From the NCBI GenBank assembly GCA_018268755.1, contig JAFDVW010000011.1, positions 24,343 through 88,342 on the forward strand: a DNA stretch of 64,000 nt. The letters are read 5' to 3'. Both the position numbers and the translations under genes were made by a program. Shown here piece by piece: positions 1-64,000 of this stretch. The notes below the pieces were generated by a model. It ran no database searches and was not told the DNA's origin. It saw nothing but the letters and a program-made list of their open reading frames with translations. Every line of letters begins with the position of its first letter. Positions within the stretch are counted from its first letter, which is position 1. Source of the DNA: Acidobacteriota bacterium. Its GTDB lineage: Bacteria > Acidobacteriota > Terriglobia > Terriglobales > Acidobacteriaceae.

Positions 1-345
<345 letters not shown>

Positions 346-366
346 CTAACGCTGTTCACAGAGGGG

Positions 367-382
367 TGTGATTGAAGTCACA
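367..382. promoter_or_regulatory. CRP/FNR-type operator palindrome upstream of the PFOR gene
   Basis: The 16-mer TGTGATTGAAGTCACA has perfect TGTGA/TCACA arms around six bases. It lies 100 bp before the PFOR start, in the 191-bp gap after the acyl-CoA synthetase stop. It matches four further sites in this window and suits the recognition helix of the Crp/Fnr protein encoded at 6443-7156. Binding itself is inferred. Confidence 0.75.
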
Positions 383-409
383 TCCGGCTCCCAATTTGGG
401 AACCGGATG
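381..409 (-). terminator. Hairpin after the acyl-CoA synthetase gene
   Basis: CATCCGG (381-387) pairs with CCGGATG (403-409), with an inner TCCC/GGGA stem and an AATTT loop. It lies 50 bp beyond the stop of the acyl-CoA synthetase gene and touches the operator at 367-382. No clear T-run follows on the minus strand, so terminator function is only likely. Confidence 0.45.
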
Positions 410-458
410 CCGACACTACGACATAGGGGGGGACAAAGGTCCAGGCCGGGGCGGAAAT

Positions 459-3206
459 CTACAGGTCCATGACCGCCTCGATGGATTCGCTGCTGCCGTG
501 GCTGCGCAGTTCAAAGCCCACTCGTTTGGATAAGATCTGCATGGCAAGGTTGTCATGCAGCATCTCCGAGCGGACCCGGGTCAGCTTCTCTTCGCGGGCC
601 ACCTGCACCACCCGGCTCAGCAGCTGGAAGCCCAGGCCGCGGGCTTGAAATTCGTCGGCCACCAGGATGGCTACTTCCGCCGTGCTGCGCGACTGCACTT
701 TGTTCAGCCGTCCGACTCCGAGAATGCGGCGGGCGCCGGTCTGGGGGGTGTGGAGTTCCGCCACCAGCACGATCTCGCGCTCATAGTCACCGAAGCAGAT
801 GCGCAAGAGCCGCTCATGGGCGATGCGGCTGCTCAAGCTGAGCGAAGCAAAGTAGCGCAGATAGACGGTGCGGTCGGAAAGCGTGCGATGGAACTCTGCC
901 ATCAAGGGCTCGTCCTCCGGCCGGATGGGACGGATGGTGACCGGGGTGCCGTCCTTCAGTTGGGTGTGGGTCACATACTGCAGAGGATAGGGACGGATGG
1001 CCGGCTTGGGTACGCTCTTCTGTTTGCCCGGATCGTGCAGCACCACGCGGGCATCGAGCGCCAGCAAGCCGTTGGGGGAGGCGATCAGCGGGTTGATGTC
1101 AATTTCCGCGATGGCGGATTGTTCGATGACCAGCTGGCTGAAGCGCACCAGCAGACTCTCCAGCGCCAACAGATCGACCGCCTTGCGTCCCCGCACTCCC
1201 TTCAGGGCCTTGAAGATCTGCGTCTGCTCCATCATGCGCTGGGCCAGGGTCGTATTCAGCGGGGGCAGGGCCAGGGCCCGGTCCTTATACACTTCTACCA
1301 GCTGTCCTCCCGATCCGAACAGAATTACCGGGCCGAATTGCGGGTCCACACTGCTGCCCAGGATCAGTTCATAGCCGTCCAGTTTGATCATGGGCTGCAC
1401 CGTGACCCCGGCAAAGTGCTGCGCTCCCACTTTTTCCGCAACCGAAGTCTGGATGGCGCGATAGGCATGGCGCACCGCCTCTTCGCTGGCCAGATTCAAT
1501 TTCACTCCCCCCACATCGGTCTTGTGGGTGATGGTGTCGGAAAACAGCTTCAGCACGACCGGAAAGCCAATCTCTGTGGCCAGCCGGGCGGCTTCGTCTT
1601 CCGTCTGCGCAATGACCGTCTTGACCGTGGGGATGCCGTAGCGCGCCAACAGTTCCTTGGACTCAAATTCGTTGAGCAGGGTACGGCCGTTTTGCCGCAC
1701 TTTTTCGATCATCCCTTCCACGCCCATCTGCGTGGCATGGTTGATCTCGGGCCCTTCCGCCAGGCTGGGCGTCTCATACAAACTTTGCAGGTTGTAGGTG
1801 TAGCGCCACATATAGGTAAAGGCGCGGGCCGCGGTGTCGGGGAAGGGGAAGGTGGGAATTCCCGCGCTGTTCAAGATGGCCTCGCCTTCCGCCACGCTGG
1901 TCCCTCCCATCCAGCTGGCCAGAAGCGGTTTTCCCGAGGAGGCCGCATAGGGCTTCAGGTGTGCGGCGATCTCCGAAGGGTTGGTCATGCCTTGGGGGGC
2001 CAGCACCACCAGCAAGCCATCGCTGTTAGGGTCCTGGGCCGCCAATTCGATGGCCTGGGCATAACGTTCCGAGCTGGCGTCGCCCAGCACATCGACGGGA
2101 TTGCCATGGCTCCAGTGCGCGGGCAGGAAGGCGTCCAGTTTCGCCATGGTGGTGTCCGACAATTTGGCCAACTCTCCGTTGTTGGCCACCAGCGAGTCGG
2201 TGGCCAGCACGCCGGGGCCGCCGGCATTGGTAAGAATGGTCAAGCGTGGTCCTTTGGGGCGGGGCTGCTTGCCCAGCACCTCCGCCATGTAGAACAGGTC
2301 GGCGATGTTCTGCACCCGCAACACGCCGCAGCGCCGGAAAGCCGCATCCAGCACTTCATCGCTTCCGGTCAAGGCTCCGGTGTGGGAAGCGGCCGCTTTC
2401 GACGCGGCTTCCGACCGCCCCGCTTTGATGACCAGGATGGGTTTGGTCAGGGCCACTTCGCGGGCCGCCGAGATGAACGAGCGCGCCTCGCCCACGGACT
2501 CCATGTAAATCAGAATGCTCTTGGTGTGCGGATCGTTGCCGAAGTGGTCGATCAGGTCGCCCCAGCCTACGTCGAGCATTGAGCCGGTGGAAACGATGGC
2601 GCTGAAGCCGACGTCTTCTTTGTGGCTCCAGTCCAGGATGGCGGTCAGCAGCGCCCCGCTCTGGCTCAGAAAGGCCACATTCCCGGCCTTGGGCGCGTCC
2701 TTGGAGAAGGTGGCATTCATGCCCAGCACCGGATTCATCACCCCCAGGCAGTTGGGGCCGATCAAGCGCAGTGGACTGTTCTTCAGCTTTTCCTGGATCT
2801 GCCGCTCCAGTTCAACGCCTTCCGCCCCACGTTCCTTGAAGCCGGCGGAAATCACCACCGCCGATTTCACCTGCGCCTGGACACACTCGTCCACTAGGGC
2901 GGGAATGGTGGCGGCCGGCGTGGCCAGCACCGCCAGGTCAATGCTCTCCGGCAGATCGCGGACGCTCTTGTAAGCTTTTGCGCCCAGGACCTCAGTTTTC
3001 TGCGGGTTCACCGGATATACCCGGCCATGAAAGGCCGGGACGAGGAGGTTTTGCAGGACCGTGCGGCCCACTGTGCCCGGGCGGTCGGTGGCGCCAATGA
3101 CCGCCACCGTCTCGGGAGAAAACAGCGCATCCAATCCTTGCTTCTTGCTGGTTCTTTCCTGCATATGTTTGATTGCCTGTTCTTGTGGGCTGACGTCCGA
3201 GATCAT
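459..3206 (-). CDS. ADP-forming acyl-CoA synthetase (alpha+beta) fused to GNAT acetyltransferase
   Basis: This 915-residue protein has, in order, a CoA-binding Rossmann domain (about 25-125), succinyl-CoA-ligase-like domains (about 150-480), an ATP-grasp domain (about 500-720) and a C-terminal GNAT domain (about 750-915, with acetyl-CoA loop [10 protein letters not shown]). The layout matches Pat/PatZ protein lysine acetyltransferases and ADP-forming acetyl-CoA synthetases. The phosphohistidine motif SHTGAL is intact (His275), and a second conserved His (about 561, in THKTDVGGV) is present in the ATP-grasp part. Ligase activity (acyl-CoA + ADP + Pi to acid + ATP) is therefore plausible, unlike in Pat enzymes whose ligase half is inactive. 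The ATG at 3206 has a GGAG site. It lies 82 bp after the universal stress protein gene and is probably co-transcribed with it. Confidence 0.9.
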
Positions 3207-3288
3207 AATAAGGCTCCAGTCGTGGTCTTGGCGCTAGACTTCATCGGCATTTTGCTTTTCCCCATTGCCGAAAGGGGAATTCCATGCT

Positions 3289-4179
3289 TCATCCGCGAAT
3301 CGTCAATACCGGACAACTGGCATGGGAAACGATCAGTTGTGCTTTGCTGTAGCCAAAATGGGTGGCCATGGAGGAGACGCTGGGCAAGGCCCGCACCCCT
3401 ACCACGATCAGGTCCGCCTGGTGCTCGGCGGCGACCTTCAGAATCTGCTTGTCGGTGGCCCCGAATTCCACCACGAAATCAGGCTGGAACCACATCTCCT
3501 GATCGGCCGGCACCAGCTCCCGCAAGCGACGAATGGAAAACTCCGCGTTGGAGTCGAAGTCCACCGTCCCGCCCTGCGCCTGCTCCAGCACATGCATCAG
3601 GGTGAGCCGGGATTGGTGTTCCTGGGCCAGGGAAATGGCGTAGGGCACCGCTACCAGCGACTCGTCGCTGAAGTCGGTGGCCAGGAGAATGCGGTTGAAT
3701 TCGGCGACCGGCTTATCGCTGCGCGGAACCTGCGGGCCCACGGTCAAGACGGGGCAGGAGGACTGGCGAAACAGCTTCTCCGCGACCGACCCCAGCAGAA
3801 GTTTGGACAGTCCCGTGCGCCCATGCGTGCCCAGCACCAGTAAATCAATCTGATGATCACGAATCAGCCGGAACAGTACGTCCGCGATGTCGCCCACCGG
3901 GCTCATGACCTGGTGGGGCACTCCGCGCAGCTGGGCCTCCAGTTGGGCCACCACTTCCTGTTGTTCCAGTTCCGTCTGTTCCCGGAGCGCCGGCCAGCTT
4001 TCCGGCGAGGCGAAGAGGTAGGCGTCCGGCGATAACACGTGCGCAGCATAAAGTTTGGCGTCGTATTGATGCGCGATGGCCAAGGCATAGGGCAACGCCG
4101 CATTGGAGTTGGGAGAAAAGTCGGTGGCAAACAGAACACGGTTCATTAGGATTCGTTTGCTGGCCTCGACGATCTTCAT
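3289..4179 (-). CDS. Tandem universal stress protein (two UspA domains)
   Basis: The protein has 296 residues from the ATG at 4179, which follows a strong GGAGGTGTCTC site; longer upstream starts lack one. Two UspA domains lie in tandem (about 11-155 and 165-296). The first carries the ATP-binding pattern G-x2-G-x9-G-S in GTHGRTGLSKLLLGS. The second has a degenerate version (GVRALPSVSSM...FGYSKAQ) and may not bind nucleotide. Universal stress proteins of this kind are usually cytoplasmic and rise under oxygen limitation or energy stress. A CRP/FNR-like palindrome lies 73 bp upstream, and the acyl-CoA synthetase gene follows downstream, so it probably belongs to the anaerobic regulon. The exact biochemical role is unknown. 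Confidence 0.92.
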   Translation of the reverse strand: MKIVEASKRILMNRVLFATDFSPNSNAALPYALAIAHQYDAKLYAAHVLSPDAYLFASPESWPALREQTELEQQEVVAQLEAQLRGVPHQVMSPVGDIADVLFRLIRDHQIDLLVLGTHGRTGLSKLLLGSVAEKLFRQSSCPVLTVGPQVPRSDKPVAEFNRILLATDFSDESLVAVPYAISLAQEHQSRLTLMHVLEQAQGGTVDFDSNAEFSIRRLRELVPADQEMWFQPDFVVEFGATDKQILKVAAEHQADLIVVGVRALPSVSSMATHFGYSKAQLIVSHASCPVLTIRG

Positions 4180-4251
4180 GAGACACCTCCCACGTGGCTT
4201 CAATGTCCCATTTTCCCGGGGGCTGCGCCTATGCGCGCCATCATCGCTCGG

Positions 4252-4267
4252 TGTGATCGCGGTCACA
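4252..4267. promoter_or_regulatory. CRP/FNR-type operator palindrome upstream of the universal stress gene
   Basis: TGTGATCGCGGTCACA has perfect TGTGA/TCACA arms and lies 73 bp before the start codon at 4179. The distance suits an activator site near -41.5 of a promoter with a short leader. It shares arms with the sites at 367, 6390, 14527 and 15426. Confidence 0.75.
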
Positions 4268-4279
4268 AACAGGCAAAGA

Positions 4280-4313
4280 CCCAGCCCGCGCAAGCTATTC
4301 CGCTTGCGCTGGG
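4280..4313 (-). terminator. Hairpin after the small heat-shock gene
   Basis: A GC-rich stem (CCCAGC...GCGCAAGC paired with GCTTGCGC...TGGG) around a six-base loop lies 39 bp beyond the heat-shock gene stop. On the minus strand it is followed by TCTTTGCC, so the T-run is weak. It separates the heat-shock gene from the universal stress promoter. Confidence 0.5.
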
Positions 4314-4351
4314 CCGGGCCGCTTCCCTAGCACTTCGGTTTTTTTCGCGGT

Positions 4352-4867
4352 CTAGGCAGCGTGCGACAGCACCAGCTTTTGGCCGGGCTCCGCCACCTTG
4401 CTCAAGACGATCTCCACCACCCCATCCGCCAGCCAGGCGCGTACATGTTTGCGGTCCACGGCAGTGGAAAGGTCCACCACCCGGAAGGCGGGCAACGCCG
4501 CTTCCAGAGGTTCTCTACTGCTGCGGCTAGAGGCTGCCTGCTCTCCCGGTTGGGCATGGATGTAGAACCGCCCCTCCTCCACACCCAAAGCGATGTCTTT
4601 GGGGAGGAATCCGGGAACTTCCGCGCGGATGGTGATCTCTACGGCGGTCTCCGAGACCTCTACCGGGATTGGTTTCAACACTTCGCGCTCCGCCTGCAGC
4701 CAGTCGTGGATGTCATGACCATGGGTACAGCCGGAGGCGCAAAAGAATTCGTAGGCCCTTTCCGCAATCTTCTGGTGGACTTCCTGCGCCATCTTGCACA
4801 CCGGGTCCCCAGCCAGGATTTCGGCGACGGGGAGGCCCTTTTTTGGGGGAATTGGAACGGACTTCAT
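4352..4867 (-). CDS. DUF2934 + HSP20/alpha-crystallin small heat-shock protein
   Basis: The protein has 171 residues from the ATG at 4867, behind GGAAGGAG; a GTG six codons earlier lacks a good site. Residues about 30-60 (IAERAYEFFCASGCTHGHD...DWLQAE) match DUF2934, a short helical module common in Acidobacteriota and Proteobacteria. Residues about 70-165 form an HSP20/alpha-crystallin beta-sandwich (EITIRAEVPGFLPKDI, then VDRKHVRAWLADGVVEIVL). Small heat-shock proteins hold unfolding proteins in a refoldable state without ATP. The usual IxI/V tail motif is not evident. It lies downstream of the OsmC-like gene on the same strand, with a hairpin between, so it is probably transcribed separately. 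Confidence 0.85.
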   Translation of the reverse strand: MKSVPIPPKKGLPVAEILAGDPVCKMAQEVHQKIAERAYEFFCASGCTHGHDIHDWLQAEREVLKPIPVEVSETAVEITIRAEVPGFLPKDIALGVEEGRFYIHAQPGEQAASSRSSREPLEAALPAFRVVDLSTAVDRKHVRAWLADGVVEIVLSKVAEPGQKLVLSHAA

Positions 4868-4915
4868 GGCGAGTGCTCCTTCCACTTTCCTGGCCGGGGA
4901 CCGGAAAGCGAAAAT

Positions 4916-4947
4916 GAGGAAGACCTGCCATGCGGCAAGTCTTCCTC
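4916..4947 (-). terminator. Hairpin between the OsmC-like and heat-shock genes
   Basis: GAGGAAGAC (4916-4924) pairs with GTCTTCCTC (4939-4947), with an inner TGCC/GGCA stem and an ATGC loop. It starts 4 bp after the OsmC-like stop and is followed by ATTTTC on the minus strand. This is consistent with an intrinsic terminator having a short T-run. Confidence 0.6.
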
Positions 4948-4951
4948 GCAG

Positions 4952-5404
4952 TTAGCAGACGGACGTTACCGACGGGAGGGTTACAGAGGTTTCAAAGGTT
5001 TGCGGCACGGCCAAGGCGCGGGACACCAGGCATGCTGCCTTGGCTTTTTGCAGCAATTTCAGGCCACGTTCCTGCTCCTCCGCGCGCGAGATCAGCAGGT
5101 GGACCCGAATCACGATTTCGGAAAAGCCGTATTCCGCCCCCTTCCGTTCCACCGCGCCCGTCACTTCGGTTTGCAGGTCGGTGTATTCGAAGGACGAGCG
5201 TTCCGCCAGCGTGCGGAACGTAGTGGTATAGCAGCTGGCCAGCGAGCACAACAGAAGGTCTTCCGGGGTCCAGCGGCCTTCATAACCTCCGAACGCCACC
5301 GGGGCGGTGAAGTGGATGGCATTCGGCGCGGTATCGGATTTGGCCAGTCCGGCCCGGCCGGAGGCCCACCATGCCACTACGCGAAATTGATGTCCTGTTT
5401 CCAT
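4952..5404 (-). CDS. OsmC/Ohr-family peroxide-detoxifying protein
   Basis: The protein has 150 residues, the usual OsmC length. The first conserved cysteine lies in LLLCSLASCYTTTF (Cys58, with an extra Cys53) and the second at Cys125 in ACLVSRAL, giving the thiol pair that reduces organic hydroperoxides. The family acts as cytoplasmic dimers using lipoylated or small-thiol reductants. The gene follows tonB by 46 bp on the same strand and may share its transcript. A hairpin ends the unit at 4916-4947. The sequence does not separate the OsmC and Ohr subfamilies, so no symbol is given. Confidence 0.85.
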   Translation of the reverse strand: METGHQFRVVAWWASGRAGLAKSDTAPNAIHFTAPVAFGGYEGRWTPEDLLLCSLASCYTTTFRTLAERSSFEYTDLQTEVTGAVERKGAEYGFSEIVIRVHLLISRAEEQERGLKLLQKAKAACLVSRALAVPQTFETSVTLPSVTSVC

Positions 5405-5450
5405 AACAATCTCCCACCTGCATCGTCGTTCTCCACCGGGAACATGAGTT

Positions 5451-6296
5451 TCAGTTGGACAGCTGGAATGTCACCGTAACCGTGGTTTCCACTTCCAGGG
5501 GCTCGCCATTGAGCAGGAAGGGACGGTACTGCCACTGTTTTACGGCGGCGATGGCGGCCGGCACCAACATGGGGTGGCCGGACACGGCTTCCAGGTTCTG
5601 GATTTCTCCGGTCTTCGAGATGACGGCGCTCAGCACCACGATCCCCTGAATGCGCGCGGCAGCCGCGATCTTCGGATAAATCGGCTCTACCTTGCGTACC
5701 AGCAGGCCCTTGGTGACACCCTGAGACACCCGGATGCGTTTGGGAACGGAGGCGGCCAGTTTCGGGACCATGGCGGTGTTGTTGGTGGAACTGATGATTC
5801 CACCAATGACGCCTCCCAGCTGTCCGCCGGGGATGCCGCCCGGCACTCCTCCGATCACGCCACCCGTGGAGAGACCCTGCGGCGGCGCTTCTTCTTCCTT
5901 GATCATCTGCACCTTCTCCGGAATCCGGCTGGGAGTGCGCAGCTGACCATTGGAAAAGTCGCTCTCAATCCGCCGCACCACCTGGACCGCAGCGGCGGCC
6001 GCCGGGGGCGGGGGTGGCGGAGGTGGCGGGGGGGCCACCAGGAAGGTCAGCAATTGCTGCTTGGGGAGGGCTTCCGTGAACATCAAGGGGATGATCAACA
6101 TGATGCCCAGTAAGAGACACTGCAACACCACTGAAGAAAACGTTGCCAACCCGCGGCGGCGCTTTTCCTTACCGTCGACTTCCAACAGGATGTCCCTGAA
6201 AAAAGTCGGTTGCAGCGCCGGGATGGGCGACGGCACACTGTCCGTCTTGCCCTGATTTTTTACTTCCGGTGCGTGCAGTTCCGTAACTCCGCTCAT
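5451..6296 (-). CDS. tonB: Energy transducer TonB
   Basis: The protein has 281 residues from the ATG at 6296 behind AGGGGGGCC. A cytoplasmic N-terminus precedes one membrane segment (about 48-72). A periplasmic linker follows with ten consecutive prolines, then alanines and a Gly-rich repeat region (GGVIGGVPGGIPGGQLGG). The C-terminal TonB domain (about 195-281) includes VEPIYPKIAAAARIQGIVVL and VKQWQYRPFLLNGEP. TonB couples the proton gradient to outer-membrane receptors, two of which are encoded later in this window. The gene is divergent from the Crp/Fnr regulator, and a CRP/FNR-like palindrome lies in the shared promoter region 94 bp from its start. OsmC-like and heat-shock genes follow. 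Confidence 0.9.
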   Translation of the reverse strand: MSGVTELHAPEVKNQGKTDSVPSPIPALQPTFFRDILLEVDGKEKRRRGLATFSSVVLQCLLLGIMLIIPLMFTEALPKQQLLTFLVAPPPPPPPPPPAAAAAVQVVRRIESDFSNGQLRTPSRIPEKVQMIKEEEAPPQGLSTGGVIGGVPGGIPGGQLGGVIGGIISSTNNTAMVPKLAASVPKRIRVSQGVTKGLLVRKVEPIYPKIAAAARIQGIVVLSAVISKTGEIQNLEAVSGHPMLVPAAIAAVKQWQYRPFLLNGEPLEVETTVTVTFQLSN

Positions 6297-6389
6297 AGGC
6301 CCCCCTTCAAGTCTTACCAACCATGCCTTGCAACGTCTTCATTTTCGTAGGATTGTCCGGGGGGTACCGTGCCGGAGCGCACGGCTTTT

Positions 6390-6405
6390 CGTGATTGAAA
6401 TCACA
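6390..6405. promoter_or_regulatory. CRP/FNR-type operator between tonB and the regulator gene
   Basis: CGTGATTGAAATCACA keeps GTGA/TCAC arms at the same spacing as the four other sites. It lies 37 bp before the regulator ATG (6443) and 94 bp before tonB. It overlaps the likely -35 of the regulator promoter, which suggests negative autoregulation. Confidence 0.7.
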
Positions 6406-6421
6406 GGGAAAATGCTACAAT
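6395..6421 (+). promoter_or_regulatory. Putative promoter of the Crp/Fnr gene
   Basis: TTGAAA (6395-6400) and TACAAT (6416-6421) are separated by 15 bp, slightly short for sigma-70. The -35 lies inside the operator palindrome, so bound regulator would block RNA polymerase. Confidence 0.4.
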
Positions 6422-6442
6422 GACAACAAGAGGCAGGGGAAA

Positions 6443-7156
6443 ATGCGCGCTCCTTATGGCCTGAACATTATTGATAATTGTGTGACCTGTCCCGTACGGG
6501 AAGAACATCTCTTTTGTAATCTGCCATCCTCCACGCTGCAGCGGCTCAACGAAATCAAGTCCACCGCCATCTATCCCAAATCGGCCATGCTCTTCATCGA
6601 AGGGCAGCAGCCGCGCGGGGTCTTTGTCTTATGCGGCGGCAAGGTCAAGCTTTCCACCTCTTCCAAGGAAGGCAAAACCATCATCACTAAAATCGCCGAG
6701 CCGGGCGATGTGCTGGGTCTCAACGCCACCATTTCCAACCGGCCTTATGAGGTCACGGCGGAAATGTTCGAGCCGGGCCAGGCCAACTTTATCGCCCGCG
6801 ATGCCTTTCTGCAGTTCTTGCGGGATCACGGCGAAGTGGCGGTGCGGGTGGCCGAGCAGCTCAGCCGCAATTACTACACCGCGTATGAGGAGATCCGCAC
6901 CTTAGGTTTGACCAGCTCGCCGGCCGAGAAATTCGCCAAGCTTTTGCTCTCCTGGTCTTCTGAGCCCGCCAACAACGGCGGCGCGCAGCTGCGCCTGACC
7001 CTGACCCATGAAGAGATCGCCGAGATGATCGGCACCACGCGTGAGACGGTGAGCCGCCTGTTCTCTGATTTCAAGAAGAAGCAGCTGCTGCAGGTCAAAG
7101 GCGCCACCTTGACCATCCGCAATAAAGCCGCCCTGGAACGCTTGTTGCAGTCCTGA
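6443..7156 (+). CDS. Crp/Fnr-family transcriptional regulator
   Basis: The protein has 237 residues from the ATG at 6443 behind AGGGGAAA; a TTG 16 codons earlier lies inside the operator and is less likely. An N-terminal stretch with Cys13, Cys16 and Cys25 is followed by a cyclic-nucleotide-binding-like beta-roll with Cys64, a dimer helix (about 125-150) and a winged helix (EEIAEMIGTTRETVSRLFSDF). The cysteine spacing (C-x2-C-x8-C) resembles, but does not equal, that of the Fe-S regulator FNR. The Arg-Ser cAMP contacts of CRP are missing. The recognition helix RETVSR has the Arg-Glu-Arg positions with which CRP reads TGTGA. It probably senses oxygen or redox state and controls the five palindromes listed here. 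It converges on the cytochrome operon. Confidence 0.9.
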   Translation: MRAPYGLNIIDNCVTCPVREEHLFCNLPSSTLQRLNEIKSTAIYPKSAMLFIEGQQPRGVFVLCGGKVKLSTSSKEGKTIITKIAEPGDVLGLNATISNRPYEVTAEMFEPGQANFIARDAFLQFLRDHGEVAVRVAEQLSRNYYTAYEEIRTLGLTSSPAEKFAKLLLSWSSEPANNGGAQLRLTLTHEEIAEMIGTTRETVSRLFSDFKKKQLLQVKGATLTIRNKAALERLLQS

Positions 7157-7162
7157 AGTCCC

Positions 7163-8692
7163 TTACGGACCGTTACCGCCGCTGTGGCAATCGCTGCAAT
7201 TCACCTGGGTCATGTCGCCCAGGTCCACCGGGTGCTGAAAGTTGATTTTCGGCGCCGCCGCCACGCTTACCCCGCCTTCTTCCTGCCCCATAAGGGTGTG
7301 GCAGATGTTGCACTCCTTGCTGATCACCTTGCCCTGCGCGCTCACATGCTGCCCATCGTGGCAGCGGAAGCAGCCATTGAAGTAGAAATGTCCCAGGTTG
7401 TTGGGGTGGGTCTGCCAGTTCAGCTTCATTTCCGGGAAGGTGGTGCGGCGGAAAATCTGCTGGACCTCCTCCACTGCGTTGCGGATTTCCAGCTGCTTGC
7501 TTTTCGCGATCTCCGGATACTTGCTCTCGTAGAAGGCCGGGATCGATTCCGCGATCTTCTGTACCGCGCCCTCCGTCGTCTGGTAGTCGCCGGTCAGGGC
7601 GGTGACCGCCTGTTGCTTGATAAAGGGCAGGGAAGCGTCCAACCGGCGCGCCAGCAAGGACTGGTCCACCGCCAGGTCGGGAGGAATATAAATGTGCGTG
7701 GGGCGGTTGTGGCAGTCCACGCAATCCATGCGCCGCCGCGCTTGTTTGACGACCTGCTCCTTGTTCAGGTTGGGGTCCTGGGAAAAATATTCCGTGACCC
7801 GGCCCTGCATGTCTTTGACGTAAATGTAAGGGATGACCTGGCGCTTCTCATCGGTCGCCACATAGTCAATCTCGTTGGCGATGTTCATGTGCCAGTGAAT
7901 GCCTTCCGGCGCGCCGGTCGCCGGGTCGCCTCCGCCCGTCTTGATCAGCATGCGAATTTGGCGGGGCGTGTTCTTCTCGTCGCTGGAGTAATGCGTGAAA
8001 ACCTTCAGCTGGGCGCCGTAGAACTTCTTGGGCCAGTGGCACTGCTCGCAGGTGTCTTGCGCGGGGCGCAGATTGTGCACCGGTGTGGGAATGGGACGGG
8101 GAAAGGTGTTGAAGGCCGCCGCAAATACCTGCCGCGCCCCCGACAGCTTGGATTTCACATACCACGAGGCCCCTGACCCCACGTGACACTCCACGCAGGT
8201 GACCCGGGCATGCGGGGAGAGCTGATAAGCGGTGTACTCGGGATGCATCACGGTGTGGCAGGTCTGCCCGCAGAACTGCACCGACTCGGTGTACTCGAAG
8301 GCCTTATAGCTGCCCGCCGCGCTGAGGGTGACAAACACAATCAAAAATCCCACAAAGGAAATGACCGCGCTGCGCTGCCCGGGATCGTTCAGATCGATCC
8401 GCGGATAGGGCATGCTTTCTTCCGGGCCGCCCGCCACTAATTTCTTTCTTTGCCGCCACGCCCCGAAAGCAATCAGCGCCAGCCCGCACACCAGAAATCC
8501 AGGCGCGATCATGTAGGCCAGGATGCCGATATAAGGACTGGACCGCTCCGCGATCAGGTCAATCAAAAAGAACAGGAAAATATTGGCGATGCTGACCACC
8601 GCCAGCGCCGTGCCCGCCATGCTGATGGGATTGCGTAGCAATCGACGCAGGCGTTGGCTCACCGGTTCGGGTTTCTCGGCTTCCGCACTCAT
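7163..8692 (-). CDS. Seven-haem NapC/NirT-type inner-membrane cytochrome (ImcH-like)
   Basis: The protein has 509 residues with three N-terminal membrane segments (about 24-46, 55-79, 107-126) and a periplasmic part. The haem motifs are one CX3CH (CGQTCH, residues 141-146) followed by six CXXCH (CVECH, CEQCH, CVDCH, CFRCH, CNICH, CSDCH). Length, topology and seven haems resemble Geobacter ImcH, a quinol oxidase that feeds extracellular electron transfer at high redox potential. That comparison is from general family knowledge, not an alignment. Its ATG overlaps the stop of the preceding gene (ATGA), so the two are translationally coupled. It is the last gene of the five-gene operon and ends 6 bp from the convergent regulator gene. 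Confidence 0.85.
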   Translation of the reverse strand: MSAEAEKPEPVSQRLRRLLRNPISMAGTALAVVSIANIFLFFLIDLIAERSSPYIGILAYMIAPGFLVCGLALIAFGAWRQRKKLVAGGPEESMPYPRIDLNDPGQRSAVISFVGFLIVFVTLSAAGSYKAFEYTESVQFCGQTCHTVMHPEYTAYQLSPHARVTCVECHVGSGASWYVKSKLSGARQVFAAAFNTFPRPIPTPVHNLRPAQDTCEQCHWPKKFYGAQLKVFTHYSSDEKNTPRQIRMLIKTGGGDPATGAPEGIHWHMNIANEIDYVATDEKRQVIPYIYVKDMQGRVTEYFSQDPNLNKEQVVKQARRRMDCVDCHNRPTHIYIPPDLAVDQSLLARRLDASLPFIKQQAVTALTGDYQTTEGAVQKIAESIPAFYESKYPEIAKSKQLEIRNAVEEVQQIFRRTTFPEMKLNWQTHPNNLGHFYFNGCFRCHDGQHVSAQGKVISKECNICHTLMGQEEGGVSVAAAPKINFQHPVDLGDMTQVNCSDCHSGGNGP

Positions 8693-10692
8693 GGTTTCTC
8701 TTCTCCGGACTCGGGCCGTCCGGGGGGATCGGGGGGGGCAGGCGGCGCGTTCTCCGGGGCTTCGGCGGCAATCGGCTCCCGGTGGACGCTTTGCAGGGTC
8801 TCGCTATCCAGCGCGTGCTCCTCTTCGTAGTGGTGGAGCGGCATCTTGCCGTCCCACCACGCCCAGTTCATGGGATACACATCGGGGTCAAAGAACACCT
8901 GGTAGAAATGCCACACCAGGATGGCCAGAGTGGCGAGGATGGCTTCGTAGAAATGGATCGCTGTGGCCACATCCAGCCACCAGCGCGGCATCAGGTTGCC
9001 CACGATAACTTTCGCCCACAGCATGATTCCGGTGGCGGCCATCACGAGGGTGCCCCAAACCAGCGCCCAATACTCGGCTTTTTCCGCGTAGTTAAAGCGC
9101 CCGAATGCGGGCTTCTGGGGAGCGCGTCCCAGGTGGTACTGCAGGTTCTCCCATAGCCCTGCCAGGTCGGTCGCGGAAGGCCACATATCCCGCAGCATGC
9201 GCCGGCCCTCGCCCTGGAACAGAATGTAGAAGCCATGGTAGGCCCCCGCCCCAATCAGGGCCAGGCCGGCCAGGCGATGGATCAGGCTGCGCAGGTTTTC
9301 ATTTATTCCCAGCGAGAGGTAGTAAAACACTGAGTCGGGATACTTCAGGGCAAAGCCGGTAATCACCAGCACAAAGAAACTACTGAATAGCACGGCGTGC
9401 TGCGTGCGTTGCCCCCGGTCCATGCGCGTGACCCGCGGCCCTGCGTGCTGGCGGTGGCGTATGGCCTTAAACCGCCACAGAATGAAGTTGTGCACAAACA
9501 TGCCGCCGATGACCAGGAGAATCAGCGGCACATAAAGCCGCCGCACCCAGCGCACCGCAATGCTGCCGGCATCGCCGGAGAGCGGTGCATTGACGTGCAC
9601 TTTGGCAGCCACAAATTTCTCCGTGACCCCGCGATGGCACTGCCCGCAGGTCTTCACCAGATTGGCGGGAGCGATGCTGGACCGCGGGTCGCTGGAGGGC
9701 AGAATGTTGTGTACCCCGTGGCAGCTGGCGCAGTTCGCCACCACCGCCGATCCCCGCTTCGAGGCCAGCCCGTGATAGCTGGCCAGATACGTGGAGACGC
9801 GCGCTCCTTCAAAGCCAAATTCCTGCGACAGGCGCACGCCTTCATGGCAGCGGGCGCAGGTGTTTTGCGCTAGATTCTGCGCCGCCACCGGTGAGCTGGG
9901 ATCGTTATGCGATTTAATGGCATGGATGCCGTGGCAGTCGGTGCAAACCGGCGCCTGCCCCTGGCCTTGCGCGATGGCCTGCCCGTGAATGCTGCTCTGG
10001 AATTCCTTCTGGACCGCTTCATGGCAGCGCCCGCAGGTCTGGGGCACGTTGAATTTGAAGATCGGCGATTTAGGGTCGGCGGCGGTCAGCACTTCGTGCG
10101 CCCCGTGGCAATCCGTGCACACCGCGGCCTTCTCCACCCCATGGGCCACGGCGCGCCCGTGCACGCTCTCCTGATACGCCATAAAGGGTTGCGTACTACC
10201 CCCATTCGCCTCCATGACGAATTTCTGGCTGTGGCAGGTGCCGCAGGTCGCTGGAATATTGGCGTGGTTGGTGCGGGATTGCGGGTCGCTCGCCGGCAGC
10301 AGCTCATGCGGGCTGCCATGGCAGTCGGTACACACCGCCCGCGGGGCCGTTCCGCCGGCCTTCGCCTTGGCGTGGAACCCCCGTTCATAAGCCGCCTGGG
10401 CATCGCTATGGCAGGTCGCGCAGGAGACTTTCGCAGGCGGGTTTTCGTGCGGTGAAGTCTTAATGTCAGTATGGCAATCCACGCAGGTAAACATGCCGCC
10501 ATGCAGGGAGTGCGTAAATTTGTCGGGATTGACGAACAGACTGACTGGCTTGCCCTCTACTTCTTTACTCAGGCTGGAATCGCCGTGGCAAGCCAGGCAG
10601 TCATCGTTAGAAGGTTTTTGCGCTACGGCAGAGGGCAACCACAGTAAAAAAAGAACACCTACCCCCAGCCTTGCAGCCGCGGCTGTCGTCAT
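8689..10692 (-). CDS. Eleven-haem cytochrome c fused to cytochrome b (CbcL-like)
   Basis: The protein has 667 residues. A signal peptide (about 1-24) precedes a periplasmic part with eleven CXXCH motifs between residues 32 and 355. A membrane part of about five helices (380-605) follows, with histidines at about 401, 432, 472, 486, 580 and 595, typical of dihaem cytochrome b561/FdnI-type subunits. The C-terminus is rich in Pro and Glu. This c-type plus b-type fusion resembles Geobacter CbcL, which oxidises menaquinol for low-potential Fe(III) respiration, though I count more c-haems than usually quoted for it. It likely passes quinol electrons to the periplasmic cytochromes encoded upstream. 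The start at 10692 has only a weak ribosome site. Confidence 0.85.
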   Translation of the reverse strand: MTTAAAARLGVGVLFLLWLPSAVAQKPSNDDCLACHGDSSLSKEVEGKPVSLFVNPDKFTHSLHGGMFTCVDCHTDIKTSPHENPPAKVSCATCHSDAQAAYERGFHAKAKAGGTAPRAVCTDCHGSPHELLPASDPQSRTNHANIPATCGTCHSQKFVMEANGGSTQPFMAYQESVHGRAVAHGVEKAAVCTDCHGAHEVLTAADPKSPIFKFNVPQTCGRCHEAVQKEFQSSIHGQAIAQGQGQAPVCTDCHGIHAIKSHNDPSSPVAAQNLAQNTCARCHEGVRLSQEFGFEGARVSTYLASYHGLASKRGSAVVANCASCHGVHNILPSSDPRSSIAPANLVKTCGQCHRGVTEKFVAAKVHVNAPLSGDAGSIAVRWVRRLYVPLILLVIGGMFVHNFILWRFKAIRHRQHAGPRVTRMDRGQRTQHAVLFSSFFVLVITGFALKYPDSVFYYLSLGINENLRSLIHRLAGLALIGAGAYHGFYILFQGEGRRMLRDMWPSATDLAGLWENLQYHLGRAPQKPAFGRFNYAEKAEYWALVWGTLVMAATGIMLWAKVIVGNLMPRWWLDVATAIHFYEAILATLAILVWHFYQVFFDPDVYPMNWAWWDGKMPLHHYEEEHALDSETLQSVHREPIAAEAPENAPPAPPDPPGRPESGEEKP

Positions 10693-10730
10693 GAGAGGTC
10701 CAGGTTACTTATTTTTACTTCTTACTGGTG

Positions 10731-11063
10731 CTACTTCTTTCCTAACTCCCGAATGTAGGCGACGAGACCCTTGATGTCGGCTTCACTCAGGCTCTTTTCA
10801 TAGGCGGGCATCTTGTTCTTGCCCTTGCTGGTGACGGCGATCAGATCAGCGTCCGACGCCTTCTGCACCTCCGGCGAAGTGAAGTCCCGCACCCCCAGTT
10901 TTTTACCCATAGGAGAGTCGCCTTTGCCGTCGGCTCCGTGACACATCGCACATTTGGCCTTAAACGTCTCCGCCGCTCCCGCGAAGGCAGGCCGGCTTCC
11001 CAGCACTGCCACCATCAGAGCCACCGTCAAACCACCGAACTGCAGGGTTTTACTGATCGTCAT
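10731..11063 (-). CDS. Small monohaem class I cytochrome c
   Basis: The protein has 110 residues from the ATG at 11063 behind AAGGAGAAAGGC; an ATG five codons earlier has no usable site. A signal peptide (about 1-29) precedes a class I cytochrome fold with haem motif CAMCH (residues 38-42) and a likely axial methionine in KNKMPAYEKSL. It is probably a soluble periplasmic carrier. It sits between the outer-membrane barrel gene and the cytochrome b fusion gene, so it could shuttle electrons between the membrane quinol oxidases and the decahaem cytochrome. The partner is inferred from gene order only. Confidence 0.9.
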   Translation of the reverse strand: MTISKTLQFGGLTVALMVAVLGSRPAFAGAAETFKAKCAMCHGADGKGDSPMGKKLGVRDFTSPEVQKASDADLIAVTSKGKNKMPAYEKSLSEADIKGLVAYIRELGKK

Positions 11064-11122
11064 GCCTTTCTCCTTCATCCTCGGTTTGTCCCAAGGAAAC
11101 TGGCCAAGCTATTTCTACGCCG

Positions 11123-13501
11123 CTAAAAAGCGTAACGCAAGGAAAGCGTCGCCGAGTTGCTCTGGAAGTCCCGCGCCGCCAGCGGACTCGGACTCGACTT
11201 CTCGTTGTAATCGTAATAATTCCAGGCGGTGCGCCAGCTCAACCCGCGCAGCAGCGCAATGTCTAACGAGGCTGTGGGCTTATGAAAGTTCAAACCCAGC
11301 GGCCCCAGCGAATCCGGGGTCGGGCTCAGGATCAGGGTGGTGCCGCTGGTGCTGGTCAGGTTGTAACCCAGGTTGAGCGTCGCCCGCTTCACCGGCTTAA
11401 GCATGAAATTCACATAGCCGAAGTTGATCTTGTTGCTGTACAGCGAGGCCGCCGACAAATACGGCGTGCCCGCCCCGCACAAGGTGGAGTTCGCCGGCGG
11501 GGTGCTGGTGATGACATAGCAGATGTTGGTGGTGGAATAAATATCGTCGTAGTTGTAGCCCAGTTCCATGCCAAAGCGCGGCTTGGGGTTCATCATCACC
11601 GCAAAACCGTAGTTGCGGTCGTGCTCGCGGTGTTCGACCTCGGTCACGTTGTTGCGGCTTTCCAGCAGGTTCACCGAGCCGGAGACATTCATCCAGTTGG
11701 ACGCCTTGTACTGCGCCCGGCCCTTATAGCGCTGCAGATTGCGGGGCGAAATGCGGGTGAGGGCATTGTCCGCCGAGAGCAGCTCCAGGTCAAAATTCAG
11801 GCGCAGGGCATCGTTGGGATGGGCCCAGATGCCGAACAAGCCGGAGTGCTCATGGATGGCGATGCTCTCGGACTCGTCTTCGGTGATGTCGGCGAAGCTG
11901 CAGGTGCCGTCGGAGTTGAGCGGCTGCCCGACGCAGTCGCCGCGGTTGGGCAGGGTGGGATAAAACACTTCGTCCACGCTGGAGGTGACCCGCTCGTGGA
12001 TGCCGCGGGTGCTATAGCGGTAGCCGATGTGGCCGCCGATGCGCTTGTTGACGTCGTATTCCAGCTCCACCGTGTTGTACTTCGAGTCCTGCTGCAGGAA
12101 ATGCTGATAGAGCGCGGAGGAGACGTCGGCCGGCGAGCTGGCGCTGTGGGTGGGGCAGGTGGGCGGGCACAGCCCGGCATCGTAAGTCACCACCGGGTTC
12201 AACAGGTTGGCGGTGCTGCCGGAAAAGAAGTTCAGCGTGTCCTGGGTGGAGAACGCCGGGATGCGGAAGTTGGAGAAGCGGAAGCTGTCGGTCAGGCGCA
12301 GCTTGTCGGTCAGATGCACGGTGACGCCGAAGTCCACATTGGCCACCACGCGCTTGCCCCGTAGCACTCCCGTCCCATCAAAGGCGCGCACCGCGGTGCG
12401 CGTGCTCAGGCCGTTGAAGCTCTCGGCGAAGTTGTCCAGCTTGGTGTCGGCCGAGCTGTAGGAGGCCCGCGCCGAAAGGTCGACATAGCGGAAGTAGCTT
12501 GACTGCAGGGTGAGCTGCTCGGTGGGATAAGAGGTCCGCACCGGCGAGGAGCGGGTATAGCTCAGATAGCCGTTGCAGGTCGACTTTAGGGTTGGGGGAT
12601 CGGTGGTGGTGTCGAGAATCGGAGTCGGGGTGTTGGCGCAGGGCTGGTTGGCGCTGGTGTTGTAAATGATGCCGGCGTCCACGCCCGTGCCGTTGCTCAG
12701 CTGGAAGAGCTGGTTCTGGTCCGACCAGGAGCTGTCTCCCCGGTAATACTGCAGGAACTGGTCGTAGCTGATGTTGGTGCGGGGCAGGACTTTGATGTCG
12801 ATGCCCGCCTGGTAGCCGTCCATCAGGGTGCGCGTGTTTTGCAGCAGAATGGTGTCCGTGCCCTGGTGGATGGTGCTGAAGGCCGGGCCCTCCATGTTAT
12901 TGCGGGTATAGCCCAGGCGGAAGCGCACCGCCGACTGCGGCAGGATGGTGAGTCCGTAGTCGTACATGCGCCGCGTGGTCAGATACTCATGCGGCGAGTT
13001 GTTGTTGGGGACGAAGGTGTTGACCGGGTTCAGGGGATTGGCCAGCAGGTTGTAGTCCCAGACATTCTGGTCGCGGCGGAAGGTGCCGTTGAAGTTGTAC
13101 CACTTGTTTTTCGAGAGGCGCAGGCGGGTGGCGTTTTCCGGGTCGCCGCCCCAGCCAAAGCTGCTCAGGAACAGGTTGTCGAAGAGCAGGCCGTTGTGGT
13201 CGAGCGAGCGCATGCTGATGGTCTGTTCCAGCAGGCGCGGCCCTTCCTGCTGGTTCACGAAGGTGTCATACACCGAGCGGCTGCCGTTTGAGTTCACGAA
13301 GCGATAGCCCAGATCGAAGGAGCCGGTGTAGTGATAGTTGCCGCTATCCACGCCCTGCGGGGTCTCGGAATCCGTTTGGGCGAAGGCCGGCAGCAGTAGA
13401 AGCAGGGGAAGGGCGGCCAGCCACAGGCCCAGGCGGGGTCTCCTGCCAAAGGAGCCAGAGTGTCTTGCAAGCGCCGAAGATTCAGATGACAGGCTGTACA
13501 T
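11123..13501 (-). CDS. MtrB/PioB-type outer-membrane beta-barrel
   Basis: The protein has 792 residues: a signal peptide (about 1-41), then long alternating amphipathic strands without haem motifs, ending in LSLRYAF. The terminal phenylalanine is the usual outer-membrane barrel signature. Many strands carry aromatic girdles and Asn/Gly/Ser loops. It follows the decahaem gene by 9 bp, with GGAGGAGCC overlapping that gene's stop codon, so production of the two is coupled. In Mtr, Mto and Pio systems such a barrel sheathes a decahaem cytochrome to carry electrons across the outer membrane. The CXXC reported near the N-terminus of Shewanella MtrB is not seen. The family call relies on length, barrel character and neighbours. 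Confidence 0.82.
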   Translation of the reverse strand: MYSLSSESSALARHSGSFGRRPRLGLWLAALPLLLLLPAFAQTDSETPQGVDSGNYHYTGSFDLGYRFVNSNGSRSVYDTFVNQQEGPRLLEQTISMRSLDHNGLLFDNLFLSSFGWGGDPENATRLRLSKNKWYNFNGTFRRDQNVWDYNLLANPLNPVNTFVPNNNSPHEYLTTRRMYDYGLTILPQSAVRFRLGYTRNNMEGPAFSTIHQGTDTILLQNTRTLMDGYQAGIDIKVLPRTNISYDQFLQYYRGDSSWSDQNQLFQLSNGTGVDAGIIYNTSANQPCANTPTPILDTTTDPPTLKSTCNGYLSYTRSSPVRTSYPTEQLTLQSSYFRYVDLSARASYSSADTKLDNFAESFNGLSTRTAVRAFDGTGVLRGKRVVANVDFGVTVHLTDKLRLTDSFRFSNFRIPAFSTQDTLNFFSGSTANLLNPVVTYDAGLCPPTCPTHSASSPADVSSALYQHFLQQDSKYNTVELEYDVNKRIGGHIGYRYSTRGIHERVTSSVDEVFYPTLPNRGDCVGQPLNSDGTCSFADITEDESESIAIHEHSGLFGIWAHPNDALRLNFDLELLSADNALTRISPRNLQRYKGRAQYKASNWMNVSGSVNLLESRNNVTEVEHREHDRNYGFAVMMNPKPRFGMELGYNYDDIYSTTNICYVITSTPPANSTLCGAGTPYLSAASLYSNKINFGYVNFMLKPVKRATLNLGYNLTSTSGTTLILSPTPDSLGPLGLNFHKPTASLDIALLRGLSWRTAWNYYDYNEKSSPSPLAARDFQSNSATLSLRYAF

Positions 13502-13510
13502 AGGCTCCTC

Positions 13511-14464
13511 CTATTTGAAGAAGAACTCGTCGAAGTTGGAGCCGTGGATCTGCACATGACAGGTAGTGCAGGCCTGATACTTCTGGCTCTGGTTGTGGAA
13601 GGTGGGCAGCGCCGGCACCCCGGAATCCTGGGTCAGGGTGTGGCACTCCAGGCACTGCAGGTTGGTCTGCGCCCGCTTCAGCAGCCGCGGATTGGTCGAG
13701 CCGTGCGGCGAGTGGCAGGACTGGCAGCCCTCGGTCTTGACCGGCAGGTGCTCGAAGACAAAGGGTCCGGCCTTGTCGGTATGGCATTTGAAGCAGACCT
13801 GGTCCTGGGCGGCGGTGGCCCGCAGCTGCCGGGTCAGGAAGCCGCCATGCTGGTTGTGGCAATCGGTGCACTGCACCAGCCCCTGTTCCACGCGGTGGCG
13901 GAAGGGGCGGTTAAAGTCCTGCTTGACGTTGGTATGGCAGGTGTAGCACAGCTCGGGCTGCTTCTGTACCAGCAGCCCCTGCGGCTCCTTGGCATGGTGC
14001 GGGGAGTGGCAGGCCAGGCAGCTCACGTCGTTCACGTTGTGCTGCGAGCGGGCGAAGTTGGCGTGTTCTTCCCCATACTCATGGCAGCCCAGGCAGCGAT
14101 CGCTGACCTCGGCGGCCGTGGCCCCTTGAAAGGTAAAGATCTTGCTCTTGTCCCCCCCGCCTTCGACGTGCGCCTTGCCCGGCCCGTGGCAGGATTCACA
14201 ACCCTGGAACTGCGGACCTTTCTTGGACAAGGTCGTCTTCCAGTGCGGCGTGGCCTCAAAGCCCTTGAACATGTCTTCGTGGCAGGTCTTGCAGGTGTCC
14301 GAGCCCACGTATTGGGAGGGATCGATCGCCACGTGGCCGCGCGGGAGGGCCGATTGAGAGGCTCCGGGTTTGCCCGCCGTGGGCTGGTTGGCATACGCCG
14401 CGGCGCTTGCCAGGCCCAAGGCCACAAACAGAGTGATCCATGGTGATATACGTATGCTGGTCAT
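13511..14464 (-). CDS. Decahaem cytochrome c, MtrA/DmsE family
   Basis: The protein has 317 residues from the ATG at 14464, where a signal peptide begins (about 1-25); an in-frame start 17 codons earlier would spoil it. There are exactly ten CXXCH motifs (CKTCH, CESCH, CLGCH, CLACH, CYTCH, CTDCH, CFKCH, CQSCH, CLECH, CTTCH). Ten haems in about 320 residues is the hallmark of MtrA, MtoA, PioA and DmsE, periplasmic cytochromes inserted into a porin. It is the first gene of the five-gene operon, and a CRP/FNR-like palindrome lies 63 bp upstream. No surface decahaem lipoprotein (MtrC/OmcA type) is encoded here, so electron direction and outer partner are open. Confidence 0.93.
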   Translation of the reverse strand: MTSIRISPWITLFVALGLASAAAYANQPTAGKPGASQSALPRGHVAIDPSQYVGSDTCKTCHEDMFKGFEATPHWKTTLSKKGPQFQGCESCHGPGKAHVEGGGDKSKIFTFQGATAAEVSDRCLGCHEYGEEHANFARSQHNVNDVSCLACHSPHHAKEPQGLLVQKQPELCYTCHTNVKQDFNRPFRHRVEQGLVQCTDCHNQHGGFLTRQLRATAAQDQVCFKCHTDKAGPFVFEHLPVKTEGCQSCHSPHGSTNPRLLKRAQTNLQCLECHTLTQDSGVPALPTFHNQSQKYQACTTCHVQIHGSNFDEFFFK

Positions 14465-14984
14465 CAAACTCTGCCCCCAAAGTGATGGATGGTTGGTTAT
14501 TGTCCCCAATCCCACCAGAAAATGTATGTGACGCCCGTCACATTGTGCTTAGAAATACAACAGGCGCGATGAACCCTGCAACAGCTCTTCCAGCCCATCC
14601 TGGTCCAGCCATTGCAGATACCCGTCTTGTCTCTCCACGAGCCCTTCCTGGGGGCTAGCTGACCATCCCCCCATGCGCGGGGCGTGGATCTTCGATCCCA
14701 ACCTGCTGGAAGCTTGCTGGCCCATACGACGATTTGCTCCTCCGTTCACGCCGTCCCGCGGCGGAAACCGAGGGCAGCGCCCCTCCACGAAACCGGGCGG
14801 GAGAAAAAACCATAGTTCTTGACTCCAGCACTGCCCAGTCTACTGGGGAGCCAAGGGAAAGCAAGGCCGCTACATCCCTTCGGGCGAGCGTGGATGGCCG
14901 GCGATTTCTGTTTCGGCATTTCCCAAAATTGCAGAGACACGGCGCCCCCTCCAGATCCATCGCTGTCCGGCCTGCGGAATTGGC
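14465..14984. other. Intergenic region with no clear gene
   Basis: These 520 bp hold the operator at 14527-14542 and the cytochrome operon promoter. A possible -10 (GACAAT on the minus strand) lies about 22 bp past the operator. A 79-codon open frame on the minus strand (14549-14788) ends in a plausible peptide (QDGYLQWLDQDGLEELLQGS) but overlaps another open frame and has no recognised domain. I do not call it a gene. Confidence 0.5.
14527..14542. promoter_or_regulatory. CRP/FNR-type operator of the cytochrome operon
   Basis: TGTGACGCCCGTCACA is a perfect TGTGA/TCACA palindrome 63 bp before the decahaem cytochrome start. A GACAAT box lies about 22 bp downstream in the direction of transcription, the spacing expected for class II activation. 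Confidence 0.78.
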
Positions 14985-15359
14985 TTAATCGCGATCCGTA
15001 TCCTGGGCTCGCTCTAAACGCTCGATCTGTTTCTGCAGCCAGCTTTCCAGGGCGGCTTCCAGTTCCTGCTGGGTGCCGCAGCGGTAAAACTGCTCGATGG
15101 TCTCGCCTTGCGGGGTGAGGGGAATGAAGCGGCAGGGGACCGCTTCCTCCTGTCGTTCGCGGGGAACAAATTGCATCAGCTGGCAGTGTTCGCAGGGTGT
15201 GGGATGGGAAGGGTCGTTGAAGTTGGGGCAGACCGGCGAGTCTTCGAAGATGTGAGTGGCCCGCCACGAAGTCCGCGGCGAGCGCCCGTAGCCGCCGTCA
15301 CGCAGGAACTTCAATTCAAACTGCAACAACTCGAGAAGCGCTTTGTTGTTCTGTGCCAT
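14985..15359 (-). CDS. Hypothetical protein with a cysteine pair
   Basis: The protein has 124 residues from an ATG behind GAGGTGGGGCC. It starts with a helical segment (NNKALLELLQFELKFLRDGGY), then a central part with DSPVCPNFND and PCEHCQLMQFVPRE, then PCRFIPLTPQGETIEQFYRCG, and ends in a charged helix. The four-cysteine pattern (about 44, 56, 59, 76, with another near 94) could bind a metal. There is no signal peptide or membrane helix, so it is probably cytoplasmic. A CRP/FNR-like palindrome lies 67 bp upstream, grouping it with the anaerobic genes. I do not recognise the family. Confidence 0.75.
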   Translation of the reverse strand: MAQNNKALLELLQFELKFLRDGGYGRSPRTSWRATHIFEDSPVCPNFNDPSHPTPCEHCQLMQFVPRERQEEAVPCRFIPLTPQGETIEQFYRCGTQQELEAALESWLQKQIERLERAQDTDRD

Positions 15360-15425
15360 GGCCCCACCTCGTGCCTAGTCTGGCACCGGGCATGGCTAAG
15401 TCGAAGGAGCAAAGTCACCAAAGTC

Positions 15426-15441
15426 TGTGATCTGGATCACC
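15426..15441. promoter_or_regulatory. CRP/FNR-type operator upstream of the hypothetical cysteine-pair gene
   Basis: TGTGATCTGGATCACC matches the other sites except for the last base. It lies 67 bp before the start at 15359. This is nearly the same distance as at the universal stress gene (73) and the cytochrome operon (63). Confidence 0.65.
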
Positions 15442-15507
15442 GTTGGATGCAAGGGGGGGAAGAAGCGGGTGCGGGGAGGCGCCGCCCACGCCCCGCTTGC
15501 GGTGGGC

Positions 15508-16956
15508 TTAATCCCCAGCCTCGAGCTCCCGTCCTTGGGCAACCACGGTCTCCAGCAGGGCTGTCAGGGCAGCTTGCGTGACCGTAGGGTTTAAGCAGGT
15601 AAGTTTGAGGCACTGTTGCCCGCGCACCACGGTGTGTCCCAGCACGGCCAGGCCGCGGTCGAAGAGGTGCTGCCGCAGGGCGGCATTCAGCCGGTTGCTG
15701 TCGGCCTTTTCCGATCGATAGCGAAAGACCACGCAACCGGTTTCCGGGGGATGCAGCAGCTGTAGCGGGGGATGGCGCTCGATCCATTCGGCCGCGAAGC
15801 CGGCCAGTTGCAGGGTATGGTCCAGCATGGCCCCCAGGTTTTCCCGGCCCAGCAGCTGAAAGGAAAACCACAGCTTGAGGGCATCAAAACGCCGCGTGGT
15901 GGCCAGCGAGCGGTCCACCAGATTGGGGATGCCGGAGGCGGCATGGGCAACCGGATTGAGGTAGTCGGCATGCAGTTCCAGGTGCTGGAAGCGGGTGGCG
16001 TCGCGCAACAAAAACGCGCCACAACTGATGGCCTGCCAGAAGCCCTTATGGAAATCCATGCTGATGGAATCGGCCAGCTCGAGCCCGCGCAAAAGATGGC
16101 GATGGCTGCGGGAAAGCAGCAAAGCGGAGCCGTAGGCCGCATCCACGTGCAGCCAACTTGCGTCCCCGCGCGCCAGGGCGGCGATTTCCGCCAGAGGGTC
16201 GATGGAGCCAAAGTCGGTAGTACCGGCGGTGGCCACGATGGCGGCCGGGACCAGCGCTTGCTGGCGCAGTTCCTCGAGTTTGTCCCGCAGGGCGCCGGGA
16301 AGCATGCGGAAGCCGGCGTCGACCGGGACCTTGATCACGGCCTCCGAGCCCAAGCCGAGCTGATAGGCCGATTTTTCCACCGTAAAGTGGGCCACCTCCG
16401 AGCAGAGAAAACGCAGACGGCGTGCCTCCGGGGGCAGGCCTTCGCGCCGCGCGTCGCAGTTGAAGCGGGTCGCCAGGGCCGAATCTCGCGCCAGAAGCAG
16501 GCCCATGAAATTGGATTGCGTGGCCCCGCTGGTGAACACCGCGCCGGCTTCGCCCGCGTAGCCGGCTTCGCGGCACAGCCACTCCCCCAACTGTAGCTCC
16601 AGCACGGTGGCGGCGGGGGCCTGATCGAAGGAATCCATCGACTGGTTCAGGGTGCTGAGTACGGCTTCTGCCGCCAGCGATGCCAGTAAGGGAGGGCTGT
16701 GCAGATGGGCAATGGTGTAGGGATGCGACAGGGCGATGGAATGCTCCACCAGCGGCCGCAAGCGGGCCAGCACTTCATCCAGGGGCAACCCTTCCGCGGG
16801 AAGCAGATCGTCGCTCAACTGACGGCGAAGCTCTTGCGCCGAGCATCCGGAGTACGGGCCGGCCGGCCAGGCCGATTGTACGACGGCCAGAGTCCGGCGG
16901 AGCAGATCGTGATAGAGCTGCGCGCTTTCCGGGGAAAAGAATTCCTTCTCAAACAT
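15508..16956 (-). CDS. Group II PLP-dependent amino-acid decarboxylase
   Basis: The protein has 482 residues, the normal length for the glutamate/aromatic/diaminobutyrate decarboxylase family. It shows AVFTSGATQSNFMGLLLARD (cofactor phosphate site), HVDAAYGSALL with Asp272 contacting the PLP ring nitrogen, and the Schiff-base lysine Lys304 in SMDFHKGFW. It would remove CO2 from an amino acid in the cytoplasm; the substrate (diaminobutyrate, aspartate, tyrosine or another) cannot be told from the sequence. It reads leftwards toward the hypothetical cysteine-pair gene, and 148 bp separate the two. No operon partner is evident; acid resistance or polyamine supply are possibilities only. Confidence 0.88.
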   Translation of the reverse strand: MFEKEFFSPESAQLYHDLLRRTLAVVQSAWPAGPYSGCSAQELRRQLSDDLLPAEGLPLDEVLARLRPLVEHSIALSHPYTIAHLHSPPLLASLAAEAVLSTLNQSMDSFDQAPAATVLELQLGEWLCREAGYAGEAGAVFTSGATQSNFMGLLLARDSALATRFNCDARREGLPPEARRLRFLCSEVAHFTVEKSAYQLGLGSEAVIKVPVDAGFRMLPGALRDKLEELRQQALVPAAIVATAGTTDFGSIDPLAEIAALARGDASWLHVDAAYGSALLLSRSHRHLLRGLELADSISMDFHKGFWQAISCGAFLLRDATRFQHLELHADYLNPVAHAASGIPNLVDRSLATTRRFDALKLWFSFQLLGRENLGAMLDHTLQLAGFAAEWIERHPPLQLLHPPETGCVVFRYRSEKADSNRLNAALRQHLFDRGLAVLGHTVVRGQQCLKLTCLNPTVTQAALTALLETVVAQGRELEAGD

Positions 16957-17061
16957 GGGCCTTCACCGCTAAGGCGAAGGCTTCATGGTACAGGAAAGAA
17001 GGGGGCTGCTTGGCTGGCTAGCAATGGAGAATGGGCGGCAGGGGTCGAAGAATAGGTCGCG

Positions 17062-17448
17062 CTAGCTTTCGAAGAAAGTCTGGCCGTGAGAGACGATTTC
17101 CACCGCCTTGACCAGATCGCGGGCGGCGTGCCGCTTCAGCACCAGGCCATGGGCCCCGGTCCGGCGCACGGCCTGTTCCGTAGCCGAACTGTCATGCATG
17201 GTGAACATGACCACCCGGCTGCGCGGCGCCAGAAGGAGGATCTTGCGCGCCGCTTCCAGCCCGTTCATTCCCGGCATCGTGATGTCGAGGATGACGATGT
17301 CAGGTTGCAGTTTTTCGCACTTCACCACCGCGTCGGATCCGCTATTGGCCTCGCCGCAAATTTCCCAGTCTTGCCGGTTGCGCAGAATGGCTTTCACGCC
17401 CTCACGAACTACTTCGTGGTCATCCACCACCAGAATTTGAATCGCCAT
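17062..17448 (-). CDS. Stand-alone response-regulator receiver domain
   Basis: The protein has 128 residues from the ATG at 17448; a GGGAGGAG site lies about 12 bp upstream. It is a single receiver domain with the acidic pair Asp9-Asp10, phospho-acceptor Asp55 in DIVILDITMPGMNG, a switch Thr in VVMFTMHD and a Lys in GLVLKRHA. The sequence resembles the NarL/LuxR class, but there is no DNA-binding domain and the frame ends at GQTFFES. It probably acts by protein-protein contact or as a phosphate sink. No histidine kinase is encoded nearby, so the partner is unknown. Confidence 0.88.
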   Translation of the reverse strand: MAIQILVVDDHEVVREGVKAILRNRQDWEICGEANSGSDAVVKCEKLQPDIVILDITMPGMNGLEAARKILLLAPRSRVVMFTMHDSSATEQAVRRTGAHGLVLKRHAARDLVKAVEIVSHGQTFFES

Positions 17449-17805
17449 GGGTGCCGATCGCTCCTCCCGGACCAATGGCTCGGTCTCCGGGCGCAGAAAG
17501 TGAAAAGAGTGTGAGCCGCCCCGGCCGATGAATGCCGGGCGCGGCCTTTACCCGACGAGGCAGGGGGATTGCGATGCGGGTAACAGGTTCCTTCTCCCTG
17601 CATAATCCGGCCCCCAGAAACAGAAGGCCGCCATGTTGCCAGGCCTTTTGCTTAGGACACGGGGTTATGCAGAAAGAAAACAAAGGATAGCCGGTGTTGC
17701 CGGATTTGGCTATCCCGGGATTCTTGTATTCCAGCTCAGGGGTTTCCCGTAGGGCGGGACGTCCACGGGCTGGACGGGAACCAGGCCCGTGGACGGTCGC
17801 GAGAG
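17449..17805. other. Intergenic region upstream of the receiver gene
   Basis: These 357 bp contain no convincing gene. The right end holds the inverted repeat at 17761-17794, just past the DegT aminotransferase stop. I saw no operator matching the CRP/FNR-like set. Confidence 0.5.
17761..17794 (-). terminator. Perfect inverted repeat after the Tat-exported aminotransferase gene
   Basis: GTCCACGGGC (17761-17770) pairs exactly with GCCCGTGGAC (17785-17794) around a 14-base loop, 12 bp past the stop at 17806. The 10-bp GC-rich stem suits a terminator, but no T-run follows. Confidence 0.5.
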
Positions 17806-19158
17806 TTAGCTGCGGGCCAGCGTGGCGGCCTGGGCCTGGATTTTGCGAATGGCTTCCGCGATTTGCTCCATGTCGCTGCGCGTGGCCAGGAGCTCGGTCT
17901 GTTCCAGCCAGACCGCTTCTTCGTTGCACAGCTTGTCGTTCTCCGGGCACTGGTTGTTGCGCTCGGTGAGATCGGCCAGCTCTTTCTCCGAGTAAATCCG
18001 CTTGAAGGCCCGCGAATTCAAGGTGTTCTTCATGAAGGGCTCTTGGTTCAGCGGCGTGTATCCGGCGGAGGAAGGAACGCCTTCCGCATTGAGGGCTTTC
18101 AGGAATTTCTCGCGCGAGAGCCCGGCAAACTGCGCCGCATCGTAGCGCAGCATATAAAGATGATAAGCGTTGCGCGTAGTGCCTTCATACATCTCCGCCG
18201 GCAGGATGCCGGGGATCTCCTTCAATAGAGAGGTGAGGTAGTCGGCGTTCTGCGTGCGCGTGGCGGTCTGCGCCTCCAGTCGCGTCACCTGCGCCCCCAG
18301 CAGGGCGCCCTGAAACTCCGTCATGCGGTGGTTGGAGCCGTTGATGTCGTCGTGGGTGAAGGCAGTGGACATAAGGTGCCCATTGTTGTGGAAGCTCTCG
18401 CAGAGCTGGATGAGTTCGGTGCTGTTGCTCAGGATGGCCCCGCCCTCGCCGCAGTTCAGGTTCTTGGAGGCCTGGAAGCTGAAGCAGCCCAGATCGCCCA
18501 GGGTGCCCACTTTCTTTCCCCGCCACTCCGCCAGGTGCGCCTGACAAGCGTCTTCCAATACGCGCAGGTTGTGCTTTTTGGCGATGGCCAGAATTTTGTC
18601 CAGGTTGACGGGATTTCCCCCCAGGTGCACGGGCAGAATGCAGCGCGTGCGCGGGGTGATGGCAGCTTCAATCTTATCCGCGTCAATCTGGAAGGTTTTG
18701 CGGTCCGTGTCCACATAGACCGGCAGGGCATGCTGCAGAAACACCGCATTGATGGTGGCCACGAAGGTGTAGGGCGGCACGATGACTTCGTCGCCCGGGC
18801 CGACGTCCAGGGCATTGAGCGAGGTAAACAGGGCCGTCGTGCCACTCGAAGAGGCCAGACAGTGCTTGGCCCCGGTCATAGCGGCGTACTTCTCTTCAAA
18901 ATGCTTTACATAGAGCGGCCCCCGGGAGGTAAGCCGGCACCATTCCCCCTCTTGCAGCACATTGATCCAGGCCTGGCGGTCGTTGTTTTCGACAATCGGC
19001 CAGCTTGGAAATGGCTTCTTGCGCACCGGAGTACCTCCCAGGACCGCCAGCTTTTGCGACGTGGGGGAAGCAAAAGCCGCTGAGGAGGGAAGTAGGGCGA
19101 GGCCCGCCGCCCCCGCCAATGTGGAACCGAGAAATTCACGCCGTGTGGAATCTGCCAT
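17806..19158 (-). CDS. Tat-exported DegT/DnrJ/EryC1/StrS-family aminotransferase
   Basis: The protein has 450 residues. It opens with [15 protein letters not shown], a twin-arginine motif followed by a hydrophobic stretch and an AFA-type cleavage site (about 30). The rest is a complete fold-type I sugar aminotransferase: [40 protein letters not shown] and PLP lysine Lys232 in [13 protein letters not shown]. The opening resembles L-glutamine:scyllo-inosose aminotransferases. Such enzymes are normally cytoplasmic, so Tat export suggests a folded, PLP-loaded enzyme in the periplasm. It is divergent from a Tat-exported sugar isomerase gene, with both promoters visible between them. Substrate unknown; keto-inositol or keto-sugar chemistry is an inference. 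Confidence 0.9.
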
Positions 19159-19190
19159 GGGGTCCTTCTCCCGTCAGGGGTAACGCAGCT

Positions 19191-19219
19191 TGAATATCAA
19201 AGAAGAAAAGCCCTGTCAA
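19191..19219 (-). promoter_or_regulatory. Sigma-70-type promoter of the Tat-exported aminotransferase gene
   Basis: On the minus strand TTGACA (19214-19219) and TATTCA (19191-19196) are separated by exactly 17 bp. The -10 lies about 33 bp before the start codon. The -10 overlaps the left arm of the inverted repeat. Confidence 0.6.
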
Positions 19220-19243
19220 CGACAAACATCTTTTTTTGATATT
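19193..19243. repeat. Inverted repeat in the divergent promoter region
   Basis: AATATCAAA (19193-19201) and TTTGATATT (19235-19243) are exact inverted copies 33 bp apart. Each arm overlaps a promoter element of one divergent gene (-10 of the left gene, -35 of the right). This is a plausible shared operator pair or looping site. Confidence 0.5.
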
Positions 19244-19265
19244 TAATTTGCGAATATGCCATAAT
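19236..19265 (+). promoter_or_regulatory. Sigma-70-type promoter of the sugar isomerase operon
   Basis: TTGATA (19236-19241) and CATAAT (19260-19265) with an 18-bp spacer lie 65 bp before the start codon at 19331. The -35 overlaps the right arm of the inverted repeat. Confidence 0.5.
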
Positions 19266-19330
19266 TACGCCTGAATTTATGGATAGTTAATGACAATAGT
19301 GGTTTTAACTTTGACCGGAGGATCCTGCCC

Positions 19331-20236
19331 ATGCCCGACCGTCGCGACTTCCTGAAGAGCTCTTTGCTGGCCGCGGCCGCGGCTTCGTTCAGCCGCTCGG
19401 CCGCTGCCGCTCTGCCGCCCGCCTCAACCATTCGCCTGGGTTTGATTGTGCCGGGAGGAAATGATCCCCTGAGCGCCTTGCAGAAGGTGCGCAGCTTTGA
19501 CCTGCCGACCGCGCAGCTGGGGCTGGAAGATTTCTCTCCCGCCATGGTGGAGAAGACCAGGCAGGCCATCCAGCAGACTGGGATCGAAGTGACGGCCATC
19601 AATTGCTCGGGGCCGGGAAACCTGATCTACGACTTCTATCAGGGGCCGGAGACCATCGGAGTGGTGCCGGTGAAATTTCGTGCCGCCCGCGTCCAGCAGC
19701 TCAAAGCCGCTTCCGATTTTGCCCGCAAAGTCGGGGTGCACGCCGTGCACACGCATTGTGGATTCATTCCCGAAAACCCCAACGACCCCAATTACGAGGG
19801 TACGGTCAAGGCACTGAAGGAAGTGATCAGTCATGTGCGTGAGAATGGACAGAACTTCCTGTTTGAAACCGGACAGGAAACGCCGGTGACTCTGCTGCGC
19901 GCGATTCGCGACGTGGGGCTGGACAATCAGCGCGTCAATCTGGATACTGCCAACCTCATTCTTTACGGCAAGGGCAATCCCGTGGATGCGCTCGACGTGA
20001 TTGGCAAATACGTCGGCGGCCTGCATGCCAAAGATGGGCTGTTTCCCACCGACCCGGCCAAGCTGGGCGAGGAGGTGGCCATCGGGCAAGGCAAGGCCAA
20101 TTTCCCGGAGATCGTGCGCAAGCTCAAAGCCCTGAACTATAGCGGGCCCATCACCATTGAACGGGAAATCGAAGGACCACAGCAAGGCGAGGACATTCGC
20201 CAATCGAAAATATATCTAGAGGGGCTGATCGGCTGA
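19331..20236 (+). CDS. Tat-exported sugar phosphate isomerase/epimerase-like TIM barrel
   Basis: The protein has 301 residues with a GGAGG site 8 bp before the ATG. It opens with PDRRDFLKSSLLAAAAASF, a twin-arginine signal. The body is an AP-endonuclease-2-like TIM barrel (IolE, IolI and xylose isomerase-like superfamily). Likely metal ligands are in VHTHCGF, FETGQE, NLDTAN, GLHAKDG and TIEREI. Family members isomerise, epimerise or dehydrate sugars and inosoles. It is the first gene of a rightward unit with a Gfo/Idh/MocA enzyme and a RhaT-like carrier. Export by Tat places it in the periplasm, like its divergent neighbour. The substrate is not known. Confidence 0.88.
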   Translation: MPDRRDFLKSSLLAAAAASFSRSAAAALPPASTIRLGLIVPGGNDPLSALQKVRSFDLPTAQLGLEDFSPAMVEKTRQAIQQTGIEVTAINCSGPGNLIYDFYQGPETIGVVPVKFRAARVQQLKAASDFARKVGVHAVHTHCGFIPENPNDPNYEGTVKALKEVISHVRENGQNFLFETGQETPVTLLRAIRDVGLDNQRVNLDTANLILYGKGNPVDALDVIGKYVGGLHAKDGLFPTDPAKLGEEVAIGQGKANFPEIVRKLKALNYSGPITIEREIEGPQQGEDIRQSKIYLEGLIG

Positions 20237-20280
20237 GGCTTACGGGGGTGCCACTTTCAGCACCGGGAAATTCCTTACCA

Positions 20281-21309
20281 ATGAAGCAGCGCAAGATCAG
20301 GCTTGGCATTGCGGGGATGGGTTATGTGGGACGCGTTCATCTGGAAGCGGCCCGGAAAATTCCTGCGATCGAAGTAGTCGCCGTCGCCTCCCGCAATGTG
20401 GAGCGCACCCGGCAAGTGTTTCCCGAAGGTGCAGTATTGCCTTCGTGGGAGGACTTGCTGGCTTACGCTTCGCTCGATGCGGTCATCATCGCGCTGCCCA
20501 CCTTTCTCCACGAAGCGGCGGTGGTGGAAGCCGCCCGCGGCGGGCTGCACGCGTTGTGCGAGAAGCCCATGGCCCTGACGGCCGACTCCGCGCAGCGCAT
20601 GCTGCAGGCGGCGCGCTCGGCGGGCGTGGTGTTCATGGTGGCGCAGTTGTTGCGCTTCTGGCCGCAATATGCCGCAGTACAGAAAATGGTGACGAAGGGG
20701 GAACTGGGCCGCCTGCATTCCATCGCCGCTCACCGTTTGGCCAAGCCGCCGGAGTGGAGTGCATGGTTCCAGGACCACAATCAGAGTGGCGGCTGCCTGC
20801 TCGATTTGCAGGTGCACGATCTGGATTTTCTGTTCTGGGTGCTCGGCATGCCGCGCAGCTTGCAGACTTTCGCAGTGGGCCGTGGCGGCTCCATGGAGCA
20901 CATCCACACCGTGCTGAGTTTTGCCGAAGACCAGATCGCCACCATCGAGGCCAGCTATCTTATGCCCGCCTCCTGGCCGTTTTCCTGCGGCATCCGGCTG
21001 GTGGGTGCGGAGGCCGCCTTCGAATATCGCTTTGTCTCGCAGGAGGACATTGCCGGCCGCGCCGAATCGGCACAAAGTGCCATGTGGTTTCCCAACGCGG
21101 GACCACCGCAGGCACTGAACGTCCCCCCCCAGGACATGTTCGTTGCCCAGTTGCAGCATTTCGTCGATTGCGTGCAGGACCCGGCGCAGCCGCTGATCGC
21201 TCCTCCCCAACAGTCCTACGAAGTCATGAAACTGCTGGATGCCAGCCGCTGGTCGGCGCGCAGCGGACAGCCGGTTTTACTGGAAACCTCCCCTCTTTAT
21301 GGAAAATAG
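20281..21309 (+). CDS. Gfo/Idh/MocA-family NAD(P)-dependent oxidoreductase
   Basis: The protein has 342 residues from the ATG at 20281. It carries the dinucleotide motif GIAGMGYVGRVH near the N-terminus and the EKPMAL motif (about residue 93) with the catalytic-type lysine. The C-terminal alpha/beta domain has GGCLLDLQVHDLDFLFWVLG. The family oxidises or reduces sugars and cyclitols such as myo-inositol. No signal peptide is seen, so it is cytoplasmic, unlike the Tat-exported isomerase before it. It follows that gene by 44 bp and overlaps the next by 11 bp, consistent with one operon. With the aminotransferase and isomerase it suggests keto-cyclitol or keto-sugar metabolism. Confidence 0.88.
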   Translation: MKQRKIRLGIAGMGYVGRVHLEAARKIPAIEVVAVASRNVERTRQVFPEGAVLPSWEDLLAYASLDAVIIALPTFLHEAAVVEAARGGLHALCEKPMALTADSAQRMLQAARSAGVVFMVAQLLRFWPQYAAVQKMVTKGELGRLHSIAAHRLAKPPEWSAWFQDHNQSGGCLLDLQVHDLDFLFWVLGMPRSLQTFAVGRGGSMEHIHTVLSFAEDQIATIEASYLMPASWPFSCGIRLVGAEAAFEYRFVSQEDIAGRAESAQSAMWFPNAGPPQALNVPPQDMFVAQLQHFVDCVQDPAQPLIAPPQQSYEVMKLLDASRWSARSGQPVLLETSPLYGK

Positions 21310-22306
21310 CTCTCTCTTCGGCCTGAGTTTGATCCTGATCGGCGGGGTCAGCGAAGCCTTGTTCATGCTGCCGGCCAAATGGTGCAAGAACTGGAAGTTC
21401 GAACATGTCTGGCTGATGTTTTCCTTCTTCTGCTATTTCTTTCTGCCCTGGCTCATCGTGCGGGTCTGCGTATCCGATGTCGCCGCCGTGTTCGCCGCCA
21501 CACCCAGAGCAACCCTGGTCTGGATGAGCATCTATGCGACAGGATGGGCGCTGGCCGCGTTGAGCTTCGGCATTGGCATTGACCTGATCGGCCTTTCGCT
21601 GGGCTTTGCCATCATCTTCGGCCTGGCCGCCTTCGTGGGGGCGCTGGTCCCGTTGTTGGGCAGCAGCGGCGTTTCCCCGATAAAGTTCGCGGCCATTCTG
21701 ATTTGTCTGTTTCTGATGTTGGCAGGAGTGGCGCTGTGCTCCTTTGCGGGGCGTTGGCGGGAAAAGCGGGAAGACGGCCAACGCGGCTCGTATCTTAAGG
21801 GAGTTGTCTTCTGCGTGATTTCCGGTCTGCTGGGCGCCACGGGAAACATGGGATTCGTGGCCGGTTCAGGGCTGGTGAACACCGCCCTGGGGCGGGGACT
21901 CTCCTCCTTCGCCGCCAACAGCCTGGTGCTGGCATTTCTCTGCCTGTTCATGTTCCTGTTCAATGGTGGATATGCCATCTTTCTGCTGGTAAAGAATTCG
22001 TCTTTTTCACTTTTTCGTCCTCGCCAACACGCCGCCTACTTTGCCTACACTTTGGGCATGGGCGCTTTGTGGATGGTGGCATTCCTTCTCTATGGGGTGG
22101 GAGCCCGCGCCCTGGGAGCGCTCGGCCTTTCCCTGGGATGGGGCGTTTTTATGTGCACCGTGGTTGCCTCCGCGAATGGGGTGGGAATCCTGACCGGCGA
22201 ATGGCAAGGGGCTCCCCCTGCGGCGAAGCGCTGGCTGGGGGCCGGGCTAGCCGCTCTGGTGCTGGCCATGGCGGGCTTGGCGGCGGCCAACATGAGCTTG
22301 GCCTGA
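21299..22306 (+). CDS. RhaT-family sugar:proton symporter
   Basis: The protein has 335 residues from the ATG at 21299, which overlaps the end of the oxidoreductase gene. About ten hydrophobic helices occupy nearly the whole length, with the opening LILIGGVSEALFMLPAKWCKNWKFEHVWL typical of the L-rhamnose permease RhaT group within the drug/metabolite transporter superfamily. It would import a deoxy-sugar or related monosaccharide across the inner membrane. It is co-transcribed with the isomerase and the Gfo/Idh/MocA enzyme, whose substrate it probably brings in. An L-rhamnose mutarotase gene lies 16 kb away, but the rhamnose pathway itself is not encoded here. Confidence 0.82.
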   Translation: MENSSLFGLSLILIGGVSEALFMLPAKWCKNWKFEHVWLMFSFFCYFFLPWLIVRVCVSDVAAVFAATPRATLVWMSIYATGWALAALSFGIGIDLIGLSLGFAIIFGLAAFVGALVPLLGSSGVSPIKFAAILICLFLMLAGVALCSFAGRWREKREDGQRGSYLKGVVFCVISGLLGATGNMGFVAGSGLVNTALGRGLSSFAANSLVLAFLCLFMFLFNGGYAIFLLVKNSSFSLFRPRQHAAYFAYTLGMGALWMVAFLLYGVGARALGALGLSLGWGVFMCTVVASANGVGILTGEWQGAPPAAKRWLGAGLAALVLAMAGLAAANMSLA

Positions 22307-22355
22307 AATCTTTGTCCGAGTTTAAATCGTTTTAGTTAATAACTATGGAGGCGCC

Positions 22356-23693
22356 ATGAAGACCATGTTCCGAAGGGTTCTGCTGCTCTGCTTGGCGGCG
22401 GCCGGCACGCTATGGGCCGCGCCGCTCAAGGCGGGGGTGGCGCGTATCGAAATTACTCCCCCCGTAGGCACCGAAATGTGGGGTTTCTCCGCCCGCCAAT
22501 ATCCTTCGCAGGGCACCATCGATCCGCTGTATGCGCGCGTCCTGGTCCTGGAGAGCGGCGGCAAGCGCGTGGCCCTGGTGACTTTGGATCTGGGCCGCAG
22601 TTTTGGCAGTGACTCCCTGGAGCGCCTGCGCCACAAGGCCGCACACGACGACCAGATTTCTTTGCTGGTAACGGCGGCCTCGCATACGCATGCCGGGCCC
22701 ATGATCTCCGATCATTATCCCGGCAATAAAACCCCGGAATGGGAACTGCAGGCGCTGGATAGAATCGCGCAAGCGGTGCACCAGGCCGTGACCCAGCTCG
22801 TCGAGGTGCGTATTGGCGCCGGCTACGGCATCACTTATATAGGCTACAACCGGTTGGAATCGCGGTTGCCGGACGGCTATCAGGCTGCCAACCATACCGA
22901 CCAGTTCATTTCATCTCCAGTGGATCCGACGGTGGCAGTCTTGCGGGTGGATACGATGGATGGCCAACCGCTGGCCATCCTGGTCAATTACGCCTGCCAT
23001 CCGGTGGTATTTGGCGCCGACACGGTAAAGTATTCGGCGGACTTTCCGGCGGCGATGGCGCGGACGGTGGAGTCCGCGTTCGGCGGAAAGCCGCTGGCCT
23101 TCTTTTTGCAGGGCGGTCCGGGAGACATTGATCCTTACTACGCCAACACGCGGGTTGCAGAAGACCCCGACAAATGGCGGAACTGGACCGGAGAGAAATT
23201 AGGCACCGAAGCGGTGCGCGTGGCAAAAAACATCCAGACCGCCCCCGAGCCGGAGGGAAGTCTCGATTACGCCGACGAGAAGCTCAACTTCCAGCTGCGC
23301 TGGGACCCGGCCACCTTTTATGACGCTTACATCCGCACCTGGGGGCCGGAACACGCCACGCAATATTTTCCCGGAAACGATACCGTCATTCCTACGCCGG
23401 TCAGCACGATTCTGATCAACAAGAGGATCGCGCTCACTACGCTGCCGGGAGAACCCTTCGTGGAGCTGCAGGAAGATTGGCGCAGCCGGTGCCCCGTGCC
23501 CGACAGCTTTTTTGTCGGCTACGCCAATGGATACTACGGATACATTCCCACCATCAAGGCGGCGGTGCGCGGTGGTTATGGGGGATCGAGCGGCGGCACC
23601 TGGCTGGAAGTGGGCGCCGGCGAACGCATCCTGAATAATGCGGTGATCCAGGTGCATCGCATGCTGGGGCATCTCTCCAACACGCCGCAATAA
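22356..23693 (+). CDS. Neutral/alkaline ceramidase-like secreted hydrolase
   Basis: The protein has 445 residues behind a strong GGAGG site. A signal peptide (about 1-26) precedes a domain similar to the N-terminal part of neutral/alkaline ceramidases: GVARIEITPPVGTEMWGFS, VTLDLGRS, the zinc-type motif ASHTHAGP, NYACHPVVFG and FLQGGPGDIDPYY. It is shorter than full ceramidases (about 650 residues) because the C-terminal domain is missing. The substrate may be an amide other than ceramide, which fits the amino-sugar theme nearby. It follows the RhaT-like gene by 49 bp and may be the last gene of that unit. It abuts the convergent TPR gene with no gap. Confidence 0.82.
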   Translation: MKTMFRRVLLLCLAAAGTLWAAPLKAGVARIEITPPVGTEMWGFSARQYPSQGTIDPLYARVLVLESGGKRVALVTLDLGRSFGSDSLERLRHKAAHDDQISLLVTAASHTHAGPMISDHYPGNKTPEWELQALDRIAQAVHQAVTQLVEVRIGAGYGITYIGYNRLESRLPDGYQAANHTDQFISSPVDPTVAVLRVDTMDGQPLAILVNYACHPVVFGADTVKYSADFPAAMARTVESAFGGKPLAFFLQGGPGDIDPYYANTRVAEDPDKWRNWTGEKLGTEAVRVAKNIQTAPEPEGSLDYADEKLNFQLRWDPATFYDAYIRTWGPEHATQYFPGNDTVIPTPVSTILINKRIALTTLPGEPFVELQEDWRSRCPVPDSFFVGYANGYYGYIPTIKAAVRGGYGGSSGGTWLEVGAGERILNNAVIQVHRMLGHLSNTPQ

Positions 23694-25277
23694 TCAGTTT
23701 TGCGGGATTTCCAGCCCCAGCGCTTTGGCTTTTTGGAATTCGTGCTCGGCCAGGGCCGCCTGGCCGGTGCGCTGCAAGGCCAGACCCAGGTTGTAGTGCG
23801 CGGCGGCATAGTCCGGTTTCAAGGCCAGGCAGCGGCGGAAGGCTTCCGCGGCCTGCGCCGCAGAGCCTGCTTCCAGTAAGACCAGTCCTAGATTGTTGTG
23901 GGCTTCGGGAGCGTCGGGCGCGGTCTTCAGTGCGGCCCGCAAGCTTTGCAGTGCTCCGGGCAGATCGTGGCTGCGCTGCAGCGCCAGACCCAGCGCCAGG
24001 CGGGCTTTCAGCGACTCCGGTTGCAGCGTAATGGCCTGGCGAAACTCGACAATAGCCCGAGCATCATCCTGCCGCATGGCGGCAAGCAAGCCCCGGTTGT
24101 AGTGCGCATCGGAAAAGTCAGGGTCGAGCGCCATGGCCTGCTCAAATTCGGAAGCCGCCTGCTCCGCATTTCCGGTTTGCGCCAGCACGCGTCCCAGAGC
24201 GTTGTGGGCTTCCGCATTGCTGGGGCGCAGAGTTACTGAATTGCGCAGCGCTTCCTCGGCGGCCGGCCAGTCCGCCTTTTGTTCGGAAGCCACGCCAATC
24301 AGGTAATAGGCAAGCGGGTCCTGCGGCCAATGGGTGAGGGCTGCGCGCGCATCCGTGATCGCCGGCTCCAGGGCATGTTGGCGAAGGTGTTCGGCGGCGG
24401 AGGCGGTGAGCAGCTTGGCTTGCGCCATAGCGTTCTGCAAGGTCTTCTGTTTTTGCAATTCCTGCATCTCGGCCCGCGATTTGTCCGCTAGACCAATTTC
24501 CCGTAGCAGCAGAGCGTGGTTGTAGCGGGCCTCTTCATAGTCCGGCTTCAGCTCCACCGCCTTTTGGAACTCCTCGGCCGCTTCCTGTTTTTCTCCTCGT
24601 TGCCGCAGCAGCAGTCCGAGCCGGTAATGGGATTCCGCCGAATCCGGCGCCAGACGCGCCGCTTCGCGCAGTTGTACCAGGGCCGCTTCCAGTTTTTCTT
24701 CCCGCCGCAGGGCGATGCCCAGGCGCAGATGAAATTCTCCGAAATCAGGGCGCAAGGCAACGGCCTTCTCGAAGTGGGGGATGGCCCCCGCTATGTTGCC
24801 TTGCTGCGCCTGAAACATGGCCAGGCTGTACTGGGCCTCAGCGGAGCTCGGATCTTGGGTGACCGCCTTTTCCAACTCCGGACCCGCACCCTCGGTGTCG
24901 TTGGCCTGTAACAAGGCGCGTGCCAGGGCCAGATGCATCACGGAAGAGGAAGGGTTCAGCCGCACAGCGGAGCGGAAGGCCGTGATGGCGTCTTTCGATT
25001 CTCCCAGCTGCTGCAAAGAGACACCCAGGTTGTAGTAAGCCGTCACCGCGCGGGGATCGAGCGCGATGGCCGCGCGGAATTCGTTCACCGCTGCGGCATG
25101 GTTTCCCGCCCGGGCCAGTTCGATGCCTGCGTGGTTGTGGTTGCGGGCCGCAGCGGAATTATCTGGGGAAGTGCGGGAGCCGCTCTGCGCCGCCAGCAAG
25201 GGGGCCAGGAGAAGCAGGACAGCTACGACACCACCCGGAAGAGGACGAAACGCAAGCGGCCATCTTCTTGGTGCCAT
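23694..25277 (-). CDS. Secreted TPR-repeat protein
   Basis: The protein has 527 residues: a signal peptide (about 1-30) and then roughly thirteen tetratricopeptide repeats. The consensus A-x3-Y-x2-G-x8-A-x3-F-x2-A-L-x-P recurs, for example in AVTAYYNLGVSLQQLGES and YAAAHYNLGLALQRTGQA. A less regular helical segment (about 255-300) interrupts the array. TPR arrays are binding platforms with no catalytic activity of their own. The gene follows the TonB-dependent receptor by 37 bp on the same strand, so the protein probably serves the envelope machinery for the same substrate. Its exact partner is unknown. Confidence 0.88.
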   Translation of the reverse strand: MAPRRWPLAFRPLPGGVVAVLLLLAPLLAAQSGSRTSPDNSAAARNHNHAGIELARAGNHAAAVNEFRAAIALDPRAVTAYYNLGVSLQQLGESKDAITAFRSAVRLNPSSSVMHLALARALLQANDTEGAGPELEKAVTQDPSSAEAQYSLAMFQAQQGNIAGAIPHFEKAVALRPDFGEFHLRLGIALRREEKLEAALVQLREAARLAPDSAESHYRLGLLLRQRGEKQEAAEEFQKAVELKPDYEEARYNHALLLREIGLADKSRAEMQELQKQKTLQNAMAQAKLLTASAAEHLRQHALEPAITDARAALTHWPQDPLAYYLIGVASEQKADWPAAEEALRNSVTLRPSNAEAHNALGRVLAQTGNAEQAASEFEQAMALDPDFSDAHYNRGLLAAMRQDDARAIVEFRQAITLQPESLKARLALGLALQRSHDLPGALQSLRAALKTAPDAPEAHNNLGLVLLEAGSAAQAAEAFRRCLALKPDYAAAHYNLGLALQRTGQAALAEHEFQKAKALGLEIPQN

Positions 25278-25314
25278 AACTGTCCTGCGGACCCATCGGG
25301 GAAAGGCTCCCCAA

Positions 25315-28300
25315 TTAAAACTTCAGCTTCAGCGCCAGCTGCCCGATACGGCCAGGGCTGGCGGAAAGAATCTGTCCAAAGTTTGGCGAGGAGATGTCTC
25401 CCACCGGGTTTTGGAAATTCGCGTGGTTGAACACATTAAAGAACTCGGCGCGAAACTGCAACTGCACCCGTTCTTTGAGTTGTGTGTCTTTGGAAAGCGA
25501 GATGTCCGTGTTGTCGGTGCCGGGGCCGTGGAAGAAGCGCCGGTTGGAATTGCCCGGAACCCCGATCTCCTCCGGCGAGAAGGGCGCGGTGGAGAAGTAG
25601 AGGTTGCCCGGCTTGCGCGGATCATAGTAGCTGATCTTGGAGCCGTCGTAGTTGGGCACGTCCACCCCATTGGCCCCGGAGCCATAGCAGCCACACAGGG
25701 AGTTGTCGCCGCTGGCGGAGAGCGTGATGGGGAACCCGGTGTGCAATCGCGTGATGCCGCTGACCGCCCAGCCGTCCACTACCTTGTGCAGGACGCCCCG
25801 GGGCGCCAGGCGTCCGAAGGGCAGCTGGTACACGTAGCTGACCACGAAATTGTGGGTCATGTCATAGGCGGAGAGCGATTTGCTCAAGGCCGGATTGTAG
25901 GGGTTGGTGCCGTCGTTAAAGCTCGAGGAGTTGTCCATCGACTTGGCCCAGGTGTAAGCCGCGAGAAAGCTGAAGCTGCCAATGCGCTTTTCCAGCGTGG
26001 CTTGCAGGCTGCTGTAGCTGGAATTGGCGCGGGTAGTGGCGTAAGGCAGGGTGGAACCGAAGTCCAGCAGTCCGTCCGCCAGGTGGCGTCCCGAGGTCAC
26101 CGAATACGGCCGCGTGCCGTAGAACACCTGATCGTTGATCTCATAGATCGAGTCTTCGCCCCCCGGCCCGCAGCCGCCGTCGGGATTGCCGGCGTCGGCA
26201 AACAGGGCGCGGATCTCCAGGCAGCGCGAGGCGATGCCCGGGTTGGCTTCAATCTGCGTGATCAGGTGGTGTCCCTGCGATCCCACGTAAGCCAGGGTCA
26301 GCAGCGTGGTGCTGTTGAGCTGGCGCTGAATGTTCAGGTTGTAGTGGGTGGTGCGCGGCAGAACGTTGTGTGAGTCGACGATGGTGGAGCCGGAAATCGG
26401 CATCCAGGTGGAGAAGTCAATGTCGGAGCCGCCCACCACGGAAGGGATGGGGAAACGCTGTCCCGGATCGTTGCTGCTGGTGCGCGACTTGAAAGGCTCT
26501 TCCAGGTAGACCAGCGCCGGGCTGGTATAGAAGAGGCCGAAGGGCGCGTCGCCGGTTTCGTAGAGCAGCGGCGATTCGTGCAGGCTGGTGTAATAAAGAC
26601 CGAAGCCGGCCCGGATGCTGGTTTTGCCGGGACCGCCCAACACTTTGCCCAGCACGCCATCGCTGAAGCTCGGGGAATACGCGATGCCCAGGCGCGGAGC
26701 AATATTCTTGTAGCCGGTTTTGGCGATAGTGGAGGGAAGACCTCCGTCGCCGGGGAAAATCCAGCCCTCGGGAGAATTGGGGAACACGGTGGATTGCACG
26801 CCGGGTACGAATGCCTGAATGCGGTTCTTGGTGTCGTAGAAGGGCTGGCTGATGTCCCAGCGAACACCGTAGTTGATGGTCAGGTTGGTGAGGACCTTCC
26901 AGCTGTCCTGCGCGAACATGCCGGCGTATTTGGCGCGCGCATCCTGGGCAAAGCCCCGGCTGGCCTGACCGTAGGAGTCGGGCGTGCCGATCAGGAAATC
27001 GGCAAAGTCATTGCCGGTCTCATTGCCGGAGAAGCCAAACACGCCGTTTTGTTCGATGTCCTGCCGCACGTTGAATTGAATGTAGCGTCCATCAAATCCG
27101 AACTTGGCGGTATGACGTCCCCAGATCTTGGAAAAATTGTCCGAGATGTGAAAGATGTTGTTGGGTTCTTGTGTATACGACGAAGGCAGTCCGAAGGATA
27201 GGCCCATGAGGTTCAGGCTGATGTTGGGCATGCCTTCGGTGGAGGGATTGCCGGGCACGATGCCCAGCCCGCCCTTCTGAAAGCCCCAGGTGGTAATGTC
27301 GCCGAAAGGCCCGTTGGGAAAGCCATTGGCCAGGTAGGAGCGGGTAAAGCCGATGCGCGCCTCGTTGACCGCCGACCCGCCAAAATTGTGCGTGTTGCTG
27401 ATGGTGGCGTTGTAGCTGGAGTTGAGGTTTTTCGCCGCGAACCCAGGTACGTTGCCCCCGGCATAGGGATTGTTTATATTCCCGCTGTCGTAGTGGTAAT
27501 AGACCATCCAATTCCCGGTGTGCTGGGTGTTCAGGTCGACGCGAAATTCGTAGGTATTGTCCAGCGACCGGCTGTTGGATGCGGTATTGGAGTAATACGG
27601 CGCTCCCTGCGACACGAAGGTGGGTTTGGGGATGAATCCGATGGAACCGGCGGCGGCAGGCGACCAGGCTGCGGTGGGAATGACCTGCCCGGGAAATACA
27701 CACATGCCGGCTTGGGCATCGCTCAGCGTATTACAGCCCGCGACCCAGTAGGGTTCGCCGGGGGCCACGGCATATCCCAGGCGCTGCGAGAGCACCTGGT
27801 CCATGGTGCCGGCGGAGGATGCCGTGGTGCGCACCACGCCGGTGAGCGGATGATAACCAGTAACACCGACATCGGAGAAATCGCCGGTCAACTCTTGCGT
27901 GGAGGGAACGCTGATGCGCCCGGTGGAGATGCCCGCAATTTGCCGAGTCCCCTGATAGTCCCCGAAGACGAAGAGGCGGTTCTTGATGACCGCTCCGCCG
28001 ATGGTCCCGCCAAACTGGTTGCGCTCCAGCTTCGGTACTTTGGAGTTGGGGATCTCCTGCTGGGTTTCGGGGTTGATCTGATTGGTGTCGAAATATCCGG
28101 CAGAATCCAGCACATCATTGCGCAGGAATTCAAACAGCGTCCCGTGCAGCTGGTTGGTGCCCGATTTCGTCACCACGTTGACCACCGCACCAGAAAAGCG
28201 CCCATATTCTGCGTCAAAGGTGCTGGTCAACAAACGGAATTCTTCGATCGAATCCAGCACCGGAACCACGGAAGCGCCGTTGTCATAGCTGCGTTCCACG

Positions 28301-28896
28301 GTGATGCCATTGATCTGGAAGGCATTGGCATTTTCGCGCTGGCCGTTGACCGAGATGTTGCCGCCCGATTCCTGATCGCCGACTTTCGAGCTGACCGGGA
28401 CCACGCCGGCCTGCAGGCCGAGCAGGTCCAGGTAGCTGCGGCCGTTGAGCGGTACGTTGGTGATCTTGGAAGACTCAATCACGTCGCCCACTTGTGTGCT
28501 GGCTGACTCCACCTGCACCGCGTCGCTGGAAACGTCAATGCTTTGTGCCACCGAGCCCACGCTGAGCGCGAAGTCGGCGCGATATTTCTGGTTCACCAGC
28601 AGCTTGACGCCGGTGCGGGAGATCTTTTCGAACCCCGACGATTCCACCGCGATCACATAATCTTCCCCGATGGGCACGGAGAGAAACTCATAGCCGCCAC
28701 TGGCGTCCGTGGTGGTGGAGCGGGCCAGGCCGGTATTGGCGCTGCTCAGGGAGACTTTGGCGCCAATGACGGCGGCCCCGCTGGGATCATGCACTACGCC
28801 AAAGACTGAGGCGCCGACATCCGCATGGGCCAAGACAGCTCCGGCCAGGAAAAATATCAATAACGTTAAAAACTTAACGGCGGATGGACGTTTCAT
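25315..28896 (-). CDS. TonB-dependent receptor with N-terminal carboxypeptidase-regulatory domain (Oar-like)
   Basis: The protein has 1193 residues from the ATG at 28896 behind GGGGAG. A signal peptide (about 1-26) precedes a carboxypeptidase-regulatory-like beta-sandwich (VFGVVHDPSGAAVIGAKVSL) and a plug domain (LNGRSYLDLLGLQAGVVP, INGITVERSYDNGA). A long barrel follows, ending in QLALKLKF with the terminal Phe. This architecture is expanded in Acidobacteriota and imports oligosaccharides or other large substrates with TonB energy. It has a strong promoter (TTGACA-17-TAGATT). The TPR gene follows, and a PIG-L deacetylase gene is divergent, suggesting an acetylated amino-sugar substrate; this is inference. 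Confidence 0.92.
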   Translation of the reverse strand: MKRPSAVKFLTLLIFFLAGAVLAHADVGASVFGVVHDPSGAAVIGAKVSLSSANTGLARSTTTDASGGYEFLSVPIGEDYVIAVESSGFEKISRTGVKLLVNQKYRADFALSVGSVAQSIDVSSDAVQVESASTQVGDVIESSKITNVPLNGRSYLDLLGLQAGVVPVSSKVGDQESGGNISVNGQRENANAFQINGITVERSYDNGASVVPVLDSIEEFRLLTSTFDAEYGRFSGAVVNVVTKSGTNQLHGTLFEFLRNDVLDSAGYFDTNQINPETQQEIPNSKVPKLERNQFGGTIGGAVIKNRLFVFGDYQGTRQIAGISTGRISVPSTQELTGDFSDVGVTGYHPLTGVVRTTASSAGTMDQVLSQRLGYAVAPGEPYWVAGCNTLSDAQAGMCVFPGQVIPTAAWSPAAAGSIGFIPKPTFVSQGAPYYSNTASNSRSLDNTYEFRVDLNTQHTGNWMVYYHYDSGNINNPYAGGNVPGFAAKNLNSSYNATISNTHNFGGSAVNEARIGFTRSYLANGFPNGPFGDITTWGFQKGGLGIVPGNPSTEGMPNISLNLMGLSFGLPSSYTQEPNNIFHISDNFSKIWGRHTAKFGFDGRYIQFNVRQDIEQNGVFGFSGNETGNDFADFLIGTPDSYGQASRGFAQDARAKYAGMFAQDSWKVLTNLTINYGVRWDISQPFYDTKNRIQAFVPGVQSTVFPNSPEGWIFPGDGGLPSTIAKTGYKNIAPRLGIAYSPSFSDGVLGKVLGGPGKTSIRAGFGLYYTSLHESPLLYETGDAPFGLFYTSPALVYLEEPFKSRTSSNDPGQRFPIPSVVGGSDIDFSTWMPISGSTIVDSHNVLPRTTHYNLNIQRQLNSTTLLTLAYVGSQGHHLITQIEANPGIASRCLEIRALFADAGNPDGGCGPGGEDSIYEINDQVFYGTRPYSVTSGRHLADGLLDFGSTLPYATTRANSSYSSLQATLEKRIGSFSFLAAYTWAKSMDNSSSFNDGTNPYNPALSKSLSAYDMTHNFVVSYVYQLPFGRLAPRGVLHKVVDGWAVSGITRLHTGFPITLSASGDNSLCGCYGSGANGVDVPNYDGSKISYYDPRKPGNLYFSTAPFSPEEIGVPGNSNRRFFHGPGTDNTDISLSKDTQLKERVQLQFRAEFFNVFNHANFQNPVGDISSPNFGQILSASPGRIGQLALKLKF

Positions 28897-28933
28897 AGCC
28901 GATCTCCCCACGAAAGTGATAGAAATTGCCGAA

Positions 28934-28962
28934 AATCTAACAAAGGCCCACTCCACTGTCAA
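28934..28962 (-). promoter_or_regulatory. Sigma-70-type promoter of the TonB receptor operon
   Basis: On the minus strand TTGACA (28957-28962) and TAGATT (28934-28939) are spaced by 17 bp, 37 bp before the start codon. A GTTATTAATA stretch lies directly upstream of the -35, resembling the sequence before the HGSNAT promoter at 33744-33772. Confidence 0.7.
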
Positions 28963-29074
28963 TATTAATAACCATTTTGTTTTTATATAGGCTTAATTGC
29001 TTTATAGTATGGCGGCGTGGGGGGCGCCCCGGCGGCCCGCCGGCTTCGCCGGCAGTTCCCCTTCGCGGAGGCCT

Positions 29075-30496
29075 ATGATTTCCTGGAAGTCGCGTATCGC
29101 ACTCTTTATTCTCTTCACCTTGGCCCTGGCCGGACGGCCTGGAGCCTCCGCTGCGGAACCTTCCGCAGACGAGCGCTACAAGGCCGACATTCTGCTGGTG
29201 ATTGGTCATCCTGACGACGAAACCTTCATTGCCGGCTATCTGGCCCGCGCCGCTTTCGACCAGCACAAGCGCATCGCAGTGATCATCTGCACCATGAGCG
29301 AAGCCGGCGGGAACGTGCATGGCCCGGAATCCGGTCTGGCCCTGGGTTATGTCCAGGTCGTGGAAGGCAAACGGGCTTTTTCTTCTTTGGGGATCGAAAA
29401 TGTCTGGTTCGTCAGCGGTCGCGACACCCCGGGGCAGAACGTCCTGTGGTCCCTGGGAAACTGGGGCCACGGTCGCGTGCTGGGAGAGGTCACCCGTCTG
29501 GTGCGGCTCACCCGCCCGGAAGTGATTCTCACCTCGCTGCCTTTACCCGTAGTCGGAGAGAACCACGGTGACCATCAGGCGGCCGGGGTGATTGCCACGG
29601 AGGCCTTCGATTCCGCCGCCGATCCCACGGTGTTTCCCGAGCAGGTGGCGGCGGCCCATGACCTTCGTGGAGTGGGAAACCTCACCGAGGGCTTGCGCCC
29701 CTGGCAGGCCAAGAAGCTCTATTTCTTCTCCGACGCCTTTGACTATCACTCGCAATATTGGGACGACCCCAAGGACGCTTCGCCCTTCCGCCCCAATTTC
29801 CTGGTGGGAGCCGGTCCGGAATACTCCACGACGGAGGTTTCTCCCGCCAAAGGCGTGTCCTACGCGCGTCTCACTGCCGTCGAATCGAGCTTTTATTTAT
29901 CGCAGAGCGGAATTGGCGATCGCGCCACCGCCGCGTTGGCTAAAAATGATTTTCACGAATACACCCATCCCGTGCGGCTGATTTTCGGCAAGTCGCTGGT
30001 GGGCTCTGCCTCGCCGACGGCAGAGGTCTTTGAAGGCATTACTGGCGCCGAGGTGGCTTACACTCCGGCGGCGGGATTTCGCCCCTCCTCGGCGCCGAAT
30101 CTGCGTTTGCAACTGGGCGGGCCATGGGAGTTCTACGCCCAATTCTGGTCCGCGCACGAGCTCTCGAGTGTGGCCCATCTGCTTCCCGTGCCGGAGTTGG
30201 CCCTGGGCAACGGCGCGGCCTTGGCCTTGCCCCTGACCATCGAAAATACCTCGGGGAGCGATGCAGATGTGGTGGTGAAGGCGGAGCTGCCGGCAGGCTG
30301 GAGCGAACCGGATACCCCAGGCCCGCAGCGTATAAGATCCGGTGGCACCATTCGCCTGCAAACCCTACTCATCGCGCCGATGCTTTCCCAACCGCAGTGG
30401 CAGGAACTGCGTTGGCGGGCATATAGCAATGGCAAGCCGGTGGGCGAAATTCTGCTGCGCGTGCTGGCGGGCAAAGATGGAGGCCTGCCGCAATAG
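29075..30496 (+). CDS. Secreted PIG-L/LmbE-family N-deacetylase
   Basis: The protein has 473 residues from the ATG at 29075 behind GCGGAGGCC. A signal peptide (about 1-27) precedes a PIG-L/LmbE fold with zinc motif GHPDDE and the second site ENHGDHQAAG. A C-terminal beta-rich region of about 120 residues (LPVPELALGNGAALALPLTI onward) may be an Ig-like or sugar-binding module. The family removes acetyl groups from N-acetylglucosamine and related sugars. It converges on the GH20/HGSNAT-like operon with a 6-bp gap and is divergent from a TonB receptor. A periplasmic role in deacetylating imported amino sugars is likely but not shown. Confidence 0.87.
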   Translation: MISWKSRIALFILFTLALAGRPGASAAEPSADERYKADILLVIGHPDDETFIAGYLARAAFDQHKRIAVIICTMSEAGGNVHGPESGLALGYVQVVEGKRAFSSLGIENVWFVSGRDTPGQNVLWSLGNWGHGRVLGEVTRLVRLTRPEVILTSLPLPVVGENHGDHQAAGVIATEAFDSAADPTVFPEQVAAAHDLRGVGNLTEGLRPWQAKKLYFFSDAFDYHSQYWDDPKDASPFRPNFLVGAGPEYSTTEVSPAKGVSYARLTAVESSFYLSQSGIGDRATAALAKNDFHEYTHPVRLIFGKSLVGSASPTAEVFEGITGAEVAYTPAAGFRPSSAPNLRLQLGGPWEFYAQFWSAHELSSVAHLLPVPELALGNGAALALPLTIENTSGSDADVVVKAELPAGWSEPDTPGPQRIRSGGTIRLQTLLIAPMLSQPQWQELRWRAYSNGKPVGEILLRVLAGKDGGLPQ

Positions 30497-30502
30497 ATCG
30501 GG

Positions 30503-32554
30503 CTACGGTCCCTGGGCCAGCACGTCAAGCGCGGGCAAGGGCTGGCCCGTCTTATAGGTTTGGCGCAGAAGAAAGAAGCGGCGCTGAAAGCGCCACCAGA
30601 ACTGCGCTTCCATGGTCCAGTTTTGCAGTGCGGGTTCCAGGCGGAAGGAGGTGTACTCCGCCAGCCAGTTTTCCCGGTACTCCGGACGAAGTTCGGTCAG
30701 AGTGTCCAGCAGATCGCCGACGCGGCCGTGAAAGTTGGACATAGTGGTTTCCATCAGGTCCCACAGCTCGTCATCGTTGCCGTTCTTCTGTTTGATCTGC
30801 TGCCAAAGTTCGGAAATCTCCACTGCATACAGCCCGCGCATGCCGGCGTAATCGAGCATGCGGCTGACAAACAGCAGGCTGTTTAAGGTGAGCGGATCTT
30901 CTCCGGCCTGGATTGCCGCCAGGACCTTCTCTTGCGCGTCTTCTGCCAGTAGGCGTGCCTGGCGCAGGTCCTCTCGATGGGCGGTCAGGTTGGCCAGCTC
31001 TTCCGGCGCAAAGGGATTCAGCCAGACGGCGGTGAAAGTCGTCTTGCCCCAAACTTTTTGTAGCGCCAGTTCGGAGGCCGAAAGGTCGGCGAGCGCCTGT
31101 CCCAGCCCGGCGGCATTTTGCGGCCGATAGTAGATGGTCGCGTACTCCGCAAAGAAGTTTTTGCTGTCCACCGGCTGTTCCTGCCAGGCGGCGACGGCGC
31201 CATACGCCATGCCCGGCCAGGCCGGACGCCGCAATCCTTGCTGGCTGTCCGACCACACGGCGTTGATTAATCCCAGCGTGTTCGCCTTCCGTCCGGCCGC
31301 CAGAAAGGTGTCAATGTTGCGAAAGGTCTTCTCAAAATCGGGAGAGATTTCATCCCACATGTGGACGCCCGGGGTCACCATCGTGGGCAGATCCTGCGCC
31401 ACCAGCGGATCGAGCCACTTCTTATATTCCGGATCGGGGTCGGCTTCGTACCACCAGGGCGCCACAATGATATTTTTGGGCATTTGCGCGGCAATGTCGG
31501 GAAACTTCACCATGATGTCGCCCCAGGCCAGCACTTGTTTGCCCTGCGCCTGAAAGCGCTCCGCTACAAAGCGGATCTGCTCCAGAAACAGCTTGGCGGG
31601 CGACGCCTTCTGCACCCGCGCCGCCCGCGCAATCTCCCAGGTTTCGTCGAATCCAATATGCGCAAACTTACTGGGAAACAGCGCCAGGTACTGATCAATC
31701 CAGTCGCTTAGAACTTGCCGGATGGCCGGGTTGGCCGGGTCAAATTCACCGCCGTGGGGAAAATCCGCGAGCTGCGAATATTTTTCGATGCGAAACAAAT
31801 CGTGCTGATGGCCGTAAAGTTCCAGACAGGGCACAACGTCAATGTGCCGTTCCCGCCCATATGCAATGATGCGGCGAATCGCGTCTTTGGTGAGGCGCGC
31901 CGACGGGTTCAACAGTGGATAGCCATCCAGCTCAATGCTGTTTTCGTTGTAAAAGTAATATTGATTGGCCTTCCATAGAGCCAGCGTGTCCAGCTGACGC
32001 TTCACTTCGTCTTCCGTGGCCAGCTGGCCTTCGCTCATGTCGACCATGGTGCCGCGATACGCCAGGGCCGGCCAATCCTCCACATGGACCAGCGGAAACA
32101 CCGCTTTCCCCTGCTGGAACTCCACCAACTGAACGAGCGTCTGCACCGCATAAAAAATCCCCGCGGAAGAACGCGCCGTCAGTTTGATTCCCGTGGCGCT
32201 GATGTCGATTTGGTAGGCCTCGCGCGAGCCGGGCCCCGGCTTTTCCCCCGGAGCCGGCAGTGCGTCCACGGCGCCGCTGCGCTCGAAGCGGATCGCCGCT
32301 ACTCCTTGCTCTCCAGGCCCCAGCTGTATGCCGGTGCGCGCCAGTATCCTGCGCTGCAACTCACCCGCGGCAAACCGGTCCTCGGCGGTCGCTGTTCCCA
32401 CAACTTTGATCTTCAGCCCGGCGACCGGCAGCGAGCCTTCGCGATATTCCGCCTTCTGCACCTTGGGAAGCAAAGGAGCGTGCGCTCCCCAGGCCGGCAG
32501 CGTGGTAAGCAGAATCAGCAGGCTACACAACCAACGATGTTTCAGTCCGAGCAA
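30503..32554 (-). CDS. GH20 beta-N-acetylhexosaminidase-like glycoside hydrolase
   Basis: The protein has 683 residues. The start is a TTG at 32554 preceded by AGGGGAGGGCGC, directly opening a signal peptide (about 1-24); no ATG would keep it. A GH20b-like domain (about 30-150) precedes a TIM barrel with AHIGFDETWEIAR, holding the Asp303-Glu304 pair that GH20 enzymes use in substrate-assisted catalysis. A helical C-terminal domain (about 480-683) is extra. It would release terminal N-acetylhexosamines in the periplasm or outside. It follows the HGSNAT-like gene by 10 bp and shares its promoter. Confidence 0.85.
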   Translation of the reverse strand: MLGLKHRWLCSLLILLTTLPAWGAHAPLLPKVQKAEYREGSLPVAGLKIKVVGTATAEDRFAAGELQRRILARTGIQLGPGEQGVAAIRFERSGAVDALPAPGEKPGPGSREAYQIDISATGIKLTARSSAGIFYAVQTLVQLVEFQQGKAVFPLVHVEDWPALAYRGTMVDMSEGQLATEDEVKRQLDTLALWKANQYYFYNENSIELDGYPLLNPSARLTKDAIRRIIAYGRERHIDVVPCLELYGHQHDLFRIEKYSQLADFPHGGEFDPANPAIRQVLSDWIDQYLALFPSKFAHIGFDETWEIARAARVQKASPAKLFLEQIRFVAERFQAQGKQVLAWGDIMVKFPDIAAQMPKNIIVAPWWYEADPDPEYKKWLDPLVAQDLPTMVTPGVHMWDEISPDFEKTFRNIDTFLAAGRKANTLGLINAVWSDSQQGLRRPAWPGMAYGAVAAWQEQPVDSKNFFAEYATIYYRPQNAAGLGQALADLSASELALQKVWGKTTFTAVWLNPFAPEELANLTAHREDLRQARLLAEDAQEKVLAAIQAGEDPLTLNSLLFVSRMLDYAGMRGLYAVEISELWQQIKQKNGNDDELWDLMETTMSNFHGRVGDLLDTLTELRPEYRENWLAEYTSFRLEPALQNWTMEAQFWWRFQRRFFLLRQTYKTGQPLPALDVLAQGP

Positions 32555-32564
32555 GCGCCCTCCC

Positions 32565-33716
32565 CTAGACTTTCAAGAAGATTTTTTGACGATAAAGGAA
32601 ATAAAGGAACAACCACTTGGTCAGCAGGATGGCCGCCGCCATGACCAGCTCATGATAGGCTCCGGCGCGGTTCGCCAGACCGCCCGCGAAAACTACTGCC
32701 ACGCAGGCAAAGTTGAAGATGTTCTGGATAACGTAGATCGTGATGGAATTCAGCCCGATCACTTCGAAGGGGAAGGCCCACTTGCGATGGCCCTTCACAT
32801 CGATGATCCAGTAGAACAGCGCGAACAGGAGCATGGCCCAGCCGTTGGAAAACACCGTGTAGGAGCTGGTCCACAGCCGCGTAATGATGGGAAACTTGAG
32901 CCCCCACAGCAAGCCCACGGCGAGGCTGGCCAGGCCGCCGCAGACCAGCACCTGCAACTTCCTGCGCTGCGTCCAGGAGGAGCGCAGCAAATGGCCGCAC
33001 AGCACGCCGAACATCACCGTGGCCACGGAAGGGATGGTGCTCAGGTAGCCTTCGTTGTCGCCATAGAGGAAGCAGCAAAACTTTCCCGGCAGAAACAAGC
33101 GGTCAATGTAGCCTTCCAGATTGCCTTGCGGCGTGTACACGCCGCGGCCGAAGCCGGGCACCGGAATCCACGCCATGATCGCCCAGTAGCCCAGCAGCAG
33201 GGCGGCCGTCCACAGCGCCTGCCCGCGCAGCTTGCAGGTGAGGGTGATGATGGCGGCAAAGAAATAGGAGAGCGCAATGCGCTGCAGGACCCCGGTGTAG
33301 CGGAAGTCGGCAAAGTTCAAAAGCAGAAAACCGTTGAAGATGAGCCCGAGCACGATCAGCACCAGAGTCCGGCGCGCCATGTGAGCGAAGAGTTTGCCCT
33401 TGCTTTCTCCTTCGGCCAGGCGCCGGCTGATGGCGTAGGGCAGGCTCAGGCCCACAATAAAGAGGAACAAGGGTGCAATGAAGTCCCAGAAGGTGAAGCC
33501 GATCCATTCCGTGTGGTCCAGATGGTGCCGCCACACCGACTCGTAGGGCAAATGGATGGCAGAGAACAACAGGAGGAGGAATCCCGGCTCTTCCTGCATG
33601 AGGAAGAACATGTCGAAGCCGCGCAGGGCGTCGATAGAGTGGACGCGCGCCTTGGGAAATCCTGTATTCCCGGTGGACAAAGCCAGAGAAGGAGAGGAGA
33701 CGGCCGGATCGCTCAT
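32565..33716 (-). CDS. Heparan-alpha-glucosaminide N-acetyltransferase-like membrane protein
   Basis: The protein has 383 residues behind GAGGACCC, with about ten membrane helices. The opening HSIDALRGFDMFFLMQEE and TFWDFIAPLFLFIVGLSLPYAI match the acyltransferase family of lysosomal HGSNAT (DUF5009/DUF1624 group), whose N-terminal histidine-containing loop is the transfer site. HGSNAT uses cytosolic acetyl-CoA to acetylate terminal glucosamine on the other side of the membrane. Coupling to the GH20 gene 10 bp downstream suggests re-acetylation of free amino groups so that the hexosaminidase can cut. It has a TTGACA-17-TAGCAT promoter. Confidence 0.82.
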   Translation of the reverse strand: MSDPAVSSPSLALSTGNTGFPKARVHSIDALRGFDMFFLMQEEPGFLLLLFSAIHLPYESVWRHHLDHTEWIGFTFWDFIAPLFLFIVGLSLPYAISRRLAEGESKGKLFAHMARRTLVLIVLGLIFNGFLLLNFADFRYTGVLQRIALSYFFAAIITLTCKLRGQALWTAALLLGYWAIMAWIPVPGFGRGVYTPQGNLEGYIDRLFLPGKFCCFLYGDNEGYLSTIPSVATVMFGVLCGHLLRSSWTQRRKLQVLVCGGLASLAVGLLWGLKFPIITRLWTSSYTVFSNGWAMLLFALFYWIIDVKGHRKWAFPFEVIGLNSITIYVIQNIFNFACVAVVFAGGLANRAGAYHELVMAAAILLTKWLFLYFLYRQKIFLKV

Positions 33717-33743
33717 GAGGGTCCTCGCAGCGGTGGTGCAGGC

Positions 33744-33772
33744 ATGCTAGAGGCCCCTTTCCGGGCTGTCAA
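33744..33772 (-). promoter_or_regulatory. Sigma-70-type promoter of the HGSNAT-GH20 operon
   Basis: On the minus strand TTGACA (33767-33772) and TAGCAT (33744-33749) are 17 bp apart, 27 bp before the start codon. ATAACTGTTATTTTTATG lies directly upstream and includes the palindrome ATAACTGTTAT. It shares GTTATT and TTGACAG with the promoter at 28934-28962. Confidence 0.65.
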
Positions 33773-33808
33773 CATAAAAATAACAGTTATGATACAAATT
33801 GCGGCGCG

Positions 33809-35179
33809 CTAAATGTCCAGCGGCGCCAAGCTGTTGCGAAAGCCTTTGGTTTTGATCGCGGCATAGAGCAAGCCCACTACGAACCAGGAAGCGCCCAGCA
33901 ATTTGGCCGAAATGGGCAGGCTGAGGAAGATCACCAGGCAAAAGGCGAACCCCAGGAAGGGAATCAGTGCATCGCGGAAAAAACTTCGCTGATGCCCAGG
34001 TTGGGCCGTGAAATAGTACTGCCGGATGGTGGCGGCGTTGACGCCCATAAAAGCCAGAAAGGCCCCAAAGTTGATGAGTTCCGCGGTTCTCTCATAATTC
34101 AGCAGGAGCGAACCCAGGAAGGTCAGGATGCCAATGAACCAGATATTGAAGGTCGGGGTCTTGTGCTTTTCGTCCAAATGAGCAAAGAACTTGCGCGGTA
34201 GCACATTGTCGCGTCCCATGCCGAACAGGAGCCGTGATAGCCCGGCTTGCGCGCTGAGGCCCGAACCCAGATTGGCCACAATCAGGATCAAGGCGAGGGC
34301 ATGGAACAGCAAATTGCCACCCACCCGGTGGGCCACGTCCATGAACGCCGTTTCCAGGTTGCCAAAGCTGGTGTAGTCGGGCCACACGCGCTGTGCCAGG
34401 TAGACCTGCAACCCGCCGAACACTCCGGTAAAGAGACAGACCAGCACAGTGGCCACGAGGACGTTGCGTTTGGGGTTGACCACGTCTTCGGCCAGCGTGC
34501 TGACCCCGTCAAAGCCGCCGTAGGTCAGGGCCGCCAGCGAAGTGGCGGTGGCAATGGCCGGCAAGTGAAAGGTGGAGGGGGTATAGAACGGCTCGACCGC
34601 AAACAGGCCGTGCCAACCCTGTGCTCCGAAGAGAAAACGCACCGCCATTCCCAGAAAGGCGCAGACCACCACCATCATGATGGCGAGCAAAATCATGTTG
34701 AAGCGGGATGTCGCCCGGATGCCGCGCAGATTGATGAAGGTCATGGACGCGGCGAACAGGAAGGCCCACACCGCGTAAGGCACCTGGGGCACCAGCCGGT
34801 AGACGGTCAGGGCGCCGTAGATGGTGCAGATGAGCGGCACCAGCAGGTAGTCCAAAAACATCGCCCACCCCGCCAGAAATCCCAGGTGATGGCTCAGTCC
34901 ACGGCCCACATAGGCGTAGGCCGATCCCGCCGAAGGATAGAGCGCCGACATCCGCCCATAGCTGGAAGCGGTAAAGGTCATGGCCACCATGGCAATCAGA
35001 ATCGCCGTGACCGCATGTCCGTTGGACAGCTTTTGCGCCAAGCCGAACAGCGGAATCGGCGCGATGGGCATGATGAGCACAATGCCGTAGAGAATCAGGT
35101 CCCAGAGGGTGAGAACCCGCTGCAATTTGGGGGCGTCTGCAGCGCTGCTGCTGGCGGTGGCGGGAGTGGTTTCCGGCAT
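33809..35179 (-). CDS. APC-superfamily amino-acid permease
   Basis: The protein has 456 residues behind AGGAGCC and about twelve membrane helices. The first helix (LWDLILYGIVLIMPIAPIPL) and the second (MTFTASSYGRMSALYPSAGS, then AYAYVGRGLSHHLGFLAGW) carry the conserved glycine-rich breaks of the amino acid-polyamine-organocation family. The later part shows LTYGGFDGVSTLAEDVVNPKRNV, typical of the helix 6-7 region. It would import or exchange an amino acid or amine at the inner membrane. It is divergent from the ROK regulator gene and may be controlled by it. The substrate cannot be named. Confidence 0.87.
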   Translation of the reverse strand: MPETTPATASSSAADAPKLQRVLTLWDLILYGIVLIMPIAPIPLFGLAQKLSNGHAVTAILIAMVAMTFTASSYGRMSALYPSAGSAYAYVGRGLSHHLGFLAGWAMFLDYLLVPLICTIYGALTVYRLVPQVPYAVWAFLFAASMTFINLRGIRATSRFNMILLAIMMVVVCAFLGMAVRFLFGAQGWHGLFAVEPFYTPSTFHLPAIATATSLAALTYGGFDGVSTLAEDVVNPKRNVLVATVLVCLFTGVFGGLQVYLAQRVWPDYTSFGNLETAFMDVAHRVGGNLLFHALALILIVANLGSGLSAQAGLSRLLFGMGRDNVLPRKFFAHLDEKHKTPTFNIWFIGILTFLGSLLLNYERTAELINFGAFLAFMGVNAATIRQYYFTAQPGHQRSFFRDALIPFLGFAFCLVIFLSLPISAKLLGASWFVVGLLYAAIKTKGFRNSLAPLDI

Positions 35180-35246
35180 GAATGGCTCCTGGGGGGCCGA
35201 GGGCTGCGCCCGTGAGGGGAGATCATATCAAAAAAGGGATAATGTA

Positions 35247-35274
35247 TTGAAGTTCCTAAAATACGTTGTAAGAT
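35247..35274 (+). promoter_or_regulatory. Putative promoter of the ROK regulator gene
   Basis: TTGAAG (35247-35252) and TAAGAT (35269-35274) with a 16-bp spacer lie 45 bp before the ATG at 35319. The same AT-rich gap must hold the divergent permease promoter. Confidence 0.45.
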
Positions 35275-35318
35275 TTGAAGGAGTATTTCCCCGCGAAACG
35301 CGAGATACTGCTTACGCC

Positions 35319-36602
35319 ATGAAGCACGTAAAGACAAAGAGCGAGCGCGACAAACTGGTCATCGAATCGGTCGTGCGACGTTTCGGCCCCCTGTCGCGGG
35401 TCGATATTCGCGATATGACCAACCTTCGCCCCAGCACGATTTCTTCCCTGGTGCAGGAGCTTCTGGGGGAAGACCGCCTGCGTGAAGTGGGGCGCTCCAA
35501 CAATCCCATGGGGCGCAAACAGGTGCTGTTGCAGTTCAACGAACAGTACAAGCACGTGCTGGGCATTGAATTCGATGATGAAACCGTCCTGGTCACGCTC
35601 ACCGACCTGCATCCCCGTATCAAGAGCAGCCTGCGCGAATCCGCTTATCTGACTGGGGGAGCGGATGGACTGGTGCGGCAATTGATGGAGTGCACGAAAA
35701 AGCTTCTGCGCCGCTCGAAAATCGACGTGCGCGATCTGGTGGGCCTGGGCATTGCCGATCCTGGCTTAGTGGACACCCGCAACGGCATTACTCTGACCTC
35801 CACCACCATCGATTTCTGGAAAGACATCCCGCTGCGGGAAATCTTCGAGAAGGCCTTTGGCGTGCCCGTCCTGCTGGAAAGTAAGACCCGGGCGCGGGCC
35901 ATCGCCGAGCGCGTGCAGGGCGTAGGCAACATGGTTTCCGACATGGTGTATGTGGATTACGGCGCGGGCATCGGGGCCGGTCTCATTCTCGAGGGCCGCC
36001 TGGTGCGGGGACACGGCTGGAGTGCCGGTGAGTTCGGCCATACCCATATCGTGCAGGACGGCCCGGCCTGCAATTGCGGAAGCTTCGGCTGCCTGGAGGC
36101 GTTGGTCGGCGCCGCCGCCGTGGAGGCCCGCGTCCGCAAAGCCATCGCCGAAGGCGGCCGTTCCAGCGTCGCGTCCGTGGAAGGTGGCGCCGAGCAGATT
36201 ACCGTATGGGACATTCTGACGGCGGCGGCCGAGGGCGATAAGATCTGCCTGGCCATTGTCGAACAAGTGCAGAACTATCTCGGCGTCGGCCTGGCCAATC
36301 TGGCCAACCTGTTCAACCCTTCCATGATTGTTCTTGATCAGCGTCTGGCCCTGGCCGGTCCCGATTTGCTGGAGCAAATTACCCGCGTCATCAAGCGTCA
36401 GGCGTTGGCCCAGGCCACGCAGGACCTGAGCGTGCAATTCGCCAAGCTGGGAGACGATGCCGGGGTTCTGGGCTTGGCCCTGATGATTTTGGAGAGGCAC
36501 TTCGAAATTCCTGCCCTCAAGTTGCCCAAGTTCATGATCGAAGGCACCGCCCCGGTGCCCGGACACGGGGAAATTGCCGAACCCGTTTCCCCCGCCACGT
36601 AG
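35319..36602 (+). CDS. ROK-family transcriptional regulator
   Basis: The protein has 427 residues from the ATG at 35319; the frame is open upstream into the divergent gene, but the helix-turn-helix begins right after this ATG. The winged helix (LSRVDIRDMTNLRPSTISSL) is followed by a sugar-kinase-like ROK domain with VDYGAGIGAGLILEG and GEFGHTHIV. The zinc-binding stretch CNCGSFGCLEALV follows. NagC and Mlc-type members repress sugar genes until a sugar or sugar phosphate binds. It stands between the amino-sugar genes and a DegT aminotransferase gene, so it may control either group. The ATG lacks a clear ribosome site. Confidence 0.87.
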   Translation: MKHVKTKSERDKLVIESVVRRFGPLSRVDIRDMTNLRPSTISSLVQELLGEDRLREVGRSNNPMGRKQVLLQFNEQYKHVLGIEFDDETVLVTLTDLHPRIKSSLRESAYLTGGADGLVRQLMECTKKLLRRSKIDVRDLVGLGIADPGLVDTRNGITLTSTTIDFWKDIPLREIFEKAFGVPVLLESKTRARAIAERVQGVGNMVSDMVYVDYGAGIGAGLILEGRLVRGHGWSAGEFGHTHIVQDGPACNCGSFGCLEALVGAAAVEARVRKAIAEGGRSSVASVEGGAEQITVWDILTAAAEGDKICLAIVEQVQNYLGVGLANLANLFNPSMIVLDQRLALAGPDLLEQITRVIKRQALAQATQDLSVQFAKLGDDAGVLGLALMILERHFEIPALKLPKFMIEGTAPVPGHGEIAEPVSPAT

Positions 36603-36800
36603 GGACATCCTCGTCCGGCCGCGGTCTTACGCGGCCGGTTTCCCGCCGCACATGCCGGTCCGCGATTTTTCCGGGGTGACAGCCCCTCGCCGAGTTGCAA
36701 ACTTTTTTGTTATTTTCTCTCTAGCAATTCCCCGGCTTTTCAATTACTTTGTACCCATACCGTTGGTCATCCCGTGAATGGGGAAGAAAAGTCAATCCTT

Positions 36801-38096
36801 ATGAGTCATTTGGCAATCCGGGGCGGAAAGCCGATTCGTTCCAAGCCATTTCCCCTCTGGCCGGTGTTTGGGGCCGAGGAGGAAAGTGAACTGTTGCAGG
36901 TGCTCCGCAGTGGGCAATGGTGGGTGAATGCCTGTGGAGACGTGGCCGATCCTCAGGCGGTTTCCGCGGCGAAAACGACGGAGTTTGCCCGCAAATTCGC
37001 GGCTTATCATGAGGCCGCTTTTGGCATCCCCTGCTCCAACGGTTCGGCCGCGCTGGAGATCGCCCTCAAGGCCATGCGAATTGGCCCGGGCGACGAAGTG
37101 ATTGTGCCCCCCTACACATTTATCGCCACGGCGACCGCACCCTTGCACGTGGGCGCGACCCCGGTGTTTTGCGATATCAATTTTGATACTTTCAATCTGG
37201 ATCCGGCCAAACTTTCCGCCGCCATTACGCCGCGCACCCGGGCGATTATTCCCGTCCATTTTGCCGGGGCCGCAGCGGACATGGACGCCATTCGCGCCAT
37301 CGCGGAAAAGCACGGGCTCGCAATCCTGGAAGACGCGGCCCATGCCCACGGCGGGGGCTGGAAGGGAAAGAAGCTGGGTGGCCTCGGGGCCGCCGGCACT
37401 TTCAGCTTTCAGTTTTCCAAGAACATGACCGCCGGCGAAGGCGGCATCATTCTTACTCAGGACCCGGCCTTAGCGGAGCTCTGCGAATCCCACGTGTGGG
37501 GAGGAAGAAATCCGGGCCGGCCCTGGTATGAACATCATCGCCTGGGATGGAACTACCGGCTGAGCGAATTTCACGCCGCGGTCTTGTTGGGACAGTTGTC
37601 TCGTCTCGCCGCGCAGACCGCCCGGCGCATGGAAAACGGAAGATCGCTAAATGCGCGGATCGGGGAAATTCCCGGCCTGCTGCCTTTGCAGCTTCCCGCT
37701 TATGCCACGACCCCGACCTTTCATCTCTTCGTCATGCGTTTCGAGGAAGCGGCCTTTGGCATTTCCCGCGCCGCATTTCTCGCGGCCCTGGAAGCGGAGG
37801 GCGTGCCCTGCTCTTCCGGCTACGCGTTTCCCCTCTATAAAAATCCATTGTTCCTGCAGCAGGAGTTTTATCCCAGCCGTGGCCACGCCAACTCGCTGGG
37901 GCCAATCCTGCCCGTGGACTACGCGGCGTTCGCTGAGACGTGTCCCGCCGCCGAGCGGGCCTGCCGCGACGCGGTGTGGCTCGAGCAACGCTTGATGCTG
38001 GCGTCCCGCGAAGATCTCGACGATGTGGTGCGGGCCATCGAAAAAATCTGGCAGCACCGCACCGAACTGCAAGGCCTGGAAGCGCTGCCCCGCTAA
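36801..38096 (+). CDS. DegT/DnrJ/EryC1/StrS-family aminotransferase (cytoplasmic)
   Basis: The protein has 431 residues from the ATG at 36801; a GTG nine codons earlier is possible. The opening is AIRGGKPIRSKPFPLWP, followed by [29 protein letters not shown] and the PLP lysine Lys207 in FSFQFSKNMTAGEGG. It is a paralogue of the Tat-exported enzyme at 17806-19158, sharing domain order and the GGxPxRxKPFPxWP opening, but has no export signal. Such enzymes transfer an amino group to keto-sugars or keto-cyclitols. L-rhamnose mutarotase follows by 59 bp on the same strand. The substrate is unknown. Confidence 0.88.
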   Translation: MSHLAIRGGKPIRSKPFPLWPVFGAEEESELLQVLRSGQWWVNACGDVADPQAVSAAKTTEFARKFAAYHEAAFGIPCSNGSAALEIALKAMRIGPGDEVIVPPYTFIATATAPLHVGATPVFCDINFDTFNLDPAKLSAAITPRTRAIIPVHFAGAAADMDAIRAIAEKHGLAILEDAAHAHGGGWKGKKLGGLGAAGTFSFQFSKNMTAGEGGIILTQDPALAELCESHVWGGRNPGRPWYEHHRLGWNYRLSEFHAAVLLGQLSRLAAQTARRMENGRSLNARIGEIPGLLPLQLPAYATTPTFHLFVMRFEEAAFGISRAAFLAALEAEGVPCSSGYAFPLYKNPLFLQQEFYPSRGHANSLGPILPVDYAAFAETCPAAERACRDAVWLEQRLMLASREDLDDVVRAIEKIWQHRTELQGLEALPR

Positions 38097-38155
38097 GCCC
38101 GGCGGCGCTTCATTTACAATCTTCCTCGCTGTCAAAATGCGTTCGCGGGGAACCC

Positions 38156-38479
38156 ATGCCCAGAGTTGGTTTCATTCTGAAGGTCAAGTCGGACAAGCTC
38201 GAGGAGTACAAGCAACATCACAAAGCGGTTTGGCCGGAGATGCAGGCGGCGTTACGCCGTACCGGCTGGCACAATTACACCTTATTTCTGCGCGAAGACG
38301 GACTGCTGTTCGGCTACTTCGAAACTCCGGAAAGTTTTCAAAGCGCACTCGGTGGCATGGCCCGGGAAAGCATTAACGAAAAGTGGCAGGCCTTCATGGG
38401 CCCCTATTTTGAGGCGCTGGGCGGGAGCCGTCCCGATGAGCGCATGGTGGAGCTGGAGGAGATTTTTCATCTCGACTAG
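38156..38479 (+). CDS. rhaM: L-rhamnose mutarotase
   Basis: The protein has 107 residues from the ATG at 38156 behind GCGGGGAACCC; the frame is open upstream, but that part is the aminotransferase gene in another frame. It matches the RhaM dimeric ferredoxin-like fold: MPRVGFILKVKSDKLEEYK, HHKAVWPEMQAALRRTGWHN with the conserved His, and FGYFETPESFQ. It interconverts the alpha and beta forms of L-rhamnose or a related sugar. It follows the DegT aminotransferase and converges on ribokinase. No rhamnose isomerase or kinase is encoded in the window, so the true substrate may be a related sugar. Confidence 0.9.
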   Translation: MPRVGFILKVKSDKLEEYKQHHKAVWPEMQAALRRTGWHNYTLFLREDGLLFGYFETPESFQSALGGMARESINEKWQAFMGPYFEALGGSRPDERMVELEEIFHLD

Positions 38480-38504
38480 GCAGGCGCCGGGCCGCTTTCC
38501 CAGC

Positions 38505-39455
38505 CTACCGGCGCAGTGGGTTGAGTTCCACCTCCGTCTCCAGAAAGCGGGAGACTTCCTCCGCCGTGGGCATGGAAGGTTGCGCGCCATGGCGGGTCAC
38601 GGAAATGGCGGCCACCGCCGATGCCCATGCCGCGCTGCTTACCGCATCTTTGTCCTGGCTTAAGGCTGTGGCCAGGGCGCCATTGAAGGCGTCGCCGGCG
38701 GCGGTCGTATCCACGGCGCGGACGTTGTAGGCGGGCAAGAGCTTGCGCGTCCCATCCTGCAGGGCCAGGTAGCAGCCGCGCGCCCCCAGCTTCAGCACGA
38801 CATTGCGGCATCCTTGCGCGAGCAGCGCCTTCGCCAGGTCCGCCAGCCGGCTTTCCGAAATTTCCTCCACCGGGCGGCCCAGCAGAACATCCGCTTCCGT
38901 CTCATTGGGAGTCAGCCATGCCACTCGGCGGAGCAGGGAAGGGGGCAGTGGCCGCGCGGGCGCAGGATCCAACATCAGCGGAATGCCTTCGCGTTCGGCG
39001 AGAAGTGCCAGATGCTCCACCGTCGCCAAGGGAGTTTCCAGCTGCGTCAGAATGATGTCCGCGGCACGGAGGACGTCGAGGTGCGCATCCAGATCCTGGG
39101 GCGTCAGCTGCGCGTTGGCTCCGGCGACGATGGTGATGGAGTTGTCCCCGGTCGCGTCCGTGGTGATCAAAGCCACGCCCGAGGCGCCGGGAATTTCGTC
39201 GACCGCACTGGTATCGACGCCGGCGCTGTGCAGACTCTGGATGAGTTGCGCGGCGAAGGCGTCCCGGCCCAGCTTGCCAATCATGCTCACGCGGGCGCCC
39301 AGGCGTGCCGCCGCCACCGCCTGGTTGGCCCCTTTGCCGCCGGGAAAGGTTTGAAAATTTGATCCAGTAACGGTCTCTCCGCGCAAGGGTATGCGCTGTG
39401 CCGCAACCACCAGATCCATATTGATGCTTCCCACGACTGCAATTCGTTTCTCCAT
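38505..39455 (-). CDS. rbsK: Ribokinase (PfkB family)
   Basis: The protein has 316 residues from the ATG at 39455 (MEKRIAVVGSINMDLV); an ATG eight codons earlier is equally usable. It shows both PfkB signatures: GGKGANQAVAAARLG near the N-terminus and DTTAAGDAFNGALA with the catalytic Asp near the C-terminus. The DTTAAGD form is that of E. coli ribokinase. It phosphorylates D-ribose at O5 in the cytoplasm. It is the last gene of a TonB receptor-carrier-kinase operon, so ribose or a ribose-like sugar is the likely imported substrate. A small hairpin (39493-39512) lies between it and the carrier gene. Confidence 0.9.
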   Translation of the reverse strand: MEKRIAVVGSINMDLVVAAQRIPLRGETVTGSNFQTFPGGKGANQAVAAARLGARVSMIGKLGRDAFAAQLIQSLHSAGVDTSAVDEIPGASGVALITTDATGDNSITIVAGANAQLTPQDLDAHLDVLRAADIILTQLETPLATVEHLALLAEREGIPLMLDPAPARPLPPSLLRRVAWLTPNETEADVLLGRPVEEISESRLADLAKALLAQGCRNVVLKLGARGCYLALQDGTRKLLPAYNVRAVDTTAAGDAFNGALATALSQDKDAVSSAAWASAVAAISVTRHGAQPSMPTAEEVSRFLETEVELNPLRR

Positions 39456-39503
39456 AACTTGCGGGTCCCGTATCTTCATAACAGGTGCTTCACCGAGGTC
39501 CTG

Positions 39504-40499
39504 TTACCTCGGAAATACGGGCGCGATGGCCACCGCGCCCAGTCCCACCAGGAAAAATACAAACATCAGCGGGATCAGTTTTTTCGCGCTCGCCGGCGCT
39601 TGCGCGAATTCCTTCCAGATGAACACTCCCCAGACGGCGGAGACCATGGTGGCCCCCTGGCCTATGGCATAAGAAACCGCCGGGCCGATGATGGCGGCAT
39701 GGGAAGCGACGAAGTTCAGCACCCCGCCGGTGCACCAGATCATGCCTCCGACCACGCCCCAGAAATGCCACGAGCTGCGCGCCTGGAAGTATCCCCGCAT
39801 GCTCACCGGGGGAGCGCCGGTCAAAGGCTTGCGCATCAGCAGGTAATTCACCGGAATGGCGCACAGGGCGGTCCCCACGGCAAAGAAGAAGGAGACGCTA
39901 TAGGGCCCGAGCGCATGTTCTCCGCTGATGGCCTTGGCCACCAGCGGATAGAAAACTCCCATCAGCACGCCGCAGGCCAGGCTCAGTTGGATGCCACGCG
40001 CGCTCAAAGCTTTCTGCGTGGTTTCGCGGCGGCGATAGGCCAACGCGTCCACTACGATAGCCAGTACCACCAGCAGCACGCCGCCGAAGAGCAGCAGCGG
40101 GCTTCCTTGCGGAGAAATCATGTAGTTCAGCAGGACCCCGACCACCAGCGCCAGCCCGATGCCGATGGGGAAGGCCACGGCCAGTCCGGCAATATCAATC
40201 GCGGCCACCAGCAATAGATTGGCCACGTTGAAAACCGCGCCCCCCAGCAAGGCATAAATTATGTGGTTGCTGTCGGAGCTGCGGATATTGTTCAGGAAGG
40301 AAAGCGGGCCACCGCCCAAACTGCCGAGAGTAAGGCCCCAGAACAGACTGCCGGCGATGATGCCGATGACGTAGTCCCAGTAGAAAAGCTGGAAGGCATA
40401 GCCGGGCGTGAGCTTCATGGTATTGGCCCACGACCCCCAGCACAGCATGCTTCCGATCATGAACAGCAACGCAACTCCGTAGGCTTCCGGTTGGTACAT
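39504..40499 (-). CDS. GRP/RbsU-like sugar carrier
   Basis: The protein has 331 residues and about ten membrane helices: MIGSMLCWGSWANTMKLT, then FQLFYWDYVIGIIAGSLFWG, ending in FVFFLVGLGAVAIAPVF. The sequence fits the drug/metabolite-type glucose/ribose carrier group (GRP, RbsU and GlcU-like). It would bring a monosaccharide across the inner membrane after the TonB receptor moves it through the outer membrane. It lies 102 bp after that receptor gene and just before ribokinase, which makes ribose a reasonable guess. Confidence 0.82.
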   Translation of the reverse strand: MYQPEAYGVALLFMIGSMLCWGSWANTMKLTPGYAFQLFYWDYVIGIIAGSLFWGLTLGSLGGGPLSFLNNIRSSDSNHIIYALLGGAVFNVANLLLVAAIDIAGLAVAFPIGIGLALVVGVLLNYMISPQGSPLLLFGGVLLVVLAIVVDALAYRRRETTQKALSARGIQLSLACGVLMGVFYPLVAKAISGEHALGPYSVSFFFAVGTALCAIPVNYLLMRKPLTGAPPVSMRGYFQARSSWHFWGVVGGMIWCTGGVLNFVASHAAIIGPAVSYAIGQGATMVSAVWGVFIWKEFAQAPASAKKLIPLMFVFFLVGLGAVAIAPVFPR

Positions 40500-40601
40500 G
40501 ATGGCTCTCTTTCTTGCAGCGTTGCTTCGTCCTTTACGGCGGTGACAGCCTGGCGCAAGCAGCTCAAGGAACTCTTGGCGCCAGGCTGGTCGCGGCTCTT
40601 C

Positions 40602-43600
40602 CTAGAACACAAACTTCAAGGCCAGTTGCATATGCCGCCCGGGACGAGCGCCCGTAATATATCCGAATTGGCTCTCGGAGTTCACGGCGCGATCGTCATA
40701 GGTGTTGATGCTCGACCACTGGGCATGGTTAAAGGTGTTGAACGATTCGGCGCGCACCTGCAGTTCACGGCCTTCTCCGAATAGGCGGAAGGACTTGCCC
40801 AGCGACATGTCCCAGTTATTGATGCCGGGGCCGATCAGGTTATTGCGCCGCTCATTGCCGCGATGCAGGGCAATGCCGGTATCGGGATCGGGCTCGGGTT
40901 CCACGTAGCAATCGGTGTTGAAGTAGTGGGTAAAGGTACGGTCTCCCCGCGACAAGTTGCCATTGCACACCCGGTCGGGCACATCACCCATGTAGTCGAA
41001 AGAGCTGGTATAGCCGTTCCACACGGTGTTGGGGCTGCCCGATTCAAAGGTCACGATGGTGTTGAGCTGCCATCCGCCCAGGGCCTCGCGCAGGAAGCGA
41101 TGGGCGAGGTTCTTCCCCGGCAACTCATACAGCACGGCGGCCACGAAGCGGTGGGTGTGATTCCCGTCCGAAGGGCCATAAGACCACTCTGGATGCCATT
41201 GCCCGCCGATAGCAAAGGTGCCATTCTCGCCGCCTTCGCCGAAGAACGTATCCATCTGCTTGGACCAGGTGTAGTTCAGCATGCTGGTCAAACCATGCCA
41301 ACCTTGGGTCTTCAGCTGCAAGTTCATGGCATGGTAATTGTTGCTGCGATTGTGATGGACCGCCCAGATGTCCTCCCAGCGATCGGGATAATCCGCCGTC
41401 AGCGGCCGTGCGTTGTAAAACTCGTCGCTGTTCAGATACACCCCCTGGGCGGGGAGATTCAGGTTGTATTGCGTGGTGAGCTTGGTGCCCTCGGAACCGA
41501 CATATCCGATGCTGCCCACCAGGGCCCGGCCGAATTCACGTTGAATATCCAGACTCCAACGCTGCACGTAGGGCGTGATGGCGCTCTTATCGTCAATCGT
41601 ATAAGGAGATTGCCGATTGTAGAGTTGTCCCCCCATATCTCCCAACGGGACCGGCCAGGTGCCCTTCTCGATCGTCACCGGAGTAGGGAAGACATCATTG
41701 AGGGTGAAGTAGGTCTGGTTGGGATCGGCCGCATAGCTGACCGAATCATAAGACACCCCGCCGTAACCGGGAGAGTTCCAGAACATCTGATCCAGGAACT
41801 TGAAGCGGCCGGTCTCATAGAACATGCCGTAGCCCGCGCGAACGACCGTCTTGTCGGTCAAGCGATACGCCAGACCAATGCGTGGGGAGAAGTTGTTCTT
41901 ATCGGCAGGGTAGGGAGGATTGTGCGTTCCCGGAGTCAGGCCCGGCATCACCATGCGATAGCCCGGATACTTGGGATCCAGCACGCCCCAATAATTGTCC
42001 ACGCTATACGCCGGGACGCCCACGTCATAACGCACTCCCAGGCTGACGGTCAGGCGCGAAGTGGCGTTCCAGGAATCGTTGAAGTATCCCGAGTATTCCG
42101 GCATGCGGAACCACAAGCTGCCGTCGCCGCCGGTGAGCGGCGTGCGCTGGTTCATGGTGAACACTGAGCCGGTTTCAAACTCGGCCATGGTGTTCCAGCC
42201 CGAGCCGTCGTTGCTCAGGGGGCCGCGGCCGGTGTAGTTGGCATCTTCGCCGCACCCAGCGCACCAGCCGCCGATGCTCATGGAACGGATCACGTCGTTG
42301 TCGCGCTCATCGCGGCGCGACCAGTAGAAGCCGAACTTCAAGGTATGCTTGCCAAGGATTTTGGCGGCATTGTCGGAAAACTGGTAGATGGGAACGGCCT
42401 GATACCAGTATTCCGTGGCCCCCAGGCTCAACGGGCTGAACATGGGATTGGCAAAGCCGATGGAAAAAGTGCCATCGTTCTTGATGCCCAACTGCTGCAG
42501 GTCGTAGTCGGTGAATCCGGCGCCGCCGGTCGAAGTGTTCTGAAACAGATCGGGCAGCCAGGTCGTCTCCATGAACTTGTTGATCTGGGCCGCCTGGTTG
42601 CTGGCATTGCGGGCCCGGGTCACGCTGAAGTTCACTTCGTTGGTCAGGCTGCTGCCGAAGGTATGGACCCAGTGCACCTGATAGCTGTTGGTGGTATGGA
42701 CCGGACCATTGCCCAGGGCCAGTTCCGGGACTAAGCCACCCTCGCTCAACTTGGTCCCATAATCGTGCGAGAAGCGGAAATACATGCTGTCGCGCGAGCT
42801 GAAGTTATAGTCCACGCGGACGGAGTAGTTGTTGTTGTTGATGCCGTTGACGGTGTGGCCGGCCCAGTTATCGAAATTTCCCACAAACGGAGAGGAGTAT
42901 CCGTTGGGAAGAGGGAAGTGGGAGAGATATTCCAGGGCCTTGGGGTCCGGATTCGAAATGATGTTGTTGGCGAAGGGCTGCCGTGTCTGGGTATCTGGAT
43001 CGTAGGTGGAAGGATCGTAGAGCACGTAGCGGCAGTTGGACGGGGCATCCACCGAGCCGTCGCACTGCGCGGGATCGACCGGGTGGTCAGCCAGCCACTG
43101 GCTGAAGTCTCCCGTGCGCTCCGCCGCGGTAGGCACGTAGGCCGTGAACTGGTTCTGGCTGCGATTGCGCAGACGCTCAAAGCTGGTGAAGAAGAACATC
43201 TTGTTGCGGCCGTCGAAAACATGAGGTATGTAGACCGGGCCGCCCACGGTGAATCCATACTGGTTCTGGTGGTATGGAGAGCGCACGATGCCCTGCGCGA
43301 TGGAGTAGGGATCGTTGGCGTTCATGCCCGCGTTCTGGAAAAAGTCGTACACGGTGCCGTGCAATTCATTGGTGCCTGATTTGGTGGTCAGACTGATCTG
43401 GCCCACATCGCGGCCGTATTCCGCGGAATAATTCACGACTTCAGCCTTGACCTCCTGCACCGCGTCCATGTTCACATTGGTCACCGGGCCTTCTACCCAG
43501 TTGTCATTGTTGTTCAAGCCGTCGATGTAGTAGCCGACGCCGTATTCGGTGCCGCCGACATTGAGCTGTTTGGCGCCGGTGCTGGTGGCGGAGGCCAATC

Positions 43601-44126
43601 CCCAACTGATGCGGCTGGTATCGCTGGTGCCGCTATTGAACATGGGAACAATCTGCGCGTAGTTGAGAAAGCTGCGCCCCTCGATGGGCAAATCGCGCAC
43701 CAGCTTGTTCTGGATAGTTTCGGAGACATTGGCGTCGTCGGTCTTGACGATGGTGGCGGCGCTGGTGACGCTCACCACCTGCGCCACCTTCCCCACGTGC
43801 AGGGCAAGGTTGATGCGCTGGGTGCGGCCATTTTCCAGGGGGACGGGCGTGGAGGAAGTTTCGCCGAAACCGGCGGCGGTCACGTAAACCTGATAATGCC
43901 CGGCGATCAGATTGGGGAACTGATAATCTCCGGAAGCGTTGGTGACCGTCTTCCATTCCACCCCGGTGTCCTGATTGCGCAGCGTGACCGAGGCCTCCGC
44001 GACGACGGCGCCTTGCGGGTCGGTGATGGAGCCGACGATGGTACTGGTGATGACGACCTGGGCGGTCAGGCTGGCGATGGCGAGCGCGGCCAAGGCGGAT
44101 AGAAGCAGCCAACGGAAACAGCGCAT
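40602..44126 (-). CDS. TonB-dependent receptor with carboxypeptidase-regulatory domain (Oar-like)
   Basis: The protein has 1174 residues behind GGGAGGAACCC. A signal peptide (about 1-23) precedes the regulatory-like domain (GSITDPQGAVVAEASVTLRN), a plug (LPIEGRSFLNYAQIVP) and a long barrel ending in HMQLALKFVF. The domain order is the same as in the receptor at 25315-28896, but the sequence is clearly different. Its promoter (44203-44232) and the 18-bp palindrome 44173-44190 lie upstream and fit LacI control by the gene next door. The operon continues with the sugar carrier and ribokinase, so a ribose-containing sugar or nucleoside is the likely cargo. Confidence 0.92.
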   Translation of the reverse strand: MRCFRWLLLSALAALAIASLTAQVVITSTIVGSITDPQGAVVAEASVTLRNQDTGVEWKTVTNASGDYQFPNLIAGHYQVYVTAAGFGETSSTPVPLENGRTQRINLALHVGKVAQVVSVTSAATIVKTDDANVSETIQNKLVRDLPIEGRSFLNYAQIVPMFNSGTSDTSRISWGLASATSTGAKQLNVGGTEYGVGYYIDGLNNNDNWVEGPVTNVNMDAVQEVKAEVVNYSAEYGRDVGQISLTTKSGTNELHGTVYDFFQNAGMNANDPYSIAQGIVRSPYHQNQYGFTVGGPVYIPHVFDGRNKMFFFTSFERLRNRSQNQFTAYVPTAAERTGDFSQWLADHPVDPAQCDGSVDAPSNCRYVLYDPSTYDPDTQTRQPFANNIISNPDPKALEYLSHFPLPNGYSSPFVGNFDNWAGHTVNGINNNNYSVRVDYNFSSRDSMYFRFSHDYGTKLSEGGLVPELALGNGPVHTTNSYQVHWVHTFGSSLTNEVNFSVTRARNASNQAAQINKFMETTWLPDLFQNTSTGGAGFTDYDLQQLGIKNDGTFSIGFANPMFSPLSLGATEYWYQAVPIYQFSDNAAKILGKHTLKFGFYWSRRDERDNDVIRSMSIGGWCAGCGEDANYTGRGPLSNDGSGWNTMAEFETGSVFTMNQRTPLTGGDGSLWFRMPEYSGYFNDSWNATSRLTVSLGVRYDVGVPAYSVDNYWGVLDPKYPGYRMVMPGLTPGTHNPPYPADKNNFSPRIGLAYRLTDKTVVRAGYGMFYETGRFKFLDQMFWNSPGYGGVSYDSVSYAADPNQTYFTLNDVFPTPVTIEKGTWPVPLGDMGGQLYNRQSPYTIDDKSAITPYVQRWSLDIQREFGRALVGSIGYVGSEGTKLTTQYNLNLPAQGVYLNSDEFYNARPLTADYPDRWEDIWAVHHNRSNNYHAMNLQLKTQGWHGLTSMLNYTWSKQMDTFFGEGGENGTFAIGGQWHPEWSYGPSDGNHTHRFVAAVLYELPGKNLAHRFLREALGGWQLNTIVTFESGSPNTVWNGYTSSFDYMGDVPDRVCNGNLSRGDRTFTHYFNTDCYVEPEPDPDTGIALHRGNERRNNLIGPGINNWDMSLGKSFRLFGEGRELQVRAESFNTFNHAQWSSINTYDDRAVNSESQFGYITGARPGRHMQLALKFVF

Positions 44127-44172
44127 AGGGTTCCTCCCTGCGACCTGGCAGTGATGTAAGAACGGAGGCTAA

Positions 44173-44190
44173 ATTTGAAACGTTTCAAAT
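44173..44190. promoter_or_regulatory. LacI-type operator of the receptor-carrier-ribokinase operon
   Basis: ATTTGAAACGTTTCAAAT is a perfect 18-bp palindrome with the central CG step typical of LacI-family sites. It lies 12 bp downstream of the -10 of the promoter at 44203-44232, where bound repressor would block initiation. A 15/18 match lies before the FGE-domain lipoprotein gene. Confidence 0.8.
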
Positions 44191-44202
44191 CAACCGTCGA
44201 GA

Positions 44203-44232
44203 ATTTTGCTCTCCCTCCGCGATGCTTGTCAA
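44203..44232 (-). promoter_or_regulatory. Promoter of the receptor-carrier-ribokinase operon
   Basis: On the minus strand TTGACA (44227-44232) and CAAAAT (44203-44208) are 18 bp apart. The LacI-type operator follows immediately downstream. Confidence 0.6.
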
Positions 44233-44291
44233 GCTTCTTTTCTCCAACAGGGAAACGCCCAGAGAGTCCTACACGATAGATGCGGGTCAGC

Positions 44292-45344
44292 TCAGCGAGC
44301 CGAGGCGCGCTTGCGGGGGGCCGTGCCTTGAGGAGGAGCGACAACGGAGCTGCGAATCTTTAATTCCGTAGGCAATACAATTTTCTGGAAGGCGCCTTCC
44401 CGCCCATCAATTCGCTCCACCAGCAATCGCGCCGCGGTCGCGCCCAACTGATATCCCGGCTGGTGCACTGTGCTTAGGGCGGGAGCGGTGAATTCGGCAA
44501 AGTCCAGGTTGTCGAAACCGATGATGGACAACTCTTCCGGGCAGCGGATATGCAGCTCACGCGCCGCCAGAAAGACGCCCAGGGCCATGAGATCGTTGCA
44601 GGCGAAAATTGCGGTGGGGCGGGGAAGCATCCGCAACAGGCGCATGGCGGCCTCATAACCGCTGCGCCGGTCAAAGCGGGCTTCCTGGACGAATTCGGGT
44701 TCAATGGCGACCTTGGCTTCTTCCAGGGCCTGCCTGAAACCTTTCAACCGTTCTTCCGCGTTGGTCAAGTGCATAGGGCCGGTGATCACGCCCAGATGGC
44801 GGTGTCCCATGCGCAAGAGATGGCGAGTGGCGTTGCAGGCCCCGGCCTCGTTCGCCACCAGCACCACATCCCCTTTCCAGCCCAGGGGACGGCGATCAAT
44901 ACACACGACCGGCGGCCCGGAGGCGGCGAAGGACTTGAGCTGGGCGGCAATGTCGCTCTCCGCCGCCGGAATTACCAGCAATCCAGCGGGGCGATAGGAG
45001 CGCAGCTCGTTCAGATAGGAAATTTCTTTGCTGGGATCGTTGTCGGTGTTGCACAGCACGATGCGGTAGGAGCGCTTATAGGCAACATCCTCTACGCCCC
45101 GCACTACCGCCGGGAAGAATGGGTTGGTGATGTCGGGGATAATCATCCCCAGCATGCTGGTCTGATTGCGGCGCAGGCCGCGGGCCAGCTGGCTGGGTTG
45201 GTAGCCCAGGCTGCGGATGGCTTCCAGCACGCGCAGGCGCAGTTTTTCCCGCACCTTGGCGGTGCCGTTGATGACGTGCGAGACCGTGCCGATGGAAACC
45301 TCGGCCCGCTCCGCAATCTGCCGCATGGTGACGGGAGGAGTCAT
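44292..45344 (-). CDS. LacI-family transcriptional repressor
   Basis: The protein has 350 residues from the ATG at 45344; earlier in-frame starts overlap the preceding gene. The helix-turn-helix (TMRQIAERAEVSIGTVSHVI) is followed by the hinge (LGYQPSQLARGLRRNQ) with the minor-groove Leu-Ala. The periplasmic-binding-like sensor domain shows MIIPDITNPFFPAVVRGVED and CNDLMALGVFLAARE. It most likely binds the two AAACGTTT palindromes at 44173 and 47635 and so controls the receptor-carrier-ribokinase operon and its own operon. The inducer is probably a sugar. It follows the FGE-domain gene by 82 bp. Confidence 0.9.
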   Translation of the reverse strand: MTPPVTMRQIAERAEVSIGTVSHVINGTAKVREKLRLRVLEAIRSLGYQPSQLARGLRRNQTSMLGMIIPDITNPFFPAVVRGVEDVAYKRSYRIVLCNTDNDPSKEISYLNELRSYRPAGLLVIPAAESDIAAQLKSFAASGPPVVCIDRRPLGWKGDVVLVANEAGACNATRHLLRMGHRHLGVITGPMHLTNAEERLKGFRQALEEAKVAIEPEFVQEARFDRRSGYEAAMRLLRMLPRPTAIFACNDLMALGVFLAARELHIRCPEELSIIGFDNLDFAEFTAPALSTVHQPGYQLGATAARLLVERIDGREGAFQKIVLPTELKIRSSVVAPPQGTAPRKRASAR

Positions 45345-45426
45345 GAAGGAGCCAGACTGGAATTCAAGGGTAGCAGATTTTCCCGTGCCCCAAACTCCAG
45401 TCCGGCATCCTCCGGGCTTGCTCGAG

Positions 45427-47595
45427 CTATTCGGCGTCCTGCACACAGCGGAAGCCGAGGCCCCCAGAGCGGTCCAGGCTGGGGGACGTTAACAGCAGCT
45501 TGCCATGCTGGTCGTTGCGATAGGCCTGGGGGAAATACCAGATGGAACCTTGCGGCTGGTAATAGCTGCCCCCGCGTAAAATCCCACCGCGGGTATGTTC
45601 GTCGGTGAACTCCTCCGTCCACTGCCAGACATTTCCCACCAGATCCATCACCCCAAAAGGGCTGGCGCCTTGGGGATGGGCATCCACGGCATCCGGCCCG
45701 CGCATGGTGCGGCCCTTGTCGGGAACCGGAACCGCCGCGGCGTTCCATTCATTGCCCCACGGATAGAGGCGACCGTCCGCGCCTTGCGCCGCATACTGCC
45801 ACTCCCATTCGTGCGGCAGGCGCTTGCCGGCCCAGGCGGCATAGGCCCGGGCATCCTCCTGTGAGACCCAGGTCACCGGTTTGTTGTCCCAGCCGGAGGG
45901 GAAGGCGCCGTCTTTCCAATCGCGCAGGAAGTTCAGTTTATCCACGGGATCGTAGTGGGTCGCGTCCATGAATTTCTTGAACTGCGCATTGGTGACAGGA
46001 TATTTGTCGATCCAAAACGCCTTCAGGTCCAGCTGCTGTTCGTGGAAACGCCGCGGCGTATCTTCCCAGGGATACTGCACATCCACACCGATATCGTTGA
46101 AGCCCTCGATTTCGATGCCCTGCACATGGAAGAGGAACTTCGCGGCGGGAATTTTCACCATGCCGGCGGGAGCGCCGGATGGCGGTTTGGTGGCGGCGAT
46201 GGGTACAATCTGTTGCGTCAGCACCTTCCACTCGTGCGAATAGCTGGAAAGCGGCGTGGAAGTCATCTCTTTCATTTTGGCCATGAGGGACTGGATGCCG
46301 GCGTCGGGCGAGGCGGGGGAGGCCAGCAGAGCGCCAAAGCCGTGCGCTTCCAGGGGGAAGCTGAGCACGATTTTTCCCGCCCTGCCGGCTTCGGGCTGCA
46401 ATTCCACCCCGTGATAAAGGTCGAAATAGCGCATGCCGCTTTGCGCCGGTAATTCAATCTGGCGCCCGGGTACGTCATATTCATTGCGGTTGACGATGGT
46501 CCAGACCGTCTGTTGCCCCAGCGGCCAACGGCTGGAGTAGACGCCGTCGCGCAGCATGGGCGCGTGTGGTTCCCACCCGGCACTTACCAGAAATGGGGCC
46601 ACCGCACGTTCGATGGTGGCGACCCGCCGCGTGGCTTCGCCGTCACGGGGGGTAATTCCATTCCAGATGCCCCAAATACTTTCCCAACTTTCCCAGCCCA
46701 CGCCGTTGAAGAAGGCAAACTGGAGATTATTGGTCTTATTGCGGTTCCAGCGGTCGGAGATGTTCACCATGTGGCGGGGCTCGAGCCACTTGTATTTATC
46801 GACCATGGGAACGAACGGATAGGAATATTGCCCCCACGTCATCACATTCCAGGCCAGCGCTTCGTCGGACGGGCCGCCTTCCGGCTCAAAGGCCAGCGGG
46901 TGTCCGGTCTTGTCGGCCGCAACAGAGTAGGCCAGCGGTACCCCATCCTGGGTATCGCCGTTAATGCCGTCAGCCCCAATCTCCGCCATCAGTTCGGCGA
47001 TGGCCTGGGTCCAGGGGATGCCGTTGTCGCGCGTTCCCTGGTCCCACATCATCATAGGGAAGAGCACGCGCACCCCGCGCCGGTGAAAGTCGGCGATCAT
47101 CTGCTTCACGCCGGGAATTCCGCCGGGCATGCTGCGGATCAGATCATGCTGGTTGCGGTTGTCGATCCCCATGTTGGGGTAAGTAGGCCAGATCAGGACG
47201 GCATCAATTCCGCCATAGCGCTTTTCGACATCATCCACATAGCGGTCGACGGTGTACTTGTGCTGGACGGGATCGTAGAAATAGCGGTCCTGCACCATCA
47301 TTTGCGGCTGGAAGAAGCTGCTCTGCGTCCACTTGAGGGCGGGCAGATCATAGCGCGAGCCATCATATCCAATGCGAATGCGGCGCTCATTGCGCCAGTG
47401 GGTGATGTCGGCCAGCCATTCATCGTGTTCGTTCTGGCTGCAGGCTTGCGAGCCGCCTTCCCAGGCGCCGCGCATGACGAGGCAAGCGGGGGTTGGGATC
47501 TGCTGGCGCTCCGGGCGATAGTCGGTGTCCTGGGCGGCGGCGCAGCCCGCCAATGCGAGAAGAAGCAAGCCGAACCGTAAGACGGGAAATTTCAT
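45427..47595 (-). CDS. Lipoprotein with TIM-barrel glycosidase-like domain and FGE-sulfatase-type domain
   Basis: The protein has 722 residues from the ATG at 47595 behind AAGGAGCC. The signal ends in a lipobox (LALAGC, Cys about 18), so it is a lipoprotein. Residues about 90-450 look like a glycoside-hydrolase TIM barrel (WPTYPNMGIDNRNQHDLIRS, then IGADGINGDTQDG). Residues about 490-720 form an FGE/SUMF1 domain (FWIDKYPVTNAQFKKFMDAT, GNVWQWTEEF, LGFRCVQDAE). The FGE part has only one cysteine, near its end, so true formylglycine synthesis is unlikely. It may bind or process sugar at the cell surface. A LacI-type operator precedes it, and the LacI gene follows. Confidence 0.85.
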   Translation of the reverse strand: MKFPVLRFGLLLLALAGCAAAQDTDYRPERQQIPTPACLVMRGAWEGGSQACSQNEHDEWLADITHWRNERRIRIGYDGSRYDLPALKWTQSSFFQPQMMVQDRYFYDPVQHKYTVDRYVDDVEKRYGGIDAVLIWPTYPNMGIDNRNQHDLIRSMPGGIPGVKQMIADFHRRGVRVLFPMMMWDQGTRDNGIPWTQAIAELMAEIGADGINGDTQDGVPLAYSVAADKTGHPLAFEPEGGPSDEALAWNVMTWGQYSYPFVPMVDKYKWLEPRHMVNISDRWNRNKTNNLQFAFFNGVGWESWESIWGIWNGITPRDGEATRRVATIERAVAPFLVSAGWEPHAPMLRDGVYSSRWPLGQQTVWTIVNRNEYDVPGRQIELPAQSGMRYFDLYHGVELQPEAGRAGKIVLSFPLEAHGFGALLASPASPDAGIQSLMAKMKEMTSTPLSSYSHEWKVLTQQIVPIAATKPPSGAPAGMVKIPAAKFLFHVQGIEIEGFNDIGVDVQYPWEDTPRRFHEQQLDLKAFWIDKYPVTNAQFKKFMDATHYDPVDKLNFLRDWKDGAFPSGWDNKPVTWVSQEDARAYAAWAGKRLPHEWEWQYAAQGADGRLYPWGNEWNAAAVPVPDKGRTMRGPDAVDAHPQGASPFGVMDLVGNVWQWTEEFTDEHTRGGILRGGSYYQPQGSIWYFPQAYRNDQHGKLLLTSPSLDRSGGLGFRCVQDAE

Positions 47596-47634
47596 AGCAA
47601 GGCTCCTTAGGCGAAAGCTCCGTTCGGCCTGCAA

Positions 47635-47652
47635 ATATAAAACGTTTCAAAA
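47635..47652. promoter_or_regulatory. LacI-type operator before the FGE-domain lipoprotein gene
   Basis: ATATAAAACGTTTCAAAA matches 15 of 18 positions of the perfect palindrome at 44173-44190, keeping the AAACGTTTCAA core. It lies 40 bp before the start codon of the lipoprotein gene, in its promoter. Confidence 0.7.
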
Positions 47653-47885
47653 AATCTGTCCATGGCTGGGCTGGCTCCGCCCCCGGGGACGCCGCGGCTG
47701 CCGCCTGTCAGGCCAGGCATTCTCGCCGCCGCCCGCGCTCCTTGGACATGCGTCAGGTTGAAGCAGAAAGGAAAGAAGGCGGCCCGAAAGAAATGGAGGG
47801 GGCGTGGGGCGAAGCCGCGGTCAGCGGCAGCTGAAAATTTTCATACCGCCTTAACAACACTTTCACAATTTACTGCTACTGTGCA

Positions 47886-47920
47886 GCTTCCGAAAGTCCA
47901 AATGGTGGACAAGCGGAAGC
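47886..47920 (+). promoter_or_regulatory. Nested leader hairpin
   Basis: GCTTCCG (47886-47892) pairs with CGGAAGC (47914-47920), and inside it GTCC (47896-47899) pairs with GGAC (47907-47910). It begins about where a transcript from the possible promoter at 47874-47882 would start. Confidence 0.5.
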
Positions 47921-47922
47921 AT

Positions 47923-47940
47923 CTTCGCCAGCGGGCGAAG
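47923..47940 (+). promoter_or_regulatory. Second leader hairpin
   Basis: CTTCGCC (47923-47929) and GGCGAAG (47934-47940) form a perfect seven-pair stem around AGCG, two bases after the nested hairpin. AGTGAAAAGGG follows rather than a T-run, so it is not a terminator on the plus strand. Confidence 0.5.
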
Positions 47941-48029
47941 TGAAAAGGGTTCCATCCTGGCTCTCCGGCAGTTTTCCAGGAGGCCTTACGTTACACGCTG
48001 TCTCTCACCACACGAACTGCAGTCATCAT

Positions 48030-48073
48030 GTGGAAAAGAAAGTCTGCTAAGGCGGGAAGGCGAAGCCCTGTCC
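48030..48073 (+). repeat. Leader direct repeat, copy 1
   Basis: This 44-bp copy matches 32 of 44 positions of copy 2; the core GCTAAGGCGGGA-N-GGC and AGCC is shared nearly exactly. The core can form GGC/GCC mini-stems. The ops-like octamer CGGTAGCG begins at its last base. Confidence 0.55.
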
Positions 48074-48242
48074 GGTAGCGGGCGGAGTGGGCCCGCGGCA
48101 GGCTCGGGCGCCGCCGTCTTCCGCTCGGGAGTGCATGGCAGCGCGAACCATGCGAATGAGTTGGGATAGCCTTTCACACTCATTGCGATGATTCGCGGGC
48201 CGGTTACCGTAGTCCGACGCCAGCGCCCAATCTTTTCCAGTT

Positions 48243-48286
48243 GAGGAAAACCAGCACCGCTAAGGCGGGATGGCAGAGCCTTGTCT
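48243..48286 (+). repeat. Leader direct repeat, copy 2
   Basis: The second copy starts 213 bp after the first, just before the antiterminator start at 48318. In the 27-base core 23 positions are identical to copy 1. A TTTTCC/GGAAAA stem overlaps its left side. Confidence 0.55.
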
Positions 48287-48317
48287 TCAAACAGCGTCAG
48301 TTTCCCTTGAAGCCATT

Positions 48318-48893
48318 ATGCAGCTCCGCGATTACAGTGCAACGCTCCATGGCGCGTCTCCCTCTGCGATGACTTGCCCTCTGCCAGCGACGGAAGCACG
48401 TTTGTGGTGCGCGGTCTACACCGCATCGAACCATGAGCGGCGCGTGGCCCAACATCTCCAGCAAAAGGAGATCGAAACGTTCTTGCCGCTCTACAGCGTG
48501 ACCCGGCGGTGGAAGAACCGGACCACGGTGAAAGTAGAACTGCCGCTCTTTGCCGGCTATGTCTTCGCCAGAATTCTTCCCAGCCAGACCGGGCGGGTGC
48601 TGGAAGTGCCCATGGTCTATGCCATCGTCAGCAACCGGCGCGGGCCTTTGCCACTGCCTGAGGCGGAGATTGAGACGCTTCGCAACGGATTGCAGGGGCG
48701 TCAAGTGCATCCCTTTCCCTATCTGAAAGTGGGCAACCGGGTGCGAATCCGTTCCGGCGCGCTCGCCGGCCTGGAAGGCATCGTAGTTCGCACCTATGGC
48801 AGCTTGAGCGTCGTCCTCAGCGTGGACACCATCCAGCGCAGCATTGCCGTGCACGTGGAACCGGACGAATTGGAGTCATGTACTCCGGAGTAG
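48318..48893 (+). CDS. UpxY-type NusG-family transcription antiterminator
   Basis: The protein has 191 residues from the ATG at 48318; an ATG 16 codons earlier lies inside direct repeat 2 and has its ribosome site too close. The NGN domain (LWCAVYTASNHERRVAQHL, FLPLYSVTRRWKNRTTVKVE, PLFAGYVFARI) is followed by a KOW-like domain (LKVGNRVRIRSGALAGLEGI). UpxY and RfaH-type proteins keep RNA polymerase elongating through long polysaccharide operons. It is the first gene of the exopolysaccharide locus, as expected for such a factor acting in cis. The structured leader before it may be its loading site. Confidence 0.88.
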   Translation: MQLRDYSATLHGASPSAMTCPLPATEARLWCAVYTASNHERRVAQHLQQKEIETFLPLYSVTRRWKNRTTVKVELPLFAGYVFARILPSQTGRVLEVPMVYAIVSNRRGPLPLPEAEIETLRNGLQGRQVHPFPYLKVGNRVRIRSGALAGLEGIVVRTYGSLSVVLSVDTIQRSIAVHVEPDELESCTPE

Positions 48894-48949
48894 TGGCGTG
48901 GTCGATCAGTTCTGACCTGCAGGAACTTAATCCAAAGGAACTGTTTTCT

Positions 48950-49525
48950 ATGAAACTGCTGAAACCGGCCGCTTACCTCCTTTTGTTTGCCTTGGGCCTG
49001 GGTCCGACGGCGATGGCGCAGGACCAGCCGCAGGATCCACTGGTCCGCATCGCGGACAATGCCCCGAAGCCCGCGAGCTGGCTGCCGTATTCCTCCCCGG
49101 CGCTGCTCGCTACAGCCGTGAGTCCGGAACTGTGGCCGGATGCTCCCAGCGCGCAGGCCCCGCCCGCTCCCCCGCAAGAGCAGGCGATCCAGGCCAGGAA
49201 GCGGGACGCGGATTTAAACGCGCGGCCCACCATGAACTCTCCGATGGGCGGGCCTTTCTGGATTTCCAATACGCTGCTCATGGCCTCCACCGTCACCAAC
49301 ATTGAAATGATCATGGGCTGCCGCGCCTCCGCCTGCCAGATGGTGCCCGATTCGCTGCGTAACCGGGGCGCACTCTATGGCATTGGAATTCCCGCCAGCC
49401 TGGGCGTTTCCTACATCAGCTACAAGCTGAAGCGGGGCGGGACGCGCTGGTGGATCGTGCCGGTGGCGGTGTTCACCGCCGGCAACGTGATTTATGCCGC
49501 CCATGCTTCTCAATGGGGACGCTGA
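48950..49525 (+). CDS. Hypothetical exported protein of the polysaccharide locus
   Basis: The protein has 191 residues from the ATG at 48950, about 12 bp after AAAGGA. A signal peptide (about 1-23, ending in AMAQ) precedes a Pro-rich stretch (APPAPPQEQAIQ). A region with a cysteine pair (GCRASACQMVPDSL) and two short hydrophobic segments near the C-terminus (LYGIGIPASLGVSYISY and WWIVPVAVFTAGNVIYA) follow. It lies between the antiterminator and the Wzc-type kinase genes in one transcription unit. I do not recognise the family; an envelope role in export or anchoring is possible from position only. Confidence 0.75.
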   Translation: MKLLKPAAYLLLFALGLGPTAMAQDQPQDPLVRIADNAPKPASWLPYSSPALLATAVSPELWPDAPSAQAPPAPPQEQAIQARKRDADLNARPTMNSPMGGPFWISNTLLMASTVTNIEMIMGCRASACQMVPDSLRNRGALYGIGIPASLGVSYISYKLKRGGTRWWIVPVAVFTAGNVIYAAHASQWGR

Positions 49526-49586
49526 ATCAAGCCTCCGAAACGCATGGCAAGAAACGGAACTGTCCTATAAGGAGTCGCAAGACAGA

Positions 49587-51830
49587 ATGCGAGAAACCAA
49601 TACACAAATTACGAGGGTGACCGGGCTTCGCCAGGGGGCGATCTCTTCGGTTTCGCCAACTGCGTTCCACAGCGCGGAACTTTCGCTCTCGGAGATTTGG
49701 GTGAAAATCTGGAAGCGGAGGCTCGCCGCATCAACGTTTGCCGCGTTCCTCTTCCTGCTGGTGGCTCTCTACACGTTCCTAAAGCGCCCGGTTTACGAGA
49801 GTGTGGCACAAATCCGCGTGGATTCCAGCCAGCAAGCCAGTCTGGGCCTGGAAGACATCATTTCTCAAAAGCTTTCGGATTCCGACAGCGAGGGCGGACG
49901 CCTGCAGACCGAAGTTACCATTCTGCAGAGCCCTCCCGTCTCGATGCAGGTCATCCGCAATCTCGACATGGGCCATCGCGTCGATTTCGCCGGCAAGGAA
50001 CTGGCAGCCAAGGTCAATGCAGTCGACCCGGTGAAGATGGAGCCGGAGTATCGCGAAGAGCTGCTGACCAAGTTTCGCAACGCCGAGCGCATCGAGGTCC
50101 TGCCCAAGACCCGGGTGATTGAAATCCGTTTTCGCAGCGTCGATGCCAAGCTGGCTTCCGATACCGTCAACGAGATTGTGGACGCCTACCTGCAGCGCAA
50201 CTTCCAGGTGAAATATCAGGGGGCGGTGCAGGTATCGGAATGGCTTTCCAAGCAGATGGAGGAGCTGAAATCGAATGCCGCGCTGGCCCAGCAGCGCCTG
50301 GCGGAATTTCAGAAGCAGAACAATATTCTGGGTACGGACGAGAACAACAACATTGTCACCGACCGCCTGCGGCAGTTGAACCAGCAACTGGCGGACGCCG
50401 AAGCCGATCGCATCGTCAAGGAAGCGCGCTTCCGTCTGGCCAGCTCCGGCAATCCCGAGTTGGTGGCGGCGGTCGTGCCCAGTACCACCTTGCAGGCCCT
50501 GCGCACCCAGGAAGCGGAATTGAAGGCGCAATATGCGCAGCTGGATGCCAAGTTCGGCGCCGGGTATCCCAAGGTGCAGGAGTTACAAGGCCAGCTTAAG
50601 CGACTGGACCAGACCATCGCGGAAGAGATCGGCAACGTCGGGCAACGCCTGCACGATGAGTTTCAGGCCGCGCAAAACAGCGAGAACCTGCTGCGCCAGC
50701 AATTCGAGTTGCAAAAACAGGAAGCTTTCAAGCTCAACGCCAGCGCGGTGCAGTTTGCCAGCCTGAAGCACGAGGTGGAATCCAGTCAGGAGCTGAGCGA
50801 CACGCTGCAGTTGAAGCTGAAGGAAGCCGGTCTGCTGGCCGGGTTGGCCTCGGCCGACATCAGCATTGTCACGCGTGGCATGATCGCGGCGCGTCCGGCG
50901 TTTCCTAAAAAATCTTTGATGCTGCCGCTCGGGGTTCTCCTCAGCCTGTTCGGCGGGCTGGTGCTGGTGTTTGCCCTGGAGTCTTTTGATGACTCCATCC
51001 GCACCAGTGAAGAAGTGGAGGCGGTTTCTTCCGTGCCCGCGCTGGCGGCCATTCCCCTGGTGACAGGCCGTCTACTGCGGGCGGGAGGAAAGAATGCCAA
51101 GCCGCAAATCGGGTCCGGCGGACTGGGCGCCATGGCCGCGCACCGCCCGGGCTCGTTATTGGCAGAAGCCTATCGCGTATTGTGCAACTCGCTGCTGTTT
51201 ACTTCCGCCGACAAGCCGCCGCACTTGTTGGTGGTGACCAGCGCCTTCCCCAGCGAGGGCAAATCGGTCTCCAGTTGCAATCTGGCGATTACGCTGGCGC
51301 AGCGCGGAGCGCGCGTTCTGCTGATCGACGCCGACCTGCGCAGCTCCGCGCTTTCCGGGCATCTGGGTGCGGAACCAAATGCCGCGGTGGGATTGAGCTC
51401 CATCCTGACCGGCAACAGCGAATTCGACGATGCCGTCACCAAGCCGTTTCCCCAGCTGACCAGTTTGCACGTTATTTCCGCTGGACCGCGGGCGCCCTGG
51501 CCTGCGGAACTGCTGGCCTCCAAAAAGATGTCGGAGCTGTTGGAGAACTGGTCCAGCCAATATGACCACATCGTGATTGACACCGCGCCGGTGCTGTTCT
51601 TCGCCGACACCATTCCCCTGGCCGCCAAAGCCGACGGCGTTTTGCTGGTGGTGCGTTCCGGGCGCTCGCGTCGCAAGGCCCTGGTCCGCATGCTCGACCT
51701 GTTGTCTCGCTCGCAAGCCAGAGTCCTGGGCGTGATTGTCAACGGCGTGGTCCTGCAGCCGGAATATGCCAATCCTTATCTCGCCTATGGGTACGGAAAC
51801 GGAGACCTCCATGAGAACAGCCAGAATTAA
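49587..51830 (+). CDS. Wzc-type polysaccharide co-polymerase and BY tyrosine kinase
   Basis: The protein has 747 residues from the ATG at 49587, about 12 bp after AAGGAG. Two membrane segments (about 43-62 and 448-470) flank a periplasmic Wzz domain with long coiled-coil helices. The cytoplasmic C-terminal kinase has Walker A SAFPSEGKSVSS, Walker A' LLIDADLRSS and Walker B HIVIDTAPVLFFAD. The tail carries clustered tyrosines (YANPYLAYGYG) for autophosphorylation. It sets chain length and drives export in Wzx/Wzy pathways together with Wza. No Wzb-type phosphatase gene is seen nearby. The next gene overlaps by 20 bp. Confidence 0.92.
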   Translation: MRETNTQITRVTGLRQGAISSVSPTAFHSAELSLSEIWVKIWKRRLAASTFAAFLFLLVALYTFLKRPVYESVAQIRVDSSQQASLGLEDIISQKLSDSDSEGGRLQTEVTILQSPPVSMQVIRNLDMGHRVDFAGKELAAKVNAVDPVKMEPEYREELLTKFRNAERIEVLPKTRVIEIRFRSVDAKLASDTVNEIVDAYLQRNFQVKYQGAVQVSEWLSKQMEELKSNAALAQQRLAEFQKQNNILGTDENNNIVTDRLRQLNQQLADAEADRIVKEARFRLASSGNPELVAAVVPSTTLQALRTQEAELKAQYAQLDAKFGAGYPKVQELQGQLKRLDQTIAEEIGNVGQRLHDEFQAAQNSENLLRQQFELQKQEAFKLNASAVQFASLKHEVESSQELSDTLQLKLKEAGLLAGLASADISIVTRGMIAARPAFPKKSLMLPLGVLLSLFGGLVLVFALESFDDSIRTSEEVEAVSSVPALAAIPLVTGRLLRAGGKNAKPQIGSGGLGAMAAHRPGSLLAEAYRVLCNSLLFTSADKPPHLLVVTSAFPSEGKSVSSCNLAITLAQRGARVLLIDADLRSSALSGHLGAEPNAAVGLSSILTGNSEFDDAVTKPFPQLTSLHVISAGPRAPWPAELLASKKMSELLENWSSQYDHIVIDTAPVLFFADTIPLAAKADGVLLVVRSGRSRRKALVRMLDLLSRSQARVLGVIVNGVVLQPEYANPYLAYGYGNGDLHENSQN

Positions 51831-52755
51831 GGCGCGCACCGGGGCTTTGGGCCGTGCTCTGGCCGGTGCGGTTTTGATCCTCACCCTGGTGCTAAGCGCG
51901 TTTGCGCAAAGCATTCCCGCCGGCAACCTGCCGGTTCCCGCCCTGCGTATTGCCGCTGGCGATCTGCTTTCCGTGGACGTCTTCGATACGCCGGAACTTT
52001 CCGGCAAATTGCGGGTGAGCGAGAAAGGCGAAATTGCCGTGCCGGTGGCCGGCGATGTGCGCGTGGGCGGCATGACGGCGGAAGAAGCCGCGCGCAACGT
52101 GGAGCAGGCGCTGCAAGGCAAAAGCATTCTCAAGCACCCGCATGTCTCGGTATTCGTTCTGGAATACGCCACCCAAGGAGCATCGGTCCTGGGCGAGGTG
52201 AAGAACCCCGGGGTCTATCCGGTCCTGGGCACACACACGCTGTTGGATTTCATCTCCGTGGCGGGCGGGGTAACCCCCAACGCGGGCAAAGCGGTCACCA
52301 TCACCCACAAGAACGATCCCGCGCATCCCAATGTGGTGCAGCTGGACAACGCCACTGACCTCGCGGTGCGGGCGGGCATAACCATCCTTCCCGGCGACAC
52401 CATCGTGGTGTCCCGATCGGGCGTAGTGTACGTGGTGGGCGACCTGGTGAAACCGGGCGGATTTCTCATCGAGAACAACGAGCGCCTCACCGTGCTGCAA
52501 GCTGTGGCGCTGGCCCAGGGGCCGAACCGCACGGCGGGACTCAATCGCACCCGGCTGATCCGCAAATCCACCGCCGGCCGCCAGGAAATTCCGGTGGAGC
52601 TGGGAAAAATTCTGGCCGGCAAACGGGACGACCTGCGTCTGGAAGATGGCGACATTCTGTTTGTCCCCGCCAGCCAGAGCAAGACCCTCGCCTATCGTGG
52701 AATTGAAGCCACCATCAGCATGGCAACTGGATTGGTCATCTACAACCGTTTCTAA
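51811..52755 (+). CDS. Wza-type polysaccharide export protein (SLBB domains)
   Basis: The protein has 314 residues from the ATG at 51811 behind GGAGACCTCC. A signal peptide (about 1-33) precedes a polysaccharide export (PES) domain (IAAGDLLSVDVFDTPELSGK) and two SLBB domains (ASVLGEVKNPGVYPVLGTHT and VYVVGDLVKPGGFLIENNE). There is no lipobox cysteine, unlike classical Wza lipoproteins. It forms the outer-membrane export channel that docks onto the Wzc-type protein. It overlaps the kinase gene by 20 bp and abuts the next start codon exactly. Confidence 0.92.
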   Translation: MRTARIKARTGALGRALAGAVLILTLVLSAFAQSIPAGNLPVPALRIAAGDLLSVDVFDTPELSGKLRVSEKGEIAVPVAGDVRVGGMTAEEAARNVEQALQGKSILKHPHVSVFVLEYATQGASVLGEVKNPGVYPVLGTHTLLDFISVAGGVTPNAGKAVTITHKNDPAHPNVVQLDNATDLAVRAGITILPGDTIVVSRSGVVYVVGDLVKPGGFLIENNERLTVLQAVALAQGPNRTAGLNRTRLIRKSTAGRQEIPVELGKILAGKRDDLRLEDGDILFVPASQSKTLAYRGIEATISMATGLVIYNRF

Positions 52756-53400
52756 ATGTCGATGAAGCGTATCGCAGGTTGGATGATGGCGGTCGTGCTG
52801 GTCCCGGCCTTGCTGTTTGGCCAGGAAGTGTCACCGCGGGTGAATGCGATCGACGCTTCGGCGCATTCCCGCATCCAAAATCCCGACCAGCCCGGGGCTT
52901 CGCCGGCAAGCACTCAGGCCGCCGGCAAGCCATTCTCCGGTAAGTCTCAGGCGGCAGTCTCTTCCGCCCAGCAGCCCACCTGGAATCCGGCCGCATCCGC
53001 GACGTCGAAGTGGGGGCCGCTCCCGGTGAAATCCGTAGTTGTTTCTGCCTTTCCCGGCAAAGAGAAGAGCGAAGACAGTGGCGATCAGGAGAAGGAGCAA
53101 GCCAAAGCTGTGAGCGCCGCTCGTACCTTGCCGGCTCCGGCGCAGCCCGCCTCCGTTGATGCCGGGAATGTTCTGGGATTGCGCATGCGCAGGCAGGCGG
53201 CCGTTGGCTCTGCCTCGACCGCTCCCGCTAGCTCCTTGCAAGTCACACCCTGGAGCAGAAGGCCCTTGTCCGGGAGCAGTCAGCGCTCTCATTCTGGAAT
53301 TCGCGCCGCATCCGTCTCGCGCTTTTCTTTGCGCCACGGCTTTACCTCGCGCGCAGGCCAGAAGCCTGCGGGGCGCCGGCGCGACCGCCAAACAGATTGA
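52756..53400 (+). CDS. Hypothetical exported protein, Ser/Ala/Pro-rich
   Basis: The protein has 214 residues; its ATG follows the stop of the export gene directly, and its stop overlaps the next start (TGATG). A hydrophobic start (RIAGWMMAVVLVPALLFGQ) looks like a signal peptide. The rest is low in complexity, rich in Ala, Ser, Pro and Gln, with an acidic patch (KEKSEDSGDQEKEQAK) and a basic C-terminal third rich in Arg and Ser. No domain is recognised. Tight coupling to both neighbours suggests it is translated. The basic tail may reflect a frame drift, so the C-terminal part is less certain. Confidence 0.6.
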   Translation: MSMKRIAGWMMAVVLVPALLFGQEVSPRVNAIDASAHSRIQNPDQPGASPASTQAAGKPFSGKSQAAVSSAQQPTWNPAASATSKWGPLPVKSVVVSAFPGKEKSEDSGDQEKEQAKAVSAARTLPAPAQPASVDAGNVLGLRMRRQAAVGSASTAPASSLQVTPWSRRPLSGSSQRSHSGIRAASVSRFSLRHGFTSRAGQKPAGRRRDRQTD

Positions 53401-54605
53401 TGCTGATCACTGCGCCACTTCCGCGGCCGGAACGGGAGCCGCTCGACCTCCACCGGTTCTCTCAGTGGCGCGTGGCCATCATCCACTACTGGTTCGTCAG
53501 CCACGGTGGGGGGGAACGCGTGGTGGAGGCCCTGGCCGAGTTGTTTCCCCAGGCGGATATTTTTACTCTGGTGGTGGACGATGCCAAGCTGCCCTCCAGT
53601 TTGCGGCAGCGCCGCATCCACACCTCGTTTCTGCAGCGCATCCCCGGCGCCCGCAAGTTTCACCGCCATTTCCTGCTTCTTCAGCCCCTGGCCCTGGAGA
53701 AGTTTGATCTGAGCAAATACGATCTGGTCCTCAGTTCGGAGTCCGGTCCCGCTAAGGGGGTGATTACTTCTCCCCGGACTTGCCACGTTTGTTATTGCCA
53801 CTCCCCGATGCGTTATCTGTGGGACGGCGGCCCGGAATATCGCCGCAGCATGGGCCCGCTGGTGGGCCCAGTGTTTTCCCTGGCCGCGCACTACATGCGT
53901 CTATGGGACCTGGCATCTGCCAATCGAGTGGACCACTTCATCGCCAATTCACGTTTTGTGGCCTCTCGCATCCGTAAGTACTACCGGCGGGAAAGCGTTG
54001 TGATTCATCCTCCGGTGCATATCCCCGCCGTGGAAGTGCAGGACGATCATCAGGGCTACTACCTGGTGGTCAGCCGCCTGGTGAATTACAAGCGCATTGA
54101 TCTGGCGGTGGAAGCCTGCCGGCAAACGGGAAGGGAACTGCGCATTGTGGGAGAAGGGCCGGAGTACAAGCTGCTCAAGCGCATGGCCGGCCCCACTATT
54201 CATTTTCTCGGGTCGCTGTCCGATGCGGAAATGCAGCAACAGCTCTCCGGGTGCCGGGCTTTCCTGTTGCCGGGGGAAGAGGATTTCGGCATCGCCCCGG
54301 TGGAAGCGCAGAGTTATGGCAGGCCGGTGATTGCCTTCGCTTCCGGCGGCGCGCTGGAGACAGTGCGAGGGACAGCTGGCCGGGGGGCCACGCTGAGCGA
54401 CCCCACCGGAGTGTTCTTCTCGGAACAGTCCGTGGACTGCCTCATTGAGGCCATGGAGCGACTGGAAGCCATGGCGCCGAAATTTTCCTCCCGCGCCATC
54501 CGCAGACACGCTCTGCAATTTGGACGAGAACGCTTCCAGGAAAGAATGGCCGGATTTTTGGCGGACGCGATGACGCAGTGGGCGGTCAGCGCGCCTACCC
54601 ACTAA
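53400..54605 (+). CDS. GT4-family glycosyltransferase
   Basis: The protein has 401 residues from the ATG at 53400, overlapping the previous stop. The N-terminal GT-B domain shows [20 protein letters not shown] with the glycine-rich acceptor loop. The C-terminal domain has YYLVVSRLVNYKRIDLAVEA and the nucleotide-sugar motif EEDFGIAPVEA (E-x7-E). It is a retaining transferase likely acting on lipid-linked intermediates at the inner face of the membrane. Sugar donor and linkage are unknown; a mannosyltransferase is possible. A 103-bp gap follows before the initiating transferase gene. Confidence 0.9.
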   Translation: MLITAPLPRPEREPLDLHRFSQWRVAIIHYWFVSHGGGERVVEALAELFPQADIFTLVVDDAKLPSSLRQRRIHTSFLQRIPGARKFHRHFLLLQPLALEKFDLSKYDLVLSSESGPAKGVITSPRTCHVCYCHSPMRYLWDGGPEYRRSMGPLVGPVFSLAAHYMRLWDLASANRVDHFIANSRFVASRIRKYYRRESVVIHPPVHIPAVEVQDDHQGYYLVVSRLVNYKRIDLAVEACRQTGRELRIVGEGPEYKLLKRMAGPTIHFLGSLSDAEMQQQLSGCRAFLLPGEEDFGIAPVEAQSYGRPVIAFASGGALETVRGTAGRGATLSDPTGVFFSEQSVDCLIEAMERLEAMAPKFSSRAIRRHALQFGRERFQERMAGFLADAMTQWAVSAPTH

Positions 54606-54708
54606 GGCCGTTTCCGGCAGACGCTGCACGAAAGTTTCCGCCCTACGCCATCGCCACCAACTCGTAACCAGGCCTCAGCCATAAAAATGTTCTACCCGGA
54701 GTGAAGCG

Positions 54709-56088
54709 ATGATCGGTCTCCTCAACCGCGCTGCATTCAACCTTCGGTTGTTAACGCTGTTTCTGCCCTTGTGGTCTTTTGTAGTGACCGGGGCGCTGTG
54801 GTGGCATTGGGCGGTGCTATCCAACGTCGACCCGCACCCGTATTTCGCCTTGCTGGTGTTCACTACCATTGCCTGGTCGGTGGCCAGCGAGAACTATGGG
54901 CTTTGCACCACGGCCTACATTCTGACCAGCGGAGGCAAAGTCTACGCCGCTTTTCTGGCCACGCTGATGACGGTGTTTGCGGACCTGGTGTTCATGTTTT
55001 TCTATCGCGGAATTGATTTCTCCCAGTCCTTCGTGACCGCCAATGTTCTGGTGCTGCTGTTTTCCACGTTGAACCTGCGCATGCTGCTGCGCACCGCGCT
55101 GAACGGTAAATTTCTCTCGAAATCCGGGGGGATTCGCGTGCTGCTCATCGGCGCCGACGAGTTTGCGGAACGGGTGGCGCAATGCTTGGCGGCGCGGGAA
55201 TTTAAGGGCGTGGAGATTGTCGGCTTCGTGCAGCTTCCCGGCCAGGAATCCGTTGTCAGCGGGCCGGTTTACAGCATGGACGAAGTCGGTCAAGTGGTGG
55301 CGCGCAATCAACTGGATGACGTGGTCCTGGCCCTGCCGGCCCCGCGCTTGCGAGAGTTGCCCCAGATCCGCGAAACCCTGCGTCACATTGGCGTGCCGGT
55401 GCGCGTGGTGCTCGATCTGGGCGATCAGACTCCCAGCAGTGATCGCCTGTTCAATGTCAACGGGGTCTGGATGGTGGATGTGTGCCACACTCCGGCGGAG
55501 TCGGTGATGTATATGATCCTGAAGCGCGGCTTTGATCTGGCCTTTTCCGCGGTGGCGCTCCTGCTGTTGGCTCCGGTCATGGCCCTGATTGCGGTAATCA
55601 TCAAAAGCACGTCTCCCGGCCCGGTGCTGTTCGCGCAAGAGCGCGTCGGGTTCAAGGGCAATGTATTCCGCATGTACAAATTCCGCACCATGCACCTGAG
55701 CAGCGAAGCCGAGAGTAACACCAAGTGGACTTGCCGCGATGATTCCCGGCGCACTCGCTTCGGCGTGTTCCTGCGCCGCACCAGCCTGGATGAGATCCCG
55801 CAATTCTTGAATGTGCTCAAGGGCGATATGAGCGTAGTGGGGCCGCGCCCCGAACGCCCTTATTTCGTGCAGAAATTTGCCGTGGAAGTTCCCCACTACG
55901 GTGCGCGCCATTATCTGAAGGTCGGCATCACGGGATGGGCCCAGGTCAATGGCTGGCGCGGCGACACCTCTATCGAGAAGCGCATTGAGCATGACCTGTA
56001 CTACCTGCAGAACTGGAGTCTGCTGTTCGATTTGCGGATCGTGCTACGCACGGTGCTGCACACCTTTACCGCGCGGCATGCCTATTAG
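54709..56088 (+). CDS. Undecaprenyl-phosphate sugar phosphotransferase (initiating polyprenyl glycosylphosphotransferase)
   Basis: The protein has 459 residues: about four N-terminal membrane helices, a CoA-binding-like Rossmann region (about 140-240), one more helix (about 275-300) and the conserved bacterial sugar transferase domain. Motifs include KRGFDLAFSAVALLLLAPVM, GPVLFAQERVGF, YKFRTM, LRRTSLDEIPQFLNVLKGDM and VGPRPERP. It starts repeat-unit synthesis by moving a sugar phosphate from UDP-sugar to undecaprenyl phosphate, as WcaJ and WbaP do. It ends exactly where the nucleotidyltransferase gene begins. The sugar is not determined by the sequence. Confidence 0.93.
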   Translation: MIGLLNRAAFNLRLLTLFLPLWSFVVTGALWWHWAVLSNVDPHPYFALLVFTTIAWSVASENYGLCTTAYILTSGGKVYAAFLATLMTVFADLVFMFFYRGIDFSQSFVTANVLVLLFSTLNLRMLLRTALNGKFLSKSGGIRVLLIGADEFAERVAQCLAAREFKGVEIVGFVQLPGQESVVSGPVYSMDEVGQVVARNQLDDVVLALPAPRLRELPQIRETLRHIGVPVRVVLDLGDQTPSSDRLFNVNGVWMVDVCHTPAESVMYMILKRGFDLAFSAVALLLLAPVMALIAVIIKSTSPGPVLFAQERVGFKGNVFRMYKFRTMHLSSEAESNTKWTCRDDSRRTRFGVFLRRTSLDEIPQFLNVLKGDMSVVGPRPERPYFVQKFAVEVPHYGARHYLKVGITGWAQVNGWRGDTSIEKRIEHDLYYLQNWSLLFDLRIVLRTVLHTFTARHAY

Positions 56089-56808
56089 ATGGGCGCATAC
56101 TCTGGGATCATCCTGGCCGGCGAACCCTTAGCCTATGCGCAACCCGCATTGCGTGGCATGCCCAGGAGTATGTCTCCGGTGGCTAAACGGCCATTTCTGG
56201 AATACATGCTGACGCGCTTGCGGATCGGCGGTATCACCGATGTGGTGCTTTGCGTGGGATACAAACGGTCGCACATTCAGAGCCACATTCGCAAAGGTCG
56301 CAAGTGGGGCCTGCAGGTCCGCTATTCCGTGGAGAAAGAACGGTTGGGAACGGCCGGGGCCGTGAAGCAGGCCGGCGATCTGCTGGCCGCTCCGGAGTGG
56401 TTTGTCTTCAAAGGTGATTCCTTGCTCGACTTTGATGTTCAGGCCATGCGGGAGTTTCACCAGGAGCGCCGTGCCATGGCCACCGTGGCGCTGGTTTCCC
56501 GCGCCGGTCATTATGGACGAGTGGTGCTGAATGAGCGCCATGAAATTGCCGCCTTCCGCGATAAAAAAGAGGGAGCACCCGGATGCGGCGGCAAGTGTCT
56601 GATCAATGCCGGAGTGTATCTGTTGAGCCGGCGATGTCTCGATCTGGTCCCCTCCGGGCGGCCTGTTTCGCTGGAAAATGAAATCTTTCCCGCTCTGATC
56701 GGCAGTGGTTTGTATGGCTTCCGCAGCGCCGGAAATTTCATCGATGTCAATGTTCCGGAAGACTTGTCGCGCGCGCAGTACGAACTCTCGATGAGGCCGA
56801 AAACCTAG
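56089..56808 (+). CDS. Nucleotidyltransferase-like protein with degenerate active-site loop
   Basis: The protein has 239 residues; its ATG follows the preceding stop directly. The fold and later motifs match sugar-1-phosphate nucleotidyltransferases of the HddC type: PFLEYMLTRLRIGGITDVVL, GTAGAVKQAGDLL, FKGDSLLDFDV with the metal-type Asp and SLENEIFPALI. The N-terminal loop that normally reads AGGLGTRL...PKPM is AGEPLAYA...PRSM here, losing the catalytic Arg and Lys. Activity is therefore doubtful. It may still bind sugar nucleotides, or may be a decayed copy. It sits between the initiating transferase and the flippase fusion. Confidence 0.8.
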   Translation: MGAYSGIILAGEPLAYAQPALRGMPRSMSPVAKRPFLEYMLTRLRIGGITDVVLCVGYKRSHIQSHIRKGRKWGLQVRYSVEKERLGTAGAVKQAGDLLAAPEWFVFKGDSLLDFDVQAMREFHQERRAMATVALVSRAGHYGRVVLNERHEIAAFRDKKEGAPGCGGKCLINAGVYLLSRRCLDLVPSGRPVSLENEIFPALIGSGLYGFRSAGNFIDVNVPEDLSRAQYELSMRPKT

Positions 56809-56857
56809 GGCGCGAACCGCGCCCGCAACTTGCATCCCACCGTATTCCCCTGGCCTG

Positions 56858-59233
56858 ATGCGTTCCCGTCGAATATTCCTCAATACCATAGCTTCGTATG
56901 CCCGGCTGGCTGTAGCGGCGGCCGCTGGGTTCCTTACCTTACCCATGGTGCTGCGCACTCTGGGCGCGGCGGACTACGGCATTTTCGCCGTGATTGCCGG
57001 CAGCTTGAGCTTTTTGCTGTTTATCAATGGAGCTCTAACCACGGGGGCGCAGCGCCACATCGCCTACGCGCTGGGAGAAGGCAAATCCGAAGAGGCCGCG
57101 GACTGGTTCAATGCCAGTTTAGTGGTGCACATGCTTCTGGCCGTGGCCATTCTGCTGGTGGCGCTGGCGGGCTCCGATTGGGTCATCTACCGGCTGCTGA
57201 AATTACCCGCCCAGCGTCTGAGCGCGGCCCTGTGGATTTACCGTTCGGTGATCGCCGTCATGCTGTGCAGCATCATTTCGACTCCCTATCAGGCGCTGCT
57301 CATGGCCAAAGAGTCGTTGACCGCGTTGTCGCTGATGGCGATGGGCGGATCATTTTTTCTGGTCGCGGGGGTGGTCGTATTGCGGCGCCTACCCGGCGAC
57401 CGGCTACTGTGGTACGCCGGAATTTATGCCGTCAGCCAGGCCATGCTCTTTGCCGGACCGATGCTCTATTGCGTGCTCCGCTATGCGGAGTGCCGGCAGT
57501 GGTCGTGGCAGCGCATCGCAGGGGCGAAGGTCAAAGACCTGCTCAGCTTCTCTGGCTGGAACCTTCTGGGGACACTGGCGGTGCAGATTCGTTACCAGGG
57601 GCCGGCCGTGCTGCTCAACCGGTTTATTGGCACCACGGCCAACGCGGCCAACGGAATTGCCATGCAGGTGAATGGCTTTGCCGCCAGCCTCAGTACCGGT
57701 CTGCTACGTGCGACTTCTCCCTCCATTGTGAAATCGGAAGCGGCCGGCGAACGCGCCGAAATGCTCCTGCTTTCCAATCTCTCGAACAAATATGCCTTCG
57801 TGCTTCTCTGGTTGATGATCGGGCCGCTACTGTTTGAATTGCACTACTGCCTTGGGCTTTGGCTCCGGCAAGTGCCGCCCGGAACCGAAGTGTTTTCTCT
57901 TGCCCTGCTCATCGCCTTGCTGATCGACATGCTGACCGCCGGATTCATGGCGACGGTACAGGCCGAAGGGCGCATCGCGCTCTACCAGGGAGTGGTTGGA
58001 TTGCTGATTTGCAGTTCCATCCCGGTGGGCTATCTGTTTCTTCGCGCCAACTTGCCGGCCAGCTCCGTGCTGTGGGCCGGGGTAGGGGCCTCAGCCCTGG
58101 CCGGCGCGGGACGCTTAGGGTTTGTCTGCAGGACCATAGGACTCAGAAAAAGGGACTGGCTGCACGGCGTTCTGGGCCCTTGTCTTGGAGTGAGCGGGCT
58201 GACCTCTACGGCCATGATGCTGGTCGTGACCGGCGCCCATCCCGGACTATTGCGTGTGTTTGGGCTCTACCTTCTGAACGCAACCATCACCCTGCTGTTG
58301 GTTTTGGTGTTCGCCGGAAGCGCCATGGAGCAGCGCGTGTTGCGCGGATACGCCGCGCGATTCTTGCCCGCGTTCGCGGCGCCAGGCGGCGGGCGCGCCC
58401 TGCCTTTCTCTCAGCTCAGTTCTTTCTTTTCTTCTGGAGCCCGCATGTTTTCCAGCGTTTCTCACTCCGTTTCGGCCAGCGCGCCGCGGCCGGAAAAAGT
58501 CAGCATCCTCATGCTTACCCATAATGCGCCGCGTTATGTAGAGATCTCCATTCGCAGCCTGGCCCGGCAAACCCAAGGCGTGAACTACGAGCTGGTGGTG
58601 GTAGACAACGCTTCGCATCCGCCCACTCGTGAGCTTCTCTCTCGGCTGCAGCAGGAAGGGCTGGTGCACCAGCTCCGTCTTCTGGACCACAATTCTTTCT
58701 TTGCCGGCGGCAACAACATCGCTTCGCGTGTGGCCTCGAGCGACAGCACACACTTTCTCCTGCTGAACAGCGACGTCGAGATCAAGGACCCGGCCTGGCT
58801 GTCGCATCTCCTTTCCATCCATAAGCCGGGCATCACGGCCTACGGTGTGGTCGAAGATCCCTTGCGCGTGGACGGATATTGCCTGCTGGTGGATGCCCCG
58901 CTCTACCGTGACCACTTGCTCGACGAAGGCCACCAGTTTTTCTGGGCGGTCACTAAATTTCAGGGCGCGCTGCTGGCCAAGGGGTACTCCGTCCAGGGAT
59001 ATGCCGAGCACAAAAAGTATCTGCATCACTTCGGGGGCAAGAGCGGCAAGGCCTACAAAGCGGCCAAGGGGCTGGAAGTAAGCGCGCAGCAACTGGCCGA
59101 ATATTTTCAGGGCCACACCATCGCAGTGCTGGATGTGCTGCCTGATGGTTCGCTACCCCAGCGGCCCAAACGCAATGTGATCGATCGCGGCATTTCCCGC
59201 ATGCAGCGCCTGTTTGAGCGCGCCTTTGCCTGA
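56858..59233 (+). CDS. Wzx-type flippase fused to GT2 glycosyltransferase
   Basis: The protein has 791 residues. Residues 1 to about 500 form a Wzx/MATE-fold oligosaccharide flippase with about 12-14 helices (opening FLNTIASYARLAVAAAAGFL, then GAADYGIFAVIAGS). Residues about 540-790 form a GT2-like domain (KVSILMLTHNAPRYVEISI, VVVDNASHPPTRELL, LLLNSDVEIKDPAWL), where DVE replaces the usual DxD. Joining the two is unusual because they are normally separate genes. An in-frame ATG (58445, residue 530) preceded by CTGGAGCCCGC could also start a separate GT2. The flippase half would carry lipid-linked units across the inner membrane. Confidence 0.85.
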   Translation: MRSRRIFLNTIASYARLAVAAAAGFLTLPMVLRTLGAADYGIFAVIAGSLSFLLFINGALTTGAQRHIAYALGEGKSEEAADWFNASLVVHMLLAVAILLVALAGSDWVIYRLLKLPAQRLSAALWIYRSVIAVMLCSIISTPYQALLMAKESLTALSLMAMGGSFFLVAGVVVLRRLPGDRLLWYAGIYAVSQAMLFAGPMLYCVLRYAECRQWSWQRIAGAKVKDLLSFSGWNLLGTLAVQIRYQGPAVLLNRFIGTTANAANGIAMQVNGFAASLSTGLLRATSPSIVKSEAAGERAEMLLLSNLSNKYAFVLLWLMIGPLLFELHYCLGLWLRQVPPGTEVFSLALLIALLIDMLTAGFMATVQAEGRIALYQGVVGLLICSSIPVGYLFLRANLPASSVLWAGVGASALAGAGRLGFVCRTIGLRKRDWLHGVLGPCLGVSGLTSTAMMLVVTGAHPGLLRVFGLYLLNATITLLLVLVFAGSAMEQRVLRGYAARFLPAFAAPGGGRALPFSQLSSFFSSGARMFSSVSHSVSASAPRPEKVSILMLTHNAPRYVEISIRSLARQTQGVNYELVVVDNASHPPTRELLSRLQQEGLVHQLRLLDHNSFFAGGNNIASRVASSDSTHFLLLNSDVEIKDPAWLSHLLSIHKPGITAYGVVEDPLRVDGYCLLVDAPLYRDHLLDEGHQFFWAVTKFQGALLAKGYSVQGYAEHKKYLHHFGGKSGKAYKAAKGLEVSAQQLAEYFQGHTIAVLDVLPDGSLPQRPKRNVIDRGISRMQRLFERAFA

Positions 59234-59256
59234 GGGCTTGTTTTCCGGAGAGCCGT

Positions 59257-60189
59257 CTGAAAACTATTTCTCTTATCGACACCAGTTTTGGGACCTGGAA
59301 CCTAGGTGATGAAATCATCATGCAGGCCGTGAACGATGTCGTTCACCAGATCTTTCCCGACGCCGAAGTGTTTCGCCTGCCCAGCCACGAGGCCCTCAGC
59401 CGCCGCTCCTATTACTTCCTGCGGCAAAGCGACCTCTGTCTGATCGGGGGCACCAATATTCTGGCTTCCAAGGGATGGCGGCTGCGCTGGTACGACGGGA
59501 TATTTCTCAAGGATGCCGTCTGCCTGGGTGTGACCTGGGGCGGAACCCAGCCTCGGGCGAATTTTAAAGACCGCTTTTTGCTCCGCCATCTTCTGGATAC
59601 CGGCAAGACCCACTCTGTGCGCGACAACTACACCAGGCGTCTGCTCCAGGAAGTCGGGCTGTCCAGCGTTTCTACGTCCTGCCCCACGATGTGGAAACTT
59701 ACTCCCGAGCACTGCGCGGCCATTCCTCGCGTTCCTGCCAAAACGGTGGTCTTTACGCTGACGGCTTATCGCCGCGATGAGGCCGCCGATCGGACCATGA
59801 TTGCCACGCTGAAGCGGCACTATCAGGTCTTGTATTTCTTTCCCCAAATGCACGGCGACTACCAATACTTCCAGCAAATGAATATCGGCGGGGTCCGCGT
59901 GCTGGGCGCTAATCTGCGCTCCTACGACCAATTTCTGGCGCAGGAGAACTGCGATTATGTGGGCAGCCGGCTGCACGGAGGAATTCGCGCCCTGCAATTC
60001 GGGAAACGCGCCCTGATCATCGGCATCGATCACCGCAGCCAGGAAATCAGCCGCGACACCGGCCTGCCGGTGCTGGCGCGCGCGCAAACCAAAGATCTGG
60101 ACGCCTGGATCGCCGGCGGCGGTCCGACCACGCTCAACCTGCCCTGGGACGAAATAGCCAACTGGAAAACATGCATACAACGGCAATAA
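59257..60189 (+). CDS. Polysaccharide pyruvyltransferase-family protein, CTG start
   Basis: The protein has about 310 residues. The first in-frame ATG (59320) falls inside the conserved N-terminal motif FGTWNLGDEIIMQA, so it is too late. The best start is the CTG at 59257, which has GGAG six bases upstream (59247-59250) and leads straight into KTISLIDTSFGTWNLGDE. No in-frame ATG, GTG or TTG exists between the previous stop and that motif. The rest is a typical family fold (LIGGTNILASKGW, SVRDNYTRRLL, YVGSRLHGGIRAL). It would add a pyruvate ketal or similar group to the polymer. It overlaps the methyltransferase gene by 19 bp. Confidence 0.85.
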   Translation: MKTISLIDTSFGTWNLGDEIIMQAVNDVVHQIFPDAEVFRLPSHEALSRRSYYFLRQSDLCLIGGTNILASKGWRLRWYDGIFLKDAVCLGVTWGGTQPRANFKDRFLLRHLLDTGKTHSVRDNYTRRLLQEVGLSSVSTSCPTMWKLTPEHCAAIPRVPAKTVVFTLTAYRRDEAADRTMIATLKRHYQVLYFFPQMHGDYQYFQQMNIGGVRVLGANLRSYDQFLAQENCDYVGSRLHGGIRALQFGKRALIIGIDHRSQEISRDTGLPVLARAQTKDLDAWIAGGGPTTLNLPWDEIANWKTCIQRQ

Positions 60190-60944
60190 GCGCGGAGCTG
60201 GCGTCCCGGCCCACTCCCATGACGGTGACCTTTCGCGATGTCGCGGAATTCGAGGGCTGGGACAAATTTCCCGGCTTCATCGAACAAGTCATCGCCCGCC
60301 ACGCTCTGCGCCGCGTCTGCGAAGTGGGGGCCGGCGCTAATCCGGCGTTGAGCCCGGATGTCGTCCGCCGCTATGGGCTTTACTACCGGGCCACCGACGA
60401 ATCTTCCAGTGAAATGCAGAAGTCGGGAATGGCGGAAACTGCCGTCTGCGATGTGTGCCAGCAAGACGCTGCCATTCCCGGCGCTCCCTATGACCTGATT
60501 TTCAGCCGCATGACCGCCGAGCACTTCCGCGATTCAGCCAGCGCCTTTCGCAACATGCTGCGTGCGCTCGCGCCCGGCGGCTTGTCCGTGCACTGCTTCG
60601 CCACGTTTTACACGCTGCCTTTCGTCCTGAACCGCGTGCTCTCGGATGGCCTGGCGCACTTCCTGTATGAGCGCTTTGCCCTGCGGGACCGTGAAAAGCA
60701 CGACAAATTCAAGGCCTACTATTCGCGCTGCCGGGGACCCCGGGCGGGGCAAATCCGATTCTTGCAGGAGATCGGCTACGAAGTGCTCGAGTACCGCGCG
60801 CATTTTGGGCACAACTACTATGCGCCCAGGCTCCCGCTGTTGCATGCGTTGCATCGGGCGAAGACCAATCTACTACTGCGAATGCCGCTCCCGCTCTTCA
60901 CCAGCTACGCCACCATTATTTTGCGCCGTCCCCGCCACGCCTAG
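60171..60944 (+). CDS. SAM-dependent methyltransferase (class I)
   Basis: The protein has 257 residues, starting 19 bp before the end of the previous gene. The SAM-binding motif CEVGAGANPAL (about 49-60) is followed by YRATDESSSEM, YDLIFSRMTAEHF and ALAPGGLSVHCFATF, the usual order of class I motifs. A C-terminal region (about 150-257) is extended and may bind the acceptor. In polysaccharide loci such enzymes O-methylate a sugar or cap the chain end. No signal peptide or membrane helix is present. The acceptor is unknown. Confidence 0.87.
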   Translation: MHTTAISAELASRPTPMTVTFRDVAEFEGWDKFPGFIEQVIARHALRRVCEVGAGANPALSPDVVRRYGLYYRATDESSSEMQKSGMAETAVCDVCQQDAAIPGAPYDLIFSRMTAEHFRDSASAFRNMLRALAPGGLSVHCFATFYTLPFVLNRVLSDGLAHFLYERFALRDREKHDKFKAYYSRCRGPRAGQIRFLQEIGYEVLEYRAHFGHNYYAPRLPLLHALHRAKTNLLLRMPLPLFTSYATIILRRPRHA

Positions 60945-60963
60945 TACCAAGAGATTTCTGGAA

Positions 60964-62094
60964 ATGAAGCCATTGCGAATCAGCTTTCTTCTTCCCGGCC
61001 CCGGCCGCACGCCGACCGGCGGCGGAAAAGTGGTGTTTGAATATGCCAACCACCTGGCGCGGCGGGGATATCAGGTGCAGTTGGTCTATCCCGCCTGGAA
61101 CTCCGCGCGCTCCATGCCGATGCGCGCCATCAAAGGCACGGCATCGTACCTGGTGCGCAGCCTGGACCGCTGTTTCGGGCCCGAGCGTTGGTTTCCTCTC
61201 GACGATTCCATCCGCTCCTTCTGGGTGCCAACGCTGGCCGCTCGCTTCGTACCCGATGCCGATGTGGTCATTGCCACCGCATGGGTAACGGCGGAGTGGC
61301 TCACCCAATATCCCGCGGGCAAGGGGAAGAAGTTTTATCTGATCCAGAGCTGGGAGACCTGGGACGGCCCGGAGAAACGAATCCGCGCCACCTGGACCGC
61401 GCCGCTGCACAAGATTGTCATCGCCCGCTGGCTGCAGGAACTCGCCCATGCCATGGGCGAAGAGTGCGCTTACATCCCCAATGGCCTGGATTTTGCTCGC
61501 TTCGGATTGGACACGCCGGTGGAACAACGCGATCCCAAACGCCTGATGATGCTGTATCACTCCCATCCGGTCAAAGGATCGGCGGACGGTTTGGCCGCGC
61601 TGGCCTTGATCAAAAGAGAAGTGCCCGACGTGCGGGTCACGCTGTTCGGCACGCCCGAGGCGCATCTGCCGTCCTGGGTCGAATACCGCCGCTTGCCCAG
61701 CCAGCAGGAGTTGCGTGCCTGCTACAACAAGGCTTCCATTTTTCTCTCTCCTTCCCGCACGGAAGGCTGGCCTTTGCCCCCAGCTGAAGCCATGTTGTGT
61801 GGGGCGGCGCTGGTGGCCACCGACATCGGCGGCCATCGCGAATACGCCGTGCACCAGCAGACCGCATTGTTGAGTCCGGCGAAATCTCCGGAGAAGCTGG
61901 CGGAAAACGCGTTGCGTCTCATGCGCCAGCCGGAACTGCGGCAGCAAATTGCCCGGCAGGGCAACGCCCGCATCCGTCAATTCACCTGGCAAAGGGCGGT
62001 GGACTCACTGGAAGGGCTTCTGGTCCCAGGTTTGCCGCAGCACCGTCCGGCGCCGGACGAATCCCTCTGTGCCGGAGTGGCCGGGAGCTTTTAG
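60964..62094 (+). CDS. GT4-family glycosyltransferase
   Basis: The protein has 376 residues from the ATG at 60964 (MKPLRISFLLPGPGRTPTGG), 19 bp after the methyltransferase stop. The GT-B N-terminal domain has TGGGKVVFEYANHLARRGY; the C-terminal domain has CAYIPNGLDFARFG, YHSHPVKGSADGLAALAL and the donor motif RTEGWPLPPAEAM (E-x7-E). It is a retaining enzyme likely adding one sugar of the repeat unit. It lies between the methyltransferase and the polymerase genes in one unit. The donor sugar is unknown. Confidence 0.9.
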   Translation: MKPLRISFLLPGPGRTPTGGGKVVFEYANHLARRGYQVQLVYPAWNSARSMPMRAIKGTASYLVRSLDRCFGPERWFPLDDSIRSFWVPTLAARFVPDADVVIATAWVTAEWLTQYPAGKGKKFYLIQSWETWDGPEKRIRATWTAPLHKIVIARWLQELAHAMGEECAYIPNGLDFARFGLDTPVEQRDPKRLMMLYHSHPVKGSADGLAALALIKREVPDVRVTLFGTPEAHLPSWVEYRRLPSQQELRACYNKASIFLSPSRTEGWPLPPAEAMLCGAALVATDIGGHREYAVHQQTALLSPAKSPEKLAENALRLMRQPELRQQIARQGNARIRQFTWQRAVDSLEGLLVPGLPQHRPAPDESLCAGVAGSF

Positions 62095-62117
62095 CCGCTC
62101 AGCTGGACGGCACGGCC

Positions 62118-63476
62118 ATGGCTTATCGCATGCAGCAAGATTATCCAACTTGGGAGAGTCTGCATCCGGAGAGCAGTTTCCTGGGCAGCCTGGCCCTGTG
62201 GGCGATGCTCGCCTGCATCATCAATTGCGCCCTTCCGGAAATCCAGATGCTGCTGACCGGGGGAAGCGTGCCCCTGCCACAGGCGATCGTAAAAACGGCG
62301 TGCTTCAGTTTTCTGATCGCGCTCCTGATGCTGTATCGCACCCTGGATCTGTCGTCTTTCCCGACCACCGTGTGGTTTGTGGCTATGGGATATCTGGCGC
62401 TGGCGTTTCCCTATTTGTGGTTCGCGCAATACAAGCAGCCCGCGGAAATCCTGCTGGCCTACAACGCTTACTATTGTCCGCTGATTTTTGCGCCGGTGGC
62501 CACCGCCCTGCGCGGTAAAGTCTCCGAACGCACCGCACTGCGCATCTTCCTGGCGACCTTTGCGGTTTGCGCGCTGTTGGGATGGGTGCAGTTCATTCTG
62601 CAAGACACCGTTGTGCCCATGGTCAGCGATGACGGCAATTTCAAGATCATGGCCAGCAACTGGCAGGAGGCGGGAGAGTCGCTGGTGCTGCGCGCTTCCA
62701 GCTTCTTCGGCTCCGCGCAAGAGTATGGCAGCTTTGCCGTGCTGATGGCGGCGGTGGGCATCGCCATGTGTCGCGAACGCCATAGCTGGAAGCGCGGCGT
62801 CCTGCTTTATTTGGCGGCCGCCGCTACCTGCTATACCACGCTGACCCGCGTGGTCTACCTGCAATTCGTGGTTGCGACCATCGTGGCGCTCATCCTGACC
62901 TTTGGGCGGAAGCCGAAGCGCGCGGCCTGGCAGCCGCTGGTCGCTTTAGGCCTCGGCTGGTTGATCGCCTTCAGCGGAATCGCCACCCTATTCAGCCAGG
63001 GCAGTGGCCTTTCCAATAGTGCATCGCTGGAAATGCGCGTGCAACAGTGGGCCATGTATGCCTCCAACTTTTTCCATGCGTCGATCTGGCAACAGCTTTT
63101 TGGTTTCGGCTTCTGTCAGGCGGACAAGCCGTTGATGATCGCACGTCAGGCGGGGGGCGCCAGCATATTGGTCGACAATATTTATCTCGCCCTCACCCTT
63201 CATATCGGGGTGGTGGGCATGCTCCTGATCACTGCGCTGTTGTGGGCCATGTGGCGTTCTCTGCGCCTGGACGCAGTCCTGCGGCCCACCCCGGTCCTCA
63301 TCGGTATTGCCAGCTTTTATGCCACCTTTGCTATGACCGGCATGTTTAATGTGCAGCCCGCCAACTATGGGTTTTGGTTCCTGATCGGCACCATCGTCTC
63401 CCGCCGCGGCAGCGAAGTTGTCGAGGAAGAGCTGGAGTGGTCGAGCGACGTGGCTCCCGCCCTGGGGCGGGGGTGA
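62118..63476 (+). CDS. Wzy/O-antigen-ligase-like polysaccharide polymerase
   Basis: The protein has 452 residues from the ATG at 62118 (MAYRMQQDYPTWES); the frame is open upstream, so an earlier start cannot be excluded. About eleven or twelve membrane helices are separated by a large periplasmic loop late in the sequence (region YASNFFHASIWQQLFGFGFC), the topology of Wzy polymerases and WaaL ligases. It would polymerise flipped repeat units on the periplasmic side. Its stop comes 14 bp before the next start codon. Sequence alone does not separate polymerase from ligase; the locus favours polymerase. Confidence 0.82.
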   Translation: MAYRMQQDYPTWESLHPESSFLGSLALWAMLACIINCALPEIQMLLTGGSVPLPQAIVKTACFSFLIALLMLYRTLDLSSFPTTVWFVAMGYLALAFPYLWFAQYKQPAEILLAYNAYYCPLIFAPVATALRGKVSERTALRIFLATFAVCALLGWVQFILQDTVVPMVSDDGNFKIMASNWQEAGESLVLRASSFFGSAQEYGSFAVLMAAVGIAMCRERHSWKRGVLLYLAAAATCYTTLTRVVYLQFVVATIVALILTFGRKPKRAAWQPLVALGLGWLIAFSGIATLFSQGSGLSNSASLEMRVQQWAMYASNFFHASIWQQLFGFGFCQADKPLMIARQAGGASILVDNIYLALTLHIGVVGMLLITALLWAMWRSLRLDAVLRPTPVLIGIASFYATFAMTGMFNVQPANYGFWFLIGTIVSRRGSEVVEEELEWSSDVAPALGRG

Positions 63477-63490
63477 AGTGGAGAAGAGTC

Positions 63491-64000
63491 GTGAGGACCA
63501 TAGGTTTGGGTTGGCTGACGGCGCTGGCCTTCGGGCTTCTGGGCCTGGCCGCACCCGCCGGACAGGGAAGTTCGGCGGTAGTTCGTTTCCTGACGGCGGT
63601 CCCGCAGGCGGCGAAAGCGGAGCCGCCGGTGCAAGTTGTCCGCGCCGGCGAAGTGAACGGCGTCGTCAATCCTGTGTTGTATCCCGGCAGCGACCTGGGG
63701 GCGAAAATCAACGCGGTGTTTGCGGCGGGAGACCATTGCGCTGAAGTGCGAATTCCGCCCGGCAAATACACCTACTCGACCTCTATTCGCATGACACGGG
63801 CCTGCCAGAGCCTCTACGGCGCAGGCTCGGCGCTGACCATCCTGGAATTTACCGGCGGCGGCGACGCTATTCTGTGGCAGATGCAGCCTTACACCATTCA
63901 AAAGGCCGGCACACTGAAAGGCTTGACCCTGAAGGGGCCGGGGGCCGGCGCCGGCAACGGAATTCGCTCGGGCACGCTGGTGGGTGCAACCTTTGAAGAC
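63491..64000 (+). CDS. Secreted beta-helix (pectate-lyase-superfamily) protein, N-terminal part
   Basis: The gene is cut by the right window edge after 170 codons. The GTG at 63491 has GGAG seven bases upstream; a GTG at 63473 overlapping the previous stop is an alternative. A signal peptide (about 1-24) is followed by PVLYPGSDLGAKINAVFAAG, then RIPPGKYTYSTSIRM and LYGAGSALTILEFTG. This is the start of a right-handed beta-helix of the pectate-lyase/GH28-related superfamily. In polysaccharide loci such proteins are lyases or depolymerases acting on the polymer or as surface structures. The catalytic part lies outside the window. Confidence 0.8.
   Translation, partial: MRTIGLGWLTALAFGLLGLAAPAGQGSSAVVRFLTAVPQAAKAEPPVQVVRAGEVNGVVNPVLYPGSDLGAKINAVFAAGDHCAEVRIPPGKYTYSTSIRMTRACQSLYGAGSALTILEFTGGGDAILWQMQPYTIQKAGTLKGLTLKGPGAGAGNGIRSGTLVGATFED

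Follow-up and report, generated by a model that had tools for sequence, protein, structure and literature searches.

The leader of an UpxY-family gene in an Acidobacteriota genome carries a short conserved element in two copies. Judging from sequence comparison, each copy is probably an ops-like site at which RNA polymerase pauses and UpxY is loaded. The recruitment of operon-encoded NusG paralogues such as UpxY has been described as unknown (PMC7593976). No published description of the element was found in the literature that we searched, which is not proof of absence. The DNA analysed (the window) comprises 64,000 nt of an Acidobacteriota bacterium (Terriglobia; Terriglobales; Acidobacteriaceae), assembly GCA_018268755.1, contig JAFDVW010000011.1, positions 24,343-88,342 of the forward strand.

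The original prediction described a 44-bp imperfect direct repeat in this leader, with 32 of 44 positions identical. The repeat exists (48029-48072 and 48242-48285, spacing 213), and a recount gives 33 of 44. Its proposed 23/27 core was reproduced, the best self-match of a 27-mer in the leader being 23, compared with 16-18 in 12 shuffles. The core pattern of the repeat is GCTAAG-N7-GGCGNAGCC-NTG, and within the window a 22-nt core occurs at two places only, which are both repeat copies (0.02 expected). Taken as a whole the earlier observation is confirmed, since the repeat is real and both hairpins noted at the 5' end can be drawn. The parts of the two copies are as follows:

48029..48070, + strand: element copy 1, whole (5' box, small hairpin, GNA mini-hairpin and TG); match to covariance model R1 at E 1.9e-5.
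48029..48038, + strand: 5' box TGTGGAAAAG of copy 1, a GGAAA[A/T] box at fixed distance.
48043..48056, + strand: small hairpin of copy 1, UCUGC[UAAG]GCGGG, from folding; weak when the copy is taken alone.
48059..48067, + strand: GNA mini-hairpin of copy 1, GGC-GAA-GCC, the ops-like core, from motif counts, stem pairs and DNA fold.
48068..48070, + strand: CTG of copy 1, predicted pause with the RNA 3' end at T48069 and next base G48070, from the ops/pause-consensus register.
48242..48283, + strand: element copy 2, whole; R1 match at E 5e-4, repeats copy 1.
48257..48268, + strand: small hairpin of copy 2, CCGC[UAAG]GCGG, from folding.
48272..48280, + strand: mini-hairpin of copy 2, GGC-AGA-GCC, loop off the GNA consensus, from sequence and DNA fold.
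48281..48283, + strand: TTG of copy 2, predicted pause with the RNA 3' end at T48282, register as in copy 1.

The repeat is the conserved part of the window leader. The closest relative has an UpxY 83% identical to that of the window. About 38 nt of its leader can be aligned well; they correspond to the element, at 87% for copy 1 (48033-48070) and 76% for copy 2, in the same place. The two 5' hairpins, 47886-47920 (GCTTCCG..CGGAAGC) and 47923-47940 (CTTCGCC-AGCG-GGCGAAG), are drawable but not conserved, as the relative's leader has no counterpart of either. Folding of the whole leader barely beats shuffles (z -1.7), and a DNA search with the whole leader in 60 relatives returned no match, because conservation is limited to the short element. 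The proposal that the hairpins start near a possible promoter is unsupported, since a scan of the + strand from 47000 to 49500 found no sigma-70-like promoter. Likewise, the resemblance to ops does not lie in the octamer CGGTAGCG (48073-48080), which had been likened to it, because relatives have no such octamer at the corresponding position beside the element. The ops-like part is GGCGAAGCC-CTG in copy 1 and GGCAGAGCC-TTG in copy 2, within the repeat itself. A 17-nt inverted repeat (48023-48039 and 48231-48247, 82% complementary) may allow the 5' box of copy 1 to pair with the bases immediately 5' of copy 2.

A riboswitch or attenuator that senses a small molecule had also been suggested, and a long structured leader ahead of a biosynthetic operon would suit one. 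We find this scarcely credible. Neither the window nor related loci gave an Rfam match at the gathering score, c-di-GMP-I included. No intrinsic terminator was found 3' of the 5' hairpins and no terminator-like site in the leader, where the sole 5-bp match (47821-47834) is fewer than in shuffles. Moreover, the conserved part measures only ~40 nt and goes with UpxY and with its kind of targets, polysaccharide or polyketide operons. The sequence GCGGGANGGCRRAGCC resembled the 3' half of the GEMM (c-di-GMP) riboswitch; this candidate was rejected, as Rfam gave no match even at permissive E-values.

Downstream of the leader lie:

48318..48893, + strand: upxY, encoding an UpxY-family NusG paralogue with NGN and KOW domains (NCBIfam NF033644; Pfam NusG 4.7e-18).
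49494..59233, + strand: polysaccharide operon encoding a Wzc-like kinase, polysaccharide export protein, glycosyltransferases, sugar transferase and nucleotidyltransferase (Pfam).

Assignment to the UpxY family is based on a narrow pass of NF033644 (101.5 bits, cut-off 100), on the NGN and KOW domains and on the polysaccharide operon downstream, which is presumed to be the operon served by UpxY. The start of upxY is uncertain, because the frame is open already from ATG 48270 within copy 2 (48270-48893); start-to-domain spacing in a relative favours 48318. In a structure model (mean pLDDT 80, shallow alignment) the C-terminal domain of UpxY is all-strand, unlike the helical closed form of RfaH, which is weak evidence on mechanism. 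Within the operon, 56858-59233 is a single 791-aa frame whose C-terminal part is a GT2 glycosyltransferase (Pfam) and whose N-terminal half looks flippase-like by eye, possibly a flippase/GT2 fusion.

We examined the leaders of UpxY genes across the order. An order-wide search with the core pattern of the window alone gave 11 matches in other genomes, four of them just upstream of upxY. A third core match in the window's own genome (C25:21635) was set aside as chance: it lacks the GCC arm, no upxY was seen nearby and its strand is opposite to the adjoining frame. Among 119 distinct UpxY leaders, which are related by descent so that counts are of non-independent events, a 28-base profile finds the element in about half. 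The motif RGCGNAGCY, within 260 nt of the UpxY domain, occurs in sense in 94 leaders and in antisense in two, compared with a shuffled mean of 2.7; the antisense count is the fairer control, because the motif was chosen after part of the leaders had been inspected. All three UpxY genes listed in the window's own genome have it. About one fifth of the leaders are without RGCGNAGCY, which counts against a pause-and-load site. Coverage extended well over one order of Acidobacteriota and briefly over one other class of the phylum, that of G277, in whose UpxY leaders the element was looked for and not found. In a phylum scan with R1, 4 of 297 genomes matched, so this form of the element is essentially confined to the window's family. 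Before one upxY (L058, G103:C6:108072-108708) four tandem copies lie ~190-220 nt apart as part of a longer repeated unit; the window copies are spaced at a similar 213 nt.

The element also stands before operons other than those that begin with upxY. Model R1 was trained on upxY leaders only and searched against 249 genomes. At E<1e-3 it gave 56 sites, 41 of them just upstream of upxY by coordinates and largely the training set. The other 15, outside training, without exception precede polysaccharide or polyketide-type operons. Genes at the polysaccharide-type sites encode Wzz/Wzc, Poly_export, glycosyltransferases, GDP-mannose dehydratase and nucleotidyltransferase. Four sites (L194, L195, L196, L202) precede polyketide- or acyl-carrier-type clusters, and the UpxY regulon may therefore exceed polysaccharides. 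At four of the polysaccharide-type sites (L191, L192, L199, L201) the first gene after the element is TetR-like. Among the 15, site G194:C26 follows a upxY on its contig, and site G105:C11 is oriented divergently to one. Three examined sites from the weaker R1 matches of E 0.005-0.05 (L203-L205) have mixed genes downstream, one BcsC-like. Furthermore, UpxY is encoded in 39 of 39 genomes with R1 sites, compared with 146 of 249 overall. Because the same site precedes operons without a upxY directly downstream, UpxY probably also acts in trans there.

The best-conserved part of the element places a small hairpin in the register of a transcriptional pause. The consensus of 48 members is NNTGCTAAGTNAGGATGGCGAAGCCNTG, and its 3' part, GGCGAAGCCATG, has a 12-base register identical to that of ops, GGCGGTAGCGTG. 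The pause consensus is G-11 G-10 ... Y-1 G+1, and the element matches it, with T at -1. TG is present in 42 of 50 member sites. Copy 1 (GGCGAAGCCCTG) has both the GGCG start and TG at positions 11-12; copy 2 (GGCAGAGCCTTG) shares GG and TG only, and its AGA loop is off the GNA consensus, a point against pausing and loading there. Compensatory base changes, which the original prediction had named as support for a structured RNA, were found. In the small stem they are modest, since the inner two pairs are invariant and only the outer one varies (G-C 31, A-U 8, G-U 8, other 1); they are broader in a variable hairpin upstream. GNA and GNNA loops closed by at least two G-C pairs form extraordinarily stable DNA mini-hairpins, GCGAAGC having a Tm of 78 C (PMC4686876). 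The GGCGNAGCC hairpin is likewise weak as RNA and very stable as DNA, and we infer that GC-GGTA-GC of ops is a mini-hairpin of the GNNA kind.

The variable hairpin ends with its 3' arm 2-6 bases 5' of the mini-hairpin and is found at this position in most members. Its stem sequences are diverse and the pairing is kept (CUCAC/GUGAG, CCUCGC/GCGGGG, GGCACU/AGUGCC, CGUC/GACG, GGCUUAGC/GCUAAGUC). Over 49 upxY elements the stem score is 12.45 vs a null of 8.62 (sd of mean 0.37). Folding z is -1.1 for upxY elements, -0.8 for trans sites, ~0 for weaker members and 0.06 for control windows. At the 15 trans sites the stem exceeds the null only a little, a further point against pausing and loading as we propose it. 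Both window copies have UAAG-loop stems that are weak on their own. Hairpin type tracks UpxY clade, with 8 changes vs a shuffled mean of 19.6; such a match would be expected if UpxY reads the hairpin, and inheritance alone would cluster the types too. Further upstream, 24-27 nt 5' of the mini-hairpin, 20 of 81 elements have the box TGTGGAAAA (GGAAA[A/T]; shuffled mean 1.4), which is present in both window copies (48029-48038, 48242-48251).

These hairpins raise the question of whether the element acts purely as RNA, UpxY binding one or more nascent hairpins after their exit from polymerase, as LoaP does, with no need of a DNA hairpin or a pause. The kept pairing and its agreement with clade speak for this, and LoaP sets the precedent of a leader RNA hairpin without pause (PMC12691694). 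We nevertheless consider it unlikely: conservation is highest in the short GGCGNAGCC, which is a stable hairpin as DNA and, with the TG after it, falls exactly in pause register, whereas the sequence of the upstream hairpin is not conserved and its stem is weak in both window copies and at the trans sites.

Some upstream hairpins are palindromic (CCTCAC CCAA GTGAGG), and together with the TetR-like first genes at four trans sites they would suit a double-stranded operator or promoter element for a transcription factor, for example the TetR-like proteins of some target operons. This is very unlikely, as the strand is fixed (94 vs 2), stem sequences and pairing register vary freely with pairing kept, no TetR gene was seen in the window operon and the pattern matches none of the sigma factor consensuses tried. 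A sigma-54 promoter was rejected, its spacing being one base short and variants breaking the pattern.

The conserved TG could also belong to a translation signal, with the element providing the ribosome-binding region and the NTG start codon for upxY. Of 52 leaders, 22 have an NTG from which an open frame runs into UpxY, in most cases 36-95 nt from the domain; there it may be the upxY start, which also counts against a pause-and-load site. In the other 30 (the window and 29 more) the NTG lies in another frame or is followed by a stop, yet 23 of these keep TG, some as CTG, a count somewhat biased because the profile used to find elements includes TG. The TTG of copy 2 lies in a different frame from upxY and so is not its start codon. 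Sites before other operons are mostly distant from any start, and in orthologues such as L014 the gene starts separately, with a Shine-Dalgarno-like sequence of its own. Translation is thus not the whole reason for conservation, and we give very little credence to translational control as the function of the element.

As a prediction, the UpxY loading site put forward originally is supported by a conserved, strand-biased element in ops register that is tied to UpxY genes. The ops analogy stands with it; the CGGTAGCG octamer, the 5' hairpins and the riboswitch or attenuator fall away. In the mechanism that we propose, polymerase heading for upxY would make the small nascent-RNA hairpin and then stall at T-1 G+1 just past GGCGAAGCC. 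The RNA of the GGCGAAGCC segment would at that moment sit within the RNA:DNA hybrid, so the exposed non-template strand would be free to fold the GNA mini-hairpin. UpxY would read this DNA mini-hairpin, and probably also the RNA hairpin immediately behind, and load in place of NusG. By analogy with RfaH and UpxY biology, loaded UpxY would travel with polymerase and suppress pausing and premature termination over upxY and the long operon. Two copies would offer two loading chances, and UpxY probably works in trans at polysaccharide or polyketide operons of other genomes.

More tentatively, the site may be composite, a NusG-family protein reading it twice at one stalled polymerase, as a GNA DNA mini-hairpin and as a clade-specific RNA hairpin; we regard this as possible rather than probable. 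If true, the UpxY family would gain its first known recruitment code, and GNA and GNNA mini-hairpins, with ops among them, would make up a single general class of signals in the non-template strand. The element itself offers a concrete, testable sequence for how UpxY finds its operons. It predicts the pause position to the base and the operons that UpxY serves in trans, connects ops with a broader class of DNA mini-hairpins and can be used to search Acidobacteriota for polysaccharide and polyketide operons controlled by antitermination.

Among known structures, d(GCGAAGC)/GNA mini-hairpins have a loop and closing pairs identical to those of the element (PMC4686876, PMC10527192). They are known from laboratory oligonucleotides. 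To our knowledge, no natural signal has been built on them. In Bacteroides fragilis, upxY comes first in the polysaccharide operon and UpxY acts in the leader upstream of upxY (PMC7819879). The window shares the arrangement of a polysaccharide operon with upxY first. We know of no recruitment site in the B. fragilis system. The LoaP leader hairpin (dfn/mln) of Bacillus velezensis is an RNA hairpin with a UNCG loop and does not induce pausing (PMC12691694). It resembles the element in being a small leader hairpin for a NusG paralogue, with polyketide operons among the targets, but the element has a GNA motif in pause register, and its hairpin loops are UAAG in the window and others elsewhere, not UNCG.

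The closest likeness in layout is to E. coli ops and RfaH. TG stands at positions 11-12 in every validated ops target, and the non-template strand of ops forms a hairpin closed by C3:G8 (PMC5995543). The element likewise has a 12-base motif in pause register with a GGCG start and TG at 11-12, a small non-template hairpin that can form, a place in the leaders of long polysaccharide-type operons and a NusG paralogue as its predicted user. Element sites without an adjoining upxY also share the RfaH/ops layout of operons served in trans. The differences are equally clear. The loop is GNA (GAA or GGA) rather than GGTA, with no flipped T and without the G5 and T6 that RfaH reads; the stem has up to three pairs, an extra variable hairpin lies just upstream, and the site often precedes the regulator's own gene. 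Among the RfaH residues that contact ops (K10, H20, R23, R73), the UpxY alignment retains H20 alone, which fits the different loop. Since the loop bases are not those of ops and the residues with which RfaH makes contact are not the same in UpxY, the element would be ops-like in its working and yet is not an ops element.
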